This document shows positions 1 through 53,702 of a stretch of 53,702 bases of DNA, piece after piece. The notes under the pieces were generated by a model, which had not been told where the DNA came from, made no database searches, and saw nothing but the letters and a program-made list of their open reading frames with translations. The position numbers and the translations under genes were made by a program. This DNA comes from Candidatus Portnoyibacteriota bacterium (lineage in GTDB: Bacteria > Patescibacteriota > Minisyncoccia > Portnoybacterales > GWB1-42-6): positions 366,620 through 420,321 of the forward strand of contig JAQTYI010000001.1 of the NCBI GenBank assembly GCA_028688325.1, written 5' to 3'. Position 1 is the first letter of the stretch. The number at the start of each line of letters is the position of its first letter.

Positions 1-1
1 A

Positions 2-304
2 AAAGACGAGGTTCTGCTGGATAAAAAGATCACCAAAGAATTAAAAGAAGAAGGTATGGCCCGGGAGCTGGCGCGCCAGATCCAGGATATGCGCAAAGAA
101 GCGGGCTTAACGCGAAAAGATGTTATTTCCATTGCTTGGCATAGCACAGATAAATCCCTGGCCGCTTTAATGGCCAATTTCGCCAAGTATTTTATGCAGG
201 AAAATCTGGCCAAGGAAGTTGTGGTGTATGATAGAACGGAAAAATATTTGTTGGAAAAAGAAGCGAAGTTTGATGATGCCAAGATTAAATTAGCTATCAA
301 GTAG
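2..304 (+). CDS. ileS: Isoleucyl-tRNA synthetase, C-terminal fragment
   Basis: The frame is already open at base 2 and runs 100 codons to a TAG. The visible part reads ELKEEGMARELARQIQ followed by RKEAGL, the typical start of the C-terminal anticodon-binding tail of IleRS. The enzyme charges tRNA-Ile in the cytoplasm. The catalytic part, including HIGH and KMSKS, lies before the window. The fragment is short, but this tail motif is characteristic of IleRS; ValRS, the nearest alternative, is encoded intact elsewhere in the window (14500). Confidence 0.85.
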   Translation, partial: KDEVLLDKKITKELKEEGMARELARQIQDMRKEAGLTRKDVISIAWHSTDKSLAALMANFAKYFMQENLAKEVVVYDRTEKYLLEKEAKFDDAKIKLAIK

Positions 305-356
305 TTTTCAAAATATTGTTGCCACTTTTTGTCAGCAAAAAGTGGCGCAAAAACTG

Positions 357-507
357 CGCCCGAGCGTAAAAAATAAAGAAAATCGGGCTCGTCTCGTTAA
401 ATTTGCTATCCACAACGCCCCGACCTGACGGTCGGGGCCCCACCACAGCACGCAAATTTAGACGCTCAACTCGCCTCGATTTTCTGATTATTTTTTCGCT
501 ATGGGCG
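357..507. repeat. Intergenic palindromic repeat, family B copy 1
   Basis: This 151-bp element lies between ileS and recO. It matches 39823-39973 with a single mismatch (A for G in the stretch CTCAACTCGCC). It is an imperfect palindrome: an outer arm with GAAAATCG pairs with CGATTTTC, AAATTTGC pairs with GCAAATTT, and CCCCGACC pairs with GGTCGGGG near the centre. No reading frame is apparent. It fills most of the gap between the two genes. Confidence 0.9.
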
Positions 508-529
508 GAAAATAAAATATAAATTCTTT

Positions 530-1216
530 GTGAATAAACTGCCCGTCTATAAAACCGAAGGCATTATTTTGAAAACGGCCGACTGGGGAGACCTGGATCG
601 GCTTTTGACTATCTATACCCGGGGTTACGGCAAGATCCGGGCGCGGGCGATTTCGGCCAGAAAAAAGGGCTCAAAACTCAACGGCTTGCTGCAGAATTTC
701 ACTTATGGAAAATTCTTGCTGGCCAAAAGCAAGACCATCGATATTATAACGGACTTGGAAGTGGCTGATAGCTATCAATATTTGCATTCCAATTTGGCCA
801 ATTTGGGGTATGCGTTTTATTTTGCGGAGCTCGTGGATAAATTAGTCACAGGCCAGGAGCGCGATGATGACCTGTGGCGGCTGATATTGCGCGCGTTTGA
901 GGTGCTGAATAACCCCCCAACCCCCCTTTGCGCAAGGGGGGCGGAAGAAAAAGAATTTTGTGTACATGTGAAATCATCACTTACCCCCCTTAAAAAGGGG
1001 GGCGCAGGGGGGTTAAATTTATCTAAACTCCGAGTTCTTTTTGAGGATAAACTGGTGGAATTTCTTGGCCAGCCGTCGCTAAAGCTATGGCTGGCAAGCC
1101 ACCCCTCTTTAAAGATTCGGACGGCAAGCCACTTTAATCCCGCACAAAGATTAGATTACTTGCAGTCATTGGCGGGCGAGCGGATAAATTCGCAAAAGTT
1201 TTTGATGCAATTGTAG
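530..1216 (+). CDS. recO: DNA repair protein RecO
   Basis: RecO loads RecA on SSB-coated single-stranded DNA together with RecR. The N-terminal OB-fold is recognisable from YKTEGIILKTADWGDLDRLL and the following GKIRARAISARKKGSKL (about residues 6-50). The start is GTG at 530; no ATG in frame keeps the OB-fold. The length of 228 residues is near the family norm, but residues about 127-162 are encoded by C/G-rich repeat DNA (910-1015) and look foreign to the fold. A cysteine zinc site, seen in some RecO proteins, is not evident. It converges on proS across a bidirectional terminator. Confidence 0.85.
   Translation: MNKLPVYKTEGIILKTADWGDLDRLLTIYTRGYGKIRARAISARKKGSKLNGLLQNFTYGKFLLAKSKTIDIITDLEVADSYQYLHSNLANLGYAFYFAELVDKLVTGQERDDDLWRLILRAFEVLNNPPTPLCARGAEEKEFCVHVKSSLTPLKKGGAGGLNLSKLRVLFEDKLVEFLGQPSLKLWLASHPSLKIRTASHFNPAQRLDYLQSLAGERINSQKFLMQL
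910..1015. repeat. C/G-rich palindromic repeat pair inside recO
   Basis: Two family C units (AACCCCCCAACCCCCC with AAGGGGGG, and ACCCCCCTTAAAAAGGGGGG with AGGGGGGTTA) sit in frame within recO. They encode NPPTPLCARGAEE and SLTPLKKGGAGGLN. The same DNA motif occurs in gaps at 20459, 20871 and 32836 and in frame in topA at 28035. Confidence 0.8.
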
Positions 1217-1310
1217 TCATCCTGAGCGGAGCGAAGGATCTCTCGCATATATGAGATTATAGCGTGGGTCGCTACGCTCCCGCGAGATTCCTCACTGCGC
1301 TCGGAATGAC
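1217..1310. repeat. GTCATCCTGAG...GGAATGAC palindromic repeat
   Basis: This is an imperfect palindrome starting TCATCCTGAGCGGAGCGAAG and ending CGCTCGGAATGAC. It begins right after the recO stop. The same ends bound elements at 5211, 23049, 39168 and, inside genes, 26983 (topA) and 31021 (mfd). Confidence 0.85.
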
Positions 1311-1326
1311 ATAATAATAATAAAAT

Positions 1327-1356
1327 AAAAAAGCCCCGCCAAAGCGGGGCTTTTTT
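1327..1356. terminator. Bidirectional terminator between recO and proS
   Basis: The stem AAGCCCCGC/GCGGGGCTT with loop CAAA is flanked by an A-run on one side and a T-run on the other. It therefore works in both directions for two convergent genes. Confidence 0.9.
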
Positions 1357-1362
1357 ATTTTA

Positions 1363-2616
1363 TTATTTCATCATCTCAACAATCTTGTCAATTTTAATCA
1401 GTTCAGTTTCTTCTTTATAGCGTTTTTTCAGTTCCACTGAGTCCTTGGCCAGGGTCTTTTCCGAGATAACTAAACGATAAGGAATTCCGATTAAGTCCGC
1501 TTCGGCAAACTTTGCACCGGCGGGCAGGGAGCGGTCATCATATAAAACTTCAATATTCGCCTCGGCCAGTTTTTCATAAAGCTCGTCCGCTGTTTTTTTG
1601 ACTTTTTTATCATCGCCCAGCGCGAGCAGGTGGACTTTATACGGCGCTACGCTTTCCGGCCAGATAATTCCTTTGTCATCATTGTTTATCTCTACTATCG
1701 CGCCCATAACGCGGCTGGGACCGATACCATAGCAGCCCATTATTACCAGATCTTCCTGGCCGTCCTCTTTTTTGAATTTTAACTCAAAGGGCTCGGAAAA
1801 TCTGGTGCCGAGTTTGAAAATATTGCCGACTTCAATGGCTTTGGCTTCTTCAAATCCCATGCCGCCGCATTGCGGGCATTTGGGGTTTTCAACTTTTATT
1901 TCTTTGTTGATGGCGAAATTCTCGCAGTTACTGCAAATGAAGATTGTATCTTCGCCGGCGGGGGAAACCACCTGGAATTCGTGGGAATATTTGGAGAATG
2001 AGCCGCCCGAAGCCGCGGTTAAATATGTTTTTAATCCGCAGCGGGTAAAAACCTTAAAATACGCTTCCGTGGCTTGCTCGTAATATTGATCCAGGTCTTT
2101 TTGGTCGGCGTGGAAAGAATAAAGGTCTTTCATGGAAAACTCGCGGCCCCGCAGCAAGCCAGATTTGGCGCGCGCTTCGTTGCGGAATTTGGTTTGGATC
2201 TGAAACAGCGCCATGGGCAGGTCTTTATATGAAAGGATGACTTTCTTAGCAACCGGGGTGACAATTTCTTCGTGCGTTGAACCAAGGCCATAATCTTTAT
2301 CGCCCATGCCTTTTAACTTGAACATCACATCCAGCGATTCCCAGCGGCCGGTTTTTTCCCAGTATTCTTTGGGGTGCATGGCCGGCATCAAAATTTCCTG
2401 GCCGCCGATGGCCGCCATTTCCTGGCGGATAATATTTTCGATCTTGCGCAACACGCGCAAACCCAGCGGCAGGAACGAATAAATTCCGGCGCCGAGCTTA
2501 TCGATGAATCCGGCGCGCGTGAGTAAAATGGCGTTGACGCTTTCTTCGTCTTTTGGCGCCTCGCGCAGGGTTTTGTTGGCCAGTTGAGATTGTTTCACCC
2601 CGTTAGAGTTTTTCAT
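1363..2616 (-). CDS. proS: Prolyl-tRNA synthetase, short form
   Basis: This class II synthetase charges tRNA-Pro. Class II motifs are visible: GAGIYSFLPLGLRVLRKI near the N-terminus, TKFRNEARAKSGLLRGREFSMKD (motif 2 region, given here by its core FRNEARAKSGL) and GCYGIGPSRVMGAI (motif 3). At 417 residues it is much shorter than the usual bacterial enzyme of about 570, because the editing insert between motifs 2 and 3 is replaced by a short region with CSNC and CPQC, a likely zinc ribbon. The ATG at 2614-2616 is preferred; an in-frame ATG 18 codons upstream would read through repeat DNA. Confidence 0.9.
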   Translation of the reverse strand: MKNSNGVKQSQLANKTLREAPKDEESVNAILLTRAGFIDKLGAGIYSFLPLGLRVLRKIENIIRQEMAAIGGQEILMPAMHPKEYWEKTGRWESLDVMFKLKGMGDKDYGLGSTHEEIVTPVAKKVILSYKDLPMALFQIQTKFRNEARAKSGLLRGREFSMKDLYSFHADQKDLDQYYEQATEAYFKVFTRCGLKTYLTAASGGSFSKYSHEFQVVSPAGEDTIFICSNCENFAINKEIKVENPKCPQCGGMGFEEAKAIEVGNIFKLGTRFSEPFELKFKKEDGQEDLVIMGCYGIGPSRVMGAIVEINNDDKGIIWPESVAPYKVHLLALGDDKKVKKTADELYEKLAEANIEVLYDDRSLPAGAKFAEADLIGIPYRLVISEKTLAKDSVELKKRYKEETELIKIDKIVEMMK

Positions 2617-2665
2617 AATAATTATTAACCCTGTATAGAGCGGTTTCATAAAAACTCTAACGGGG
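2598..2665. repeat. Inverted repeat around the proS start
   Basis: Arms CCCCGTTAGAGTTTTT (2598-2613) and AAAAACTCTAACGGGG (2650-2665) are perfectly complementary across 36 bases. The proS ATG abuts one arm, so in the mRNA the start region would lie in or beside the stem. Part of the loop (CCCTGTATAG) resembles the family E elements at 33507 and 41738. Confidence 0.75.
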
Positions 2666-2736
2666 TTCATGGTAATTTTGTGAGTAATCTGATAATTTAA
2701 ATATAGCTTATGTGATGTATTTTGGCAATTTATCCG

Positions 2737-2871
2737 ATCCTGACATCCGACAACCCAAGTATTAAAGAATTTTTTCGGTTGTCGGATGTTGCCAGATTAA
2801 ATTTAACACTTTGACATCCGATGTCCTGAATGCAGGGTGCTTAATATTCGGGACATCGGATGTCAAAAATC
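2737..2871. repeat. Double-hairpin repeat, family D copy 1
   Basis: Two adjacent hairpins are present: GACATCCGACAACC pairs with GGTTGTCGGATGT, then GACATCCGATGTCC pairs with GGGACATCGGATGTC. The same two-hairpin unit, with the shared linker GCCAGATTAAATT, lies at 7213-7345 in front of serS. Here it directly precedes the RNHCP gene. Confidence 0.85.
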
Positions 2872-3177
2872 ATGCAATCAAAAAAATTCCAGCGCAAAAT
2901 AGAGGATTTTGTTTGCGAGCATTGCGGCACGAGCGTCGAAGGCACGGGCTACACGGACCATTGCCCGATTTGTTTATGGTCAAAACATGTTGACATGAAC
3001 CCGGGCGACCGGGCGGCGGATTGCCGCGCAATGATGGAGCCGGTCGGCATTGAAATTAAGGGTAATGAAAAAATAATTTATTACCAATGCCAAAAATGCG
3101 GTTTGAAACATCGCGTCAAATCGGCACCCGATGACAATTTCGAGGAGATATTAAAATTGACCAGAAGGGGAATTTAA
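2872..3177 (+). CDS. RNHCP-domain zinc-binding protein
   Basis: This small protein of about 101 residues has two cysteine pairs, CEHC and CPIC, and the signature HCPICLWSKHVDMNPGDR, close to the RNHCP family motif. A second zinc-like pair, CQKC, follows. The molecular role of RNHCP proteins is not established. An ATG at 2860 is also possible but falls inside the repeat hairpin, so 2872 is chosen. It sits 16 bp before trpS in the same direction and may be co-transcribed with the synthetase genes. Confidence 0.75.
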   Translation: MQSKKFQRKIEDFVCEHCGTSVEGTGYTDHCPICLWSKHVDMNPGDRAADCRAMMEPVGIEIKGNEKIIYYQCQKCGLKHRVKSAPDDNFEEILKLTRRGI

Positions 3178-3193
3178 TTTAGAATTAAGGCAT

Positions 3194-4171
3194 ATGGAAC
3201 GAATATTTTCAGGCGTTCAACCAAGCGGCGTGCTCCACATCGGCAATTATTTGGGAGCCATAAAAAACTGGGTTAATCTGCAAAACGACCACCAGTGCAT
3301 TTTTTGTGTGGTGGACCTGCATGCCATAACCGTTTCGCAGGATCCGAAAGAGCTTTTAAAAAAGACCGTTGAAGTGGCCAAGATCTATCTGGCCGCGGGT
3401 ATTGATCCTAAAAAGTCCACGATTTTTGTGCAATCGCATGTCAAAGAGCACGCAGAACTGGCTTGGATCTTGAATACCATCACAAAAATTCCCGAGCTTG
3501 AGCGAATGACGCAGTTCAAAGATAAGGCCAAAGATGGGAAAAAAGAGGCAAGTATGGGGCTTTTTGATTACCCGGTTTTAATGGCCGCCGATATTTTACT
3601 CTATAAAACGGTTGGTGTGCCGGTGGGAGAAGATCAGGTTCAGCATATTGAGCTGACGCGGGACTTAGCGCAAAGATTTAACAATAAATTTGGTGAAATA
3701 TTTACGGTGCCAAAAGCGCTGGTGCGCAAAGAGGGAGCGCGCATTATGGGGTTGGACGATCCGATAAAGAAAATGTCAAAGAGCGCCGCCAGTCAATACA
3801 ACTACATCTCTCTAACCGATTCGCCGGATGATGTGCGAGAGAAAATAAAAAAGGCCGTGACGGATTCGGGCAAGGAAATAGTTTTTAGCCAGGATAAGCC
3901 GGCTTTGGCCAACTTGTTGACGATATATTCTTTGCTTGGCGGCCAAACCATAAAGGATATAGAAGCAAAATACAAAGACAAGGGCTACGCGGACTTTAAA
4001 AAAGACTTGGCCGAAGTGGTAGTGGAATTTTTGGAACCGTTCCAGGAAAAATATAACGCGCTGGACGATAACGAAGTTTTGGAAATCTTGCGCGAGGGCG
4101 CTAAAAAAGCGCAGGTGATTGCATCTCAAACAATGTCCGAAGTAAAAAAAGCGGTAGGGCTGATCGAATAA
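3194..4171 (+). CDS. trpS: Tryptophanyl-tRNA synthetase
   Basis: This class I synthetase charges tRNA-Trp. The HIGH-type motif is HIGN (residues 15-18) after GVQPSGVL, and KMSKS is at residues 193-197. The tryptophan-binding region MAADILLYKTVGVPVGEDQ is intact. The length of 325 residues is normal. The pheS start follows 4 bp after its stop, so trpS, pheS and perhaps pheT are probably one transcription unit. Confidence 0.97.
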   Translation: MERIFSGVQPSGVLHIGNYLGAIKNWVNLQNDHQCIFCVVDLHAITVSQDPKELLKKTVEVAKIYLAAGIDPKKSTIFVQSHVKEHAELAWILNTITKIPELERMTQFKDKAKDGKKEASMGLFDYPVLMAADILLYKTVGVPVGEDQVQHIELTRDLAQRFNNKFGEIFTVPKALVRKEGARIMGLDDPIKKMSKSAASQYNYISLTDSPDDVREKIKKAVTDSGKEIVFSQDKPALANLLTIYSLLGGQTIKDIEAKYKDKGYADFKKDLAEVVVEFLEPFQEKYNALDDNEVLEILREGAKKAQVIASQTMSEVKKAVGLIE

Positions 4172-4175
4172 ATTT

Positions 4176-5204
4176 ATGGACTTAAAAGAGCTTTTAAGCC
4201 AATTTAAAAACGATTTGAAAAATATCTCATCGCTTGAGAACCTGGAAGCGGTGCGTTTAAGCTACGCCGGCAAAAAAGGCGCTCTCGCCAAAATGCTAAA
4301 AGATATCGCCAATTTGTCCGCGGAAGAAAAAAAGACGCTGGGCAAAAAGATAAACGAGGCCAAGCAGGAAATTCAAGAGAAGATAGCAGAAGCGCAGGGC
4401 GGTCTGGCCGGAAAAAAATCCGCCTTGCCCATGGATAAATTCTTAAAGACCCTGCCGGGGAAAAAACCGGTCACGGGCCATTTGCATATCATTTCGCAGG
4501 CAATTTCCGAAATCGTGGAAATTTTCAAGCCGCTGGGTTTTACGCGCGCGCGCTACCCGGAAATCGACTGGGAATATTTCGCTTTCGAGGCGCTAAATAT
4601 TCCTTCGACCCATCCGGCGCGCGACGAATGGGAAACATTTTTCATTGACGCGCCGGTTGATAAAAAATTCGGCCGGCAGGTGATTACTCCCCACACTTCC
4701 AACGGCCAGGTGCGCGAAATGTTAAAGGGAAATTTACCGATCCGCATGCTCAATATTTCCCGCTGCGGCCGGCGTCAGGAAGACGCGAGCCACTTGCAGA
4801 CATTTTTCCAGTTCGAGGGCTTGGCCATAGACAAGGGTGTGAGCATAACGCATTTGAAGGGCACGCTGGAATATTTTGTCAAAAACTTTTTCGGGCCCAA
4901 AAGGAAGATTCGTTTGCGGCCTTATGATTTTCGCTTCACCGAGCCGAGCTTTGAGGTGGATATAAATTGTGATTTGTGCGGCGGCGCGGGCTGCAAATTC
5001 TGCAAAGGCGGCTGGGTGGAGCTGGGCGGCGCGGGCATGGTGCATCCCAATGTTTTGAAAGCCGGCGGAATTGATCCGAATGTCTATACCGGATTTGCTT
5101 TCGGCTGGGGGATCGAGCGGGTATATATGATGAAAGGCGGCATTAAGATAGACGACATCCGGCATTTGGTAAATAATGATTTGAGATTTTTGGAACAATT
5201 TTGA
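4176..5204 (+). CDS. pheS: Phenylalanyl-tRNA synthetase alpha subunit
   Basis: PheS forms the catalytic half of the alpha2-beta2 enzyme with PheT, encoded downstream. An N-terminal coiled-coil (about residues 1-75) precedes the class II core. Motif 2 is around TFFQFEGLAID and motif 3 near GFAFGWGIERVYMM. A CDLC...CKFC cysteine cluster lies just before GGAGMVHPNVLKA, as in some Gram-positive PheS. The length of 342 residues is normal. The gap to pheT is 101 bp and holds a palindromic repeat. Confidence 0.97.
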   Translation: MDLKELLSQFKNDLKNISSLENLEAVRLSYAGKKGALAKMLKDIANLSAEEKKTLGKKINEAKQEIQEKIAEAQGGLAGKKSALPMDKFLKTLPGKKPVTGHLHIISQAISEIVEIFKPLGFTRARYPEIDWEYFAFEALNIPSTHPARDEWETFFIDAPVDKKFGRQVITPHTSNGQVREMLKGNLPIRMLNISRCGRRQEDASHLQTFFQFEGLAIDKGVSITHLKGTLEYFVKNFFGPKRKIRLRPYDFRFTEPSFEVDINCDLCGGAGCKFCKGGWVELGGAGMVHPNVLKAGGIDPNVYTGFAFGWGIERVYMMKGGIKIDDIRHLVNNDLRFLEQF

Positions 5205-5210
5205 GTTTTT

Positions 5211-5294
5211 TGTCATCCTGAGTGAAGCGAAGGATCTCTCGCGAATGCGAGACCCGACATAAAGCCGGAGATTCCTCGCTACGCTCGGAATGAC
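5211..5294. repeat. GTCATCCTGAG...GGAATGAC palindromic repeat
   Basis: This copy starts GTCATCCTGAGTGAAGCGAA and ends CGCTCGGAATGAC. It separates pheS from pheT without a poly-T tract, so it need not stop transcription. Confidence 0.85.
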
Positions 5295-5305
5295 GCAGCG
5301 CTTTT

Positions 5306-7207
5306 ATGAACATACTTATTCCGCACAACTGGCTCAAGGACTACATCAAAACGAGCGCTTCGGCGCAGGATATCTCGCGGTTTTTGTCGTTGCACGCTTT
5401 TTCGGTTGAAAAAACAACGGAAGTCCCTCGACTCGCTTCGCTCTCTCGGGACGAAAATGATTACATTTTCGAAATCGAGATAACGCCAAATCGGGGCGAC
5501 GCTTTGTCGGTTCTGGGAATTGCGCGCGAGCTGCGGGCGATTTTGCCGATGCAGGGGATCGCCGCTGATTGGGTAGCTAAAGCAAATGATAAACAATCAA
5601 GCGTCCAAGAAAAATATGATCTGAAAGTGGAAATAAAAGATAAATCGCTTGTGCCCAGATTTTCCGCTGTTATCTTGGAGGATATTCAAATAAAAGATTC
5701 GCCCGATTTTATGAAGCAGCGCCTGGAAGCGGTGGGCACGCGCGCATTGAATAATGTCATCGATATTACCAACTACCTGATGTTTGATAAGGGCCAACCC
5801 ATGCACGCTTTTGACTATGACAAGATTTTGGGCGCCAAGATGCTGGTGCGCGAATCAAAAAAAGGTGAAAAGCTCATAACTCTGGACGGCATGGAACGCA
5901 CCTTGCCTGAAGGCGTCATTGTCATTGAGGATGGCGAAAGCCGCCTGATAGACCTTTGCGGCATTATGGGAGCCAAAAACAGCGAGGTGGATGAAAATAC
6001 CAAGCGGGTTTTGCTGTTTGTGCAGGTTTACGACCCGGTAAAAATTCGCAGATCTTCCATGGCTTTGGGCCATCGCACGGAAGCCGCGTTGCGGTTTGAA
6101 AAGGGCATTGATTTTGACGGCGTGGTGCCGGCGCTTTGGGAAGCGGTGGCGCTGATGGAAAAATATGCCGATGCAAAAGTAGTGTCAAAACTAATAGATA
6201 TTTTGAATGTGAAATACGAGCCCAAAAAAGTGGCGGTGGATTATGGAAAAATAAACCGGGTGGCGGGCGTTGAAATAAATAAAGAAACCGTAGATAAGAT
6301 TTTGCAGGATCTGGGTTTTGTTTTTGACGGCGGAAGCGTTATTGTCCCATCCTGGCGTTATGATGATATCGATTTGGCGGAGGACTTGGCCGAAGAAGTG
6401 GTGCGGCTTTATGGTTATGATAAATTGCCCGATAAGCTTTTGGCCGGCGAAATTCCGCAGCAAGTCGCCGATCCTGTTTTCAAACTGGAAGACAGCGCGC
6501 GCAGCTATTTAAAGCACCAAGGATTTTTTGAGTGCTACACAAATTCCGCCACGAACCAAAATTTGGCGGGCGAGAACGCGATAGAAATCGCCAACCCCCT
6601 GACTGAAGATTTTGCGTTTCTGAAAACTTCGCTTTTACCCCAGCTTCTGGCGGTGCTGGAAAAAAATCAGGGTTATAGCGATAAAGTGAAAATTTTTGAA
6701 CTGGCGAGTGTGTATTTGGCCAAAAAAGGCGACTTACCCGAGCAGCCCATGCGCCTTGGTCTGGCGGTGCGCGGAGCGGGATACCCGGAATTTAAAGGAG
6801 AAATAGAGGGATTATTGGAAGAGCTCGGGGTGAGCATCGATTTTGACATTAAGGAATTTGGCGATACTATTTTGGCCGCAGAATTGGATTTTAAAAAAAT
6901 TTCTCATAGTCCGCGCCGGACAAAAACTTATGCGCCGATAAGCTCATTCAATTCCATTAAGGAGGATTTGACTTTCATTATGCCGGAAAATCGTGATATC
7001 AGATATCACGAAATTAGCGAAGCCATAATGTCGGCGGACAAAAGGATAAAAAAACTGCAATTTAAGGATATTTACCAAAACTTCTTGACTCTATCCATTG
7101 AATATTTGGATGCGGCCAAGCAGATATCTTCGGAGCAAACGCAGGAGATAAGGAAGAAAATTTTTGAGCAGTTGGAGAAAAAGTTGGGAGTGAAGTTGAA
7201 AGTGTAG
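5306..7207 (+). CDS. pheT: Phenylalanyl-tRNA synthetase beta subunit, short form
   Basis: PheT is the partner of PheS, carrying the B3/B4, B5 and C-terminal anticodon-binding domains. After the NWLKDYI start it moves at about residue 50 straight to FEIEITPNRGDALSVLGIAREL, so the usual 100-residue tRNA-binding (EMAP/OB) insert is absent; this explains 633 residues instead of about 790. B5 (about residues 305-390) and a C-terminal FDX-ACB domain (ISSFNSIKEDLTF onward) are present. A short arginine/serine-rich stretch RLASLSRDE near residue 45 comes from a small palindrome. The enzyme should still function; similar trimming is usual in CPR. Confidence 0.95.
   Translation: MNILIPHNWLKDYIKTSASAQDISRFLSLHAFSVEKTTEVPRLASLSRDENDYIFEIEITPNRGDALSVLGIARELRAILPMQGIAADWVAKANDKQSSVQEKYDLKVEIKDKSLVPRFSAVILEDIQIKDSPDFMKQRLEAVGTRALNNVIDITNYLMFDKGQPMHAFDYDKILGAKMLVRESKKGEKLITLDGMERTLPEGVIVIEDGESRLIDLCGIMGAKNSEVDENTKRVLLFVQVYDPVKIRRSSMALGHRTEAALRFEKGIDFDGVVPALWEAVALMEKYADAKVVSKLIDILNVKYEPKKVAVDYGKINRVAGVEINKETVDKILQDLGFVFDGGSVIVPSWRYDDIDLAEDLAEEVVRLYGYDKLPDKLLAGEIPQQVADPVFKLEDSARSYLKHQGFFECYTNSATNQNLAGENAIEIANPLTEDFAFLKTSLLPQLLAVLEKNQGYSDKVKIFELASVYLAKKGDLPEQPMRLGLAVRGAGYPEFKGEIEGLLEELGVSIDFDIKEFGDTILAAELDFKKISHSPRRTKTYAPISSFNSIKEDLTFIMPENRDIRYHEISEAIMSADKRIKKLQFKDIYQNFLTLSIEYLDAAKQISSEQTQEIRKKIFEQLEKKLGVKLKV
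6991..7011. repeat. Palindrome inside pheT shared with dprA 3' end
   Basis: Arms TCGTGATAT and ATATCACGA around CAG lie in the FDX-ACB coding region, encoding part of NRDIRYHEIS. The reverse complement of the whole 21-bp palindrome recurs at 29183-29203 beside the dprA stop. Confidence 0.7.
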
Positions 7208-7212
7208 TTTTT

Positions 7213-7345
7213 TGACATCCGACAACCCGAATATTAAAGAATTTTGAATTTTTAGGTTGTCGGATGTCGCCAGATTAAATTCAATGCTTTGATATCCGAT
7301 GTCCAGGGTGCAAAATACCCAATATTTGGGACATCGGATATTGGA
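7213..7345. repeat. Double-hairpin repeat, family D copy 2
   Basis: GACATCCGACAACC pairs with GGTTGTCGGATGTC, and ATCCGATGTCC pairs with GGACATCGGAT. It lies between pheT and serS and mirrors 2737-2871. It ends 9 bp before the serS ATG, so the second hairpin overlaps or adjoins the ribosome-binding region. Confidence 0.85.
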
Positions 7346-7354
7346 AAACAATAC

Positions 7355-8644
7355 ATGCTCGATATAAAATTCATCCGCGCCAATAAAGAGGCCGTGCAGG
7401 AAGCGGCCAAAAATAAAAATATCAACTTGGATGTTGACCGGCTTTTGTCGCTGGATGAAACCAGGCGCGAGCTTATAACCAAAATAGAGAATGCTCGGGC
7501 GCAGCAAAAAAAGCTTGGCCGGGAGAATATCGAGGAGGCCAGAAAATTGAAAGAAGACCAGAAAGCGTGGGACGCGGAACTGGAAGAGATAAACGCTCAA
7601 TATGAAGAGTTGATGCTGAAGGTGCCGACAATTCCTTCGCCGGACACTCCGATCGGCAAAAACTCCGATGACAATGTTGAGATCTCAAAATGGGGCAAGA
7701 TCCCGGAATTTAAATTTCAGACCAAAGACCATATCCAGATCGGCAAAGAATTAGATATTCTGGACCTGGAGCGGGGTGCCAAAGTGGCTGGATACCGGGG
7801 CTACTATGTCAAAAACGAAGGCGCACAATTGATGATGGCGCTGATGATGTTTGCGTTCAATAAAATGGTGCAAAAGGGCTACGCGCCGATGATTGTTCCG
7901 ACGCTACTTAAGGAATTTGCGCTTTTTGGCACGGGATATTTTTCCGGCAAAGAATATAACTCTGAAGCAGATGAAATTTACGAGGTGGCCACAAAGGATA
8001 AAGACGCGCAGGGTCAGGCCAGCCGCGAACGGAAATTTTTGGCCGGCACGGCCGAGCCGTCGCTTTTGGCATATTATGCCGGAGAGACATTGAATGAGTC
8101 GGAATTGCCTTTGCGCCTTTGCGGTTTCAGCCAGTGTTATCGCAGCGAGATCGGCTCATACGGCAAGGATACCAAGGGGCTCTACCGCGTGCACGAATTC
8201 ATGAAAGTGGAGCAAGTCATTCTGGCCGGCGCCGATGTCGGCGAAACGGAAAAGCTCCAGCAGGAAATGGTGGCTATCAGCCGCGAGATTCATGAAGACC
8301 TGAAATTGCCGTATCGGTTGCTGCAAATTTGCGCGGGCGATATGAGCGCGGGAAAATATAAGGCCTTTGATATAGAGGCCTGGATGCCGGGGCTCAACCG
8401 CTGGGGCGAGACCGGTTCGGCCAGTAATTTCCTGGACTGGCAGGCGCGGCGCTTGAATGTGAAATACAAAGATAAAGACGGCCAGATGAAATTCGTTTAT
8501 ATGTTAAACAACACCGCGATGCCTTCGCCCCGGCCTTTCATCGCCATTTTGGAAAACTATCAGCAAAAGGACGGCAGCGTTGAAATTCCCAAAGTTCTGC
8601 GGCCGTATATGGGGAAATTAAAATATATTAAGCGCAAGAAATAA
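7355..8644 (+). CDS. serS: Seryl-tRNA synthetase
   Basis: This class II synthetase charges tRNA-Ser. It starts with the canonical MLDIKFIRANKEAVQEA; the N-terminal long coiled-coil arm spans about residues 25-105. Motif 2 (CGFSQCYRSEIGSYGKDTKG, about 260-280) and motif 3 (FNMLNNTAMPSPRPFIAILEN type, seen here as LNNTAMPSPRPFIAILENYQ) are intact. The length is 429 residues. Upstream in-frame codons belong to the repeat and are rejected as start. Confidence 0.97.
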   Translation: MLDIKFIRANKEAVQEAAKNKNINLDVDRLLSLDETRRELITKIENARAQQKKLGRENIEEARKLKEDQKAWDAELEEINAQYEELMLKVPTIPSPDTPIGKNSDDNVEISKWGKIPEFKFQTKDHIQIGKELDILDLERGAKVAGYRGYYVKNEGAQLMMALMMFAFNKMVQKGYAPMIVPTLLKEFALFGTGYFSGKEYNSEADEIYEVATKDKDAQGQASRERKFLAGTAEPSLLAYYAGETLNESELPLRLCGFSQCYRSEIGSYGKDTKGLYRVHEFMKVEQVILAGADVGETEKLQQEMVAISREIHEDLKLPYRLLQICAGDMSAGKYKAFDIEAWMPGLNRWGETGSASNFLDWQARRLNVKYKDKDGQMKFVYMLNNTAMPSPRPFIAILENYQQKDGSVEIPKVLRPYMGKLKYIKRKK

Positions 8645-8664
8645 AAATATAGTTTATCGAAGAA

Positions 8665-8697
8665 AAAAGACATTCCGCGAATCGCGGAATGTCTTTT
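8665..8697. terminator. Terminator after serS
   Basis: A perfect 15-bp stem AAAAGACATTCCGCG/CGCGGAATGTCTTTT with loop AAT lies between two convergent genes, serS and the acetyltransferase. It works in both directions. Confidence 0.9.
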
Positions 8698-8710
8698 GAA
8701 TTTGTTGCTA

Positions 8711-9244
8711 TCATTTTTTCCATTCTTCCCGCAGGAGGCCGAAGAGCACTTCATCGGCATATTTGCCGTTCTTGAAGATCTTTTGGCGCTGACGCCCTTC
8801 TTTTTTGAATCCGAGTTTGAGATGCATGTTGATGCTGCGCTTATTGAAAGCCAGGGCGCTGGAATTGATGCGATGAAGATTCAGCTGGTTGAAGCCGTAG
8901 CCGATCATTAATCTGGCCGCTTCTGTTCCATAGCCGTATTCGTGATAATCTTTGTCGCCGATGACGATGCCGAGCGTGGCATGGCCGTCTTTTTTGTTGA
9001 TCGTAACAAGGGCGACATTGCCGATCGGCTTTCCGTCTATCGGGGTCTTGGTTACAATGGTTAAGACAATGCTGTCTTTCGATTTGTTGGTATTTTCAAT
9101 CCATTGTCTTTCGGCTGCAAGGGTTATGGGAAGATAGATAAGCAAATATTGAATGATCTCCGGATCGTTCATCCATTCCTGAAAAATGGAAGCGTCTTCT
9201 TCTCTGACGGGCCGCAAACCCACTTTTTGTCCGTCTAGAAACAT
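8711..9244 (-). CDS. GNAT-family N-acetyltransferase (RimJ/RimL type)
   Basis: The protein has 177 residues. VGLRPVREEDASIFQEWMNDPE at the N-terminus and the acetyl-CoA loop region GDKDYHEYGYGTEAARLMIGYGF (motif A, Q/GxxGxG/A-like GYGTEA) fit the RimJ/RimL subfamily, which acetylates protein N-termini or small molecules. The C-terminal SINMHLKLGFKKEG is the usual motif B. The start has a clear AGGAGG 8 bases upstream. The substrate cannot be told from sequence. Confidence 0.88.
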   Translation of the reverse strand: MFLDGQKVGLRPVREEDASIFQEWMNDPEIIQYLLIYLPITLAAERQWIENTNKSKDSIVLTIVTKTPIDGKPIGNVALVTINKKDGHATLGIVIGDKDYHEYGYGTEAARLMIGYGFNQLNLHRINSSALAFNKRSINMHLKLGFKKEGRQRQKIFKNGKYADEVLFGLLREEWKK

Positions 9245-9293
9245 GGCATATTCCTCCTATCGGGTTATTTTATTGGGAAGAACTAAGATATTA

Positions 9294-9322
9294 ATTTAAC
9301 ATATATTTTATGACTTTGTCAA
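9294..9322 (-). promoter_or_regulatory. Promoter of the acetyltransferase gene
   Basis: On the minus strand, TTGACA (9317-9322) is followed after 17 bases by TTAAAT (9294-9299). This is a good sigma-70-type match about 50 bp upstream of the ATG. Confidence 0.65.
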
Positions 9323-9366
9323 ATAAAACGGATATTTTGCCAGGGGTCGCATATTTTTGAATGATT

Positions 9367-9375
9367 TGATATAAT
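9367..9375 (+). promoter_or_regulatory. Extended -10 promoter of aspS
   Basis: TGATATAAT is an extended -10 element with no good -35 box. It would start transcription about 16 bp before the aspS ATG. Confidence 0.55.
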
Positions 9376-9397
9376 GAAAACAATATAAATTGAACTC

Positions 9398-10681
9398 ATG
9401 GAAAGAATTCTGATAAAAGACGCCAAGCAGAATATTGATAAGCCGATCTTGATAATGGGCCGGATTTTGAATGTGCGCAAATTGAGCGCGGTTTCGTTTT
9501 TGCAAGTGCAGGATTATTCCGGCGCCATCCAAACGGTTTGGGAGAAGGAAAATGAAGCCAAAATGGGGGATACGGTGGAAATTAAAGGCGAGGTAAAAAA
9601 GGACGAGCGAGCCAAAGGGGGCTGTGAAATTTTGGGGCAGGAGATAAAGGTTTTGAGCGCCAGTATTGAGGACTTGCCGATAGACCTTGCTAAAAAAGAC
9701 CTGAATCTGCAATTGCCGACACTGCTTGATCAGCGTGCGTTGTCGCTGCGCCATCCTAAAGTGCAGGCGATATTTAAATTATACGATTTGCTGCTTAAGC
9801 ACTATGGATCGGCTATGCGCGCCAATGGTTTCACGGAAATAAAAACTCCGAAAATCCTATGCGCGGCAAGCGAGGGCGGAGCGAATTTTTTCAAGATAAA
9901 ATATTTTGACCAAACCGCATACCTGGCGCAAAGTCCGCAATTTTACAAGCAGATGATGGTCGGCGTTTTTGAACGGGTATTTGAGATAGGCACGACATTC
10001 CGAGCTGAGCCGTCTTTTACGACTAGGCATGTGAGCGAATATATCAGCTTGGACGGCGAGATGGGATTTATTAACGGTTTTGAAGATGTGGCAAAAATGC
10101 TAAATAAGGTTTTGGTTGAGGTTTTTGGAAGAATCCAGGAAGAGGGCGCGGAATTTTTGTCCGTGTATGGTATTGCCGATATTTCCGTGCCCAAGGAAAT
10201 TCCGATGGTGAAATTATCAGAAATACGGGAAATCATAAAGAAAAAATATAATTATGATATTCCCGAAACCACGGATATTGATCCGGAAGGCGAGCGCTTG
10301 GCCGGGCGCTATGCCAAAGAGGAATTCAATTCCGATTTTATTTTTATCACCAATTATTTTTGGAAAGATAAGCCGTTTTACACGATGCCGTCAACGGCCA
10401 ATCCAGAAGAAACTGAAGGATTTGATCTGCTATATAAAGGAGTGGAAATTGTGACCGGCAGCCAGCGCATCCATAAATATGATGAGTTGATTGAGAATAT
10501 GAAAAAGAAGGGAATCAAGCCCGACGGGATGGAATATTATCTGGAAGTTTTCAAGTTCGCCATGCCGCCCCATGGCGGATGGGGAATGGGCTCGGAGCGT
10601 CTCATCCAGCAGATGTTGGGTCTTGGCAGTATTAAAGAGGCAATTCTTTTCCCGCGCGATGTTAAGCGTTTGAGTCCTTAG
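9398..10681 (+). CDS. aspS: Aspartyl-tRNA synthetase, archaeal/eukaryotic type
   Basis: This class IIb synthetase has an N-terminal OB-fold (about residues 15-100, GRILNVRKLSAVSFLQVQDY) and a class II core. ALSLRHPKVQAIFKL, the motif 2 region FRAEPSFTTRHVSEYISLDG and the motif 3 end GMGSERLIQQMLGLGSIKEA resemble the archaeal AspRS branch. At 427 residues it lacks the GAD insertion of bacterial AspRS. Archaeal-type enzymes are often non-discriminating and also charge tRNA-Asn; that is an inference here. AsnRS is the main alternative. Confidence 0.85.
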   Translation: MERILIKDAKQNIDKPILIMGRILNVRKLSAVSFLQVQDYSGAIQTVWEKENEAKMGDTVEIKGEVKKDERAKGGCEILGQEIKVLSASIEDLPIDLAKKDLNLQLPTLLDQRALSLRHPKVQAIFKLYDLLLKHYGSAMRANGFTEIKTPKILCAASEGGANFFKIKYFDQTAYLAQSPQFYKQMMVGVFERVFEIGTTFRAEPSFTTRHVSEYISLDGEMGFINGFEDVAKMLNKVLVEVFGRIQEEGAEFLSVYGIADISVPKEIPMVKLSEIREIIKKKYNYDIPETTDIDPEGERLAGRYAKEEFNSDFIFITNYFWKDKPFYTMPSTANPEETEGFDLLYKGVEIVTGSQRIHKYDELIENMKKKGIKPDGMEYYLEVFKFAMPPHGGWGMGSERLIQQMLGLGSIKEAILFPRDVKRLSP

Positions 10682-10700
10682 GGTATTTCTACCATTTTGT

Positions 10701-10727
10701 CAAAACCCGCCGAATCGGCGGGTTTTG
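10701..10727 (+). terminator. Terminator after aspS
   Basis: A perfect 12-bp stem CAAAACCCGCCG/CGGCGGGTTTTG with loop AAT lies 20 bp past the stop. Confidence 0.85.
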
Positions 10728-10765
10728 TGTCGGGCGGGGAGTAGCGCAGGTGGCGCTCTGAATAC

Positions 10766-10794
10766 TTGACAAATAACTTAAAAGAGAGTATTAT
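10766..10794 (+). promoter_or_regulatory. Strong promoter of the Rossmann-fold gene
   Basis: TTGACA (10766-10771), 17-bp spacer, TATTAT (10789-10794). Transcription from here would give a leader of about 190 bases. Confidence 0.8.
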
Positions 10795-10799
10795 ATAAA

Positions 10800-10990
10800 A
10801 ATATAAGTCAATTCTATATAATTTGCTTATGTTTATGCTAAAATAGATTAGCCATCTTTGGCTGACGAATTGAATAAAGATGATTTTTACGAATCGTTTT
10901 TGTTGAGTTTTTCAGCGGCTGAGCCAAATGGCTGTCGGTTGCTGAATGTGGGCAGTAACTTAAAAATCAAAAGAATCGGAGGTGATGAAA
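10800..10990 (+). promoter_or_regulatory. Long untranslated leader with small hairpins
   Basis: No gene is visible between the promoter and the next start. AGCCATCTTTGGCT and AGCCAAATGGCT are two small hairpins whose arms can also pair with each other, allowing alternative folds. GGAGG at 10978-10982 is the ribosome-binding site. No known riboswitch class is recognised. Confidence 0.4.
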
Positions 10991-12169
10991 ATGATGGCAG
11001 GGATTTGGAGATTTTTTGTCTCATTGTTTGACTGGCGAACTGCTTGCCGTAAGTTAACCGGTCGGTCGTTAGTCGATGTCGTTTTTATCACCAATATGCG
11101 TGATGAAACGGACAGGAAAAGGTATCTTGGTCACTGGCATCCTACCAGCGGGCATTTTAACGGACCGCGTTATTGGCTTGGTGACATAAGCGGGCGGACT
11201 CGCGCGCTTGATATTACTACTGCCGAGATGTGGACGATTAAAGGCCGCCGGCGAGCACGTGAATTATTTATCTCCGCGACACGCTGGGCGGAGCAGAATG
11301 GCGCCAAAGTTATCTTGTTGGCGGCCGGCACCAAGCGTTTGTTCGAGGGAGATGAGTTGGTGGATCTTAAGGCAAGGTTTCCTAAAATTATTTTTACTAT
11401 CGGTGATAATGGAACTGTCTTATTGCTGATTAGAGAAACTTTGCGAGCGTTACAGGAAGCTGGACTTAAGCCCTGTTATTCTCGGATCGCTGTTTTGGGT
11501 CCGTACGGATTTTTAGGCGAGATTATGACAAAGACCCTGAAGGGCCTGGGTTATGAAATCGTCGGCGCCGGCCCCAATCCAGGAGGTCTCGAGTATATAG
11601 CCAGGGAGTACGGTATTACTACTTGCCGAACTTTTTCCGAGGTAGGTAAAGTAGACGCGGTGGTAGCATGTACTCATAGTCCGGATGTCAGCTTGTCTGC
11701 TGAAGGTATCAATTCAGTCAGGCGTAGCGACAAAAAACTTCTGGTAATCGATGTGGCGGAGCCATCTAATCTTCGTTACGAAGAATACTTGAAGTGCAAA
11801 GAGTTTGTTGTTCGGCAGGACGCGGGTAATGCATATTCTTCAAGATTGGAATATGTTCTCGGGGCAATTTCTTATCGAATGTTTCGTCTCACAAGAGGCG
11901 TAACCTTCGGATGTTTTGCTGAAGCTCTTTCCCTCGCTTCGGCTTTAAGAAAAGGCGATTATGTCAGCAAGAGGGACTGGATGATCGTCAATGATAAAAA
12001 TATGGAGCTTGTAACAAGGATGTTTGAGCGGGAGAGCTTTGCAATCCCCTCGGCTCGTTGTTTCGGGCGGCCAGTAAAGTCCTTTAATCTGGTTCCCGGT
12101 GAACCCAAGAGCCAGACGAGACGCGCTTCTGCATGGAAGCTGGCCATGCAGAGATTGCATATTATATGA
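10991..12169 (+). CDS. Rossmann-fold protein of unknown function
   Basis: The protein has about 392 residues. The central segment VLGPYGFLGEIMTKTLKGLGY (given by its core GPYGFLGEIM, about residue 175) resembles a GxxGxxG nucleotide-binding turn, followed by VDAVVACTHSPD and LLVIDVAEPSNLRYEEY. This order is like shikimate dehydrogenase, glutamyl-tRNA reductase or acyl-ACP reductase domains. I do not recognise the family and catalytic residues are not evident. Several ATGs (10985, 10991, 10994) are possible; 10991 has the best spacing to GGAGG. It is a single-gene unit with its own promoter, leader and terminator. Confidence 0.7.
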   Translation: MMAGIWRFFVSLFDWRTACRKLTGRSLVDVVFITNMRDETDRKRYLGHWHPTSGHFNGPRYWLGDISGRTRALDITTAEMWTIKGRRRARELFISATRWAEQNGAKVILLAAGTKRLFEGDELVDLKARFPKIIFTIGDNGTVLLLIRETLRALQEAGLKPCYSRIAVLGPYGFLGEIMTKTLKGLGYEIVGAGPNPGGLEYIAREYGITTCRTFSEVGKVDAVVACTHSPDVSLSAEGINSVRRSDKKLLVIDVAEPSNLRYEEYLKCKEFVVRQDAGNAYSSRLEYVLGAISYRMFRLTRGVTFGCFAEALSLASALRKGDYVSKRDWMIVNDKNMELVTRMFERESFAIPSARCFGRPVKSFNLVPGEPKSQTRRASAWKLAMQRLHII

Positions 12170-12177
12170 ACCAGGCG

Positions 12178-12212
12178 GGGGCGGGATTATTAATATATCC
12201 CGCCCCTTTTTA
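12178..12212 (+). terminator. Terminator after the Rossmann-fold gene
   Basis: Stem GGGGCGGGAT/ATCCCGCCCC followed by TTTTTAT, 8 bp past the stop. Confidence 0.9.
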
Positions 12213-12262
12213 TTTTCAATTTGTTATTAAGATGTTATATTGGATATAAGTGATAATCTCTC

Positions 12263-14416
12263 ATGAATTTTACGACTTTTTTACCCTTAGCTAGCGCGAT
12301 TTTAGTATTTTTTTTAGGTTTTTTTGTTTGGTCAAAGAATAAAAAAGAAAGAGTGAATTTTACATTCGCTCTTTTTTCTTTTGCAATCACTATTTGGATG
12401 TTCGGAACCTTTATGATGTTTCTGAATAAAGGAGACAAAGCAGCGATTGTTTTTTGGGACAAGTTCGTTTATGCCGGCGTGGTTTATATTCCTGTCATTA
12501 TGTTACATTTTGGCTTGGCCTTAACGAAGAAGAAAAGTAAAATCGGAAATTTTTTCCTGTTTGTCGGATATTCACTCTCTACTTTTTTCATTGCTTTAAT
12601 CCCGACAAAATTATTTGTTGATGGCGCTTTTGTGTATCAGTGGGGGGCTCACACCAAAGCGCAGTTTTTCCACCATATCTTTTTGGTTTATTTCGCCGCA
12701 TATTTGATTTCGTGGTTTGTTATTGTCTATGGATATTATAGAACAGCATCTTCTATTGAGCGCGAAAGAATAAAATATTGTTTTTTGGCTTTTCTGATTT
12801 TGGCTATTTTTGGTTCGTTGGGATATCTACCGGCTTATGGTATCGGCATTTATCCTTTTGCTTATGTTTCAGGATTATTATTCGCGGCTATTTTGGCTTA
12901 TGCTATCGTTCGGCATCGTTTGATGGACATTAAGATGGTTCTGCGCCAGTCGTTTGTTTACTTATTTTCTGTTATGGCTGTGGCGATACCTGCTTCGATA
13001 GCATTATATTTAGCCAATTTATTCTCTCCTCATTATATAACTTATGTCAGCATCGCGGCATTAGTGGCTTCCGTTTCGGTATTCTCTCCTATCCGCGACT
13101 ATTTTTATCGTATTGCCAATAAATATTTTTTCTCTTCACTTTATGACGCCCGGGAAGTTATCTCCAAGATGAGCGACGGCTTACGCTCCACTCTGGACAT
13201 CTCCGAAATATACAATTTCATTTCCGGGGTGCTGACGGGCTCTTTCCATACCAAGGCGGTGGGCATATTGAATTACGATGCGGCGCGAGGCCGGTATGAA
13301 TTGCAATTTAACAGGAATTTTCTTGTCAGCGGCCGCAGCGAGTTTCCCGGAGATAGCATTTTGCAGGAGGAGTTTGCCGAAAAATCGAAAGTTTTGGTGG
13401 TGGACGAAATAAAGAATGCTACTTACGAAGAGCATAAAAAAACGATTGACTTGCTGACTTCCTTGGGCGTGGCGGTGATAGTGCCTCTGAGGGTTAAGGA
13501 CGAAGTTTTAGGGATAATAGCTTTAGGGCAGAAAGAATCGGGCGACATGTATAACGATGAGGACTTGCGGACATTGGAAACCATTTCTTCTCAGGCCGCG
13601 ATGGCCATTAAGAATGCCCAGCTTTACGACGAAACAAAGAAATTTTCCGTTACTTTGCAGAAAGAGGTTGAGCGCCAGACCGCGCAATTGAAACTAGCCA
13701 ATGAGGAGCTGCACCAGCTGGATAAAGCCAAGTCGGATTTTATTTCCATCGCTTCTCACCAATTAAGGACGCCGTTAACCGCTATCAAGGGATTTTCTTC
13801 TATGGTGCTTGAGGGGAGTTATGGAAAGATCAGTCAGAAGGTGGGCGGCACGATCGAGAAAATTTTTAACAGCTCCGAACGCTTGATTCGTCTGGTGAAC
13901 GATTTGCTGGATTTGTCGCATATGGAAAGCGGGAAGATGGAATTTAAATTCGCCAAAGTGGATTTTGACGACATGGTCAAAAGCGTGGTTGAGGAGCTTG
14001 AGCCCAACGCCGTAAAGAAAAAATTGCAATTTACTTGGAGTGCGCCGGACAAAAATTTTTGGGTTTTGGCGGATGAGCAAAAATTGCGGCAGGTCGTGAT
14101 GAATTTGATTGATAACGCGATTAAATATACTCAAGCCGGTTCGGTGGAGGTTTTGCTGGAACATCGGGATAGGCAAGCGGTAATGTTCGTTAAAGACACG
14201 GGCATGGGCATGCACCCAGGCGAGAGTGAGCATCTTTTTGAAAAATTTGTGCGGGGTTCAGAGGCATCGCATTATCACACCGAGGGCGCAGGTGTTGGCC
14301 TTTATGTGGCCAAAAAATTGATTGAGGAGCACAAGGGAAGAATTTGGGCCGAGTCGCCGGGCGACGGCCTGGGCAGCACATTTTTTATCGAGTTGCCCGA
14401 ATACACGGGCAGTTGA
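12263..14416 (+). CDS. Membrane sensor histidine kinase with GAF domain
   Basis: The protein has 717 residues. The first roughly 250 carry about seven to eight hydrophobic helices of the kind found in 7TM histidine kinase sensors. A GAF-like domain spans about residues 300-450 (EDLRTLETISSQAAMAIKNA at its end). A coiled linker leads to the HisKA box SHQLRTPLTAIKGFSSM, with the phospho-accepting histidine near residue 499. The HATPase N-box is NLIDNAIKYT and the G-boxes are DTGMGM and GAGVGLYVAKKL. No response regulator lies next to it, so its partner is unknown. It has no obvious link to its neighbours. Confidence 0.92.
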   Translation: MNFTTFLPLASAILVFFLGFFVWSKNKKERVNFTFALFSFAITIWMFGTFMMFLNKGDKAAIVFWDKFVYAGVVYIPVIMLHFGLALTKKKSKIGNFFLFVGYSLSTFFIALIPTKLFVDGAFVYQWGAHTKAQFFHHIFLVYFAAYLISWFVIVYGYYRTASSIERERIKYCFLAFLILAIFGSLGYLPAYGIGIYPFAYVSGLLFAAILAYAIVRHRLMDIKMVLRQSFVYLFSVMAVAIPASIALYLANLFSPHYITYVSIAALVASVSVFSPIRDYFYRIANKYFFSSLYDAREVISKMSDGLRSTLDISEIYNFISGVLTGSFHTKAVGILNYDAARGRYELQFNRNFLVSGRSEFPGDSILQEEFAEKSKVLVVDEIKNATYEEHKKTIDLLTSLGVAVIVPLRVKDEVLGIIALGQKESGDMYNDEDLRTLETISSQAAMAIKNAQLYDETKKFSVTLQKEVERQTAQLKLANEELHQLDKAKSDFISIASHQLRTPLTAIKGFSSMVLEGSYGKISQKVGGTIEKIFNSSERLIRLVNDLLDLSHMESGKMEFKFAKVDFDDMVKSVVEELEPNAVKKKLQFTWSAPDKNFWVLADEQKLRQVVMNLIDNAIKYTQAGSVEVLLEHRDRQAVMFVKDTGMGMHPGESEHLFEKFVRGSEASHYHTEGAGVGLYVAKKLIEEHKGRIWAESPGDGLGSTFFIELPEYTGS

Positions 14417-14499
14417 TAGTTTTTAGTCATTAGTTTTTAGATAAATAAATTAATCCGGGGAACTGGATTTTTTTGGTTGTTTGGGGTAATATTTTTAAT

Positions 14500-16830
14500 A
14501 TGGAAGCACAATACGATCCGAAAAAAGTGGAAGATAAAATATATCGACTCTGGGAAGAGAGCGGTTTTTTTAATCCCGACAATCTTCCCGATTTAAAAGA
14601 CGGCCAAAAGCGGACCAAGCCATATTGCATCATTATGCCGCCGCCCAACGCCAACGAAGCGTTGCATCTGGGCCACGCGCTGATGGCGACGCTGGAAGAT
14701 ATTCTGATACGATACCGCCGTCTGCGCGGCGATATTGCGTTGTGGCTGCCGGGCGCGGACCACGCCGGTTTTGAGACCCAGGTGGTTTTTGAAAGAAAGC
14801 TGGAAAAACAAGGCAAAAGCCGTTTTCAATTTGACCGGGAAACGCTTTATAAGATGATCTGGGATTATGTTGAAGAAAATAAGAATGTCGCCCAAGATCA
14901 GTTAAAGCGCCTGGGCGCTTCGTGCGATTGGTCGCGCAGTAAATTCACGCTGGATCCAGATATCGTCAAAATAGTTTATCAGACATTCAAAAAATTATAC
15001 GATGACGGGCTGGTTTATCGCGGCCCGCGCATTATTAATTGGTGCCCCAAGCACCAGACCGGGCTTTCGGACCTGGAAGTGAAATACAAAGACCGGGAAG
15101 ATAAATTATGGTATATAAAATATCCGCTGGTTGGCGAGCTTGATAAATTCATTGAAGTGGCGACGACCCGGCCGGAAACCATGCTGGGCGACAGCGCGGT
15201 GGCCGTCAACCCGGAAGATGAGCGCTATAAAAATTTGGTCGGTAAAAAGGTTTTGCTGCCTTTAATGAATCGGGAAATTACCATCGTGGCCGACGAAGCC
15301 GTCGAGCTGAAATTTGGCACGGGCGCGGTGAAAGTGACGCCGGCGCATGATGCCACCGACTTTGATATCGGCCAGCGCCACAGCTTGGAAACTATTTCGG
15401 TTATCGGGCAGGATGATAAAATGACCGCGGCGGCCGGTGCCGATTATGCCGGGCTGAAAGTGGCCGAGGCACGCAAAAAAATCGTGGAGGACTTGCAGTC
15501 GCAGGGATTTTTGATAAAAGAAGAGCCGTATCGGCATTCGGTCGGGGTTTGTTACAAATGCGGCCGGGTGATCGAACCGATGGTTTCCGAGCAGTGGTTC
15601 GTGAAAATAAAACCTCTGGCCGAACGCGCGATAGAGGCGGTAAATAAAGGAGAGGTGAAATTTATAAGCGCCAAATATGAAAAGATATTTCAGCACTGGA
15701 TGGGAAATATCCGCGACTGGAATATTTCGCGCCAGATTGTCTGGGGAATAAGGATTCCGGTTTGGTATTGTATTGATAAAAATTGCCCTTCTGAAAATTA
15801 TAAAAAAATAAAAGACAATCCAGCGTTATTTAAAGATAAAGAGGATGATTGTTTCGGAACAGTGCACCACGGAGAAGAAGGGGAGCCGTCAGTTGAGCAC
15901 ATTATAAGGCGGCTGAATGAAGGACTAACAATAAATGAGAGCTTGAAACCTTTTATATCGGTTTCTGGTTCATTATCCAACAAGCCAACTTGTCCGGATT
16001 GTAATTCAAATAATGTTTTTCAAGAAAAAGATACTTTCGATACCTGGTTTTCTTCGGGCCAGTGGCCCTTCGCCACGCTGCAAACTACCAAAGCGGGGGA
16101 TTTTGCCAAGTTTTACCCGACGGCCGTCATGGAAACCGGCTGGGATATCCTGTTCTTCTGGGTGGCGAGAATGATAATGATGGGTTTTTACGCGGCGGGC
16201 AAGGAGCCCTTCAAGCAAGTTTATTTGCACGGGCTCATACGCGATAAAGACAAGCAGAAGATGTCCAAGTCCAAAGGCAACACCGTGAATCCTCTGGCGG
16301 TGGTGGATGAAAACGGGGCTGATGCCTTGCGCATGGCGCTGGTTTTTAATGCGGCTTCAGACAGCGATCTGCCTTTCAGTGAGGATAAGGTTATTGCGCA
16401 AAAAAGATTCGCCAACAAGATCTGGAACGCGGCAAGATTCAGTATATCCAATTTGGAAGATTTTGACCCGCAAGGATTTGAGCCGAAATTTACCGCGGCG
16501 GACGAGGAAATTTTAAAGGAACTGGACGCGACCGCCAAAAAAATCACCAAAGATTTGGATAATTTTGATTTCCACGAAGCGGCGCAAAGCGCGTACCATT
16601 TTTTCTGGCACAGTTTTTGCGACAAGTGCATCGAAGATGTGAAAAAGAGGATAAAAGAGCCGGCGAGCGAAGAAGATAAAAAAACCGCGCAGTTTGTTTT
16701 AAATAAAATCCTGCTTGAATCGTTGAAGTTGCTCCATCCCTTTATGCCATTCATTACGGAAGAAATATATCAGCAAATTCCGAGGCATACCAAAAAAGCA
16801 TTGATGGTGGAGGAGTGGCCAATGGGATAG
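14500..16830 (+). CDS. valS: Valyl-tRNA synthetase
   Basis: This class I synthetase has 776 residues, shorter than most ValRS (about 880), with little or no C-terminal coiled-coil. PPPNANEALHLGHAL carries the HIGH motif (HLGH), and KMSKSKGNTVNP the KMSKS motif. The CP1 editing domain is seen as EVATTRPETMLGDSAVAV. CPKH and CYKCGRV in the connective region, and CPDC further on, suggest zinc sites. Start at MEAQYDPKKVEDKIY; the upstream in-frame codons are not conserved-looking. Confidence 0.96.
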   Translation: MEAQYDPKKVEDKIYRLWEESGFFNPDNLPDLKDGQKRTKPYCIIMPPPNANEALHLGHALMATLEDILIRYRRLRGDIALWLPGADHAGFETQVVFERKLEKQGKSRFQFDRETLYKMIWDYVEENKNVAQDQLKRLGASCDWSRSKFTLDPDIVKIVYQTFKKLYDDGLVYRGPRIINWCPKHQTGLSDLEVKYKDREDKLWYIKYPLVGELDKFIEVATTRPETMLGDSAVAVNPEDERYKNLVGKKVLLPLMNREITIVADEAVELKFGTGAVKVTPAHDATDFDIGQRHSLETISVIGQDDKMTAAAGADYAGLKVAEARKKIVEDLQSQGFLIKEEPYRHSVGVCYKCGRVIEPMVSEQWFVKIKPLAERAIEAVNKGEVKFISAKYEKIFQHWMGNIRDWNISRQIVWGIRIPVWYCIDKNCPSENYKKIKDNPALFKDKEDDCFGTVHHGEEGEPSVEHIIRRLNEGLTINESLKPFISVSGSLSNKPTCPDCNSNNVFQEKDTFDTWFSSGQWPFATLQTTKAGDFAKFYPTAVMETGWDILFFWVARMIMMGFYAAGKEPFKQVYLHGLIRDKDKQKMSKSKGNTVNPLAVVDENGADALRMALVFNAASDSDLPFSEDKVIAQKRFANKIWNAARFSISNLEDFDPQGFEPKFTAADEEILKELDATAKKITKDLDNFDFHEAAQSAYHFFWHSFCDKCIEDVKKRIKEPASEEDKKTAQFVLNKILLESLKLLHPFMPFITEEIYQQIPRHTKKALMVEEWPMG

Positions 16831-16862
16831 TGAATAAGTAAATTAGTGATTGAATAAAACAG

Positions 16863-16889
16863 AGCTGTTTAGGTCAGACCTAAACAGCT
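16863..16889. repeat. 26-bp palindrome, left flank of DGR 1
   Basis: AGCTGTTTAGGTC, A, GACCTAAACAGCT forms a perfect 13-bp-arm palindrome. Bases 16863-16888 recur exactly at 19701-19726, just past the reverse transcriptase. A short T-run follows, so it may also end valS transcription. Confidence 0.9.
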
Positions 16890-16958
16890 TTTGAAAATTA
16901 TATAGGTATACATGCTATCGCTTATGCACTTACACCTTTGATTTTTTGGCTTTTGAGC

Positions 16959-16987
16959 TTGACAAAATAATATAATAGGTGTATACT
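16959..16987 (+). promoter_or_regulatory. Promoter of the DGR 1 target gene
   Basis: TTGACA (16959-16964), 17-bp spacer, TATACT (16982-16987). The region around the -10, AGGTGTATACTA, is identical in the promoter of the DGR 2 target at 51989-52017. The leader to the ATG is about 140 bases. Confidence 0.85.
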
Positions 16988-17135
16988 ATAAAATTAGTTC
17001 ATTTCATTAAAACTTGCGATTGGCCATAGCCAAAAGATGCTTTGTTTGAGGCATTTTCCGGCTATGGCCAATAAAGGCCGGCCCCAAACCGCGGAGAGCG
17101 GGACATATTTGGCAATTAGCCAAAAGGAGGATATC

Positions 17136-17783
17136 ATGGGACAAGTAAATGAGTTGAAGGATTTTACACGTGGACAGTTAGACTCGGCTTTGATGAAAAT
17201 CGGACAGGACGCCGGCATGGGCACCGCGGAAGGTATTCGCGCTTTTCTGTCGGGCGAGTTGATTATTTCCAGACCGTCATGTCTCTGGCGTGAACAAGAC
17301 GGTGTCATCTATTTCTCGGTCACATCGGACAACACCACTGGCCTGCAGTGGATAGAGCGTTTGGAAAAGAAGAAGTTTCGAGTCAGCGATTATGCCAAAA
17401 TTCTGCTCCGTTCTCCGGATTTCGAACCGACCAGCGGCGTGACCTATCACATCGCGGTCATCAAAGGAATGTTCTTTGAGGATAAAGACCGCATCACCAA
17501 AAACATCCGCGCCGGGGCCGAAAAGAGAAACTGGCAAAAGCCCAATGCCGAAGTCGCCTGTCTTATCCGTGAGAAGTTCTCAGATAAGGAATTAGAGGCC
17601 ATGGGTCTTTGGTGGATTGTGACAATGCACGAACCCATTAAAGATTCTTACGGCGATTTGCGTCTCCTGGGTGTGAGCCGGGGCGGTGATGGTCGGTGGT
17701 TGCGCACGGACTACGGCGGCCCTGCTGACAGGTGGTATCGTGACCGTGGGTTCGCGTTCGTCGTCTCGCAAGTTGGTGCTTAG
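17136..17783 (+). CDS. DGR 1 target protein with C-terminal variable region
   Basis: The protein has 215 residues and starts at ATG 17136 behind AAAGGAGG. The last 45 residues or so, from SYGDLRLLGVSRGGDGRW to FAFVVSQ, are encoded by the variable repeat and match the template at 18150-18277 except mainly where the template has A. The constant part contains WWIVTMHEPI just before the VR. The DGRW and FAFVVSQ framework recalls the C-type-lectin-like fold of DGR targets, which presents variable residues on a binding surface; this is inferred. No signal peptide or membrane segment is seen, so the protein appears cytoplasmic and the ligand is unknown. Confidence 0.9.
   Translation: MGQVNELKDFTRGQLDSALMKIGQDAGMGTAEGIRAFLSGELIISRPSCLWREQDGVIYFSVTSDNTTGLQWIERLEKKKFRVSDYAKILLRSPDFEPTSGVTYHIAVIKGMFFEDKDRITKNIRAGAEKRNWQKPNAEVACLIREKFSDKELEAMGLWWIVTMHEPIKDSYGDLRLLGVSRGGDGRWLRTDYGGPADRWYRDRGFAFVVSQVGA
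17644..17771 (+). repeat. DGR 1 variable repeat (VR1)
   Basis: VR1 is 128 bp at the 3' end of the target gene. It aligns without gaps to TR1 (offset 506). There are 20 differences: 17 at template adenines (12 to G, 4 to C, 1 to T) and 3 elsewhere (G to T at 17649, T to G at 17708 and 17709). The last 24 bases, GGGTTCGCGTTCGTCGTC plus TCGCAA, are identical and are the likely initiation-of-homing site. Confidence 0.95.
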
Positions 17784-17787
17784 GTCT

Positions 17788-17819
17788 GAGATTCTTTGTG
17801 CTTTGGTCTTTGGAATCTC
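17788..17819 (+). promoter_or_regulatory. Hairpin directly after VR1
   Basis: GAGATTC (17788-17794) pairs with GAATCTC (17813-17819). It begins 4 bp after the stop codon. A related hairpin follows VR2 (52763-52786), and both are followed by GGTCC. In known DGRs a hairpin just after the VR assists homing; that role is inferred here. Confidence 0.6.
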
Positions 17820-17847
17820 GGTCCTTTGTACTTGAACGAAAAATACA

Positions 17848-17885
17848 AGCCCGCATGATATGGAGGAATCATGCGGGCTTTTTCT
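17848..17885 (+). terminator. Terminator of the DGR 1 target gene
   Basis: Perfect 12-bp stem AGCCCGCATGAT/ATCATGCGGGCT, loop ATGGAGGA, then a T-rich tract. Confidence 0.92.
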
Positions 17886-17897
17886 TTTGGGACAATG

Positions 17898-17906
17898 TGA
17901 TAGAAT
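17898..17906 (+). promoter_or_regulatory. Candidate promoter of template RNA 1
   Basis: TGATAGAAT is an extended -10 element just past the target terminator and 243 bp before TR1. The identical nonamer is at 52844-52852 in DGR 2, again after the terminator and 231 bp before TR2. Confidence 0.6.
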
Positions 17907-17912
17907 AAAATT

Positions 17913-18300
17913 GGTAGTAGGAAATGTACGGATGACTAAGGTTTTCCGTCTCCGAATCCAGTATCCATACATTGAGATTATCTCAGATCAAGATTTGAGA
18001 TAGCGCGATGTATGCAGATCCGCCCGCCTTGGGCGGGAACTTCAAAAAACGAAGATACTTGGTATGAGATGTTATGGCATCTAAAATGCCGAATTAGATA
18101 CAGCTCAAAGAGTATTCAATGAGCAGTGACATGGATGGCACTTCATACAATTCTGACGGCGATTTGAATCTCCTGGATGTGAACCGGAACGATGATGGTC
18201 GGTGGTTGAACACTTACTACGACAACCCTGATAACAGGTGGAATCGTGACAATGGGTTCGCGTTCGTCGTCTCGCAACTCACTTCATTTCTCTCCCGGCT
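17913..18300 (+). ncRNA. DGR 1 template RNA (limits approximate)
   Basis: No convincing gene lies between the target terminator and avd. The stretch can fold: CATACAT (17966) pairs with ATGTATG (18008) enclosing TATCTCA/TGAGATA. AAGATACTTGG (18052) and AGAGTATTC (18109) also occur in DGR 2 with the same 57-bp separation and can pair through GATACT/AGTATT. TR1 follows. In known DGRs the TR is transcribed in a non-coding RNA used by the reverse transcriptase. The 3' end is not visible; a GC hairpin (CCGG arms) lies at 18293-18317, antisense to the avd end. Confidence 0.7.
18150..18277 (+). repeat. DGR 1 template repeat (TR1)
   Basis: TR1 is the 128-bp template for VR1. In the VR frame it is rich in AAC and AAT codons (DLNLLDVNRNDDGRW pattern), the codons that adenine mutagenesis diversifies most. 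It has 31 adenines, 17 of them changed in VR1. None of its codons can become a stop by changing an A. It ends 6 bp before the antisense avd stop. The short frame open through it is not regarded as a gene. Confidence 0.95.
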
Positions 18301-18622
18301 TTTTGCCCGGAGAGTTTTGTTTTAGAAGCTGGCCGTGCCAGCCGCCAAGCATTTTGCCAATCTCGGTTAATTTTTCCGAAAGTGCGATATATTTTTTATT
18401 GTCCAGTGATTTGGTTTCCCAAAGAATCATCAGGAATATTTTAAGGGTGTCGGTTTTGCGAATTGCTAATCCGACATATGGTAATTTTTCTTCCGGCTTT
18501 AAAAAGACGGCGATGGCAACGGCTTCAATAATTTCTGTCAATAAGTTGTCTATCTTTTTACCCAGGGTATAGCGATGCGTCCTTGGCAGGATTTGATAAT
18601 ATCCATACCAAATGATATACAA
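18284..18622 (-). CDS. avd: Avd-like DGR accessory protein
   Basis: This is a predicted four-helix-bundle protein of the Avd family, a basic pentamer that binds the reverse transcriptase and template RNA in studied DGRs. Signature parts are LPRTHRYTLGKKID near the N-terminus and SLDNKKYIALSEKL plus EIGKMLGGW near the C-terminus. It aligns without gaps in these blocks to the DGR 2 copy. The TTG at 18622 is taken as start. Alignment to DGR 2 suggests the protein begins 7 codons earlier at CTG (18643), giving 119 residues. Unusually it lies between TR and RT on the opposite strand, its 3' end meeting the 3' end of TR1. Confidence 0.85.
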   Translation of the reverse strand: MYIIWYGYYQILPRTHRYTLGKKIDNLLTEIIEAVAIAVFLKPEEKLPYVGLAIRKTDTLKIFLMILWETKSLDNKKYIALSEKLTEIGKMLGGWHGQLLKQNSPGKKPGEK

Positions 18623-18656
18623 AGATTTAATTTTTTGAAGCAGGGAAGGAAGTGTC

Positions 18657-18666
18657 GGGGGGGGGG
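18657..18666. repeat. Run of ten G between avd and RT
   Basis: A G10 tract followed by CGTTAAAA lies between the divergent avd and RT starts, 18 bp before the RT ATG. DGR 2 has exactly the same G10-CGTTAAAA at 53580-53597. Confidence 0.85.
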
Positions 18667-18684
18667 CGTTAAAAATTCATTTTT

Positions 18685-19677
18685 ATGAAAAGCCAATTGA
18701 TCCATAGTTTTGATAAGATTATTAGCATTGAAAATTTACTGGAAGCCTGGAAAGAGTTTTTGCGTGGCAAGCGAGGCAAAAAGGATGTGCAGGGATTTTC
18801 TTTGAATCTGATGGACAATATTTTTTCGCTTCACGATGATCTATTTAATCATACCTATAAGCACGGCGGTTATCAAGCGTTCAATATTTGCGACCCGAAG
18901 CACCGGGCAATACACAAAGCGAGTGTGCGCGACCGGCTGCTGCACCACGCAATTTATAGAGTTCTTTACCCATTTTTTGCCAAGACATTCATTGCCGATT
19001 CTTTTTCTTGCCAGCTTGGCAAGGGAACACATCGGGCATTAAATCGTTTTCGCGAGTTTTCTCAAATAGTCAGCAAAAACAATACTTGTTCTTGCCGGGT
19101 TTTGAAATGCGACATCAAAAAGTTTTTTGCCAGTATAGACCAGGCGGTTTTGTTGGATATTTTAAGGCGATATATCCCGGAACGTGAAACTGTTTGGTTG
19201 CTTGAAGGGATAATTTATAGTTTTCATGCAGAACCGAGCAAGGGCTTACCTTTGGGCAATTTGACTTCGCAATTGCTGGTTAATATTTATATGAACGAAT
19301 TTGACCAGTTTGTGAAGCATAAACTGAAAGTGAAATATTATATTCGCTACGCCGATGACTTCGTGATATTTTCAGAAAATCGCGAATGGCTGCAAAAACT
19401 TATTGCCGCCATCGATGATTTTTTATCGTATAAATTAAAACTAAAATTACATCCCAACAAAGTTTTTATAAAATCACTGCATTCAGGCGTGGATTTCCTC
19501 GGTTGGGTTAATTTTCCCGATCATCGGGTATTGCGGACAACGACCAAGCGGCGCATGATGCGAAGATTGCGAGAAAATAAATTCAATGCCGCTTTCAGTT
19601 CTTATTTAGGGTTGCTTAAACATGGTAATGCTCGTAAAATAGAGGAGGGGATAAAGGATTTAATGATTGAGAAATAG
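18685..19677 (+). CDS. DGR reverse transcriptase
   Basis: The protein has 330 residues with all RT core motifs: CDIKKFFASID (catalytic Asp 143), GLPLGNLTSQ (187-196), YIRYADDFVIFS (YADD 222-225) and FLGW (271-274). The LGNLTSQ form, with SQ in place of the usual QG, is the hallmark of DGR reverse transcriptases, which copy the TR with errors at adenines. The absence of a maturase or endonuclease domain argues against a group II intron. ATG 18685 is the start; no normal Shine-Dalgarno is seen, only the distant G10 tract. The start matches the DGR 2 RT residue for residue in the LLEAWKEFL block. Confidence 0.96.
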   Translation: MKSQLIHSFDKIISIENLLEAWKEFLRGKRGKKDVQGFSLNLMDNIFSLHDDLFNHTYKHGGYQAFNICDPKHRAIHKASVRDRLLHHAIYRVLYPFFAKTFIADSFSCQLGKGTHRALNRFREFSQIVSKNNTCSCRVLKCDIKKFFASIDQAVLLDILRRYIPERETVWLLEGIIYSFHAEPSKGLPLGNLTSQLLVNIYMNEFDQFVKHKLKVKYYIRYADDFVIFSENREWLQKLIAAIDDFLSYKLKLKLHPNKVFIKSLHSGVDFLGWVNFPDHRVLRTTTKRRMMRRLRENKFNAAFSSYLGLLKHGNARKIEEGIKDLMIEK

Positions 19678-19700
19678 CCTATAAACAGTGATTAATGCCA

Positions 19701-19726
19701 AGCTGTTTAGGTCAGACCTAAACAGC
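19701..19726. repeat. 26-bp palindrome, right flank of DGR 1
   Basis: Exact copy of 16863-16888 (arms AGCTGTTTAGGTC and GACCTAAACAGC), 23 bp after the RT stop. The two copies bracket the whole cassette of about 2.8 kb. Confidence 0.9.
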
Positions 19727-19734
19727 CATAAACC

Positions 19735-19760
19735 TGGATTCCCGCCTGCGCGGGAATGAC
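19735..19760. repeat. Short palindromic repeat
   Basis: GATTCCCGCCTGCGCGGGAATGAC is a small REP-like palindrome (arms ATTCCCGC/GCGGGAAT) sharing the GGAATGAC end with the GTCAT family. Confidence 0.65.
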
Positions 19761-19814
19761 ATATTTATATTTTGTATATGTAATTGGCATAAAATTCGTA
19801 ATTGGTGAGGAAAT

Positions 19815-20459
19815 ATGCAAATTCTTAAGGTTAATCCGGAAAATTTAAGGGAATCGGAGGAGGCGATTGTGGAGGCGGCTAAAATAATGCTCTCGGGCGG
19901 CACGGTGGTTTTCCCGACCGACACGGTTTATGGGCTGGGGTGCGACGCGACGGATGAGCGCGCCATCAGAAAAATTTTTAAGATTAAAGGACGCAAAGAA
20001 ACGAACCCCATGGCTATAATCGTGCGCGATTTGGCCATGGCCAAGAAAGTGGCGGCTGTGGACAGGCGCCTGGAAAAGGCGTTAAATTCCATTTGGCCGG
20101 GAGCGGTAACGGTGGTTTTATGGAAAAAATATAAATTGCCGGAAGTTTTAACGGCTAAAGAGCAAACCATCGGCTTGCGCATCCCCGATTATAAATTAAC
20201 GCATCTTTTGGCCGAAAACATGGGGCGGCCGTATGTGGCCACTTCCGCCAATATTTCCGGCCAGCAGGCGACTATTAAAATTGATGAAGTTTTGAAATAT
20301 TTTGAAGAAAGTTTTTTAAAGCCCGATCTCATTTTGGATGCGGGGGATTTGAAGTTTTGCGAGCCCTCGACCGTGCTTGATTTGAGCAAAGAGAAACCGA
20401 AAATAGTAAGGATCGGGCCGGTGAATAAAGATAAGTTGTTGGAGATATTGAGCATATAA
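19815..20459 (+). CDS. tsaC: Threonylcarbamoyl-AMP synthase
   Basis: A YrdC/Sua5-fold enzyme that makes threonylcarbamoyl-AMP from threonine, bicarbonate and ATP for the t6A37 modification of ANN-decoding tRNAs. The motifs GGTVVFPTDTVYGLGCDA, IFKIKGRKETNPMAI (KxR region with NPM) and TSANISGQ are intact. At 214 residues it is the short TsaC form, without the Sua5 extension. It starts behind GAGG at ATG 19815. Confidence 0.95.
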   Translation: MQILKVNPENLRESEEAIVEAAKIMLSGGTVVFPTDTVYGLGCDATDERAIRKIFKIKGRKETNPMAIIVRDLAMAKKVAAVDRRLEKALNSIWPGAVTVVLWKKYKLPEVLTAKEQTIGLRIPDYKLTHLLAENMGRPYVATSANISGQQATIKIDEVLKYFEESFLKPDLILDAGDLKFCEPSTVLDLSKEKPKIVRIGPVNKDKLLEILSI

Positions 20460-20496
20460 GCCCCCCCTTATGCAAAGGGGGGTAGGGGGGTTAAAA
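20459..20496. repeat. C/G-rich palindromic repeat, upstream of DUF559 gene
   Basis: CCCCCCCTTATGCAAAGGGG followed by GGTAGGGGGGTTAAAA (family C). It sits 3-4 bp before the nuclease ATG. Confidence 0.85.
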
Positions 20497-20498
20497 TT

Positions 20499-20873
20499 AT
20501 GTTCACCCAAACCAGAAAATTTATTTCTTACGATGCCGGTTTAAAGGATAGAGCCAGAAACTTAAGAAATCATATGACTGCAGCTGAAAGAAAATTATGG
20601 TTTGGCTGCCTGCGGGGACATAAATACAGATTTATCAGACAAAAAATTGTCAGTAGATATATTCTTGATTTTTATTGCCAAAAATTGAAATTAGCGATAG
20701 AAACAGACGGCGATTCGCATATTGGCGATAGAAATGAGGAGTACGATAAAAATAGAACAGCCGCGCTTAATAAATTAGGGATAGAAGTTATCAGATTCTG
20801 GAATACAGATATTTTGAATAACTTGAACGAGGTAGCGGAGATTATTGAGCGTAAAATAAAGCAAAGGATTTAA
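20499..20873 (+). CDS. DUF559 / Vsr-like endonuclease domain protein
   Basis: The protein has 124 residues. RARNLRNHMTAAERKLW, GHKYRFIRQKIVSRYILDFYC (core FRRQ-like FIRQ and DFYC) and LAIETDGDSH are the DUF559 pattern, a PD-(D/E)xK-type nuclease fold related to Vsr. The acidic ETDG and the downstream VIRFWNTDIL are the usual conserved blocks. The substrate is unknown. The gene is framed on both sides by family C palindromes within a few bases of its start and stop. Confidence 0.85.
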   Translation: MFTQTRKFISYDAGLKDRARNLRNHMTAAERKLWFGCLRGHKYRFIRQKIVSRYILDFYCQKLKLAIETDGDSHIGDRNEEYDKNRTAALNKLGIEVIRFWNTDILNNLNEVAEIIERKIKQRI

Positions 20874-20903
20874 CCCCCTTAATTCCCCTTTGGAAGGGGG
20901 AAA
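20871..20903. repeat. C/G-rich palindromic repeat, downstream of DUF559 gene
   Basis: TAACCCCCTTAATTCCCC then TTTGGAAGGGGGAAAAA overlaps the nuclease stop codon and supplies the upstream region of the PAP2 gene. Confidence 0.85.
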
Positions 20904-20906
20904 AAT

Positions 20907-21488
20907 ATGGATTATTATCTATTTCAGCAAATAAACGGGCTGGCCGGGCGGTGGGCCTGGCTGGATTATTTTGGGATTTTTACGGCCAGTTATTTACAGT
21001 ATTTTGTCGCGGCGGCGCTGTTGGCATTTCTGGCGCTGGGAAATACCAAGCAGGAGAAAATAAAAAACCGCGTTATGGTGGTTTTGGCCTTTGCCTCCGC
21101 TCTGGTGGCGCGGTTTGGTTTTGCTTCCCCCATATATGAGTTTTTCATGCGTTTGCGCCCTTTTGCCGCGCATGCCGCCACACAGTTGATAGCATATGAC
21201 GCGGCCAGGTCATCTTTTCCTTCCGGCCACGCTTCGTTTTTTTTCGCCCTGGCCGCGGCGATCTATCTTTTTGAAAAAGGGGTTTATCTTGAGCCCTCCG
21301 CTCAGGGTAAACTTCATCGAAGAAACAGCTATTGGTTTTTCGCCGCCGCTCTCATAATTTCCTTTGCCCGGGTGTTCGTGGGCGTCCATTATCCCGGCGA
21401 TATATTGGCGGGTACCTTGATCGGCATTTTCAGCGGCTGGCTGGTCTGGAATTTATTCAATCTTTATCAAAATAAAAAAGCCCGATGA
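20907..21488 (+). CDS. PAP2-family membrane phosphatase
   Basis: The protein has 193 residues and several hydrophobic helices. The acid phosphatase motifs are RLRP (83-86), SSFPSGHAS (102-110) and RVFVGVHYPGDILAG near residue 160. This set is typical of BcrC-type undecaprenyl diphosphatases or lipid phosphatases acting at the membrane. A hydrophilic loop EPSAQGKLHRR is encoded by DNA resembling the dispersed repeats (GCCCTCCGCTCAGGGTAAAC). It may act in cell-wall carrier lipid recycling; the substrate is inferred. Confidence 0.88.
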   Translation: MDYYLFQQINGLAGRWAWLDYFGIFTASYLQYFVAAALLAFLALGNTKQEKIKNRVMVVLAFASALVARFGFASPIYEFFMRLRPFAAHAATQLIAYDAARSSFPSGHASFFFALAAAIYLFEKGVYLEPSAQGKLHRRNSYWFFAAALIISFARVFVGVHYPGDILAGTLIGIFSGWLVWNLFNLYQNKKAR

Positions 21489-21516
21489 GGGTTTTTTAAA
21501 ATATTATATTGAAGTT

Positions 21517-22104
21517 TCAACTTTTGTTTATACCTATTAATTCTATAAATTCTCTTGCTTTTTTTGCTACCCGGATTGTATATTTTCTTCGGCCATCTAT
21601 TGTTTGATGGACTTGCAAATTTGGGTTAAATCCAATTTCCGTTATCATTTCTACTACATCCCGCGATAGAGTCGGTATTGCCGTGGTAAAATTAGCCATT
21701 TTATATCCTCTATCAAAGTAAACAGAGCCGTCCGTTTCAAATAATCCCCTCAAACATCCGATTGTGTATTTTCTACTCTTTTTTATCCAAATCGGGACAG
21801 AAATTTTTTGTTTCATTTTTGATCCGCCAAAAGCTTTCCAACCCAACCAATTCTCCCACTTATTAGAGTAGCAGCTGATATTCACACAAGCACCTTTATG
21901 TTTTTCTATGCTTACCTTATTATCAGGAAGCAATTCTTTTATATTTTTAACAAAGTTGTTAATTATATTCGGATATTTAATATCGCAGGTTATCCTTAAT
22001 CTTGTTGCCCGGCCGTTGGGATTAGACAAATTTCCGTCGCCAATGGCCGCACCTATAATATGGGCCAGCGTCTCCTTGCTGATTTTATTATTAATTTTTA
22101 TCAT
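21517..22104 (-). CDS. LAGLIDADG homing endonuclease
   Basis: The protein has 195 residues and two LAGLIDADG helices: AHIIGAAIGDGNL near the N-terminus and CLRGLFETDGSVYF about residue 130, so it is a single chain with both catalytic acids. It starts 4 bp past the 3' end of tRNA-Leu on the same strand. The tRNA is complete and has no intron, so the endonuclease is free-standing. It is AT-rich relative to its neighbours, which suggests transfer. Its start at 22104 is preferred over reading back through the tRNA. Confidence 0.9.
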   Translation of the reverse strand: MIKINNKISKETLAHIIGAAIGDGNLSNPNGRATRLRITCDIKYPNIINNFVKNIKELLPDNKVSIEKHKGACVNISCYSNKWENWLGWKAFGGSKMKQKISVPIWIKKSRKYTIGCLRGLFETDGSVYFDRGYKMANFTTAIPTLSRDVVEMITEIGFNPNLQVHQTIDGRRKYTIRVAKKAREFIELIGINKS

Positions 22105-22108
22105 TAAG

Positions 22109-22192
22109 TGCCGCGGGTGGGACTTGAACCCACACGGTCGTGAGACCATGCGATTTTGAGTCGCACGCGTAAGCCGATTCCGCCACCGCGGC
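22109..22192 (-). tRNA. tRNA-Leu (CAA)
   Basis: On the minus strand, GCCGCGG pairs with CCGCGGC and discriminator A follows. The anticodon arm is TGCGA-CTCAAAA-TCGCA, so the anticodon is CAA. A long variable arm (TGGTCTCACGACCGT region) and GTGGGTTCAAGTCCCAC T-arm confirm a class II leucine tRNA. No CCA is encoded. It reads codon UUG. Confidence 0.95.
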
Positions 22193-22262
22193 ATAGTTTC
22201 CGTTTAATTTTAACCGCCGGACCCCCTTTTGTCAATTTGATTTTTGTTGTAAGATATGAGCA

Positions 22263-23033
22263 ATGGCAAAAATAATCAGCGTGGTAAATCAAAAAGGCGG
22301 AACGGGCAAGACGACCACGGCCACGAACCTCGCGGCTTTTTTGGCTGGGCTGGGAAAATATGTATTGCTGGTGGACTTGGACCCGCAAGCCAACGCAACG
22401 AGCGGCCTGGGTTTTGAGCCCGAGGCCCTGGAAAAGAACCTTTATCATACTTTAGTGGACAATTTGTATCCGGAAGATGTCATCCGCAAGACCAATCTTT
22501 TCGGTTATGATCTGATCCCGGCGGGCGGGGACTTGGCCGGCGCGGCCATTGAGCTGGTTAATATGGCCGAGCGGGAATTCAAATTATATAATTTATTGCA
22601 TCGCGTGCGCACAAATTACGATTACATTATTATTGACTGCCCGCCGAGCTTAGGGCTTTTAACTATCAACGGTTTGACCGCGGCCGATGAAATAATCGTG
22701 CCGGTGCAATGTGAATACTACGCCCTGGAAGGGCTGGGGCAGCTTTTAAAAACCGTAAATCTCATCCAGGATAATCTGGGCCGCGATTTGCGCATCAAGG
22801 GAGCGTTGCTCACAATGCATGATAAGCGCAACAAACTTTCGCGCCAGGTGGCTAAAGAGATTCGTTTGCATTTTCCGGGTTATGTTTTTGAAGCGGTGAT
22901 ACCTCGTTTCGTGCGCTTGGCCGAAGCGCCGAGCTTTGGCAAGACCATTTTTCAATACGAACCCAATTCTCCCGGCGGCAGCGCGTACCGGCAGCTGGCG
23001 GAAGAAGTTATCAGGATAGATGAGGAAATATAA
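22263..23033 (+). CDS. parA: Chromosome partitioning ATPase ParA/Soj
   Basis: A deviant Walker A motif KGGTGKTT is at residues 11-18, the DLDPQANAT block around 40 and IIIDCPPSLG as Walker B. 256 residues is the normal Soj length. It moves ParB-parS complexes during segregation. ParB is encoded 145 bp downstream, with one palindromic repeat in the gap. A parS-like palindrome was not found nearby by eye. Confidence 0.95.
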   Translation: MAKIISVVNQKGGTGKTTTATNLAAFLAGLGKYVLLVDLDPQANATSGLGFEPEALEKNLYHTLVDNLYPEDVIRKTNLFGYDLIPAGGDLAGAAIELVNMAEREFKLYNLLHRVRTNYDYIIIDCPPSLGLLTINGLTAADEIIVPVQCEYYALEGLGQLLKTVNLIQDNLGRDLRIKGALLTMHDKRNKLSRQVAKEIRLHFPGYVFEAVIPRFVRLAEAPSFGKTIFQYEPNSPGGSAYRQLAEEVIRIDEEI

Positions 23034-23048
23034 AAATACGCGCAGTTT

Positions 23049-23137
23049 GTCATTCTGAGTCCCGAGTTTACCGAGGGACGAAGAATCTTTCTTAGAAAAG
23101 ATCCTTCACCGTCCGCTGACGGTTCAGGATGACAAAA
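23049..23137. repeat. GTCATTCTGAG...AGGATGAC palindromic repeat
   Basis: Starts GTCATTCTGAGTCCCGAG and ends GGTTCAGGATGACAAA, between parA and parB. Confidence 0.85.
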
Positions 23138-23178
23138 CACAATTAATTTTGTAAAATAAACTAATATATAAAATTATT

Positions 23179-24072
23179 ATGACCAACCTTGGAAGAGGCC
23201 TTGCTTCATTGATTCCGCCAAAACAAAAAGCCACGGAAGTGGAGTATCCGAAACTTTCAGAGCCCTTGCGCGACCGCAAGGAAAGCGTTTTTGATATTGA
23301 GGTCGGCCGAGTCAAAGATAATCCTTATCAGCCGCGCCACGAAATGGATGCCGAATCACTCAAGGATCTGGCCGCTTCGGTGAAACAACACGGGATTTTA
23401 CAGCCGGTGATTGTGACTAAGGTTATTCGCGATACGGATCGGGGGCAGCAGGTGGAATATCAATTGGTGGCGGGGCACAGGCGCTTGGCCGCGGCCAAGC
23501 TGGCGGGTCTTCCCACAATTCCGGCCATCGTGCGCGATTCCACAGACCAGCAGAAATTGGAATTGGCGCTGGTGGAAAATATCCAGCGCTCGGATCTTAA
23601 CGCGCTTGAGCGCGCCAAGGGTTTTAAACAATTGCAGGAAGAATTTGATCTAACGCACGAAGAGATCGGTAAGAAAGTCGGCAAGAGTCGGGAATATGTT
23701 TCCAACTCCATGCGTTTGCTCAATCTCCCCGAAGAGGTCCAGCGGAGTTTGGGCCAGGGGAAAATCACCGAGGGCCACGCCCGCACCATCGCCGGCATCA
23801 AAAATCCGGCTGCGCAAAAAGCGCTGTTTGACGAGATTTTCACCAATAACTTATCTGTGCGCCAGATTGAACAGCGGGCGCGCGAAGTTTTCGTGCAAGG
23901 GCACAAGCGCAAGGTGGCGTTCGACCCGGAGATAAAAAAAATCGCTCAGCGCCTGGAATTGTTTTTGGGCAAGAAAGTTCAGGTTAAAAAAAGCGGCCTG
24001 GGCGGCAGGATTTTCGTTGAATTTGAGGATAAGAAGGATCTGGAAAGCTTGGCAAGCAAGATTTTGGAATGA
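23179..24072 (+). CDS. parB: Chromosome partitioning protein ParB/Spo0J
   Basis: The protein has 297 residues. The N-terminal CTPase/nuclease-like fold shows NPYQPRHEMD and the conserved GHRRLAAAKLAG (CTP-binding GxRR). The central helix-turn-helix is about LTHEEIGKKVGKSREYVSN. The C-terminal dimer domain is short. It begins MTNLGRGLASLIP, the usual ParB start. It binds parS and spreads as a CTP-gated clamp. Confidence 0.95.
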   Translation: MTNLGRGLASLIPPKQKATEVEYPKLSEPLRDRKESVFDIEVGRVKDNPYQPRHEMDAESLKDLAASVKQHGILQPVIVTKVIRDTDRGQQVEYQLVAGHRRLAAAKLAGLPTIPAIVRDSTDQQKLELALVENIQRSDLNALERAKGFKQLQEEFDLTHEEIGKKVGKSREYVSNSMRLLNLPEEVQRSLGQGKITEGHARTIAGIKNPAAQKALFDEIFTNNLSVRQIEQRAREVFVQGHKRKVAFDPEIKKIAQRLELFLGKKVQVKKSGLGGRIFVEFEDKKDLESLASKILE

Positions 24073-24073
24073 C

Positions 24074-24184
24074 CCGACACAAATACACCAATTGGCACGA
24101 ATGTCGCGAATTTTAAAATCAGTCCCGCGTTTGCGGGGCTGATTTATTAGTGTAATTCGTGTGTCATTTGTGTATTGGTGTCGC
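24074..24184. repeat. Long inverted repeat, family F copy 1
   Basis: CGACACAAATACACCAATTGG pairs imperfectly with the far end TTGTGTATTGGTGTCG (arms partly given), enclosing ATCAGTCCCGC/GCGGGGCTGAT. The related element 36857-36938 carries the same GACACCAATACAAA and CACGAATGTC words. It lies between convergent parB and relA and may end both transcripts. Confidence 0.75.
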
Positions 24185-24186
24185 CT

Positions 24187-25950
24187 TCATGCTTTCCAAC
24201 TCACGCTCACCAGGCGCTTGGGGTCTTTCGCTTTAGCGGCATTGCGGCAATCTTTGCGGTGCACGGTGATGCGTTGATTGAGCGTGATATAACCGACAAT
24301 TTCATCGGGTGGCTGGGGGCGGCAACACTTGGCGAGCAAGGCGGCAATTTTCTGGTCGCCCGCCACTTCCACGATCGGTTTTAATTTTACCGCTTGCCCG
24401 GCTGGTTTGGCGGCCGGCTCCTGTTTTGCCGGTTCTTTTTTTATTATTTCATCCACTTCGCCGATTATCCGTTTTTGGTCCTTGCTCAGCCATTGCCTGA
24501 TTTTGCCTAAGGCCTGATTGGTTTTGGCGATTTTTAACCAGTCGCGCGAAGGCCGGGCGTTCTTTTGCGTGATTATTTCCACTACCTGGCCGTTGTGCAG
24601 AGGGGTGTTTAACGCCACCATTTTGCCGTCCACTTTGGCTCCCTGGCAATGCTGGCCGACATCAGAATGGATGTGGAAGGCAAAATCCAGGGGAGTTGCG
24701 CCTTCCGGCAGATCAACGACATCGCCCATCGGCGTAAAAACGAAGATCCGGTCTTTGAAAAAATCTATTTTCAGCGATTGAAAAAACTCTTCCGGCACGC
24801 TTTCCGTTTCTTTCTGCCAGTCCCGGAGTTGTTTTATCCAGCGCAGTTCTTTTTCGGGAGCGGGCGTGAATATTTTTTTGATGTATGTTTTAATGCCTTT
24901 TTGCTCCGAATAATACCAATGGGCCGCGATGCCGCGTTCCGCTTCCTCATCCATCTTGGCGGTGCGGATCTGGATTTCGGTGATTTTTCCGCCGTAGCAG
25001 AAAACGGTCGTGTGGAGGGACTGATAGCCATTGGGCTTGGGCAAGGCGATATAGTCCTTGATGCGGCCGGGCAAGGGTCGCCAAAGCTTATGAATCAATC
25101 CGAGCGTAGCGTAGCAATCGTCAATGTCTTTTACGACAACGCGCAGCGCCACCAGGTCGTAGATCTTGTTCAGGTTCATTTCATAGCGCTGGAGTTTTTT
25201 GTATAAACTCCAATAGTGCTTGGCTCGCCAGTTGATGCCGATCAGCCCGACGCCCTCTTTCAGCATCTCTTTTTTAAAATCGGGAATTATTTTGTTTAAA
25301 TATTTTTCCCGCTCTTCCATCCGATCGCGAACTTGATTGGCGAGCCATTGATATTCTCCCGGCATTAAATACCGGAAACTTAAATCCTCGAGATCTCCTT
25401 TTAAGTGTCCGATTCCCAAGCGGTCGGCTATCGGCGCATAGATATTCATGGTTTCGGAGGCGATGCGTTGCTGCTTGACCGGCGGCAAGAACGAGAGCGT
25501 GTTCATATTGTGCAGGCGGTCGGCCAACTTGATAATGACAACCCGGATGTCCTGCGCCATAACCAAAAACATCTTGCGTAGATTTTCTATCTGGCGCTGG
25601 GCGCCGCGGTATTTTATTTTTCCGAGCTTCGTGATGCCATTCACCAGGCGCGTTATTTCTTTGCCAAAGGCCTTCTCAACCTGTTTTTCCAGTTCTTCTT
25701 TGTCGCCAGGCCCGTCGTCAATAACATCATGCAAGAGCGTGGCGGCGATGGTCTTGGAATCGACTTTAAGTTCCGCCACGATTTCGGCGGCGCCCAGGCA
25801 ATGGAAAATATAATCCTCGCCGGACGCCCTTTTTTGACCGGCATGGATTTTTTTGGCGAATTCATAAGCTCGCCCTATCAATTCCGCGTCGCAGCCGGGA
25901 TTGTTCTTCTTGCACTTGTCTATGATTTTTTGCAGATAGACATCGGGCAT
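24187..25950 (-). CDS. relA: Bifunctional (p)ppGpp synthetase/hydrolase
   Basis: Rel/SpoT-type stringent response enzyme with 587 residues. The HD hydrolase region has ATLLHDVIDD and KLADRLHNMNTL. The synthetase region has YDLVALRVVV and PKPNGYQSLHTTV. A TGS domain follows (FVFTPMGDVVDLPEGATPLD). The C-terminal part is short: a CCRPQPPDEIVGY zinc-like block is present but no full ACT domain. Both active sites look complete, so a bifunctional Rel is likely. Confidence 0.94.
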   Translation of the reverse strand: MPDVYLQKIIDKCKKNNPGCDAELIGRAYEFAKKIHAGQKRASGEDYIFHCLGAAEIVAELKVDSKTIAATLLHDVIDDGPGDKEELEKQVEKAFGKEITRLVNGITKLGKIKYRGAQRQIENLRKMFLVMAQDIRVVIIKLADRLHNMNTLSFLPPVKQQRIASETMNIYAPIADRLGIGHLKGDLEDLSFRYLMPGEYQWLANQVRDRMEEREKYLNKIIPDFKKEMLKEGVGLIGINWRAKHYWSLYKKLQRYEMNLNKIYDLVALRVVVKDIDDCYATLGLIHKLWRPLPGRIKDYIALPKPNGYQSLHTTVFCYGGKITEIQIRTAKMDEEAERGIAAHWYYSEQKGIKTYIKKIFTPAPEKELRWIKQLRDWQKETESVPEEFFQSLKIDFFKDRIFVFTPMGDVVDLPEGATPLDFAFHIHSDVGQHCQGAKVDGKMVALNTPLHNGQVVEIITQKNARPSRDWLKIAKTNQALGKIRQWLSKDQKRIIGEVDEIIKKEPAKQEPAAKPAGQAVKLKPIVEVAGDQKIAALLAKCCRPQPPDEIVGYITLNQRITVHRKDCRNAAKAKDPKRLVSVSWKA

Positions 25951-25959
25951 GTCCGGAAA

Positions 25960-26060
25960 ATTTCTAATTTCTAATTCCTAATGTCTAATCCCGTCCCCGC
26001 TAAGGCGGGGACTTTTGGACATTGGGATTTTATTAAAAATTAGATATTAGGAATTGGTCA
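25960..26060. repeat. AT-rich inverted repeat around a GC hairpin
   Basis: TTCTAATTTCTAATTCCTAA on the left answers TTAGATATTAGGAATTGG on the right, with GTCCCCGC/GCGGGGAC at the centre. A related CTAATTTCTAATTCC-type text lies at 38845-38875. It separates relA and topA. Confidence 0.7.
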
Positions 26061-26101
26061 TTTCACGGAAATATATTTTAGCACAATGACGGAAATAATG
26101 G

Positions 26102-28396
26102 TTATTCCTTTATTGTCGGTTTGGCTTCTTTTTCCTTATAATCGCATTCTTTGTTGCTGCATTTTACGCCGTGCTTGTTTTCAATCAGGGGGGACTCGCA
26201 CTTGGGGCACTTATCTCCCGTGGGCTTATCCCAGAGCGCAAAATCGCATTCGGGATAGCGGGAACAGCCATAGAACATTTTACCTCTTTTGGTGCGCCTG
26301 GCAATGACCTTGCCTTCAACGCATTTTGGGCAGGCCATGGCGTTGGGATCGCTGACGCTGGCGGTGTAGCGGCATTTGGGAAAATTCGAGCAGGCGTAAA
26401 ATTTACCAAAGCGGCTGGTTCGGATGACGACCGGCGCGCCGCATTTGGGGCAAATTTTATCCGTGGCTTCGGGCGCGGTTTTTTGTTCCTTGACCTCGTC
26501 GTATTTTTTAGTGAGATTGACCTTGAATGGTTCGTAAAATTCTTTGATGACCTCGGTCCAGGGAATCTCGCCTTCGGCAATCCTATCAAAGTCCTCCTCG
26601 ATGTGAGCGGTGAATTTTATATCCACAACTTGCGGAAAATGCTCAACGAGCAGGTCGTTGACCTTAAAGCCGATTTCCGTGGGCATGAATTTCCTGTTCT
26701 CATCTTTATTGACATAGTTCCTTTCCTGGATGGTGGAAATGATGGGCGCATAAGTTGAGGGGCGTCCGATGCCTTCCGCTTCCAGCGCCTTAATGATGGA
26801 GGCCTCCGAGTAGCGCGCGGGGGGCTGCGTAAAGTGCTGGCCGGGATTTAATTTCACCAAGTTCAGATTTTCTTTGACCTCAAGCGGCGGCAGGATATTT
26901 TCCTGCATCTTGCCATTATAGATCTTCAAAAAGCCGTCAAATTTTATTTGCGAACCGTTGGCACGGAAGATATAAATATTATTTTTGTCATTCTGAGGGA
27001 GCTCCGCGACCGAAGAATCTTTTTTTAGATCCTTCCCCCGCTGCTGCGGGGTCAGGATGACACCGTGGGATCCCTTCGCATCGACATCAACGGTCAGGGT
27101 ATTTATCACGGCGCTAGCCATTTGGCAGGCGAGCGTCCGGCGCCAGATAAGGTCATAAAGCTTATATTGCTGCGGCGTTAAAAATTGCTCGATTTTTTCC
27201 GGAGCGAGAGAAATGAGAGTCGGCCTTATCGCCTCATGCGCTTCCTGCGCACCTTTGGATTTGGTTTTATAGACGCGCGCGTTTTCGGGCAGATATTCTT
27301 TGCCGAAGCTGTCTATTATATATTGGCCGATGGAGCTTAGTGCCTCTTGCGCCAGATTGGTTGAATCGGTGCGCATATAGGTTATCAAGCCCACTGAGCC
27401 CTCTTTACCCAGCGCAATGCCTTCATATAATTGTTGGGCTATCTGCATCGTCTGTTTGGCGGAAAAATGCAGTTTGTTGACCGCGTCCTGCTGCAGGGTG
27501 CTCGTGACAAACGGCGGGGCCGGATGTTTTTGCGTGTCTTTCTGTTCGATGTTGGCAACCTGCCAGGCGGCGCCGGCCAGATCATCAACTATCTTTTGCG
27601 CTTCCGCCTGCGTTTTTATGCCGAGCTTGGGAATCTGTTTATCATTTATCCTTATCAGATTGGCGTCAAATTGCCCTTCGGTATTTTCTTCGGTTTTGAC
27701 TTTTGAGTTTTGACTTTTGAGCTTGAGGAGCGTAGCGACGATTGACCAGTATTCTTCCGGCTTGAATTTTTGGATTTCCCTTTCCCGTTCCACTATCAAG
27801 CGCACGGCCACCGATTGCACGCGGCCGGCCGAAAGCCCCTTGGCGATTTTTTTCCATAAAAAAGGCGAGAGCTCATAGCCCACAAGCCGATCCAGAATCC
27901 TGCGCGCCTGCTGGGCGTTAACCAGATCCATATCTATTTCTCGCGGATTTTGCAGAGCTTTCTCTATCGCGCCTTTGGTTATTTCATGAAAAACGATTCG
28001 TTCAACTACCGCTTCTGACGGATGAGATTTTTTTAACCCCCCTTTGCCCCCCTTTAAAAGGGGGGTTGGGGGGGGGTTAGATTTCGCGGAATCCGCAGTT
28101 TCCAGATCCAAGGCCTGGGTCAAATGCCAGGCAATGGCTTCTCCTTCGCGGTCTTCGTCGGAAGCCAGGATGACTTTTTTCGCTTTTGGCAAAACTTTTT
28201 TTATTTCCGCCAGTTTTTTGCGCGCGGCAATGGAGACCACATATTTGGGTTCGAAATTATGTTCGGTGTCTACGCCGAGTTTTCCTTTGGGCAGATCACG
28301 CACATGTCCGTAGGACGAGCGCACAACAAAATCAGCGGGCAGGAACCGCTGGATTGTTTTGGCCTTGGTAGGCGATTCAACGATAATTAGATTCAT
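26102..28396 (-). CDS. topA: DNA topoisomerase I
   Basis: Type IA topoisomerase relaxing negative supercoils. TOPRIM starts MNLIIVESPTKAKTI and has DEDREGEAIAWHL. The active tyrosine is in GLITYMRTDSTNL. Three C-terminal four-cysteine zinc fingers begin CPKCGAP, CPKCVEG and CPKCESP. 764 residues include two in-frame repeat-derived inserts: NPPPTPLLKGGKGGLKK near residue 115, and HGVILTPQQRGKDL to LPQNDK near 450. Both lie between conserved blocks, so the enzyme is probably active. Confidence 0.96.
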   Translation of the reverse strand: MNLIIVESPTKAKTIQRFLPADFVVRSSYGHVRDLPKGKLGVDTEHNFEPKYVVSIAARKKLAEIKKVLPKAKKVILASDEDREGEAIAWHLTQALDLETADSAKSNPPPTPLLKGGKGGLKKSHPSEAVVERIVFHEITKGAIEKALQNPREIDMDLVNAQQARRILDRLVGYELSPFLWKKIAKGLSAGRVQSVAVRLIVEREREIQKFKPEEYWSIVATLLKLKSQNSKVKTEENTEGQFDANLIRINDKQIPKLGIKTQAEAQKIVDDLAGAAWQVANIEQKDTQKHPAPPFVTSTLQQDAVNKLHFSAKQTMQIAQQLYEGIALGKEGSVGLITYMRTDSTNLAQEALSSIGQYIIDSFGKEYLPENARVYKTKSKGAQEAHEAIRPTLISLAPEKIEQFLTPQQYKLYDLIWRRTLACQMASAVINTLTVDVDAKGSHGVILTPQQRGKDLKKDSSVAELPQNDKNNIYIFRANGSQIKFDGFLKIYNGKMQENILPPLEVKENLNLVKLNPGQHFTQPPARYSEASIIKALEAEGIGRPSTYAPIISTIQERNYVNKDENRKFMPTEIGFKVNDLLVEHFPQVVDIKFTAHIEEDFDRIAEGEIPWTEVIKEFYEPFKVNLTKKYDEVKEQKTAPEATDKICPKCGAPVVIRTSRFGKFYACSNFPKCRYTASVSDPNAMACPKCVEGKVIARRTKRGKMFYGCSRYPECDFALWDKPTGDKCPKCESPLIENKHGVKCSNKECDYKEKEAKPTIKE
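26983..27062. repeat. GTCATTCTGAG-type repeat inside topA
   Basis: TTGTCATTCTGAGGGAGC to GGGGTCAGGATGACACC is a full palindromic element lying in frame in topA. It keeps the frame open over about 27 codons. Confidence 0.85.
28033..28081. repeat. C/G-rich repeat inside topA
   Basis: TTAACCCCCCTTTGCCCCCC and AAAAGGGGGGTTGGGGGG (family C) lie in frame, encoding the proline/glycine-rich insert near residue 115. Confidence 0.85.
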
Positions 28397-28559
28397 AATG
28401 CTAATATTATAGCGGACTTTTGATATTCTTCAAAATTTGGCCGGAATCTTGTATTCTACATCAGTTTGTTATAATATATATGTAGCCATATACAGCGTAT
28501 GCGTTATAGCAGATATTTATAAAATACACAAATTAATTTTTTAATTTAATACTAAAAGT

Positions 28560-29128
28560 ATGAAAAATTCATTTGAGGGAGAGAATTTAATACTAGAACA
28601 ACAAAAGTTGCAACACCAAAGAGAGCAATATGAAAAACAGGCAGGAAAAGATGCAAAAAAGGCCAATACTTTTTTAGAAAATATTAGCGGTATGGGGCTC
28701 GACAAAGAAGACATAATATATATGGATGCCAGAGAAGAAGATAAATTGCGGGAAGCATTATCGGTTTCTGATGATAAAAAAAAGAATACCTGGCTGAAAA
28801 ATTATCAAAAGAACAAAAATCAACACTGACCCAAAATGATAGACATCGATCTGAATTTCATGTTTTAGAGCCTACAGAGTATTATGCTGATAAAAAAATA
28901 GAAGGTCTTGTTGGGGGTAAAAAATTAGTCATATCTGAAGATGCAAAAGGTGAGTATCACGGAACTTTTGATGGCAAGAAATTATCGCCTGCATTTGCTG
29001 AAGAAGTACTTAAAAAATATTATCATATTGCTGACACTAGAACCGATAGAGTCGGAGAATTAAAAAATAGTAAAATAAAAGAAGATCAAATAAAAAAAGA
29101 TAAGGAACGATTTAAAGAATTAGCATAA
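28560..29128 (+). CDS. Unknown protein read through a -1 frameshift site
   Basis: A first frame (28560-28829) gives 89 residues, rich in K, E and Q. From 28784 the -1 frame is open for 114 codons to TAA 29126, giving EYLAEKLSKEQKS to DKERFKELA. Both parts have the same charged composition, so one protein of about 189 residues is likely. The shift falls at A AAA AAG in the right phase. The gene is much more AT-rich than its neighbours and may be acquired. I recognise no family. A simple one-base deletion in the A8 run is the alternative. Confidence 0.6.
28778..28784 (+). promoter_or_regulatory. Candidate -1 slippery heptamer
   Basis: A_AAA_AAG with codon boundaries exactly as in the dnaX frameshift site. 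Slipping one base back continues directly into the 114-codon frame. No strong hairpin is evident just downstream, and no upstream Shine-Dalgarno stimulator was identified. Confidence 0.45.
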
Positions 29129-29136
29129 ATTTATTT

Positions 29137-29169
29137 AAAAAGAGCCCCGCAACTGAGGGGCTCTTTTTT
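29137..29169. terminator. Bidirectional terminator
   Basis: AAAAAGAGCCCC/GGGGCTCTTTTTT stem with an 8-base loop lies between the frameshifted gene and dprA. Confidence 0.9.
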
Positions 29170-29172
29170 GTT

Positions 29173-29213
29173 GCGATAATATTCGTGATATCTGATATCA
29201 CGAATATTATCGC
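29173..29213. repeat. Perfect 19-bp-arm palindrome over the dprA stop
   Basis: GCGATAATATTCGTGATAT, CTG, then its exact complement. The dprA stop codon lies inside. Its central 21 bp also occur, reverse-complemented, inside pheT (6991). Confidence 0.85.
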
Positions 29214-30304
29214 GCCAGGACATATTGCATGCCGCCCAGGTTTTTGATTTTTCCTTTCATTTCCATAATGCTCAATGTTGCGTTAACAACGGCTGCGCTC
29301 ATTTTTGTTTCTTGGACTATCAGATCCACCGGCAAGGGGTCATGAGATAAAATTTTTAAAATGGATTCTTCTTCCGGATTGTCGGGTGCGATCTTGGCGA
29401 CGGCGATGTTTGAGGCCAGATTTTGCAGATTCAGCTCTTCCAAGATGTCTTGCGCGCAAACAGCCAGCTTGGCGCCGTTCTTTATTAGGGAATTGGGCCC
29501 GGTTGATTTGTCGGAAAATATGGAGCCGGGCACTGCAAAGACCTCGCGGTTTTGCGATAGAGCAGAATTGGCGGTGATCATGGCGCCGGATTTTTGCGGT
29601 GCCTCAACCACCAGCGTGCCCAGCGACAAGCCGCTCACGATGCGGTTGCGGGCGGGGAAGTGGTGCGGCAGGGCGGCTGAGCCCATGGGATATTCGGAGA
29701 GCACTGCGCCGTTTTGCGCGATTTTTTCCGCCAAAGATTTGTTCTGGGCCGGAAAAATACTGAAGCGGTCGATGGATGAACCAAGCACTGCGATGGTGCG
29801 TGTTTTTTGTTCCAGCGCCGCCAGATGCGCCAAAGTATCAATTCCCAAGGCCAGCCCGGAAACGATGGTGAGTCCCGCTTGCGCTAGTTCTCGCGAGAGG
29901 CATGTCGTAACTTGCTGGCCGTAGGTTGATAATTTTCTTGTACCGACCACCGCAATCGCAAATTCATCTTCCTGTTTCAATTCGCCCTTGATGTACATTA
30001 TATGTGGCGGGTCGTATATTTCTTTTAAGAGCTTGGGATAATCTTCGTCCAAAATAGTTATGATGCCGATATTTTCTTTATCGAGTTTGGCCAATTCTTT
30101 TTCCAAATCTATTTGCGGCCGGCGCACCGCAATCTCTTGCGCCAGATCTTCTTCCAGCCCCGCCAAAACAAAATCCTGCTGCGAGCCGTTTTTCCAGGCC
30201 TGCTCCAGAGAACCAAAATACCCCAGCAGTTTTTTAAAACGCATGGGGCCGATGCGTTCGTTGAAAAGGTTGAAGGCGTGGAAATATTTGGCCTGGGGGT
30301 GCAT
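29207..30304 (-). CDS. dprA: DNA processing protein DprA
   Basis: The protein has 365 residues. DprA loads RecA on incoming single-stranded DNA during transformation. A SAM/HhH-like N-terminus (RIGPMRFKKLLGYFGSLEQ) precedes the Rossmann domain with AVVGTRKLSTYGQQVT, SGLALGIDTLAH, AVLGSSID and the conserved PARNRIVSGLS. The C-terminal DML1-like winged helix ends GGMQYVLAR. ATG 30304 is chosen; upstream codons come from the flanking repeat. With comEC it supports a DNA uptake ability. Confidence 0.94.
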   Translation of the reverse strand: MHPQAKYFHAFNLFNERIGPMRFKKLLGYFGSLEQAWKNGSQQDFVLAGLEEDLAQEIAVRRPQIDLEKELAKLDKENIGIITILDEDYPKLLKEIYDPPHIMYIKGELKQEDEFAIAVVGTRKLSTYGQQVTTCLSRELAQAGLTIVSGLALGIDTLAHLAALEQKTRTIAVLGSSIDRFSIFPAQNKSLAEKIAQNGAVLSEYPMGSAALPHHFPARNRIVSGLSLGTLVVEAPQKSGAMITANSALSQNREVFAVPGSIFSDKSTGPNSLIKNGAKLAVCAQDILEELNLQNLASNIAVAKIAPDNPEEESILKILSHDPLPVDLIVQETKMSAAVVNATLSIMEMKGKIKNLGGMQYVLAR

Positions 30305-30354
30305 AATGCTTTTCGTTCTCTTTTGCGCCGGCAAAAGAGAACCAGAAAAACTCC

Positions 30355-30492
30355 CGCGCGACGATAAAATTTTGATAAAATCCGCCTCGCCTCGCTAAAA
30401 TCGCCGCGGACAACTCACTTCGCTTCGTCCCGCTGGCGATTTTAGACGCTCGGCTCGTCGGGATTTTATAACAAAATTTTTCGTATGCGCGA
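30355..30492. repeat. Palindromic repeat, family A copy 1
   Basis: Runs from GCGCGACGATAAAATTTTGA to CAAAATTTTTCGTATGCGCG, with inner arms CTAAAATCGCCGCGG and CGCTGGCGATTTTAG. Related copies are at 35021, 38281 and part of 46544. It lies just upstream of dprA. Confidence 0.85.
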
Positions 30493-30542
30493 AAAAGAAA
30501 ACAGAAATCTTTTATTATTGTATCATTTTTTCTTTTGCTTGG

Positions 30543-32804
30543 CTAAATTAGGTTTTTGATTTCTTCCACCGATTCGCTTAGCATCTGCATATACAAATTC
30601 AATCCGATAGAGTTGACTGGACCGCTTTGCTCGCGGCCCAAAACATTGCCCGCGCCGCGGATCTCAAGGTCGCGCAGGGCGACTTGGTAGCCCGAGCCCA
30701 GCGCTTCGGCTTCCTGCAGCGCCTCCAGGCGCGAGCGCGCGTCGTCGGTTAAATTCTTGCTGTTATATAGAAAGTAGGCGAAGGCCTGCTGATGCGAACG
30801 GCCCACGCGCCCGCGCAATTGGTAGGCCTGAGCCAGACCCAGGCGCGTGGCATTGGCGACAATGAGTGTATTAACATTGGGAAAGTCCAGGCCATTCTCA
30901 ATAATTGTTGTGGCCACTAAAATATGGATTTTTTTGGCGTCAAAATCATCCATTATTTTTATTAATTGTTTTTCATGCATTCGGCCGTGGATGACGGCGA
31001 TTTTTACATCGCATTCTTTTTTGTCATTCTGAGGCCCCGCATCAGAGTGCGGGGTAAACTCCGCCGAAGAATCTATAGACTTCGTTGCGCGGGTCGCCGC
31101 TCGCTTCGTCTTCGACGAGTCGAAGCGGGCGCTCCCGCGAGATCCTTCGCTTTGCTCAGGATGACAGAAGTTTTGTGAAAGCATCTTTTGGAGTTGCCGA
31201 GCGGCCAGTCCCATGGTTTCCACGCGATTGTGCAGATAATAAACCTGGCCGCCGCGAGCTAATTCTTTGGCGATGGCATTGGCAACGGTTTTCTTATTGA
31301 ACTGCTCAACGAAAGTTTTTATTGGAAGCCGCCCTGGCGGAGGAGTCGAGATGATGGAAATGTCGCGCAGGCCCGAGAGCGTCAGATTCAGAGTGCGGGG
31401 AATGGGCGTGGCGGAGAGAGAAAGGATATCAATCGCGTGTGATGGAAAATTTATTCCCTGAGCAAGTCCCGAGATAGAGTCGAAGGACGCGTCGAAAGGT
31501 TCGGCCTTCGACTTCGCTTCGCCACGCTCAGGCAATAAATTGGGTCGTCGCAATCCATTGAATATTTCTTTCTGCTTCACGCCGAATCTCTGCTCTTCAT
31601 CGATTATGGCCAGACCCAGGTTTTTGAACTGGATGTCTTTTGACAACAGGCGATGTGTGCCTATTAGAATATCTATTTTTCCATCGCCGACTTCTTTGAT
31701 TATTTTTTTCTGTTCATTTTTTGACTGCAGGCGCGTGAGCAGGGCGACACGCACGGGAAATTTTGCCAGGCGATGAGAAAAATTGTGCCAATGCTGGTTG
31801 GCTAAAATGGTTGTTGGCGCCAGCACCGCCACTTGTTTGCCTGCCTCCGCCGCTTTGAAGGCCGCCCGCAACGCCACCTCGGTTTTGCCAAAACCCACAT
31901 CCCCGCAAATCAGCCGGTCCATCGGTTTTGGCGACTCCATATCGGCCAAAACTTGCGCGATGGCGCGGGCCTGATCATCGGTTTCAATATAAGGAAAATC
32001 TCCGGCCAGCTCTTTTTCCCATTGGTCGGCGGCCGGATACTCAAAACCCCGCGCGGCGGCGCGCTGGCCGTAAAGGGCTAACAGTTCTTTGGCCAGCTCC
32101 AGCGAATTGGCTTTGGCTTGCCGTTTTGTTTTCAGCCACAGCGCACCGCCCAGGCGATGGACTGCGGGCGTTTCAAAGCCGATGTAGCGCGACAATTTTT
32201 CTTCCTTATCCAGCGGAACATATAATTTATCGCCTTTGGCATATTCCAGCACAAAAAGCTTTTCCGGCGAATTCTCGTTTGGCGCGGACAAGGAAATTAC
32301 GCCGCCGGGTCTTTCAACAAATCCCGCAAAACGCCCGATGCCGTGATCCAGGTGCACCAGATAATCGCCCGGCCGCAAACCGAAAAGCAATGAGGCATTG
32401 CCCCGGCTCGATAATTCTTTTTTGACTTGTTTTTCGGTTTTTAATTCTTTGACCGCCAAAAAGTCGATGGCGGAAATCTTGTTGCCGGAAAATTCCAGAC
32501 GCCAGGCGTGAGCGGAATTGATGGGGAATATTTCCACGATTCCGCCCCGGTGCGCGAAGTCGCCCGGCGCGCCGATGGTTTGGACTTTGTTGTAGCCAAG
32601 TTCGGTGAATTGGCGCAATAGCGCAAAAAGATTTATTTGCAGGTCTTTCTCCAAAAACAGCGTGTTGGTTTTCCACCAGATCTGTGTTTGGGCGGCTTTT
32701 TTTATTTTTTGCCAATTTTGCTCATACCACAAAACGCCCCGTTCTAAAAAATAGGGGGTGATGCCGGCGATAAGGATTTCGGATTGTTTATTCGGCTGGG
32801 TCAT
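30543..32804 (-). CDS. mfd: Transcription-repair coupling factor, shortened
   Basis: Mfd removes stalled RNA polymerase and recruits UvrA. 753 residues against about 1150 in the usual protein. The N-terminus is a remnant of the UvrB-like region, followed by the polymerase-interacting domain (RPGDYLVHLDHGIGRFAGF) and the RecG-like translocase: GDVGFGKTEVALRAAFKA, DEEQRFGVKQKE, SATPIPRTL, LRGRVGRS. It ends at YMQMLSESVEEI, lacking the C-terminal inhibitory D7 domain. Two repeat-derived inserts (about 75 residues in all) lie between helicase motifs. Confidence 0.92.
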   Translation of the reverse strand: MTQPNKQSEILIAGITPYFLERGVLWYEQNWQKIKKAAQTQIWWKTNTLFLEKDLQINLFALLRQFTELGYNKVQTIGAPGDFAHRGGIVEIFPINSAHAWRLEFSGNKISAIDFLAVKELKTEKQVKKELSSRGNASLLFGLRPGDYLVHLDHGIGRFAGFVERPGGVISLSAPNENSPEKLFVLEYAKGDKLYVPLDKEEKLSRYIGFETPAVHRLGGALWLKTKRQAKANSLELAKELLALYGQRAAARGFEYPAADQWEKELAGDFPYIETDDQARAIAQVLADMESPKPMDRLICGDVGFGKTEVALRAAFKAAEAGKQVAVLAPTTILANQHWHNFSHRLAKFPVRVALLTRLQSKNEQKKIIKEVGDGKIDILIGTHRLLSKDIQFKNLGLAIIDEEQRFGVKQKEIFNGLRRPNLLPERGEAKSKAEPFDASFDSISGLAQGINFPSHAIDILSLSATPIPRTLNLTLSGLRDISIISTPPPGRLPIKTFVEQFNKKTVANAIAKELARGGQVYYLHNRVETMGLAARQLQKMLSQNFCHPEQSEGSRGSARFDSSKTKRAATRATKSIDSSAEFTPHSDAGPQNDKKECDVKIAVIHGRMHEKQLIKIMDDFDAKKIHILVATTIIENGLDFPNVNTLIVANATRLGLAQAYQLRGRVGRSHQQAFAYFLYNSKNLTDDARSRLEALQEAEALGSGYQVALRDLEIRGAGNVLGREQSGPVNSIGLNLYMQMLSESVEEIKNLI
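31021..31170. repeat. GTCATTCTGAG-type repeat inside mfd
   Basis: From TTGTCATTCTGAGGCCCC to TGCTCAGGATGACAGAAG, about 150 bp in frame. It encodes the low-complexity insert starting FCHPEQSEGSRGSARFDSS and ending AGPQNDKK. Confidence 0.85.
31460..31530. repeat. Second repeat inside mfd
   Basis: GAGATAGAGTCGAAGGACGC to CTTCGCCACGCTCAGGC is a shorter palindrome-like insert encoding PERGEAKSKAEPFDASFDSI between helicase motifs III and IV. Confidence 0.7.
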
Positions 32805-32835
32805 TACATAAAATTTATTTTATGGTTATTTCCTT

Positions 32836-32912
32836 TTCCCCCTTTGTAAAGGGGAATTAAGGGGGATTTAAATCCCTCCCAACCTCCCTTTAAAAAGGGA
32901 GGAGTAAAAAGC
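32836..32912. repeat. C/G-rich palindromic repeats upstream of mfd
   Basis: CCCCCTTTGTAAAGGGGAAT with TTAAGGGGG, then TCCCTCCCAACCTCCC with AAAAAGGGAGGAG: two family C units in a row. Confidence 0.8.
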
Positions 32913-32938
32913 TGGTTTAAGGGTTTTTATCGCTACTC

Positions 32939-32967
32939 TTGACAAAGTCGTTTATTTGGAGTATATT
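32939..32967 (+). promoter_or_regulatory. Strong promoter of the 133-residue membrane protein
   Basis: TTGACA (32939-32944), 17-bp spacer, TATATT (32962-32967). Confidence 0.8.
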
Positions 32968-33028
32968 ATAATAATACATAAAAGGCAAGTTCTTTTAGCT
33001 TAAAACCCTGCAAAATAAGGAGGAGTAG

Positions 33029-33430
33029 ATGAAAAAGAGAAAGTTGTGGCACATCTATGTTGGCGTGGCGTTGGTTCTCGCCGGAATTTTAATCGGGCAT
33101 GTCGAGAGTAATTTTGCCGCGGTATCCCAATTGGTCAGCTTTCTCGGCGGTCTGGAAATCGCTTACGCGGTTTTCCATCGTTACCGCAAACCGATCATAA
33201 GCTGGGGAGAGCGCATAGCGTGGGCCGTGTCGGGAATCGTGATGTTCTTGGTCGGGCTTTGTTTTCTTTTTGCATCGTCCATCAGGATAACGGAGATTCA
33301 AACCGCGCCGATGGCGCCCGTTTGGTACCTCGGAATTATCCCTGCCGTGATTCTTGGCGCCACCGCCTTGTTTGTCGGTCTTCAGTTTATGGGATGGGGG
33401 GTTACCGGTCGCCCCTTGCTGGGAAAGTAA
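33029..33430 (+). CDS. Small membrane protein, unknown
   Basis: The protein has 133 residues with four likely membrane helices (about residues 8-25, 30-48, 62-84 and 100-122) and charged loops. A strong AAGGAGGAG site precedes the ATG. No family is recognised. It has its own strong promoter and is followed by a hairpin (GAGGGAAC/GTTCCCTC) without a T-run. Confidence 0.75.
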   Translation: MKKRKLWHIYVGVALVLAGILIGHVESNFAAVSQLVSFLGGLEIAYAVFHRYRKPIISWGERIAWAVSGIVMFLVGLCFLFASSIRITEIQTAPMAPVWYLGIIPAVILGATALFVGLQFMGWGVTGRPLLGK

Positions 33431-33506
33431 AAATATCACCGAGGGAACATCGTTCCCTCAATTTCCGAGCTTGCAAATTAAGTTTTGTAGGTTCAGAAAT
33501 TGGCGC

Positions 33507-33625
33507 TTGACCCCGTATAGAAGTTCGGCCGCGCTTGGCTAACTGACGCGCAAGAGGGCGATCCGCTTTCGGCTTCATTTTGCGAAGATAGCGTTTTTAT
33601 TTGAAAACTTTCAACGGGGTTGACT
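33507..33625. repeat. Family E repeat with outward -35 box, copy 1
   Basis: GCGCTTGACCCCGTATAGAA on the left and AACTTTCAACGGGGTTGACT on the right. The related copy is at 41738-41865. The right end supplies the TTGACT -35 of the next promoter. Apart from this element the gap 33431-33650 holds only the small hairpin 33441-33459. Confidence 0.75.
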
Positions 33626-33648
33626 TCCTGTAAGGTCTGAATGATAAT
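33620..33648 (+). promoter_or_regulatory. Promoter of the structured leader and small membrane operon
   Basis: TTGACT (33620-33625), 17-bp spacer, GATAAT (33643-33648). The -35 lies at the edge of the family E repeat. Confidence 0.7.
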
Positions 33649-33654
33649 ACAATA

Positions 33655-33857
33655 TCAATCAAGCGGTGTCAAAAGCACTTTAAAAACAAGTGATTCGCCC
33701 GGAATCCTATCTGTGAGTGGCGAACGCCCAAGCAATCCCTCCTAAGTCTTGGGCTAATAACCGTGAGTTCAAGGATTGCGCCTTTTGGTGTGACTCTTTG
33801 ACGCTCGCAGGTAGGATTTCGGGCAAATTGCAAAAAAATCACAAAGGAGGCGGCTAT
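33655..33857 (+). promoter_or_regulatory. Large structured leader RNA, possible riboswitch
   Basis: A 21-bp closing stem joins 33697-33717 and 33804-33824, every position pairing if G-U pairs are allowed. Inside, GCCCAAG (33726) pairs with CTTGGGC (33748), and CAATCC in that loop can pair with GGATTG (33773), forming a pseudoknot. A ribosome site AAAGGAGG follows at 33842, just past the stem. No known riboswitch or ribozyme class is recognised. An in-frame extension of the next gene into this region is rejected. Confidence 0.6.
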
Positions 33858-34085
33858 ATGGATAAGTCATATAAGATGTTTTGTCTGGCCATGGCGGCCA
33901 TTGCAGCGATGATGTTATCGTCCTGGGATGGGCCGTATGACGCATCCCAGTGGGGATTGCTTTTGTTTTTTAGCGGATTATCCTTTGGATTTCTTATCCT
34001 CTGGATACGCGCCAGATGGACAAGGGCTCGGAATAATAAACTTGATATATTCCACGAGGGTCATGGACAAAAAAGGAGGATATGA
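33858..34085 (+). CDS. Small membrane protein downstream of structured leader
   Basis: 75 residues with two hydrophobic segments (about 6-22 and 31-48) and a basic C-terminal tail. AAAGGAGG stands 9 bases before ATG 33858. The stop overlaps the next start (ATGA), so the two are translationally coupled. Unknown family. Confidence 0.7.
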   Translation: MDKSYKMFCLAMAAIAAMMLSSWDGPYDASQWGLLLFFSGLSFGFLILWIRARWTRARNNKLDIFHEGHGQKRRI

Positions 34086-34303
34086 AGATGCGAAGAAGAA
34101 TCAAAGCGTTTTTCCATTCGGAAGGCAATCGGACAAAAAAGTGCGTGATTTTTCTTGGCTTGTTTTCCACTTCGCTGGCGCTTATCGCTCTGACGATATA
34201 TGAGCCGCCCAACTGGCAGAACATCGCGGTTGCGTGCGCCAGTTTTTATCTGGCTCTCGCCGCGCTTTTGGCAATAGTCAGAGGACAGCCGTTGGAATTT
34301 TAA
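34082..34303 (+). CDS. Small membrane protein, coupled second gene
   Basis: 73 residues with two hydrophobic helices (about 21-39 and 45-65) and a basic N-terminus MKMRRRIKAFF. AAAAGGAGG lies within the end of the previous gene. A terminator follows 27 bp after the stop. The pair forms a two-gene unit under the structured leader. Unknown function. Confidence 0.7.
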   Translation: MKMRRRIKAFFHSEGNRTKKCVIFLGLFSTSLALIALTIYEPPNWQNIAVACASFYLALAALLAIVRGQPLEF

Positions 34304-34329
34304 CGGCCGTATTTTTTATAGACACAATA

Positions 34330-34365
34330 AAGACCCGATCGTATTAAACGAGAGGGTCTTTTTTC
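34330..34365. terminator. Terminator of the small membrane operon
   Basis: AAGACCC/GGGTCTT with an inner TCG/CGA pairing, followed by TTTTTT. It also faces pth, which converges. Confidence 0.85.
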
Positions 34366-34375
34366 TTTGGTGAAT

Positions 34376-34969
34376 TTAGTTGAACCGGTTCTGCGCGCCG
34401 GCCGGGCCTTTTTCCAAAATCAGCAGGATAGCTTCTTCGGTTTTCGCAGTGGCTTGCTGAACGAGCGTTTTTTCTTCCTCGCTGAACTTTTGCAGGACGA
34501 ATTTTTCGGCCGGGGTGAACTTCTTGAAAAACTTGGCCAGGAAAGTCTGCTTAGCCGGCTTAATGCCCAGGCGCACCCGCAAGAAGTTTTTTGTGCCCAG
34601 CTTCTCGATTATGCTTTGCACGCCTTTATGTCCGGCGGCGCCGGAATTTTGGCTGACGCGGATATCGCCCAAAGGCAGGTCCAGGTCGTCGTGCAAGAGC
34701 AAGATATCGTCCGGGCCGAGCTTGTAGAAATCCGCGATCAATTTTGCGGCTTGGCCGGAATTATTCATAAAGGTTTGGGGCTTGGCCAATAAAATTTTTT
34801 CTCCGTCAATTTGCCCCTCGCTGATCATCGCTTTAAACTTTTCGTTCGCTTGCCAGTCGGAAAAACCCGGGAGCGAATCCTGCAGAAAATTGGCCGCCAG
34901 AAAACCGAAGTTGTGGCGGGTGTTGAAATATTGGGGGCCGGGATTGCCTAATCCTATAATAAGTTTCAT
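34376..34969 (-). CDS. pth: Peptidyl-tRNA hydrolase
   Basis: Frees tRNA from prematurely released peptidyl-tRNA. 197 residues, the usual length. KLIIGLGNPGPQYFNTRHNFG contains the catalytic His, followed by KPQTFMNNSGQA and LLHDDLDLPLGDIRVSQNSGAAGHKG. The start ATG 34969 gives the canonical MKLIIGLGNPG; codons upstream are flank. Confidence 0.96.
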   Translation of the reverse strand: MKLIIGLGNPGPQYFNTRHNFGFLAANFLQDSLPGFSDWQANEKFKAMISEGQIDGEKILLAKPQTFMNNSGQAAKLIADFYKLGPDDILLLHDDLDLPLGDIRVSQNSGAAGHKGVQSIIEKLGTKNFLRVRLGIKPAKQTFLAKFFKKFTPAEKFVLQKFSEEEKTLVQQATAKTEEAILLILEKGPAGAQNRFN

Positions 34970-35020
34970 AATTTTTATCCTTCTTTTCTGTAACCAGAAA
35001 AGAAGCAAAAGAGTTTTCTT

Positions 35021-35163
35021 GCGACGATAAAATTTTGAGAAAATAGAACTCGCCTCGCTAAAATTGCCGCGGACAACTCAGTCATTTTATTCCCTCGTCC
35101 CGCTGGCAATTTTAGACGCTTGGCTCATTGCTATTTTCTGACAAAATTTTTCGTATGCAAGAA
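35021..35163. repeat. Palindromic repeat, family A copy 2
   Basis: GCGACGATAAAATTTTGA to CAAAATTTTTCGTATGCAAG, inner arms CTAAAATTGCCGCGG and CGCTGGCAATTTTAG. It fills the gap between pth and the LCP gene. Confidence 0.85.
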
Positions 35164-35179
35164 AAATTCAAGATACAGA

Positions 35180-36211
35180 TTATTGATTAATGATATCCGC
35201 GATGTATTTTTTAATACTTTCATAATTTTCCACTCCATCCTTGGGCTGCAGTATTGATGCTGTTTCTCCGCCGAGTTCCATCTGTCCGCTGATTATCAGG
35301 TTCGGATCGTTGAGCTCGCTTTTAACGACATTTTCGCCCGGAATATCCTTAACGGCCCGCCAAAGATCTTTTATCTGCCAGAGCGTCAGGTCGCTTTTGA
35401 TATGGGCCGATAAGGTGCTGTAAATTTCCGTGAATTTTGCGATGTCCCAGAAATGCAAGGACAGAACCTTTTGTTTTAACGCTTGCAAAACCTCTTGCTG
35501 GCGCGCCACCCGGTCAAAATCGCCTGCGCTGCTGTGGCGCGAGCGCATATATTTTAACGCGGTTTCCCCGTCCAGATATCGCCAGCCGGCTTTCATCTCG
35601 AAGGTCTGGAAGCTGTGGTTGGGGCCGGGGAAAGATGTGTCCGTTATGTCTTTGGCGACCATCACATTGACCCCGCCGAAAATATCAACCAGCTGCTTGA
35701 CGGTTTGCAGGTCGACGAAAACATAGTGATTGATTTCCAGTCCCGTGATGTCCCGCGCTTTTTGGATTAACGCGTCAAATTCCCGGCCGGTGTTTTTTTT
35801 ATTGAAAGCGTAAAGAGCGTTGAGCTTAGTGTATTTTTCCGAATCGGGAAGCTTGACCAGCAGGTCGCGCGGCAGGGAAAAAAGGTAAATTTTATTTTTA
35901 ACAGGATCCAATCGCGCCAAAAGGATGGTGTCGGTCAGGTCCGGCGCGTCGTTTCCCTCGCCTGGCGCGCCAAGCAGCAGGAAATTCGCGGGAGCGGAAG
36001 ATTTTTTGCCGAAGGGCCAAGAATTAAGCTCCTCGGAAGCGAATGAGGCCCGGCTCTGTCCGTTATTGCCGTTTATTATTTCAAATATATGCGGCGCCAG
36101 CGCCATTTTCAAAACAGGAATCAAGGAAAACAAGACGATGGCAGCAAAGGTTAAGATTAAAGCGGCGATTATTATGGCGACTCGCCAGCGGGTTTTTTTT
36201 GCGGGATACAT
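35180..36211 (-). CDS. LytR-CpsA-Psr (LCP) family cell-wall ligase
   Basis: 343 residues with one N-terminal membrane helix (about 10-33) and an extracytoplasmic LCP domain. LLLGAPGEGNDAPDLTDTILL, LFSLPRDLLV, KLNALYAF and YMRSRHSSAGDFDRVARQQ are the conserved blocks with the arginines and aspartates that hold the lipid pyrophosphate. LCP enzymes join glycopolymers from lipid carriers to the cell wall. The polymer here is unknown. Confidence 0.93.
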   Translation of the reverse strand: MYPAKKTRWRVAIIIAALILTFAAIVLFSLIPVLKMALAPHIFEIINGNNGQSRASFASEELNSWPFGKKSSAPANFLLLGAPGEGNDAPDLTDTILLARLDPVKNKIYLFSLPRDLLVKLPDSEKYTKLNALYAFNKKNTGREFDALIQKARDITGLEINHYVFVDLQTVKQLVDIFGGVNVMVAKDITDTSFPGPNHSFQTFEMKAGWRYLDGETALKYMRSRHSSAGDFDRVARQQEVLQALKQKVLSLHFWDIAKFTEIYSTLSAHIKSDLTLWQIKDLWRAVKDIPGENVVKSELNDPNLIISGQMELGGETASILQPKDGVENYESIKKYIADIINQ

Positions 36212-36298
36212 TATGTTTAAGTATAGCGTTAAATTACGACTTGCGCAAAGGCGATTTTTGGTGTAATATACGGATGTTTAGCCGTAAAAAAGGCTGGA

Positions 36299-36856
36299 AT
36301 GAAATCATTTTTTCTGTTTTTGTTCGAGGTGGCCAAGATCGCGGTGGTCACGCTGGCAATAATTTTGCCGGTGCGTTATTTCTTGATGCAGCCGTTTTTC
36401 GTCAAAGGGGCTTCCATGGAGCCGAATTTTGACGACGGCCAGTATTTGATAATTGACGAATTGTCCTACCGTCTGCGCCAGCCGCAACGCGGCGAAGTGG
36501 TGGTTTTCCGCTATCCGGTGGACCCGACCCAGTTTTATATCAAGCGGATCATCGGCTTGCCGGGCGAGACGGTGGAAGTGGCTGACGGGCATATAAAAAT
36601 TATCAATAACAAACATCCGTTGGGTTTTGTGCTGGATGAAGCAATGTATCTGCCGGCGGCGATTTTAACTTACAATAATGTCAAAGAGGCGCTGGGCCAG
36701 GATGAGTTTTTTGTTTTGGGGGATAACCGGTCGGCTTCTTACGATTCGCGGCGCTGGGGGCCATTGCCAAAAAAAAATATCACGGGCCGGGTTTTACTGC
36801 GGGCTTGGCCGGTGAAGACCGCCAAAATTTTTGAAACGCCGCAATATTCATATTAA
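36299..36856 (+). CDS. lepB: Signal peptidase I
   Basis: 185 residues with one N-terminal membrane helix (about 8-30). The catalytic Ser 39 is in GASMEPN and Lys 82 in FYIKRIIGLPGE. The box DEFFVLGDNRSASYDSRRWG completes the signature. It removes signal peptides outside the membrane. An N-terminal extension of the frame was not needed. Confidence 0.96.
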   Translation: MKSFFLFLFEVAKIAVVTLAIILPVRYFLMQPFFVKGASMEPNFDDGQYLIIDELSYRLRQPQRGEVVVFRYPVDPTQFYIKRIIGLPGETVEVADGHIKIINNKHPLGFVLDEAMYLPAAILTYNNVKEALGQDEFFVLGDNRSASYDSRRWGPLPKKNITGRVLLRAWPVKTAKIFETPQYSY

Positions 36857-36938
36857 CAAACGACACCAATACAAATAGCACACGAATGTCACGAATCAAT
36901 TAGTGTCATTCGTGCTAATTCGTGAATTAGTGTCGGGT
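36857..36938. repeat. Inverted repeat, family F copy 2
   Basis: CGACACCAATACAAATAGCACACGAATGTC-type text (written here by its parts CGACACCAATACAAA and CACGAATGTC) pairs with GTCATTCGTG and AATTAGTGTCG. It begins at the lepB stop and ends just before hisS. Confidence 0.75.
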
Positions 36939-36941
36939 TTA

Positions 36942-38228
36942 ATGCCGAAGAAGAAACAAAAAGAATTTCAATCGCCAAAGGGCATGCGCGATCTCCTGCC
37001 GCAGGACTGGGGGTTTTGGTATAAGCTGATAAAGACCGGCGAGGACTTGGCGCAGGACTACGGTTTTCAAAAAATTGAAACGCCGATACTGGAAGATGCG
37101 GATCTTTTTGTCCGCGGCACGGGGGCCACGACTGATATTGTCAGCAAGCAGATGTATTTCGTTAAAACCGCCGGTGGGGCCAATTTGGCATTGCGGCCCG
37201 AGGGCACGCCGGGAGTGGTGCGCGCTTATATGGAAAACGGCATGGCTTCGCTGCCCCAGCCCATCAAGCTTTTTTATTACGGACCGATGTTCCGCTATGA
37301 ACAGCCGCAAGCCGGCCGGTGGCGCCAGCTTTACCAGTTCGGCCTTGAGGTTTTCGGCGACAGCGGCGCCGTTCTGGACGCGCAAATAATCCAATTCTGT
37401 TTTCACTTGTTCCGCTCAGTCGGCTTGAAAAAAATAAATATCCATATCAACAGCTTGGGCTGCCCGCAATGCCGGCCGTCCTACCGCAAGGCGCTGCTTG
37501 ATTATTACCGCCATCGGAAAGACAAGGTGTGTCCCGATTGCAAGCGGCGCATAAAAGAAAATCCACTGCGGCTTCTGGATTGCAAAGAGGAAAAGTGTCA
37601 GCCGATAAAAGCGCAGGCGCCGGCCATGGTTGATCATCTGTGCGACGAATGCCGCAAACACTTCAAAGAAGTTCTGGAGTTTTTGGATGAATTGGAAATC
37701 CCTTATTTTTTGAACAGTTCATTGGTACGCGGGCTTGATTACTACACCAAAACCATCTTTGAGATTTTTTGGGACGGAGAGGACGCGCCGCAAATTGCAC
37801 TGGGCGGCGGCGGGCGATACGATAATTTGGTCAAAGAATTGGGCGGCCGGCCGACTCCGGCCGTGGGCGTCGGGCTGGGACTGGATCGAATTGTTGATTT
37901 GATGAAAAAAGAACAGGTGAAAATTTCCGTCGGACCGAATTTCAAAGTATTTTTGGTGCAGCTGGGCGCGATGGGCAAAAAAAAGGGCTTGAAACTTTTT
38001 GAAAAACTGCATCAGGCCGGAATTCTGGCGGCTGAATCGATGAGCCGCGATTCCATTAAAGCGCAGATGAAACTGGCAGATAAATACGGCGTGAAATTTG
38101 CGTTGATACTGGGCCAGCAGGAAGCGCTGGACAATACCGTGATAATCAGGGATATGCAAAGCGGGGTGCAGGAAACCGTGCCGCAGGATAAGGTTGTAGA
38201 CGAGCTGAAAAAGAGATTTAAAAAATAA
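36942..38228 (+). CDS. hisS: Histidyl-tRNA synthetase
   Basis: 428 residues. SPKGMRDLLPQD start, LRPEGTPGVVRAYMENG (motif 2 entry), FRYEQPQAGRWRQLYQFGLEVFG (core FRYEQPQAGRWRQ), and the histidine-specific RGLDYYTKTIFEI and GGGGRYDNLVKELGG. An insertion with several cysteine pairs (CPQC, CPDC, CDEC) is of the Gram-positive type. The ATG at 36942 follows the repeat; an upstream in-frame ATG would read through it. Confidence 0.96.
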   Translation: MPKKKQKEFQSPKGMRDLLPQDWGFWYKLIKTGEDLAQDYGFQKIETPILEDADLFVRGTGATTDIVSKQMYFVKTAGGANLALRPEGTPGVVRAYMENGMASLPQPIKLFYYGPMFRYEQPQAGRWRQLYQFGLEVFGDSGAVLDAQIIQFCFHLFRSVGLKKINIHINSLGCPQCRPSYRKALLDYYRHRKDKVCPDCKRRIKENPLRLLDCKEEKCQPIKAQAPAMVDHLCDECRKHFKEVLEFLDELEIPYFLNSSLVRGLDYYTKTIFEIFWDGEDAPQIALGGGGRYDNLVKELGGRPTPAVGVGLGLDRIVDLMKKEQVKISVGPNFKVFLVQLGAMGKKKGLKLFEKLHQAGILAAESMSRDSIKAQMKLADKYGVKFALILGQQEALDNTVIIRDMQSGVQETVPQDKVVDELKKRFKK

Positions 38229-38229
38229 A

Positions 38230-38425
38230 ATTTCTTTTGCCGCTTTTTTGGCGGCAAAAAAGCGGCGGAAAAAACCGCCGCGCGACGATAAAATTTTGAC
38301 AAAATCCGCCTCGCCTCGCTAAAATTATCGCGGACAACTCGGTCGCTTCGCTCCTCGTTCCGCTGATAATTTTCAAACGCTCAGCTCGCCAGGATTTTAT
38401 AGCAAAATTTTTCGTATGCGCGGAT
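38230..38425. repeat. Palindromic repeat, family A copy 3, with a terminator-like hairpin
   Basis: A GCCGCTTTTTTGGCGGC-type hairpin (38239-38280) leads into GCGACGATAAAATTTTGACA and on to CAAAATTTTTCGTATGCGCG at 38425. It separates hisS and the HIT gene. Confidence 0.8.
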
Positions 38426-38434
38426 TGATAACAC

Positions 38435-38785
38435 ATGAAAAGCTGCATTTTTTGTAAAATCGCCAATAAAGAAATTCCGGTCGAGCTGCTGCATGAAGAT
38501 GATCTGGCGGTGGCGTTTAAAGACATAAAGCCGATAGTCCCGGTCCATATATTGATAATTCCCAAAAAGCACATTGAATCAATCGCGGATTTAACGGGCA
38601 AGCAAGAACTTTTGGCCGGACGCATGATAATGGTCGCAAAAAAATTGGCGGAGAAACTGGGCATCGCAAAGAGCGGATATAAATTGTTGTTCCGGGTGGG
38701 TCGCAACGGCGGTCAGGAAGTGCCGCATATCCATTTGCATTTGCTGGGAGGGGGGAGAATGAGCGAAAATATTCGGGTAGTATAA
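38435..38785 (+). CDS. HIT-family nucleotide-binding protein
   Basis: 116 residues of the HinT-type. CIFCKIANKEIP start with a CxxC pair, the nucleotide-binding block VHILIIPKKHI, and the histidine triad HIHLHLLGG near residue 100. HinT proteins hydrolyse adenosine phosphoramidates. Length is normal. Confidence 0.94.
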   Translation: MKSCIFCKIANKEIPVELLHEDDLAVAFKDIKPIVPVHILIIPKKHIESIADLTGKQELLAGRMIMVAKKLAEKLGIAKSGYKLLFRVGRNGGQEVPHIHLHLLGGGRMSENIRVV

Positions 38786-38794
38786 AAGTAATTT

Positions 38795-38878
38795 TCAATT
38801 TTCAATGATCAATTTTCAATGATGTCCCGCTCCGCGGAACTGAATTAGAAATTAGACATCGGGAATTAGAAATTTTTT
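38795..38878. repeat. AT-rich intergenic repeat
   Basis: The 13-mer AATTTTCAATGAT occurs twice in succession (after TTTTC), then GTCCCGCTCCGCGG and AATTAGAAATTAGACATCGG, similar to the element after relA (25960). Confidence 0.6.
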
Positions 38879-38896
38879 GGAAGGGAGGTGCTTAAT

Positions 38897-39160
38897 ATGG
38901 CAATAGAAGTTAGAAGAAAAGAAAGAGAACCGGTCGGCTCGTTGCTGCGCCGTTTTACCCGCCGCGTACAGCAGAGCGGTGTTTTGCTGAACGCGCGCAA
39001 AGGGCGTTTTTACCAAAAGCCCAAAACCAAACGCCAGACCAAAGCGTCCGCTTTGCGGCGCGAACAGTTGCGCGCGCAAAGGCGCGAAATGATGAAAGCC
39101 GGAACTTTGGAAGAGGGACAATTGATTCCCAAAGAATTGATCAAGATTAAGAAAAAATGA
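38897..39160 (+). CDS. rpsU: Ribosomal protein S21
   Basis: 87 residues of basic, helical small-subunit protein: MAIEVRRKEREPVGSLLRRF, then a long K/R-rich tail. GGGAGGTG stands before ATG 38897; an upstream ATG 3 codons earlier is weaker. S21 helps base pairing between mRNA and the anti-Shine-Dalgarno, which fits the strong Shine-Dalgarno sites here. It precedes yqeY, a common pairing. Confidence 0.92.
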   Translation: MAIEVRRKEREPVGSLLRRFTRRVQQSGVLLNARKGRFYQKPKTKRQTKASALRREQLRAQRREMMKAGTLEEGQLIPKELIKIKKK

Positions 39161-39167
39161 CGCAAGG

Positions 39168-39261
39168 CGTCATCCCGAGGGTAAGGCCCGAGGGATCTCC
39201 GGCGAATGCCGGCTACATGCTCGCATACGCGAGAGATTCCTCGCTTTGCTCGGAATGACAG
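39168..39261. repeat. GTCATCC...GGAATGAC palindromic repeat
   Basis: GTCATCCCGAGGGTAAGG to TGCTCGGAATGACAG, between rpsU and yqeY. Confidence 0.85.
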
Positions 39262-39269
39262 AATATTTT

Positions 39270-39767
39270 ATGGCATTAAAAGAAAAAATCAACCAAGATT
39301 TTAAAGAGGCCTTTAAAGCCAAGGAAGAGCTTAAGGTGTCTGTTTTGCGTATGCTCTCGTCTTCGCTTAAAAATAAAGAGATGGATAAGCGCGCCAAGTT
39401 GGTGAAAGCCGGAACTCAGGATGAGGCGGTTTTGGCCAAGGAAAGCCAGCTGTCGGACGAAGAAGTTTTGACAGCTATCGGCACCGAAGCCAAACGGCGC
39501 AAGGATTCCATCGAACAATTCAAGACCGGCGGCCGTCCCGAGCTGGCGGCGCAGGAAGAGAAAGAGCTGGCAATTTTGGCGGCTTATCTGCCCGAACAAA
39601 TGGGCGAGGATGAAATTCGCAAGCTCGTCGTCGAATCCATCAAAGAATCGGGCGCCGCGGGCGCGGCCGAGATTGGCAAAGTTATGAAAGTTTTTATGCC
39701 TAAGGTTAAGGGAAAAGCGGATGGGAATTTGGTGAATAAAATTGTGAAGGAAGAGCTTGGGAAGTGA
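39270..39767 (+). CDS. yqeY: YqeY/GatB-tail-like protein
   Basis: 165 residues with the YqeY pattern: LKEKINQDFKEAFKAKEELKVSVLRML, then AAQEEKELAILAAYLPEQM and GKVMKVFMPKVKGKADGNLVN. The fold resembles the tRNA-binding tail of GatB. The exact role is not established. ATG 39270 chosen; an upstream ATG lies in repeat DNA. Confidence 0.92.
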   Translation: MALKEKINQDFKEAFKAKEELKVSVLRMLSSSLKNKEMDKRAKLVKAGTQDEAVLAKESQLSDEEVLTAIGTEAKRRKDSIEQFKTGGRPELAAQEEKELAILAAYLPEQMGEDEIRKLVVESIKESGAAGAAEIGKVMKVFMPKVKGKADGNLVNKIVKEELGK

Positions 39768-39822
39768 TTTATCTAATACGGTTGCTACTTTTTGTACCGA
39801 CAAAAAGTAGCCAAAAAACTCT

Positions 39823-39973
39823 CGCCCGAGCGTAAAAAATAAAGAAAATCGGGCTCGTCTCGTTAAATTTGCTATCCACAACGCCCCGACCTGACGGTCG
39901 GGGCCCCACCACAGCACGCAAATTTAGACGCTCGACTCGCCTCGATTTTCTGATTATTTTTTCGCTATGGGCG
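39823..39973. repeat. Intergenic palindromic repeat, family B copy 2
   Basis: 151 bp, 150 identical to 357-507. The preceding hairpin (CTACTTTTTGT/ACAAAAAGTAG) also resembles the text before copy 1. Confidence 0.9.
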
Positions 39974-39983
39974 AATACAACGG

Positions 39984-40370
39984 ATGCTCGAAATCGTAAA
40001 TCTTACCAAAACCAAAATAGACACGAACTCTCTGCAAAAAGCCGCGCAAGCGGCTTTTGCTGTTTTCCGCACGAATGAAGATATGAGCTTGGTGCTGGTC
40101 GGCAACGCCAAAATGCATGCTCTCAACAAAAAATACCGCGGCAAAAATAAAGCCACGGATGTTTTAAGTTTTGAGGGCCTGAACGAAATTTTTATTTGTT
40201 TGCCGCAGGCAAAAAAACAGGCCAAGCTGTTGAAAACTCCGTTAAAAACAGAATTGATGCGGCTCGTGATTCATGGTATAGTCCATTTAAAGGGGTATGA
40301 TCATGAGAAATCGGCGCGTGAAGCGAAGCGAATGTTTGCGCTTGAAGATAAAATTTTAAAAAACCTCTAA
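39984..40370 (+). CDS. ybeY: Endoribonuclease YbeY
   Basis: 128 residues. The zinc motif HGIVHLKGYDHE holds the three histidines, and NKKYRGKNKATDVLSFEG is the second conserved block. YbeY takes part in 16S rRNA 3' end maturation. The segment between the blocks is shorter than in E. coli. It lies 6 bp before ftsA. Confidence 0.92.
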   Translation: MLEIVNLTKTKIDTNSLQKAAQAAFAVFRTNEDMSLVLVGNAKMHALNKKYRGKNKATDVLSFEGLNEIFICLPQAKKQAKLLKTPLKTELMRLVIHGIVHLKGYDHEKSAREAKRMFALEDKILKNL

Positions 40371-40376
40371 TTTTTT

Positions 40377-41621
40377 ATGGCCAGAGAAAAAATCATTGTC
40401 GGTTTGGATGTGGGCACCTGTACCGTTCGGGCGGTGGTGGCGCAGGTGCGCGACGATTCCAAACCCCAAATTTTAGGCGTGGGTAAGGCCGTTTCAGGGG
40501 GGTTGCGCAAGGGCGTGGTGGTTGACCCGGAAGAAGCCGTAAAAAATATCCACGAAGCTCTGCAGCTGGCCGAACGCATTTCGGGCTTGTCCATTGAAGA
40601 GGTCTTTGTCGGCATTGGCGGCTCGCATATTTCTTGTCGTCCCAGCCGCGGGGTTATTGCGGTTTCTCGGGCGGACGGAGAGATTTCCGAAGAGGATAAA
40701 GCGCGGGCTGTTAGCGCGGCCTCGGCAATTTCTCTGGCGCCAAACCGCGAAATTTTGCATGTGTTGCCGCGTCGCTTTACGGTGGACGGACAGGACGCCA
40801 TCAAAGATCCTGTTGGCATGAGCGGCGTGCGCCTGGAGGTGGACGCTTTGATAATTGAAGGAGCGACGCCGTATATTAAAAATTTGATCAAATGCGTGCG
40901 CGAAGCCGATGTTGATGAAGCGGGCCTTCTTTTGTCCTGTCTGGCTGATAGCCGGGCGGTTTTGACCAAGCGGCAAAAAGAGCTGGGCGTTTTATTATTG
41001 GATCTGGGTGGCGGCACGACCGGCCTGACGGTCTACGAAGAGGGAGATATTTTACATTGCCAGATTTTACCGGTGGGCAGCGCGCACATCGCCAACGACA
41101 TTGCCATCGGGCTTCGCACCTCAATCGATACGGCCGAGAAAATAAAACTGGAGTATGGCTCCGCTTTGCCGGAAAATGTCGGCAAAAAAGAGATAATAGA
41201 CCTGACGCATCTCGGGGAAGCAGATGGCCAGGTTTCTCGGTTGCAGGTGGCCGAAATCATAGAAGCCAGAGTCGGCGAGATACTGGATATGGTGAATAAA
41301 GAATTGAAAAAAATAGACAGAGCCGGATTGTTGCCGGCCGGCGTGGTGCTGGTTGGCGGCGGCGCGAAATTGCCCGGCTTGGTTGAATTGACGAAAGAAA
41401 AATTAAAATTGCCCGTGCAGATCGGTTATCCTCAGGGTTTGGAGGGGATTATTGATCAAATAGACGATCCGGAATTTGCCGCCGTTTGCGGCTTGATACT
41501 TTCGGCCTCAAGCAATGATGTCAAAGCGGAAGGCGGCCGAGGCGCGTTTGAGAACCTAACTGATAATGTCGGGCCGACCGTTAGCAAAATAAAAAAATGG
41601 CTTAAAGGATTTGCGCCGTAG
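40377..41621 (+). CDS. ftsA: Cell division protein FtsA
   Basis: 414 residues of actin-like ATPase fold. GLDVGTCTVRAVVA is phosphate 1, LLLDLGGGTTGLTVYEEG phosphate 2 and GVVLVGGGAKLPGLVEL the adenosine motif. The 1C domain (SGLSIEEVFVGIGGSHI) is present. The C-terminus KIKKWLKGFAP is the amphipathic membrane anchor. FtsA tethers FtsZ to the membrane. ftsZ follows 322 bp downstream, behind its own promoter. Confidence 0.96.
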   Translation: MAREKIIVGLDVGTCTVRAVVAQVRDDSKPQILGVGKAVSGGLRKGVVVDPEEAVKNIHEALQLAERISGLSIEEVFVGIGGSHISCRPSRGVIAVSRADGEISEEDKARAVSAASAISLAPNREILHVLPRRFTVDGQDAIKDPVGMSGVRLEVDALIIEGATPYIKNLIKCVREADVDEAGLLLSCLADSRAVLTKRQKELGVLLLDLGGGTTGLTVYEEGDILHCQILPVGSAHIANDIAIGLRTSIDTAEKIKLEYGSALPENVGKKEIIDLTHLGEADGQVSRLQVAEIIEARVGEILDMVNKELKKIDRAGLLPAGVVLVGGGAKLPGLVELTKEKLKLPVQIGYPQGLEGIIDQIDDPEFAAVCGLILSASSNDVKAEGGRGAFENLTDNVGPTVSKIKKWLKGFAP

Positions 41622-41646
41622 AATCTTAAAAATCAAATATAAAAAA

Positions 41647-41865
41647 TCATATATGCGCCGCGGCGTGGCGCATATATGAAATAGTCGTAGAGCGGCAACA
41701 TAATTTTGATTTTTTATCTTTGATTTTTGATATTGGAAACGGGGCTTGACCCCGTATAAAAGTCCGGTCTTATTTATTTGCTTGATAGAGTATACGAGCA
41801 ATTTCACCTGCGGCCTTTAAAGGGGTATAAGTGAAATTATGATAAACTTTTAACGGGGCTTGACA
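41647..41865. repeat. Palindrome and family E repeat between ftsA and ftsZ
   Basis: First a perfect palindrome with arms TCATATATGCGCC and GGCGCATATATGA (41647-41679), flanked by AAAAATCAAA/TTTGATTTTT. Then the family E element from ACGGGGCTTGACCCCGTATA to AACTTTTAACGGGGCTTGAC, containing AATTTCAC/GTGAAATT. No gene is seen in this gap. Confidence 0.75.
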
Positions 41866-41889
41866 ATCCATATCCCATTGGCATATTCT
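41860..41889 (+). promoter_or_regulatory. Candidate ftsZ promoter
   Basis: TTGACA (41860-41865), 18-bp spacer, TATTCT (41884-41889). The -35 is the end of the family E repeat. Confidence 0.6.
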
Positions 41890-41943
41890 TACATATTACT
41901 TGGCACTTCCTAATTTTTTTAAATAAACTAACTTTTCAATACT

Positions 41944-43086
41944 ATGGCCCAGATAAAACCAGATATGGAGACATTCGCCAAGATTAAAGTGGTGGGTGTC
42001 GGAGGAGGCGGAGGCAACATCATCTCTCGCATGGTGGAAAGCAAGATCCAAGGCGTTGAATTTATCGCCATAAATGCTGATTCTCAGGATTTGCACCATT
42101 GTTTAGCCCAGCAAAAATTGCTTATCGGCAAGAATTTAACCAAGGGGCTCGGCGCCGGAATGAATCCGGACATTGGCCGCCAAGCGGCCGAAGAAAACCG
42201 GGATGAGATCCACGAGGTGCTCAAGGGCGCGGATTTGGTTTTTGTGACTTGCGGCCTGGGCGGCGGCGTGGGCACGGGCGCGGCTCCCGTTGTGGCGGAA
42301 GCGGCCAGAGACCTCGGCGCGTTGACCGTCGGCGTGGTTACCAAACCCTTTTCTTTTGAGGGTTCGCAGCGTATGCGCATCGGCCTTGAAGGCCTGAGCC
42401 GCTTACAAGATAAAGTGGATACCCTTATCACCATTCCCAATGATAAATTATTACAGACCATCGACCGCAACACTTCTTTGATGGATGCTTTTAAAGTCGT
42501 TGACGATGTTTTGCGCCAGGCGGTGCAGGGCATTTCGGACATCATTGTAACGCCGGGGCTGGTCAATGTTGATTTTGCGGACTTGAAGGCCGTTATGACG
42601 GGCGCAGGTTCCGCCTTGATGGGCATTGGACGGGCGGCAGGAGAAGACCGGGCGGCAGTGGCGGCCAAGATGGCCATCAACTCGCCGTTGCTTGAGGTTT
42701 CAATCGACGGAGCCAAGGGCGTTATATTCAATGTGGCCGGCGGCGACGATATGACAATGATGGAAATAAACGAAGCGGCCAAGGTTATTACCGACTCCAT
42801 TGATCCGAACGCTAAAGTCATATTCGGCGCTGTGACCGACAAGCAACTGAAGAAAGGCGAGATAAAGATTACCGTTATTGCGGCCGGATTCGGAGAATTG
42901 GCCGCCAAAAAAGAGAACCAGGAGCGGCGCGAGCGGACGGAGATAAAAACCGAAACGGCCTCCCGCCAGGAAGCGTCTGCGGCAAGCGCCAAAAAACAGC
43001 CGGATTTTTCCGGCAAAGTGAGCCAGATCGAAAATTCCGACGAAGAATGGGACATCCCCGCCTTCATCAGAAAGAAAATGAAATAA
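41944..43086 (+). CDS. ftsZ: Cell division protein FtsZ
   Basis: 380 residues of tubulin-like GTPase. KVVGVGGGGGNIISRM near the start, the GTP signature GGGVGTGAAPV (107-117) and NVDFADLKAVM with the catalytic loop acids. The linker after about residue 325 is charged, and the tail WDIPAFIRKKMK is the C-terminal peptide that binds FtsA. A degenerate copy of that tail DNA lies just downstream (43120-43147). Confidence 0.97.
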   Translation: MAQIKPDMETFAKIKVVGVGGGGGNIISRMVESKIQGVEFIAINADSQDLHHCLAQQKLLIGKNLTKGLGAGMNPDIGRQAAEENRDEIHEVLKGADLVFVTCGLGGGVGTGAAPVVAEAARDLGALTVGVVTKPFSFEGSQRMRIGLEGLSRLQDKVDTLITIPNDKLLQTIDRNTSLMDAFKVVDDVLRQAVQGISDIIVTPGLVNVDFADLKAVMTGAGSALMGIGRAAGEDRAAVAAKMAINSPLLEVSIDGAKGVIFNVAGGDDMTMMEINEAAKVITDSIDPNAKVIFGAVTDKQLKKGEIKITVIAAGFGELAAKKENQERRERTEIKTETASRQEASAASAKKQPDFSGKVSQIENSDEEWDIPAFIRKKMK

Positions 43087-43119
43087 AAAAGTATCGGCGA
43101 AGTGATTTCGGCGGGCAAG

Positions 43120-43147
43120 CCCGCCTTCATTCAGAAAAAATGAAGTA
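43120..43147 (+). pseudogene. Duplicated scrap of the ftsZ 3' end
   Basis: CCCGCCTTCATTCAGAAAAA then ATGAAGTAA repeats, with small changes, the DNA of the ftsZ tail (CCCGCCTTCATCAGAAAG then AAAATGAAATAA). It is not translated as part of a gene. Confidence 0.6.
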
Positions 43148-43163
43148 ATTGAAACGAGCCGAT

Positions 43164-43193
43164 AAAAACACCTCGCTTTGGCCGGGTGTTTTT
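43164..43193 (+). terminator. Terminator after ftsZ
   Basis: AAAAACACC/GGTGTTTTT with a 12-base loop, 77 bp past the ftsZ stop. Confidence 0.8.
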
Positions 43194-43325
43194 GTTTCAG
43201 AGAATTTTTTAAAAGTCCGCCTGTGGATAAGTTTGCGTCGTTTTAAAAAATATCTGAAATTTTGCTGGTAAAACAAGGCATTTTCGGCTTTTGGGACAAT
43301 TTTTTAAAGAAAAGGAAAATTGTGT

Positions 43326-43353
43326 TTGACACGCTCTCCAAAAGGTTTAGAAT
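43326..43353 (+). promoter_or_regulatory. Promoter of nrdD
   Basis: TTGACA (43326-43331), 16-bp spacer, TAGAAT (43348-43353). Confidence 0.7.
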
Positions 43354-43526
43354 TAAGGTAGATCACACAAATTTTTAAAAGAAGAGGAGGTGTGATTTTT
43401 ATTTTGGCAAGCGAGCAGGACGCATGAATCAGCGGCTTTATATGGCGTCCGAGCGAAGACAAAATAAAAAGTTAAGATGTTATATTTTGTGAAATATTTT
43501 TAATAATTAACATAGAAATCCGGCAT
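43354..43526 (+). promoter_or_regulatory. nrdD leader with possible upstream peptides
   Basis: A strong GAGGAGGTG stands at 43384-43392 but no long gene follows it. A TTG-started 7-codon frame (MASEQDA) ends in ATGA, overlapping a 22-codon frame (MNQRLYMASERRQNK...). Both are too short to call as genes. GGACGC and GCGTCC could form a hairpin. The nrdD ATG itself has only a weak site. Confidence 0.4.
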
Positions 43527-45686
43527 ATGACACCTGCTCTTAAAGCCAAGTTTGATAAAATTCAAAAAAGAGACGGGCGAATAGTCAGTTTTAATCAATC
43601 GCAGATTGAAAAAGCGGTTCATAAGGCCTTGACCGCCACCGGCCAGGGCGACGGACCGATCGCCCGCAAGGTCGCCAACAAAACCGTCAACCTTCTCAAC
43701 AAAAGGTTCAGAAAAGGGGAGATTCCCAAAGTGGAAGAGATACAGGATATAGTTGAGGAGGTTTTAATTTTGGAAAATTTGGTGGAAACAGCCAGGGCTT
43801 ACATTCTGTATCGCGAACAGCGCCGGCGCATCCGAGAAGCGCAAAGCGCGCTGGACGAGACCGTGCAGATGGTTGACAAGTACATCCAGGAATTGGACTG
43901 GCAGATAAAAGAAAATGCCAATATGGCCTATTCTTTGCAGGGTCTGCATCATTATGTCACTTCGGCGGTCAGTAAAAAATATTGGCTTGACAGGATCTAT
44001 ACCAAAGAGATCCGCGAAGCGGTGAATTCCGGCGATTTTCATATCCATAATTTGGATTTTCTGGGCGCGTATTGCTGCGGATGGGATTTGTATGATTTAA
44101 TTTCGCGGGGCTTTGGCGGAGTGATGGGCAAAGTTGAGTCGCGTCCGCCAAAACATTTGCGCACGGCTTTGGGGCAGCTCGTTAATTTTTTCTACACTCT
44201 TCAGGGCGAATCGGCCGGCGCGCAGGCAATGAGCAATTTTGACACATTACTGGCGCCATTTGTCCGCTACGACAATCTGAATTATTCCCAGGTGAAACAG
44301 GCCATGCAAGAATTCATTTTCAACTGCGCCATTCCAACGCGCGTCGGGTTCCAAACGCCGTTTTTGAACATAACGCTGGACATCAATCCGCCAAAGACCT
44401 TGGCGCAGCAGCCCGTTATTATCGGAGGGCAAGCGCAAAAAGAAACCTACTCCGAATTTCAGGAAGAAATGAATATTCTAAACAAGGCCTTCTGCGAAGT
44501 GATGACCGAAGGCGATTCCAAAGGACGGGTTTTCACTTTTCCGATACCGACTTACAACATCACCAAGGATTTTGACTGGGATAATCCCGCCATGGCGGGT
44601 GTCTGGGAAATGACCGCCAAATACGGCATACCCTATTTTTCAAATTATATAAATTCCGATATGAGCCCGGATGACGCCAGAAGTATGTGCTGCCGTTTGC
44701 GTCTGGACAACCGCGAGCTTTATAAGCGCGGCGGCGGGCTTTTTGGAGCGTATCCGTTAACCGGCAGCATTGGCGTGGTTACTTTGAATTTGCCGCGCAT
44801 CGGTTATCTTTCCAAGACCAAGAAGGAATTTTACGCGCGTCTTGACCGCACGATGGAACTGGCTAAGATCAGCTTGGAAATCAAACGCAAAACCATTGAC
44901 GATTTTATGGAAAAGGGCTTGTATCCTTATTCCAGATATTACTTGGAGGGGATAAAAAAAATGCGCGACAGCTATTGGAGCAATCATTTTTCAACCATTG
45001 GTCTCGTTGGCATGAATGAAATGCTGCTTAATTTCATTGACAAGAATATCACGACAAACGATGGCCAAAAATTTGCTGCGGAAGTACTGGAACATATGCG
45101 CAAAATGCTGGTGAAATATCAGGAAGAGACCGGAAATCTTTACAACTTGGAAGCCACTCCGGCGGAAGGGGCCAGCTACCGCCTGGCTAAAAAGGATTTA
45201 GAAAAATATCCGGATATCATCGTGGCGGGCGAGCGCGACCATTATTACACCAACTCCACTCAGCTGCCCGTGGGTTTTACCAGTGATCTTTTTGAAGCGC
45301 TGGAATTGCAAGACAATTTGCAAACCAAATACACCGGCGGCACGGTGCTGCACGCGTTTCTGGGTGAGCGCATTAACAGCCACGAAACCATCAAAACATT
45401 ATTAAAAAAGATTTTTACAAAATTCCACCTGCCGTATCTCACCTTCAGCCCAACTTTCAGCATCTGCCCCAACCACGGATATCTGGCCGGCGAGCATTTC
45501 ACTTGTCCCAAGTGCCTGATAGAACAGCGCTGCGAGGTTTACTCGCGCGTTGTGGGCTACATCAGGCCGGTGCAGCAATGGCACCCTGGCAAACAGGAAG
45601 AATTCAGGGAGCGGCTGGTTTTTAAGGTGAAGGAAAAAGCGGCTTCTGTCGTTGCAAAGCGGGCGACGGTGAGCGCTAAAAAATAG
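43527..45686 (+). CDS. nrdD: Anaerobic ribonucleoside-triphosphate reductase
   Basis: Class III ribonucleotide reductase with 719 residues, making dNTPs without oxygen. An ATP-cone (IQKRDGRIVSFNQSQIEKAV to about residue 95) precedes the ten-stranded barrel. The C-terminal zinc region has CPNHGY and CPKCLIEQRC, and the glycyl radical is Gly 677 in SRVVGYIRP. It needs the activase NrdG, encoded 11 bp downstream. This implies an anaerobic life. Confidence 0.96.
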   Translation: MTPALKAKFDKIQKRDGRIVSFNQSQIEKAVHKALTATGQGDGPIARKVANKTVNLLNKRFRKGEIPKVEEIQDIVEEVLILENLVETARAYILYREQRRRIREAQSALDETVQMVDKYIQELDWQIKENANMAYSLQGLHHYVTSAVSKKYWLDRIYTKEIREAVNSGDFHIHNLDFLGAYCCGWDLYDLISRGFGGVMGKVESRPPKHLRTALGQLVNFFYTLQGESAGAQAMSNFDTLLAPFVRYDNLNYSQVKQAMQEFIFNCAIPTRVGFQTPFLNITLDINPPKTLAQQPVIIGGQAQKETYSEFQEEMNILNKAFCEVMTEGDSKGRVFTFPIPTYNITKDFDWDNPAMAGVWEMTAKYGIPYFSNYINSDMSPDDARSMCCRLRLDNRELYKRGGGLFGAYPLTGSIGVVTLNLPRIGYLSKTKKEFYARLDRTMELAKISLEIKRKTIDDFMEKGLYPYSRYYLEGIKKMRDSYWSNHFSTIGLVGMNEMLLNFIDKNITTNDGQKFAAEVLEHMRKMLVKYQEETGNLYNLEATPAEGASYRLAKKDLEKYPDIIVAGERDHYYTNSTQLPVGFTSDLFEALELQDNLQTKYTGGTVLHAFLGERINSHETIKTLLKKIFTKFHLPYLTFSPTFSICPNHGYLAGEHFTCPKCLIEQRCEVYSRVVGYIRPVQQWHPGKQEEFRERLVFKVKEKAASVVAKRATVSAKK

Positions 45687-45697
45687 CATACACAATT

Positions 45698-46393
45698 ATG
45701 GTTTTCGGGGGGATTCAGAAATTGACTTTAATAGATTATCCCGGAAAAGTTGCAGCGACTGTTTTCACGGTTGGCTGCAACTTTTTGTGTCCGTATTGCC
45801 ATAATCCCGAACTCGTCGATCCGGCCAAAATATCCCGCCAGCCAAAAGTTGCCGAAAAAGAAATCCTGGAATTTTTGGCCACGCGCCAAGGGTTGTTGGA
45901 GGGGGTTTGCATTACGGGCGGAGAGCCCACGCTTTTTTCCGACTTGCCCGAGTTCGTCAAAAAAATAAAAGAGATGGGTTTTTTGGTGAAATTGGACACT
46001 AACGGATCAAGTCCGCAAGCGTTGGAGAAATTACTGGCAAAAAAACTTATTGATTTTATCGCGATGGACATCAAGGCGCCGCTGGAAAAATATAAAAAAG
46101 TAGCGGGGGACAAAGTTATTTTAGAAAACATTCAGCGCAGCACGGAGCTTGTGCGCAGCGCACCGGATTACGAATTTCGCACCACGGTTTTGCCGTCTCT
46201 GCATTCCAAAAAAGACATTTTAAGCATCGGTCGCTGGCTCCAGGGCGCCAAAAAATATTATTTGCAGCAATTCAAGCCGACCAAGACCCTGGACTCGGCT
46301 TATATCGATGAGAAGCCCTTTGAGTGGGAAAAGATAGCCGAATTACGCGGACTTTTGGAAATATTTTTTGATAAGGTGGAGGTGAGGGAATAA
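45698..46393 (+). CDS. nrdG: Anaerobic RNR activating protein (radical SAM)
   Basis: 231 residues. The radical SAM cluster motif is CNFLCPYCHN (CxxxCxxC). GGEPTLF binds SAM. It installs the glycyl radical on NrdD. The start LTLIDYPGKVAATVFT is typical of the longer NrdG2/pyruvate-formate-lyase-activase-like form. Very close spacing to nrdD indicates one operon. Confidence 0.95.
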   Translation: MVFGGIQKLTLIDYPGKVAATVFTVGCNFLCPYCHNPELVDPAKISRQPKVAEKEILEFLATRQGLLEGVCITGGEPTLFSDLPEFVKKIKEMGFLVKLDTNGSSPQALEKLLAKKLIDFIAMDIKAPLEKYKKVAGDKVILENIQRSTELVRSAPDYEFRTTVLPSLHSKKDILSIGRWLQGAKKYYLQQFKPTKTLDSAYIDEKPFEWEKIAELRGLLEIFFDKVEVRE

Positions 46394-46404
46394 ATAATCG
46401 CTCG

Positions 46405-46578
46405 GATTTCCTTTCTGAAAGTATAAAATTTCCCCAGCCAGGAAATTTTATTTGCCAGCTTTGCTCGTTCTCTCCGCCCAAGGCGGAGAATCTTGCCCGC
46501 TTACAAAACTGAGCGTTTCAGAAAGGCAAATCCTCGCTTAGGGTTTGGATACAAAATTTTTCGTATGCGCGAATTTTA
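46405..46578. repeat. Palindromic repeat between nrdG and comEC
   Basis: TTTCTGAAAGTATAAAATTT and AAACTGAGCGTTTCAGAAAG are the outer arms, with CTCCGCC/GGCGGAG inside. It ends with the family A end ACAAAATTTTTCGTATGCGC. A related element is 50152-50283. Confidence 0.8.
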
Positions 46579-46589
46579 GATAAAGTTAA

Positions 46590-48164
46590 ATGTCTAATTC
46601 AAAGATTTTTCTATTTTTCTGCCTGTCTTTCATTTTCGGCGTTTTTGTTCAGTCAGTGTTTAATTTTCCCCGGCCGGTTTGGCTGGGATTTTTAATTTTA
46701 GGGGTGATGCTGGCGGCGATGTTTTGGGGCCGCGCGCCAAAAATCGTGATAGCCGGATTTTGTCTGATGATAATGGCGGGCGGTGCCTGGCGGTATATAT
46801 CGGTGTCGGACACCCATAATTTGATAAAACAATTCAATGATAAGGGGAAAATTACCATAACGGGCGTAATTTCCGAAGAGCCGGATGTGCGCAGTGATAA
46901 TATAAAATATAAGGTTAGTGTGAAAGGAGTTTGGCCCTTCGACTCCGGCTACGCCTCAGCTTCCGCCTCCGCATCTCCGCTGCCGCTACAAGCTACGGCA
47001 GACAAGCAGGGAACAAATTTGGGCGGAAATATTTTGGTTGTCGCCAAAAAATATCCAGCGTATCAATATGGCGATAAATTGGAGATAACGGGGAAATTGA
47101 AAACCCCTTCAGTTAGTGATGATTTTGACTATAAGAGTTATCTGGCCAAGGAAGATATTTACTCTATCGCCTATTTCCCTGAAATGAAATTGCTGGCTCA
47201 AGGCCGGGGGAATTGGCTGATGACCAGATTGCTGTTTGTAAAAAATAAATTTTCCGATTCCATCGGCCGGGTTTTGACCGAGCCGCAGGCGGCCTTTCTG
47301 GCGGGACTTATTCTGGGCGAAAAACGGGGCCTGCCGCAGGATATAATGGATGCATTCTCGCGCACCGGCACAACGCACATCATCGCGCTCTCCGGTTTCA
47401 ATATTACCATTATCGCGGTGGCGCTGATGAATTTATTCAATTTTTTTATGGTGCGCCGGCAAATAAGTTTTTGGCTGTCGGTTGGGGCGATAATTCTGTT
47501 CGTTCTGATGACCGGCGCGGCGGCTTCCGTGGTGCGCGCGGCGGTGATGGGTATTTTGGTCTTGCTGGCTCAACAGGTCGGCCGGCTTTATCAAATAAGA
47601 AACGCCCTGGTTCTGGCCGGCGCAATAATGGTTTATTTAAATCCCCGCGTTTTGGTTTGGGACTTAGGATTTCAGTTGTCTTTTGCCGCCACGCTGGGAT
47701 TAATTTACACCTCGCCTATTTTACAAAATTGGTTCATCGGCGAAAAAGAGCGGGAAGATGGCAATAAAAAAATTCTGGGCCTGAAAGAAATATTGATTGC
47801 CACTCTGGCCGCGCAGATAGCGGTCTTGCCGCTGCTCATTATAAACTTCGGGCAATTGTCGCTTATCGCGCCTTTGGCCAATATTTTGGTCTTGCCGTTT
47901 ATTCCTGCAACAATGTTTTTTGGTTTTTTATCCGCTTTGGTCGGTTTGGCTATTTTGCCATTGGGAAAAGTGCTGGGTTGGCTGGCGTGGCTGTTTTTGA
48001 CTTACGAGATAAGGATCATTGAGCTTTTGGCTAAACTTCCTTTAGCGGCGGTAAACTTTAAATGGACATGGCTTGGCGGGGGATTATACTACGCGGTTTT
48101 GATTTGGCTGGTTTGGAAACTCAACAAAACTCACGCAGAAAACTCACGCAGTCCGACTGCGTGA
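46590..48164 (+). CDS. comEC: ComEC/Rec2 DNA-uptake channel, membrane part
   Basis: 524 residues with about ten membrane helices. An N-terminal DUF4131 part (helices then an OB-like region, TGVISEEPDVR) leads to the competence domain, seen in GLILGEKRGLPQDIMDAFSRTG and HIIALSGFNITII. The C-terminal metallo-beta-lactamase part is missing and is encoded as a separate gene 39 bp on. A low-complexity patch DSGYASASASASPLP near residue 115 looks like an inserted repeat. With dprA it suggests natural transformation. Confidence 0.93.
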   Translation: MSNSKIFLFFCLSFIFGVFVQSVFNFPRPVWLGFLILGVMLAAMFWGRAPKIVIAGFCLMIMAGGAWRYISVSDTHNLIKQFNDKGKITITGVISEEPDVRSDNIKYKVSVKGVWPFDSGYASASASASPLPLQATADKQGTNLGGNILVVAKKYPAYQYGDKLEITGKLKTPSVSDDFDYKSYLAKEDIYSIAYFPEMKLLAQGRGNWLMTRLLFVKNKFSDSIGRVLTEPQAAFLAGLILGEKRGLPQDIMDAFSRTGTTHIIALSGFNITIIAVALMNLFNFFMVRRQISFWLSVGAIILFVLMTGAAASVVRAAVMGILVLLAQQVGRLYQIRNALVLAGAIMVYLNPRVLVWDLGFQLSFAATLGLIYTSPILQNWFIGEKEREDGNKKILGLKEILIATLAAQIAVLPLLIINFGQLSLIAPLANILVLPFIPATMFFGFLSALVGLAILPLGKVLGWLAWLFLTYEIRIIELLAKLPLAAVNFKWTWLGGGLYYAVLIWLVWKLNKTHAENSRSPTA

Positions 48165-48201
48165 GAATCCCTGCGTGAGAATCCGACTGCGTGAGAATCA
48201 C
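48128..48201. repeat. Short repeats at the comEC gene junction
   Basis: Three copies of CTGCGTGAGAATC and inverted CTCACGCAG units cover the comEC end and the 39-bp gap. They contribute the last residues of the first protein and a false GTG start of the second. Confidence 0.8.
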
Positions 48202-48202
48202 A

Positions 48203-49069
48203 ATGTGGCAAAGATTGAAAAATAAAATTCCGTATGTAATTTTAGCGACGCTGCTGCTGGCCGCGGTTTTTGTGTGGCTGGCAATTTTGGAGTCGGCGCC
48301 GGGCGATAAAATAAAGATTAGCTTTTTGGATGTGGGACAGGGAAGCGCGATTTTAGTGAACGCGCCAAATAATAATCAGGTGCTGATTGACGGCGGGCCA
48401 AGCGATGCGGTGCTCGCCAAGCTCGGCCAGGCCTTGCCGTTATTTGATCGCAAAATAGAGTTGTTGATCTTAACCCACCCGGATTCGGACCATTTGAGCG
48501 GGTTGATAGAAGTCCTAAAAAGATACGATGTCGGGCAAATTTTAGAAACCGGCATAGCCGACAGCACGGCCGAATACCATGCCTGGAATGATCTGATAAA
48601 ACAAAAAAATATCCCCGTGGTTTTCGCTCAAGCCGGCGATATCGTGAAAATGGCTGATGACCTGGCGATAGAAATCTTATATCCTTTCGGTAAAATTAAC
48701 GGGCGGGATTTCAGCAAGAATACCAATTCTACTTCGATTGTCGGGAAAATTCGTTACGGTAAAAATGCCCTGCTTTTTACCGGCGACGCAGAGGGTAATG
48801 TTGAGGAGCCGTTGGTTTTTGCGGGTATAAATCTAAAAGCCGATATTCTGGCGGTGGGGCATCACGGCGGCAAAAATTCCACGAGCCCCGAGTTTCTGGC
48901 GGCTGTGGCGCCCAAAATAGCCGTTATTCAGGTCGGCGCTAAAAACAAATATGGTCACCCCGCGCCGGAAGTTCTGGACCGCCTGAAGGGCCTGGATATT
49001 TTTCGGACGGATATGGACAAGGATGTTGCTTTTGAGTGCGGCCTTGCCATCTGCCAAAAAGAGCGGTAG
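48203..49069 (+). CDS. ComEC-type metallo-beta-lactamase protein
   Basis: 288 residues. One N-terminal membrane helix (about 10-28), then the MBL fold: FLDVGQGSAILV, VLIDGG, the metal motif THPDSDHLSG, FTGDAEG and GHHGGKNSTS. It is the domain that in most bacteria forms the C-terminus of ComEC and may degrade the non-transported strand. ATG 48203 is preferred over a GTG in the repeat. Confidence 0.92.
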   Translation: MWQRLKNKIPYVILATLLLAAVFVWLAILESAPGDKIKISFLDVGQGSAILVNAPNNNQVLIDGGPSDAVLAKLGQALPLFDRKIELLILTHPDSDHLSGLIEVLKRYDVGQILETGIADSTAEYHAWNDLIKQKNIPVVFAQAGDIVKMADDLAIEILYPFGKINGRDFSKNTNSTSIVGKIRYGKNALLFTGDAEGNVEEPLVFAGINLKADILAVGHHGGKNSTSPEFLAAVAPKIAVIQVGAKNKYGHPAPEVLDRLKGLDIFRTDMDKDVAFECGLAICQKER

Positions 49070-49116
49070 ATTGGGATTAATAGTTCTTATCAGTTAAACA
49101 AATGAGGAGGTGATTT

Positions 49117-49380
49117 ATGCGGAAATATTGGACGATGTTTTTGTGGCATGTTTTCAAGATACATCCGCGGTTTCTTTCCAAAAAAGATGCGATAAAATAT
49201 GCCGGACAGCATGTTTGCATCAAATCATTTGGGTCAAGAAAAGTCGCCTAGGCCAATGCCAATCCTCGGATAGCTGTTGAGGAAGCGAGAAAAAAGGGAC
49301 ATAAGGATGCGGTTTGTATGCGCGTATTCAGATCGGACGAGACCCAGATTTATTGCAGCCAGGCCGCCGGCAGCCGATAA
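49117..49380 (+). pseudogene. DUF5678-like small gene interrupted by TAG
   Basis: A perfect AGGAGGTGA precedes ATG 49117. The frame gives 44 residues to TAG 49249-49251, then continues open for 42 more codons to TAA 49378. Read together, KYAGQHVCIKSFGSRKVA, then NPRIAVEEARKKGHKDAV and MRVF resemble DUF5678 proteins. A nonsense mutation, sequencing error or readthrough are possible. Function unknown. Confidence 0.5.
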
Positions 49381-49546
49381 CGATAATCAGAAAACAATGC
49401 TTCGGGCCGTTGATTCCAACGACCTTTTTTATTTCAACGATTTGCCAAAGAAGCGGTTTTTGGTATAATAAAAATAATAATTAAGAATAACGGGATTGCT
49501 TCGTCGCCCCGCAGCTGCGGGGTTCCTCGCAATGACGGTATGCATT

Positions 49547-50143
49547 ATGAAAAATGAGAAAACGCTGGTAATAATAAAGCCGGATGGCGTGCAGCGTTCG
49601 CTGGTCGGCGAACTGATCAAGCGCTATGAGCGCAGCGGCCTGAAATTGACGGCCGTGAAGATGGTCGTGCCCGCGGTTGAGCAGATCGAAAAACACTATA
49701 CCATCGACCCGGAGTGGCGCCGTATAACGGGCGAGAAAACCATCAAGGGATATAAAGACAAGGGTCTGGTTCCTCCTTCGGAAGACCCGCTGGCCATCAC
49801 CGCCGTTATTTTGGGGAATCTGAAAAAATATATGTCTTCGGGCCCGGTTATCGCCATGGTTTGGCAGGGCGTGCACGCGGTAAAGATTGTCAGGAAAATT
49901 ACCGGCGGCACTGAGCCCTTAACTTCTGATGTGGGCACGATCCGCGGCGACCTGGTTTTGGATTCATACCTGCTGGCCGATACCGACAAACGCGCCGTGC
50001 GGAATTTGATTCACGCTTCCGGTTCGGTGGATGAAGCAAACAAAGAAATCGATTTATGGTTCAAACCGGAAGAGATCGTCAATTATCGTTTGGTGCAAGA
50101 GCAAATTTTATATGATGTCAATTTAGACGGAATATTAGAGTAA
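49547..50143 (+). CDS. ndk: Nucleoside diphosphate kinase, long form
   Basis: 198 residues; transfers phosphate between NTPs and NDPs. LVIIKPDGVQRSLVGEL at the start and the active histidine in NLIHASGSVDEANKEI. It is about 50 residues longer than common NDKs: an insert ITGEKTIKGYKDKGLVPPSE near residue 60, and LVLDSYLLADTDKRAV before the active-site block. ATG 49547 chosen; upstream codons belong to a small GTC..GAATGAC-like repeat (49498-49540). Confidence 0.92.
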   Translation: MKNEKTLVIIKPDGVQRSLVGELIKRYERSGLKLTAVKMVVPAVEQIEKHYTIDPEWRRITGEKTIKGYKDKGLVPPSEDPLAITAVILGNLKKYMSSGPVIAMVWQGVHAVKIVRKITGGTEPLTSDVGTIRGDLVLDSYLLADTDKRAVRNLIHASGSVDEANKEIDLWFKPEEIVNYRLVQEQILYDVNLDGILE

Positions 50144-50151
50144 AATCATGC

Positions 50152-50283
50152 TCGGATATTTTTTCTGAAAGCGTGAAATTTTTCCCAGCGAGAAAAATTT
50201 CACTCGCGCAGTTTTGTTCGCTCTCCGCCCCAGGCGGAACCTTGCCCGCTCGCAAAACCGAGCGTTTCAGAAAATACATCCTC
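50152..50283. repeat. Palindromic repeat after ndk
   Basis: TTTTCTGAAAGCGTGAAATT and AAACCGAGCGTTTCAGAAAA arms, CTCCGCC/GGCGGA centre. Related to 46405-46540. Confidence 0.8.
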
Positions 50284-50335
50284 GCCTTCCAGTTTATTTG
50301 GTCATTAGAAATTAGTCATTAGAATTTTTGAAGAT

Positions 50336-50479
50336 ATGCCCCACACAATGCCGTTTAAGAATCAGAAAGATAAATGGTTCACCGTCTTGATTTTTTTGGC
50401 GCTGCCGTTTTATGTGCTTTTCCGGCTTCTAAAAAGAAAGCTGCCGCCGCTCAGCCAGGTTGGCCCGCCAAAAAAATAA
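50336..50479 (+). CDS. Small single-helix membrane protein
   Basis: 47 residues: MPHTMPFKNQKDKWFTVLIF begins it, with one hydrophobic helix (about residues 14-28) then a basic FRLLKRKLPP tail. No clear Shine-Dalgarno. Unknown family; a real but unproven small gene. Confidence 0.45.
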   Translation: MPHTMPFKNQKDKWFTVLIFLALPFYVLFRLLKRKLPPLSQVGPPKK

Positions 50480-50539
50480 AAATTCCAAAAATAGGATTTT
50501 TATCTCTCTTCCTTTGCGGAAGGGCGGAACAGATTTTAA

Positions 50540-50568
50540 TTGTTGATTTATTCAGGTTGGTGTATAAT
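50540..50568 (+). promoter_or_regulatory. Promoter of the structured RNA
   Basis: TTGTTG (50540-50545), 17-bp spacer, TATAAT (50563-50568). Confidence 0.75.
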
Positions 50569-50574
50569 ATGGTC

Positions 50575-50784
50575 GGCTTTGCTGTGCAAGGGCTTCTTCA
50601 TATAATTTTGGATCAAATAAGAATTTCAGGGAGCCCTATTATTGGGCAAGTTCGCTGATTCGTTCGGGAATTTGCTTTGCGGGCACCCACTTGGAAACAA
50701 GCCGAAATTCATAAGAAGCTCTTGGCAGTTGAGGCCGTTTTAGGCAAACAAAAAACCGTCCCGTAAAGCGGGGCGGTTTTTTTA
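50575..50784 (+). ncRNA. Structured non-coding RNA, possibly 6S RNA
   Basis: About 200 bases between a good promoter and a terminator with no gene. A long end-to-end stem forms: CAAGGGCTTCTT pairs with AAGAAGCTCTTG, extended by CTG/CAG and CGGC/GCCG. Inside are GAATTTC/GAAATTC, GCCC/GGGC, GCAAGTTC/GAATTTGC and a GAAA-capped CTTG/CAAG hairpin. One long rod with an internal open region fits 6S RNA, which holds RNA polymerase. tmRNA, RNase P and SRP signatures were not seen. The 6S call is tentative. Confidence 0.5.
50751..50784. terminator. Terminator of the structured RNA
   Basis: ACCGTCCCG/CGGGGCGGT stem with one G-U pair and loop TAAAG, then TTTTTTT. It also faces the flavodoxin gene from the other side. 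Confidence 0.85.
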
Positions 50785-50789
50785 GCCGT

Positions 50790-51257
50790 TTATCCGAGCG
50801 TGGCCGAAAATTTGTTTAACTTTTCTTCAAAATCATTTTCTTTAATTTCTTTGGTTCGGAGCGCCAGCGTGGCGACAGGTTGTCGGCCGCAAAGTTCCGC
50901 CAGTTCATTAAAAATCGGCCGGGTATCTGATCCGCCTCTAACGCAAAAGAACGCCACTTTTTTTATTTCGTCTTTTTGTTGCTCCAAATATGCGCGCACG
51001 GGACTGGCTATTTTACCGACCCAAATGGGCGTGCCTAAAACCAATAAGTCATATTGAGCCGTTTCTTTGGCAGACGGTTCAATCTTGGCGGGAATTTTTT
51101 TTAACCCTTCGCGGCCGGCCGCTAAATAGCCGAAGATGCCGCGATAGGTTTTTATACTCTTTATCTCTTCTAAGTCCGCGTTTAATTTTCGCGCCAAATC
51201 CTCAGCCACTTTTTTATTGGTGTTAGTTCTGGAATAGAAAACGACGAGAGTTTTCAT
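50790..51257 (-). CDS. Flavodoxin-like protein
   Basis: 155 residues. The FMN phosphate loop SRTNTNKKVAEDLA is at residues 9-22, after KTLVVFY. LLVLGTPIWVGKIASPVRAYL and VAFFCVRGGSD are the other flavin-side loops. It probably carries electrons, perhaps to the radical SAM or RNR system, but no gene link proves this. Confidence 0.88.
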   Translation of the reverse strand: MKTLVVFYSRTNTNKKVAEDLARKLNADLEEIKSIKTYRGIFGYLAAGREGLKKIPAKIEPSAKETAQYDLLVLGTPIWVGKIASPVRAYLEQQKDEIKKVAFFCVRGGSDTRPIFNELAELCGRQPVATLALRTKEIKENDFEEKLNKFSATLG

Positions 51258-51276
51258 AATTATACATTAATGATAG

Positions 51277-51347
51277 TCGGGCCAGGGGGAATTGAACCCC
51301 CGCTATACCCACCCCAAGGGTACGGACTGCCGTTATCCGATGGCCCG
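51277..51347 (-). tRNA. tRNA-Pro (GGG)
   Basis: CGGGCCA pairs with TGGCCCG (first pair C1-G72, typical of proline), discriminator A. Anticodon arm TACCC-TTGGGGT-GGGTA gives anticodon GGG. T-arm GGGGGTTCAATTCCCCC. No CCA encoded. Its 5' end lies in an inverted repeat with 51610-51626. Confidence 0.92.
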
Positions 51348-51358
51348 TTAGAAATTTA
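51342..51358. repeat. Left 17-bp inverted repeat around the GIY-YIG gene
   Basis: GGCCCGTTAGAAATTTA overlaps the tRNA-Pro 5' end and the nuclease stop codon. Its exact reverse complement is at 51610-51626. Confidence 0.9.
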
Positions 51359-51610
51359 TATGGCAAAAAAGAATTTTAATCTATTCTTTAAATACTTTTT
51401 ACCCATACCTGATTTTAAATATTTCTCTCTGGCTTTGGCATCTTTTTCGTTTAAAGACGCCTCGCAGTATATAAATTTTAATGGTCGCCTGTCTTTTGTC
51501 GCAAAATTCAGCCCTTTATTGTGTTCTAAAATTCTTTTTTGCAAATCATTGGTATAACCTGTGTACCAATTGCCGTCTCTATCGCTTTTTAGCACATAGA
51601 CATAATGCAT
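51356..51610 (-). CDS. GIY-YIG nuclease domain protein
   Basis: 84 residues of the UvrC-like single-domain GIY-YIG family: YVYVLKSDRDGNWYTGYT holds the two GIY/YIG tyrosine blocks, followed by DLQKRILEHNKG and the catalytic Glu in IYCEASLNEKDAKAREKYLK. The biological substrate of this small family is unknown. It lies between tRNA-Pro and rpmB, with a 17-bp inverted repeat at its exact ends. Confidence 0.92.
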   Translation of the reverse strand: MHYVYVLKSDRDGNWYTGYTNDLQKRILEHNKGLNFATKDRRPLKFIYCEASLNEKDAKAREKYLKSGMGKKYLKNRLKFFFAI

Positions 51611-51626
51611 AAATTTCTAACGGGCC
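51610..51626. repeat. Right 17-bp inverted repeat around the GIY-YIG gene
   Basis: TAAATTTCTAACGGGCC, followed by GATGGCCCG, which again recalls the tRNA-Pro acceptor end. Confidence 0.9.
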
Positions 51627-51641
51627 GATGGCCCGAAAAAA

Positions 51642-51673
51642 AAGAGCCGTCCCGCCGTGGCAGGACGGCTCTT
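51642..51673 (-). terminator. Terminator of rpmB
   Basis: AAGAGCCGTCC/GGACGGCTCTT with a 10-base loop; an A-run on the plus strand at 51636-51643 makes a T-run downstream for the minus-strand gene. Confidence 0.88.
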
Positions 51674-51679
51674 AGTCAA

Positions 51680-51865
51680 TTACTTTTTATGCAGAGTTCT
51701 GATGCACTGGGCGCAGGCCTTCACTCTTTTGCCGGTTGCCAATTTAACCCATTGGAGATTGGGGTATTTTCTTATTTTGGTCGTCGGATTGAATTTGCCG
51801 CGGAGCTTAACGAGCCGGGTGGACATTTGCGAGCCCTTGCCGCAGATTGAACATGTTCTTGGCAT
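51680..51865 (-). CDS. rpmB: Ribosomal protein L28
   Basis: 61 residues: PRTCSICGKGSQMS with a CxxC pair, KFNPTTKIRKYPNLQWVKL, then KACAQCIRTLHKK with the second CxxC. This is the zinc-binding form of L28. Its length is normal. No promoter is evident by eye in the 120 bp upstream. Confidence 0.95.
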   Translation of the reverse strand: MPRTCSICGKGSQMSTRLVKLRGKFNPTTKIRKYPNLQWVKLATGKRVKACAQCIRTLHKK

Positions 51866-51988
51866 AAGTTTTCTTTTAATTTATCACTCATTATGATATA
51901 GCAAAAAAACAGATTTGGCAAATTTTTAGCACTTGGAACACATCTTTTTATTAAAAATGGGGACTACTGTTGTTTCTCGGACATTGTC

Positions 51989-52017
51989 TTGACAATAACA
52001 TTTTTAAGGTGTATACT
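51989..52017 (+). promoter_or_regulatory. Promoter of the DGR 2 target gene
   Basis: TTGACA (51989-51994), 17-bp spacer, TATACT (52012-52017). AAGGTGTATACTA around the -10 matches the DGR 1 target promoter. The leader to the ATG is about 105 bases. Confidence 0.85.
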
Positions 52018-52128
52018 AATAAAGTACATTAAAAACAGCGTATTTGAAGCAAATAACGGCAAGTCACATATTCTGGCACTGGGTCGGAATAAAGGATAAG
52101 CCAAAACGAAAGAAAGGGAGGACTGACC

Positions 52129-52749
52129 ATGGTAAAAGACATGCTCGGTGCGTTGATGCGGAAGATTGTGAATCTCTCATTGGAAATGCTTAAAGTTATC
52201 TACGATCTGGTGGAGAAGCTGTCGGGCGAAGCAGGCCAAGAATGGCTTGCTGAACTTAAAAAATTTCTCCGTAAGGAGAATTGCTGGACAGGCGTTATTG
52301 AGAATACCGCTCAGCAAGCAAAAAACATTTTTCATCTTATGGTCGGCGGCAATCGCACCACGGAAGAAATGGTTAAAGCCGGAAAATATGACTGGTCAAA
52401 TGGCGACATAACCAGCAAAAATTTTCCTATGCGGCCGCGACCAGCCGGTAAAAGAATCATTGAGTTGATTGAGCTTGACCACGGTCCGACTTCTGAAGAA
52501 GTTCTTGCCGAGGCAGAAAGACTTGGACTGGAGAGGCCGGTTTATGAGGATGCCTTATTTTTCGGGGAGCAATTTCCCGAAAAGCAGCGGGAACGGCCAA
52601 TCGTGTTTTTGCATGAACCTTGGCAGAGCCCGGGCGGTGGCCTTCGTGTGCTGGTGCTCGACAGTATTTCTGTGGAGCGCGGTCTGAGCCTGCGTTGGTT
52701 TGGCCACAGGTGGGATCGCTACTGCATGTTCGCTTTTGTCCGCAAGTAG
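52129..52749 (+). CDS. DGR 2 target protein with C-terminal variable region
   Basis: 206 residues starting at ATG 52129 behind GGGAGG. The N-terminal about 55 residues are helical (LSLEMLKVIYDLVEKL). A middle part contains TEEMVKAGKYDWSNGDITSK. The last 42 residues, after VFLHEPW, are encoded by VR2; LSLRWFGHRWDRYCMFAFVRK is the end. The RWF...W...C-FAFVRK frame is a pattern I associate with a group of hypothetical CPR proteins. A C-type-lectin-like fold is inferred. No signal peptide. The rest differs from the DGR 1 target. Confidence 0.9.
   Translation: MVKDMLGALMRKIVNLSLEMLKVIYDLVEKLSGEAGQEWLAELKKFLRKENCWTGVIENTAQQAKNIFHLMVGGNRTTEEMVKAGKYDWSNGDITSKNFPMRPRPAGKRIIELIELDHGPTSEEVLAEAERLGLERPVYEDALFFGEQFPEKQRERPIVFLHEPWQSPGGGLRVLVLDSISVERGLSLRWFGHRWDRYCMFAFVRK
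52621..52745 (+). repeat. DGR 2 variable repeat (VR2)
   Basis: 125 bp aligned without gaps to TR2 (offset 463). There are 19 differences, every one at a template adenine (14 to G, 3 to C, 2 to T). The last 20 bases, ATGTTCGCTTTTGTCCGCAA, are identical and likely form the homing start. Confidence 0.97.
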
Positions 52750-52762
52750 CACTTGGGGCCTT

Positions 52763-52786
52763 GGATTCCTGAAACTTCGGGAATCC
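52763..52786 (+). promoter_or_regulatory. Hairpin directly after VR2
   Basis: GGATTCC (52763-52769) pairs with GGAATCC (52780-52786); TTGGTCCC follows, as GGTCC does after the VR1 hairpin. Confidence 0.6.
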
Positions 52787-52801
52787 TTGGTCCCTTTTTT
52801 T

Positions 52802-52828
52802 ATTCTCGCCGGAAGGCGAGAATTTTTA
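52802..52828 (+). terminator. Terminator of the DGR 2 target gene
   Basis: Perfect 9-bp stem ATTCTCGCC/GGCGAGAAT with GGAA loop, then TTTTATA. Confidence 0.88.
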
Positions 52829-52843
52829 TATTTTTGCAAATAG

Positions 52844-52852
52844 TGATAGAAT
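52844..52852 (+). promoter_or_regulatory. Candidate promoter of template RNA 2
   Basis: TGATAGAAT, identical to 17898-17906, in the same place relative to the terminator and the TR. Confidence 0.6.
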
Positions 52853-52858
52853 TAGACT

Positions 52859-53240
52859 CGGACAGTAAACTCAAAATAAGTTTTCGGTTACGGCTGAAAA
52901 CAGTTGGAATCCGGGGTTATTTAGCAGGGAATGGCACAGGACAAGTTTTGTGCCAGAGTTGTTTTTTAACTCCTAAAAAACAAAGATACTTGGCGTAAAA
53001 TATTGGAGGATCATATATCCCGAATAAAATTCAGCCCCGAGAGTATTCTAAGGGCGGTGGCATAGATGATATTTTGCGCATAATGGCAGAACCCGGACGG
53101 TAACCTTAATGTGCTGGTGCTCAACAGTAATTCTGTGAAGCGCAATCTGAACCTGAATTGGTTTGACAACAGGTGGAATCGCAACTACATGTTCGCTTTT
53201 GTCCGCAACTATCTTTTTTCCCCGCCAGGCGCGGGGTTTT
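52859..53240 (+). ncRNA. DGR 2 template RNA (limits approximate)
   Basis: The region has no gene. AAGATACTTGG (52983) and AGAGTATTC (53040) are 57 bp apart as in DGR 1. TTTTCGGTTACGGCTGAAAA and GGCACAGGACAAGTTTTGTG-type hairpins occur upstream. TR2 follows. A GC hairpin CCCCGC/GCGGGG (53221-53236) lies right after it, antisense to the avd end. Confidence 0.7.
53084..53208 (+). repeat. DGR 2 template repeat (TR2)
   Basis: The 125-bp template holds 33 adenines, 19 of them changed in VR2. In the VR frame it reads mostly AAC/AAT at the variable sites (SNSVKRNLNLNWFDNRWN). One AAG codon could become a TAG stop. It ends exactly where the antisense avd stop codon begins. Confidence 0.97.
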
Positions 53241-53565
53241 CTCTTAATAATTGTTTTTGCCAACCCCCTATCATTTTACCGATTTCGCCTAATCGTTCAG
53301 AAAGAGCGATATATTTTTTGTTATCCAGAGATTTTATTTCCCAAGCGATTTGGACAAAAAATTTCAGCAAATCAAGTTTGGCGCCAGCTTTTTGCACGAA
53401 TGGCATTTTTTGATTTTTAGCCAAGCGACTGGCGATAAAAATAATCTCGGTCGTTTCAATAATCAATCCGTCAATTTTTATTCCCAGAGTATAGCGTGAT
53501 GTTTTTGGGATATGCGGCAAGAAATCGTGCCAGAGTTTGTAGGCGGCAATTAGTTTTTGGACCAA
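53209..53565 (-). CDS. avd: Avd-like DGR accessory protein
   Basis: 118 residues from TTG 53565. KTSRYTLGIKIDGL, SLDNKKYIALSERL and EIGKMIGGWQKQLL match the DGR 1 Avd block by block, with the same spacing. Predicted four-helix bundle that binds the reverse transcriptase and template RNA. It is antisense to, and directly abuts, TR2. The frame stays open further upstream through the C-run, so a start further out cannot be excluded. Confidence 0.87.
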   Translation of the reverse strand: MVQKLIAAYKLWHDFLPHIPKTSRYTLGIKIDGLIIETTEIIFIASRLAKNQKMPFVQKAGAKLDLLKFFVQIAWEIKSLDNKKYIALSERLGEIGKMIGGWQKQLLRENPAPGGEKR

Positions 53566-53579
53566 TGATAGATTTGTCT

Positions 53580-53589
53580 GGGGGGGGGG
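53580..53589. repeat. Run of ten G between avd and RT, DGR 2
   Basis: G10 followed by CGTTAAAA, 19 bp before the RT ATG; the same as 18657-18674. Confidence 0.85.
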
Positions 53590-53608
53590 CGTTAAAAGCC
53601 GAATTTTT

Positions 53609-53702
53609 ATGAAAATTCAATTGGTCCATAAATTTGAAGATATAATTAACATTGAAAATTTGCTGGAAGCATGGAAGGAATTTTTGAAGGGTAAAAAACA
53701 GC
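53609..53702 (+). CDS. DGR reverse transcriptase, N-terminal fragment
   Basis: 31 codons before the window ends: QLVHKFEDIINIENLLEAWK is 20 of them. Matches the DGR 1 RT start in IENLLEAWKEFL and in the spacing from the G10 tract. The catalytic motifs would lie beyond the window. The identification rests on this match and on the TR/avd context. Confidence 0.88.
   Translation, partial: MKIQLVHKFEDIINIENLLEAWKEFLKGKKQ

Follow-up and report, generated by a model that had tools for sequence, protein, structure and literature searches.

A repeat tract in avd very probably turns targeted hypermutation on and off, reversibly, across a large group of tiny uncultivated bacteria

Two DGR cassettes with the same G10 tract

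If a run of exactly ten G residues stands beside the reverse transcriptase (RT) gene in each of two DGR cassettes of one small genome, what is it for? The stretch of DNA analysed here (the window, 53,702 nucleotides in all) comes from a patescibacterial genome of 911 kb in 8 contigs. Both of its DGR cassettes have the same order: a target gene ending in the VR, the TR, avd on the reverse strand, the tract, and the RT gene on the forward strand (Table 1). The presence of an RT (PF00078), Avd (PF22296) and a TR/VR pair with changes at TR adenines identifies them as DGRs, and because most TR-VR mismatches lie at TR adenines, both have been active. The first Avd exceeds the Pfam cut-off, while its score against the NCBIfam Avd model is below the cut-off of that model. 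In both cassettes, avd is antisense to the stretch directly after the TR (18150-18655 and 53084-53579 for TR and avd together), such that an equivalent of the cDNA-priming spacer of BPP-1 would overlap the opposite-strand avd.

Table 1. Positions of the features of the two DGR cassettes in the window.
Feature	Position	Strand	Remarks
Target gene, DGR 1	17136..17783	+	No Pfam match
VR, DGR 1	17644..17771	+	17/20 TR-VR mismatches at TR adenines
TR, DGR 1	18150..18277	+	
Avd domain, avd copy 1, including stop codon	18284..18655	-	Pfam PF22296 (bAvd) above cut-off
Predicted OFF frame at C10, avd copy 1	18550..18705	-	51-residue product leaving the Avd frame at the tract
Tract, DGR copy 1 (putatively phase-variable)	18657..18666		G10 on +, C10 in avd sense; OFF at C10, ON at C8 or C11
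avd leader, copy 1, start codon to tract	18667..18705	-	13 codons (MDQLAFHKNEFLT); overlaps the RT start head to head
DGR reverse transcriptase, copy 1	18685..19677	+	PF00078; 330 aa
avd start codon (ATG), copy 1	18703..18705	-	Antisense to RT codon 7 (CAT)
VR, DGR 2	52621..52748	+	19/20 TR-VR mismatches at TR adenines
TR, DGR 2	53084..53211	+	
Avd domain, avd copy 2, part downstream of the tract	53209..53579	-	PF22296 and ORF
Tract, DGR copy 2	53580..53589		OFF at C10, ON at C9 or C12; inside the 127-base contig-end overlap with C8
RT copy 2, truncated by the contig end	53609..53702	+	
avd start codon, copy 2	53627..53629	-	Antisense to RT codon 7

An earlier note on this DNA had reported G10 followed by CGTTAAAA at both sites. 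This arrangement is indeed present at both, and the window genome has it a third time, on another contig (C8); no avd beyond these three was found there. Runs of this kind are rare, as only five runs of at least nine G occur in the whole 911 kb and three of the five are the DGR tract sites. For comparison, 182 distinct divergent avd-RT loci were collected, with avd found by profile search; those relatives whose records carry a name belong to the Patescibacteria, and most of them to the Parcubacteria. At the tract site, these loci have 144 runs of at least eight C, versus four runs of at least eight G or C in 680,470 bases of their flanking DNA, and chance is therefore excluded.

From 53576 to the end of the window at 53702, all 127 bases match the C8 copy exactly, suggesting an assembly junction at k=127. 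Due to this identity, copy 2 downstream of 53576 is not an independent witness. An assembly artefact was considered as the origin of the tract and rejected: although copy 2 lies at a contig junction, many independent assemblies contain the tract. Contig C8 (the two ends of which are loci L005 and L006) has a remnant RT at its far end. This remnant shares 92% identity with the C8 RT over 404 bases, carries an insert near RT residues 182-186, and may be the rest of DGR copy 2. Elsewhere in the window, the gene for DNA topoisomerase I (26102-28396, reverse strand) has an apparent in-frame insert at 28040-28090 (about SNPPPTPLLKGGKGGLKKSHPSEA), composed of a C-run/G-run repeat with a C9 run in it.

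The avd gene starts inside the RT gene

The tract had been placed between divergent starts of avd and RT. Instead, it lies inside avd, which begins on the opposite strand within the RT gene. The frame of the Avd domain is open through the C10 run in copies 1 and 2, and neither copy has an ATG, GTG or TTG in this frame, be it upstream of the tract or between tract and domain. In the relatives, the frame of an ATG antisense to RT codon 7 leaves the RT gene at its start and continues into the tract. Codon usage is strongly constrained at this position: CAT occupies RT codon 7 in 127 loci, with no instance of CAC, versus 402 CAT to 330 CAC among the other histidines of the RT region. The same holds in the more GC-rich loci, with a CAT:CAC ratio of 46:0 at codon 7 and of 128:130 at other RT histidines. 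Additionally, among 100 C-tract loci with the codon-7 ATG, a stop codon intervenes before the tract in the ATG frame in 2, compared to 27 and 76 in the other two frames. An upstream ATG that is open into the tract is present in all 145 of 145 C-tract loci; in 47 loci such an ATG is at a position other than codon 7, where shuffled sequence gives an expectation of 19.5. Together, the CAT-only codon 7, the open ATG frame and the presence of an ATG in every C-tract locus show that the antisense ATG is the avd start. It follows that avd and RT overlap head to head, with the tract inside the avd reading frame, and by this frame the tract is translated as a short proline run (Pro-Pro-Pro) in the Avd leader.

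Alternatively, translation of Avd could begin past the tract, at TTG or another codon, with the tract as an untranslated promoter or leader element. A start codon in frame between tract and domain, mostly TTG, is found in 68/145 C-tract loci, and in 46/145 a TTG is located just ahead of the Avd domain. However, 77/145 have no ATG, GTG or TTG in this interval, and a downstream start leaves the CAT-only codon 7, the open ATG frame and the frame-locked loci without a repeat (see below) unexplained, which makes this reading very improbable. In those loci that have an in-frame start past the tract, some Avd could be made independently of the tract; the window copies have no such codon. Two other roles were considered for the tract as a regulatory element and rejected. 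A promoter -10 element beside it is not apparent, as the base profiles after the tract are A/T-rich and have no consistent hexamer. A Shine-Dalgarno role for RT is inconsistent with the distance between tract and RT, usually 13-24 nt and ranging from overlap to 259 nt.

In one relative (L049, at about 2840-3010), an element of ~100 bp with the ends CCCCGTTAGAAAT and ATTTCTAACGGGG separates the repeat from the RT start, and brings a new in-frame ATG for avd.

Repeats and reading frames among related loci

L070, where the site is masked, and the irregular L204 could not be scored, which leaves 180 of the 182 loci. Of these, 159 have a simple repeat in the interval from the ATG to the Avd domain. 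Most are poly-C (146, including L245), with lengths in the relatives of 7 to 14 and mostly 8 to 11. Ten are CT repeats (including the short (CT)4 of L214), and single loci have CA, 11 copies of CAAC, and six copies of the 7-mer GCCAGCC. The repeat units are thus 1, 2, 4 or 7 bases long and none is a multiple of three. Repeat classes switch ~22 times on the locus tree, with repeat loss counted. For instance, L221 is repeat-free and in frame, and is the nearest relative of L231, which has (CAAC)11. As five different repeat units occupy one site, switchability itself appears to be selected.

The reading frames differ sharply between loci with and without a repeat. The ATG is in frame with Avd in 21/21 repeat-free loci. 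By contrast, among the 110 repeat loci with a codon-7 ATG, 17 are in frame (ON) and 93 are out of frame (OFF), the latter divided between the two wrong frames as 53 and 40. The difference in frame status between repeat and repeat-free loci has a Fisher p of 2.8e-14, and the ON fraction is below one third with a p of 4e-5; the loci are related, and both values are to be taken as guides. Related DGRs that lack the tract, which the earlier note regarded as counting against a function, therefore do exist, yet they are locked in frame and favour a switch.

A one-base difference in the avd frame across the tract, also noted before, is real and separates copy 1 from the other copies in the window genome. 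As a consequence, the ON lengths differ, being C8 or C11 for copy 1 and C9 or C12 for copies 2 and 3. At ON lengths the Avd product would have 132 to 140 residues. In the assembly consensus, all three avd copies are OFF at C10. From the frame difference, the earlier note had concluded that the tract is conserved at the level of DNA or RNA. This is half right, since the tract is translated and a variable frame is the hallmark of a switch.

The proposed switch and its alternatives

The reading that best accommodates these observations is a translational phase switch, i.e. a contingency locus of the slipped-strand type near the 5' end of the avd coding sequence, and on the sequence evidence we consider this very likely. 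Through this switch, targeted hypermutation would very probably be turned on and off reversibly in a large group of very small bacteria that have not been cultured. Translation of avd would begin at the ATG antisense to RT codon 7 and run through the poly-C into the Avd domain, and slippage during replication would add or remove repeat units. One frame in three would give full-length Avd (ON), and the other two would give short nonsense products (OFF). OFF cells would keep the RT and the template and have no hypermutation, and ON cells would arise from them reversibly, presumably within a single population. For Patescibacteria broadly, it is likely that a phase switch of avd controls the DGR hypermutator, such that the majority of assembled alleles are OFF and the rare ON cells can diversify the target proteins. 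Of the proposal that the tract could switch RT or avd, the part concerning avd translation is thus strongly supported and the part concerning RT expression is not, as the tract is outside the RT coding sequence in the window copies.

The main rival is recoding at the RNA level. In this case, slippage of RNA polymerase or ribosomal frameshifting would yield some full-length Avd from every allele, and the tract would set a low constant dose rather than a heritable state. The excess of OFF alleles, and the conservation of Avd in pairs in which both members are OFF, would be accounted for. Nevertheless, there is no single conserved offset at a slippery sequence: both wrong frames are in use, such that no one fixed shift fits, and some loci have (CT)n, (CAAC)n or 7-mer repeats, which are not known to be slippery for polymerase or ribosome. 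The repeat-free loci, moreover, are exactly in frame. The two wrong frames and the non-slippery repeats weaken the case for recoding, which appears unlikely. The proportion of OFF alleles, which exceeds two thirds, is at odds with neutral switching, and may reflect selection for OFF or a leak at the RNA level.

A G-quadruplex, an R-loop or a structural RNA element that requires the G run itself, as had also been proposed, would fit the G10 in all three copies of the window genome. However, the length of the run varies from 7 to 14 and its distance to RT from overlap to 259 nt, and neither length nor spacing is fixed. Furthermore, relatives have (CT)n, (CA)n, (CAAC)n or the 7-mer at the same spot (on the RT-sense strand GA, GT, GTTG or 7-mer repeats), or have no repeat there and are in frame. 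Such an element is extremely unlikely. A polypurine or R-loop role was suggested by the (GA)n loci in particular, and was dropped in view of (GT)n, (GTTG)n and the 7-mer at the same place.

Repeat number, selection and mismatch repair

If avd is controlled by a phase switch, then the repeat number should differ between close relatives while the protein is maintained. In the closest pairs, the repeat number is usually different and the frame is often changed. For instance, L224 has (CT)8 and is OFF, and L226, at 91% identity, has (CT)6 and is ON. Similarly, C8 in L102 is OFF versus C10 in L113, which is ON, and C8 in L215 and C9 in L235 are both OFF with different frames. The repeat number also differs between L184 and L200; these four pairs are species, not strains. 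Within one genome, C10 in L093 is OFF and C9 in L097 is ON.

The Avd domains of OFF alleles are intact. Values of dN/dS for Avd are between 0.02 and 0.23, OFF/OFF pairs included, and indicate strong purifying selection; window avd copy 1 compared with L009, both OFF alleles, gives 0.04. Avd is usually out of frame and yet conserved, and it is therefore expressed often enough for selection to act.

MutS was not detected in the window genome and 19 relatives, and MutL was not detected in the window genome, in searches for which control genomes were positive in 11 of 14 cases. In the apparent absence of these proteins, instability of long repeats is to be expected, as is their decay if selection did not maintain them. 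Long G/C runs are indeed nearly absent from the flanking DNA.

Relation to known systems

Genes with tetranucleotide repeats in Haemophilus are simple-sequence-repeat (SSR) contingency loci, and in most known loci of this type the genes that are switched are for surface structures or DNA methyltransferases. Campylobacter jejuni has polyG/polyC genes of the same type (PMC4965091). The avd loci resemble them in having a non-triplet repeat in the 5' coding part, the number of which varies between relatives, and in-frame and out-of-frame alleles in which the gene downstream of the repeat is otherwise intact. Unlike in known SSR loci, the switched gene encodes the accessory protein of a hypermutation system, and the start codon is antisense inside the neighbouring RT gene.

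With the Bordetella phage BPP-1 DGR (avd-TR-brt; PMC12875486), the present cassettes share RT, Avd, TR, VR and adenine-directed changes. In BPP-1, avd is upstream of the TR and co-oriented with it, whereas here it is on the opposite strand with TR on one side and RT on the other, overlaps the latter head to head and bears the repeat. Avd is a partner of RT that is required for homing in BPP-1, and in a reconstituted BPP-1 DGR nonsense mutations in avd lower repair to ~1e-9 (PMC12875486). As Avd is essential in that DGR, Avd OFF should, by analogy, silence homing by the patescibacterial DGRs as well.

By host group, and by targets without recognisable Pfam domains, the cassettes are similar to the patescibacterial DGRs in clade 2 of Roux et al. 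2021 (PMC8144416). That study does not mention homopolymers or a switch, and its sole passage on a 'phase' concerns diversification and selection. It leaves undecided whether the slower turnover of cellular targets is due to control of RT activity or to selection. No report of a phase-variable DGR or of a repeat switch in avd was found in the literature searched, which covered few subscription papers. Repeat-based phase variation has long been known, and so have DGRs; what sets the present case apart is that a switch of the known type acts on a hypermutation accessory gene, that the start is unusual in being antisense, and that the arrangement is found in many species.

A heritable on/off switch of avd would be a concrete answer to how cellular DGRs avoid constant mutation, and, if true, a contingency locus would here control another diversity generator. 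The state of the switch should be readable as tract length in existing metagenome reads. Additionally, the avd genes of many Patescibacteria are likely to escape automatic annotation or to be labelled pseudogenes.

Follow-up and report, generated by a model that had tools for sequence, protein, structure and literature searches.

A conserved structured RNA of Patescibacteria with an exposed anti-Shine-Dalgarno loop, a candidate regulator of translation

What is the large folded RNA that lies at positions 33655-33857 of this window, and does it belong to the small genes that follow it or stand on its own? The window, that is, the whole stretch of 53,702 nucleotides that was analysed, comes from a genome of 911 kb, estimated to be 100% complete, whose named relatives are Patescibacteria (CPR). 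These tiny bacteria make up a huge and mostly uncultured share of the bacterial tree and have minimal genomes. To our knowledge, very little has been established about their gene regulation. The original prediction had described here a metabolite-sensing leader of a membrane operon, closed by a long stem with G-U pairs as its only exceptions. Structure is certainly present: the 203-nt stretch has a folding energy of -78.8 kcal/mol where shuffles give -52.1 +/- 3.95 (z -6.75), and none of the 200 shuffles folded as well. The stem is there too, as an unbroken 22-bp helix (P1, 33697-33718 with 33803-33824) in which all non-Watson-Crick pairs are G-U. Its sequence is nearly palindromic, and the predicted GCCCAAG hairpin, paired with CTTGGGC, sits inside it. 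The elements of the RNA are the following:

33696..33825, + strand: core of the non-coding RNA (covariance-model match over 133 positions, 110.3 bits with R2)
33697..33718, + strand: 5' strand of helix P1, from the predicted fold
33719..33721, + strand: 5' strand of the short helix P2, pairing with 33760-33762
33722..33725, + strand: conserved internal loop, 5' side, GAAC in the window and GAAA in the consensus
33726..33754, + strand: hairpin P3, which presents the loop (33726-33733 with 33747-33754)
33737..33743, + strand: CCCUCCU loop, a copy of the 16S rRNA anti-Shine-Dalgarno core
33755..33759, + strand: conserved internal loop, 3' side, TAATA in the window and GAGUA in the consensus
33760..33762, + strand: 3' strand of helix P2, pairing with 33719-33721; in the window genome its third pair, C-A, does not form
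33769..33801, + strand: second arm, P4/P5, with a U-rich loop (33769-33774 with 33796-33801; 33778-33781 with 33788-33791)
33803..33824, + strand: 3' strand of helix P1, from the predicted fold

Searching by DNA sequence alone was enough to detect the RNA in 8 relatives belonging to the same family and order; two further weak matches (L013 and L015) were not homologs. Aligned in corrected orientation, the eight sequences match over the whole core, and their MAFFT alignment already contains double-sided changes at 25 of the 44 pairs. The covariance model built from them was run on 383 genomes of the class and detected homologs in 44. Rebuilt models found them in 42, then 40, of 379 genomes sampled phylum-wide, mostly from families outside the class. 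There is one locus per carrier genome; the site being palindromic, its reverse strand accounts for the extra matches. In the resulting set of 79 sequences, double-sided changes were seen at all 44 base pairs, including 23/23 modelled pairs of P1 (with 94.9% of its cells paired), 8/8 of P3 and 10/10 of P4/P5, so that the compensatory changes the original prediction proposed to look for are present throughout the structure. Standard pairs occupied 93.9% of the cells against 38-46% in slid controls; fitting the alignment to the structure of the model introduces a bias in favour, but the effect exceeds the controls by far and is already visible in the MAFFT alignment. Two copies carry inserts: in L026 of genome G007 (positions 1501-1681) an insert of about 50 nt between the P3 and P4 arms folds as extra hairpins, and L192 of genome G015 has a longer insert still.

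A DNA pattern scan gave 17 true matches, and all of those with a named lineage were Patescibacteria; among the matches outside the phylum, none fitted the covariance model at the pattern site. We re-examined the negatives by fetching the pth locus for 26 of 30 genomes scored as lacking the RNA. In two of them the RNA or a divergent form of it was next to pth: G015 (L192, 49.4 bits) and G079 (L207, 28.9 bits, which escaped the genome scans and came to light through the pth neighbourhood only). As these two proved to be carriers, the counts given above are lower bounds. Several other negatives of the same order had pth missing from the assembly or at a contig end, and in the remaining re-examined ones no copy adjoined pth. 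True absence is common. About nine tenths of the sampled genomes of the phylum were without a match, so the RNA is not essential for the lifestyle.

Conservation is distributed in an unusual way along the molecule. The stems vary in sequence while their pairing persists, and sequence is kept in the P3 loop and in the internal loop. The latter has column counts, out of 79, of G61 A75 A72 A66 on one side and A66 G54 U71 A74 on the other, and presumably resembles a bulged-G/loop-E motif (GAAA/GAGUA). The P3 loop has the consensus A-U-C-C-C-U-C-C-U-A/U. Its CCUCCU, found in 79 of 79 homologs, lies within AUCCCUCCUA, which closely resembles the 3' tail of 16S rRNA, AUCACCUCCUU. The 16S rRNA of the window genome itself ends in the canonical GGATCACCTCCTTTCT, so the loop is an imitation of the tail minus one base, the missing one being the A between AUC and CCUCC. 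The likeness reaches beyond CCUCCU, the preceding positions being A in 71/79, U in 59/79 and C in 77/79 sequences. Covariance models could favour members that retain the loop, and the counter-check is provided by the copies found beside pth: the divergent L207 bears AAATCCCTCCTTTT at the expected place, including AAATCCCTCCTTT, and L192 likewise keeps the CCUCCU loop. Judged from the aligned sequences, conservation is highest in an exposed anti-Shine-Dalgarno (anti-SD) loop and not in a core resembling a ligand pocket. A pseudoknot had also been proposed, between CAATCC and GGATTG. These are complementary in the window genome and a few relatives, and the GG of GGATTG doubles as 5' strand of the covarying helix P4. 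Over the 79 homologs the best pairing of that loop averages 3.49 pairs against 3.42 in shuffles, and the pseudoknot is a local coincidence or a lineage feature.

The surroundings of the RNA tell which part of the locus is maintained. The relevant features are:

29207-30334: dprA, beyond mfd
30543..32804, - strand: mfd (transcription-repair coupling factor), divergent neighbour conserved in this clade
33620..33648, + strand: sigma-70-like promoter of the RNA (TTGACT, 17 nt, GATAAT), with transcription start predicted near 33655
33843..33850, + strand: ribosome site AAAGGAGG ahead of the 75-aa ORF, a feature that is not conserved
33858..34085, + strand: 75-aa small membrane-like protein with no significant family assignment; its presence beside the RNA is not conserved
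34082..34303, + strand: 73-aa small membrane-like protein of no significant family, its start overlapping the stop of the 75-aa ORF
34376..35008, - strand: pth (peptidyl-tRNA hydrolase, by Pfam), conserved convergent neighbour

An exact TTGACA with a -10 box at 16-18 nt was located just upstream of the RNA in 56 of 72 loci, where dinucleotide shuffles predict 0.4. The gene order is also stable: with neighbour families confirmed by Pfam, the RNA is convergent with pth in 69/73 loci and divergent from dprA or mfd in 64/73. In 48 of the 73 loci the RNA is followed by a gene of the opposite strand (almost always pth), with no same-strand ORF of at least 60 aa between the RNA and that convergent gene, so in these genomes there is no gene for the RNA to lead. 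The conserved unit is 33696-33825 plus the promoter at 33620-33648, and the downstream genes form no conserved part of it. As read from sequence, the RNA is a single-copy stand-alone gene, at 33655-33825 of the window, and in most genomes not a leader. The homologs expected in relatives do exist, as stand-alone RNAs instead of the leaders they were expected to be. How transcription ends is less uniform: a T run of at least 4 follows P1 within 25 nt in 25 of 73 loci, and P1 itself may act as the terminator in some of them (e.g. L023, L050 and L207), not as a general rule. A strong promoter-like site in the opposite direction (TTGACA, 17 nt, TATTAT; 33672-33644, - strand) lies inside the 5' part of the transcript. 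Between mfd and the RNA the window also encodes a 133-aa membrane-like protein of no significant family (33029-33430, + strand). Between mfd and the next gene there are two adjoining inverted repeats of the CCCCCTTTGTAAAGGGG / CCTCCCTTTAAAAAGGGAGG type (32835-32910), perhaps a mobile repeat element.

The RNA probably controls which messages get translated. With confidence only a little above even, we favour a stand-alone riboregulator that would offer its anti-SD loop to the start sites of mRNAs. A strong housekeeping promoter would make the RNA, and the long closing helix with its two arms would give it a rigid, stable fold. One arm, backed by the conserved GAAA/AGUA internal loop, would hold exposed the AUCCCUCCUA that copies the 16S anti-SD end. 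This loop could then pair with the Shine-Dalgarno (SD) sites (AGGAGG) of mRNAs and block or reprogram translation initiation in trans. The loop might also work in cis within this clade, at the ribosome site belonging to the small membrane genes, which lie downstream by chance. Pairing calculations are compatible with this scheme and at the same time do not single out any message. Translation starts pairing at -8 kcal/mol or better were found for 29% of genes with the loop and 27% with the 16S tail, against 10% for gene interiors, a test that is partly circular since start codons are picked with preference for SD sites. The base before AGGAG in the SD sites of the window genome was A in 55 cases and T in 7. 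With A so favoured, it is the 16S tail that the SD sites match, and not the flanks of the loop itself. No loop-specific mRNA target stood out in the window genome; extended matches were too few and gave no enrichment (TAGGAGGGAT occurs 5 times).

There is prior evidence of small RNAs working in this manner. The 'cuckoo' sRNAs of Rhizobiales, alpha-r14/NfeR1, are likewise encoded by a stand-alone gene and have an invariant anti-SD loop motif on variable stems; they have been tested and silence mRNA at the ribosome site, whereas we infer this mode for the RNA described here (PMC10746234, PMC3927594). In NfeR1/alpha-r14 the invariant motif of the loops is CCUCCUCCC, and silencing occurs by its pairing at the ribosome site (PMC10746234). 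The hallmark of such sRNAs, a near-invariant exposed motif over variable stems, is found here in the CCUCCU of every homolog. The architecture is different: alpha-r14/NfeR1 have three hairpins, each with CCUCCUCCC, no long closing helix, and belong to another phylum, whereas our RNA carries CCUCCU in a single loop, is closed by a helix of 22 bp, adds a second arm and an internal loop that is presumably loop-E-like, and has no sequence or Rfam match to them. In cyanobacteria, Yfr1 and Yfr10 are likewise phylum-wide small RNAs with a conserved UCCU-containing motif that regulate in trans; mutation of the UCCU abolishes mRNA binding, and the synteny of Yfr1 is conserved as it is for the RNA here, although the same study doubts SD blocking as a general cyanobacterial mode (PMC6778093). 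Again in this case the architecture is unlike ours: the motif lies between two stem-loops in Yfr1 and in a loop atop a stem in Yfr10, and here it is the apical loop of P3 inside the long closing helix of a non-cyanobacterial RNA. We likely deal with a new RNA family, in which the anti-SD loop mode is of a known kind but the architecture and the phylum are new.

For a plain antisense loop, a rigid fold of 130 nt would be more than is required, and this may point to a protein partner. The main rival to the riboregulator starts from such a partner. The RNA would be a decoy of the 16S rRNA 3' tail, its AUCCCUCCUA imitating AUCACCUCCUU and being bound by a tail-reading factor (Era, KsgA, bS21 or bS1 are candidates), and would tune ribosome assembly or initiation. 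We regard this as rather unlikely. The extension of the 16S likeness to the AUC before CCUCCU speaks in its favour, as do the elaborate scaffold with its conserved internal loop and the fact that SD sites fit the loop's flanks no better than the 16S tail. On the other hand, the loop lacks one A of the tail, the decoy is without a known protein partner, and SD pairing by itself could account for the invariant CCUCCU. The parallel would be 6S RNA, which imitates a promoter. 6S RNA (RF00013) is also widespread and structured and imitates the nucleic-acid target of a core machine, a conceptual parallel only, as its fold and motif are unrelated to those of the RNA here. A broader proposal is that this undescribed family of Patescibacteria is a rigid-scaffold copy of the 16S anti-SD tail and exerts global control over the initiation of translation or the maturation of ribosomes; we put it forward tentatively, at clearly less than even confidence. 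If true, it would be the translation counterpart of 6S RNA and a rare regulator shared by the group, with a fixed locus and a strong promoter, giving a testable handle on translation control in Patescibacteria.

Somewhat less probable than the decoy is a structural RNA that is tied to the ribosome or to translation and has a different role (binding of the small subunit, hibernation, or partnership with Pth in recycling), for which the loop would be a docking site. The almost fixed pth neighbour, the strong promoter and the large conserved fold agree with it, but the gene order around pth dates far back and could have been retained without any function, and the convergent orientation leaves no co-transcription with pth.

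A cis-acting leader of the small membrane operon, either a riboswitch or an SD-sequestering element, was close to the original prediction and we now consider it improbable. Much of what had been described is found in the window: a good ribosome site near the structure (ahead of the 75-aa ORF) and two coupled small membrane-like proteins, neither of which reaches the Pfam cut-off (the 75-aa ORF had no relative in a protein search of the genome contigs). The loop is calculated to pair with this ribosome site at -10.7 kcal/mol (-13.0 for the 16S tail). In family f1 a same-strand ORF is present a short way downstream at 6 of 7 loci, usually behind an SD site, and since in the window's family such followers are often small membrane proteins the impression of a leader is easily explained. 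Actually, a same-strand gene follows the RNA in 25 loci, and from genome to genome these genes show no relationship: much of f1 has small membrane proteins in this place, G002 has a soluble protein, and still other genes occur elsewhere. Neither a terminator/anti-terminator nor the pseudoknot is conserved. As a general function the cis leader is refuted by the 48 loci with a convergent next gene. A metabolite riboswitch was rejected by position on the same count, and by shared downstream pathway since the same-strand ORFs differ; riboswitch leaders are alike in size and degree of structure, and the RNA here is followed by no constant gene, in most cases by none.

The prediction that the RNA fits no known class has stood. 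At the gathering threshold, Rfam 15 gave no match over the RNA in the window and 20 diverse homologous loci; a permissive search up to E 5 gave chance matches only, and we found no paper on a structured RNA of Patescibacteria in the open-access literature. Substantial RNA families can thus still escape Rfam, perhaps through poor coverage of CPR genomes. That it is a divergent form of a known housekeeping RNA (tmRNA, RNase P RNA, 6S or SRP RNA) we hold to be extremely improbable: SRP RNA was indeed not found in the window genome, but neither was it in 32 other carriers, separate tmRNA, RNase P RNA and 6S genes exist elsewhere in the same genome, the RNA has no SRP domain IV motif, and the 20 diverse loci gave no covariance-model match to such families. 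An SRP RNA identity was rejected with no match to RF00169 or RF01854 and a negative Ffh/FtsY test, SRP GTPases being essentially absent from carriers and non-carriers alike. Many CPR bacteria lack two SRP subunits (PMC8080830). The SRP system seems absent from G000 and 35 other Patescibacteria, with no SRP RNA (RF00169, RF01854) in G000 and only marginal PF00448 matches in the set, one of them (G004) just over the cut-off. Finally, a 6S RNA gene is located within the window itself, at 50571-50741 on the + strand, with 49.4 bits, just over the Rfam gathering score of 46.4.

Follow-up and report, generated by a model that had tools for sequence, protein, structure and literature searches.

What kind of retroelement lies at the end of a Candidatus Portnoyibacteriota contig, and by what parts would it copy its template, find its target and be controlled? 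Of the programmed protein hypermutators found in bacteria, diversity-generating retroelements (DGRs) are the best known, and phage BPP-1 has provided their most thoroughly studied template RNA and homing signals. Many DGRs are carried by the Patescibacteria, a huge, mostly uncultured group with tiny genomes, and the DGRs of CPR bacteria were reportedly first surveyed by Paul et al. in 2017. The window, by which we mean the whole stretch of 53,702 nucleotides that was analyzed, corresponds to C3:366620-420321 and ends where contig C3 ends, in a 911-kb source genome of 8 contigs that was scored 100% complete. The genome contains three DGRs, DGR1 and DGR2 on C3 and DGR3 on C8 (Table 1). RT4, a further RT gene on C3 (C3:336954-337541; L006:6706-7659), was considered as a fourth DGR and rejected, as there is no TR or VR there and its motifs (QGAPTS and YVDD) look retron-like; it adjoins an uncharacterized ORF. 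Elsewhere, window positions 51356-51630 hold a small GIY-YIG nuclease-like ORF that directly follows a tRNA-like sequence and is flanked by inverted copies of GGCCCGTTAGAAATTTAT / ATAAATTTCTAACGGGCC, and a possible origin of this ORF is insertion at the tRNA end.

Table 1. Features of DGR2 and of the two other DGRs of the genome (window positions unless a contig is named)
Feature	Position	Strand	Remarks
Sigma-70-like promoter of target gene 2	51989-52017	+	TTGACA-17-TATACT; 11/12 consensus matches; consensus match only
Target gene 2, 206 aa	52129-52749	+	ORF; helical N-terminal module, possibly C-type-lectin-like C-terminal variable domain
VR2, variable repeat	52621-52745	+	Ungapped alignment to TR2
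VR 3′ flank	52746-52803	+	CTTNG units (52752, 52760 and on), long hairpin, then T run
Structured leader RNA	52975-53089	+	5′ of TR; covariance model 117.8 bits
P0, 5′ strand (AAAGATA)	52982-52988	+	Pairs with 53210-53216 across leader and TR
Leader helix P1	52993-53004/53068-53079	+	
Leader helix P2	about 53007-53010/53017-53020	+	
Leader helix P3	53034-53037/53052-53055	+	
TR2, template repeat	53084-53208	+	Ungapped alignment to VR2
avd (bAvd, PF22296)	53209-53565	-	Convergent with TR, divergent from RT
P0, 3′ strand (TATCTTT)	53210-53216	+	
Terminator-like hairpin, then T run	53220-53236, T run through 53240	+	3′ of P0 strand
10-bp poly-G (RT strand)/poly-C (avd strand) tract	53580-53589		5′ part of avd open frame, ~20 nt before RT start
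RT2, first 31 codons	53609-53702	+	Remainder at C8 end, minus strand (L003:1288-2262)
DGR1, complete	17037-19677		Target, leader RNA, TR, reversed avd, 10-G tract, RT
DGR1 VR, within target	about 17641-17775		
DGR1 leader RNA	18044-18158		
DGR1 avd	18284-18622		Reversed
DGR1 10-G tract	18657-18666		
DGR1 RT	18685-19677		
DGR3, complete	C8:18217-21000 (L014)	-	

To determine the pattern of change between the two repeats, VR2 and TR2 were re-counted directly. The first-pass annotation had reported a 125-bp alignment without a gap in which 19 of 33 template adenines were changed and no other base differed, and the re-count reproduced both statements exactly: 14 adenines were kept, 14 were changed to G, 3 to C and 2 to T, and the remaining template bases (33 T, 31 G and 28 C) were all identical (0/92 changed). 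Were the 19 differences placed at random, the hypergeometric probability of all of them landing on the 33 adenines would be 6e-14. Moreover, the same bias was found in relatives. A VR/TR pair, ordered as in DGR2, was recovered from 76 of 104 related RT loci, and these pairs, when pooled, held 1296 changes at 2479 template adenines (718 to G, 330 to T and 248 to C) versus 44 changes at 6966 other bases. A plain diverged duplication that is adenine-only by chance or by adenine-specific drift, or an assembly artifact, draws support only from the contig being a draft and has a negligible chance of being correct, being refuted by the improbability of the direct count and by the recurrence of the pattern, in other sequences, in DGR1, DGR3 and 73 further loci.

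The coding consequences of the changes were confined to one end of the target. VR2 lies exactly in the C-terminus of target gene 2, where 15 of 19 adenine-bearing codons were altered and 15 amino acids changed. The variable region has an AAY-rich design in which a single codon is able to mutate to stop, and its variable codons allow about 10^18 different proteins. AlphaFold modeled target 2 with a pLDDT of 87.9, every block from residue 71 onward exceeding 90, as a helical N-terminal part followed by a mixed C-terminal domain. The best PDB fold matches of the model included many C-type lectins at weak scores (E 0.14, probability 0.6), and thus the C-terminal domain may be C-type-lectin-like. 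In other loci, such as L018, the N-terminus of the target was joined to different variable domains, and in L049 the variable domain followed another N-terminus, such that the CPR target proteins, these and others, look modular, with exchangeable N-terminal helical modules and differing C-terminal variable domains. Upstream of the gene, region 51988-52062 was 92% identical to a stretch upstream of target 3 on C8.

The genes that would serve the repeats followed in the order stated by the first-pass annotation, target, template RNA, avd and RT, though not in a common direction, as avd lies on the minus strand. Its opposite strand also rules out avd and RT as one operon. The Avd protein scored 53.5 bits against PF22296, above the cut-off of 40, and 61.9 bits against NCBIfam NF033474, below the cut-off of 80. 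The window itself holds just the first 94 nt of RT2. That RT2 is absent, no full RT lying in the window, was ruled out, as the rest of RT2 was found at the end of contig C8. The first ~40 residues of RT2 are split across the contig gap, which spans ~24 bp as judged by the near-identical RT3, and the near identity of RT3 in the 5′ half is probably why the assembly breaks here. On C8 the frame was open and encoded the DGR signature GLPLGNLTSQ (SQ in motif 4) and the catalytic YADD. The 80 nearest RTs in GTDB contigs were 59 to 76% identical and belonged to Patescibacteria, such as Moraniibacteriota and Paceibacterota, or to unnamed bacteria, with the exception of one titled Planctomycetota. Finally, in 73 of 76 CPR loci the order was target-TR-avd(reverse)-RT, an oppositely oriented avd being placed between TR and RT. 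Given the pooled adenine pattern and this shared layout, DGR2 is a typical and clean member of its group. We conclude that DGR2 is very probably a genuine DGR that diversifies its target by adenine-specific retrohoming, as first proposed, a reading well supported by the VR/TR pattern, Avd, the RT motifs and the 76 relatives. The system class is, as the earlier reading had it, already known, namely the DGR of the Patescibacteria/CPR type.

One way in which DGR2 could depart from its relatives is if its RT were damaged. RT2 carried an 18-amino-acid in-frame insertion between motifs 3 and 4, giving the longest such linker of 93 measured, and residues 143-163 around the insertion were disordered in the AlphaFold model. 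The insertion derives from a GC-rich palindromic element (L003:1774-1853, at the C8 end), a second copy of which was found at C8:144979-145018. A gene in L006 (4900-6399) bears other in-frame palindromic elements (NPPTPLCVRGDE, SPQPSPSKGEGE). DGR2 might thus be a decaying copy, with RT2 damaged by the insertion or the gap and with VR2, if refreshed at all, refreshed by RT1 or RT3 in trans; the 5′ halves of RT2 and RT3 were 92 to 93% identical, so either could serve. We consider decay unlikely, however, as the RT2 frame is open with all motifs intact, the length of the loop between these motifs varies among relatives (31 to 50), and VR2 is free of drift at 92 non-adenine sites. The last result also bears on the recent activity suggested by the first-pass annotation: the lack of change at non-adenine sites indicates that, on the time scale of drift, the copying of TR2 into VR2 is recent, and this part of the suggestion stood, but a current on state is not implied. 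Counterpoints to current activity are the unusual insertion in RT2 and the upstream ATG of avd, which is out of frame as assembled.

To determine what precedes the template repeat, the region 5′ of TR was aligned among relatives and a structured leader was found. In 44 aligned leaders the three helices were paired in 97.4% of cells, compensatory changes were seen at 17 of 19 pairs, and double changes numbered 224, as compared with 67 when shuffled; pairing fell to 31 to 36% when the partners were slid by one column, and the covariation was replicated in 18 new sequences. A covariance model of the leader matched exactly the three DGR leaders in the source genome (118, 113 and 99.5 bits, the next match scoring 14) and 64 of 188 class members, with no match in 83 non-CPR DGR loci. 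Moreover, 22 matches were obtained outside model building, several of them cut by contig ends, and of these 21 were accompanied by a VR/TR pair, 20 by a reversed avd and 16 by an RT. Among known Rfam families the sole match was RT-16 (RF03019), which aligned over its whole length exactly at the leader (core AUAAAAUaCAgcc ... ggcGGUg) with 24.3 bits; the gathering score of 50 was reached neither by DGR2 nor by any of 14 related loci, and the leader was therefore rejected as a member of a known Rfam family. We conclude that the leader is, with high confidence, a structured part of the template RNA.

The leader is also predicted to pair at a distance. The P0 helix, which would join the 5′ edge of the leader to the 3′ flank of TR, was supported in that the leader edge paired better with the flank of its own locus than with those of other loci (62 loci, P = 5e-5; 21 new loci outside the original sample, P = 0.001) and was mostly seen in the centroid fold of DGR2, and it was statistically weaker than P1 to P3. 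Downstream of TR, 58 of 76 relatives had a hairpin plus T run at a distance of ~11 nt, a combination seen in 1% of control windows. The folding energy of the whole template RNA was not unusual (z -0.77). Pairing by P0 would place the three-helix junction beside the TR 3′ end, where cDNA synthesis must begin, and we regard this function as rather likely.

The 3′ flank of VR was distinguished by a repeated pattern. Over the 65 nt after VR in 76 relatives there was a periodicity of 7 to 8 nt (lag 7, z +17; lag 8, z +20), with harmonics at 15 to 16 and 23 to 24, which was not found after TR or after 487 other gene ends. Of 76 VR flanks, 46 had a pair of CTTNG units 7 or 8 nt apart, as did none of the 76 TR flanks and 2 among 486 other ends, and the triple motif occurred twice in the source genome, after VR1 and after VR3. 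The flanks folded better than permuted units (P = 1e-4), and the flank of VR2 formed a hairpin (52755-52794, with TT/TT internal loops) of -29.7 kcal/mol (z -5.3). The GRNA hairpin that follows VR in phage DGRs was present in 34 of 65 viral loci versus 0 of 76 CPR loci, DGR2 included, and the CPR loci have the tandem array there instead. A plain terminator would account for the array only in part, as the periodicity is absent from other gene ends. That the array is an element exclusive to DGRs had to be softened, as comparable heptad arrays are present in some CPR genomes without this RT: many intergenic arrays of the CTTTGNN type were found in such Patescibacteria (L251-L258 in G011; L259-L264 in G004 and G008), and these resemble the TAACTGA arrays reported in Beggiatoaceae (PMC4679880). 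Within the target family, nevertheless, the array accompanied a nearby TR (P = 0.014). Seven cyanobacterial VR flanks had the same 7- to 8-nt period in other letters, and the cyanobacterial plasmid DGRs L165, L166 and L168 carry CCCTTTTA-like arrays in their VR 3′ flanks with a CPR-like period. We give an even chance to the array being a homing signal.

Lastly, a homopolymer lies in the 5′ part of the avd open frame. A run of 8 to 14 G's lay between avd and RT in 79 of 99 CPR DGR loci, versus 0.006 G or C runs of at least 8 per kb elsewhere in these loci, and any such run was present in 2 of 93 non-CPR DGR loci. The source genome had five runs of at least 9, three of them at DGRs. Another long poly-G run, at window positions 28068-28076, lies beside a C6/G6 palindrome and outside any DGR. 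The tract was inside the avd open frame in 96% of loci, encoding prolines at the start of the frame, and an ATG upstream of it was in frame with avd in 11 of 64 loci, the remaining 53 being off by one. These lengths were compared among single assemblies of species, and assembly error could alter single lengths but not the conservation of the run. The tracts of DGR1 to DGR3 were all 10 long, which is the off state by the upstream-ATG count; as assembled, avd2 has a single upstream ATG, which is out of frame, and a downstream TTG start was possible. Such a picture is the one expected of a phase-variable gene viewed in single assemblies, and one interpretation is that the tract is a phase-variable on/off switch of avd, a proposal for and against which the comparison weighs about equally. 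A competing account, short of probable but to be taken seriously, is that the tract acts as a fixed element, either a promoter or an untranslated part of the divergent avd/RT region, or else as a site of programmed slippage, and that Avd is translated from a downstream TTG or GTG. Such a codon was found between the tract and the Avd core in 47 of 64 loci, and the tract lies ~20 nt before the RT start and directly before the avd start codon given by the ORF rule; against this account, an ATG was found downstream in just 5 of 64 loci and no start codon at all in 12 of 64, the avd open frame spans the tract in nearly all loci, and the length of the tract varies from 8 to 14.

With the switch as the working interpretation, the parts may be assembled as follows. 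A short noncoding RNA comprising leader, TR and terminator hairpin would be transcribed on the plus strand; the leader would fold into a three-helix junction, its 5′ edge pairing with the TR 3′ flank through P0. RT-Avd would bind at the junction and copy TR, misincorporating opposite adenines, and the cDNA would replace VR, aided by the hairpin-forming array, which directly follows VR where phage DGRs have the GRNA hairpin. Up to 19 codons of the putative C-type-lectin-like binding domain would be diversified as a result. Slippage in the poly-C run probably switches Avd on and off, and mutagenesis would probably be switched with it; if true, only a fraction of cells mutates its binding protein at any time. 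The conserved 5′ domain of the template RNA, the reversed avd and the likely homopolymer switch are concrete parts that can be tested in the laboratory, and they could account for a small genome being able to keep down the cost of constant hypermutation. The leader is also a sensitive RNA model for DGR finding, having alone located VR/TR in 21 of 22 new loci. We tentatively propose that patescibacterial DGRs are a mechanistically distinct subtype, with a 5′ RT-Avd-binding RNA bearing a long-range helix, homing by an array, and phase gating of avd by poly-C.

How does DGR2 compare with known systems? A CPR-restricted DGR clade 2, with targets lacking recognized domains, is known (Roux et al. 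2021, PMC8144416). DGR2 shares with it the host group, several DGRs per genome, a C-terminal variable region, Avd and RT, and a target without a transmembrane or recognized domain; nothing tested contradicts membership, as judged here from sequence features. In the literature searched, as far as its available text goes and with the 2017 CPR survey outside the search, neither avd reversal in CPR nor a leader 5′ of TR, a tandem array at VR or phase variation of DGRs is mentioned, and the variant of CPR DGRs looks new, a novelty that is provisional. The avd tract, an 8- to 14-bp G/C run where a coding frame begins, resembles in this the homopolymeric tracts through which pathogens vary phase (e.g., PMC1891110, PMC8355987), and all three frame states were likewise assembled among the CPR relatives; the avd tract differs in lying within the accessory gene of a mutation machine and in that its length switching is something we infer. 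DGR2 and the Bordetella phage BPP-1 element are alike in adenine-specific copying from TR to VR, in RT and Avd, and in having structure after VR. BPP-1 has the order avd-TR-brt in one direction and a GC hairpin with a GRNA loop after VR (PMC3240598, PMC12875486), and among 80 viral loci of the BPP-1 type, the 76 in which an avd was identified all had it codirectional, whereas avd is reversed in DGR2 and 73 of its 76 relatives. In BPP-1, a structured RNA spacer that recruits RT-Avd sits 3′ of TR (PMC12875486), whereas DGR2 has its structured RNA 5′ of TR and a short hairpin 3′ of it, and P0 would carry the structure to the same end. We conclude that the comparative anatomy of DGR2, as read from its sequence, marks a distinct and testable variant.
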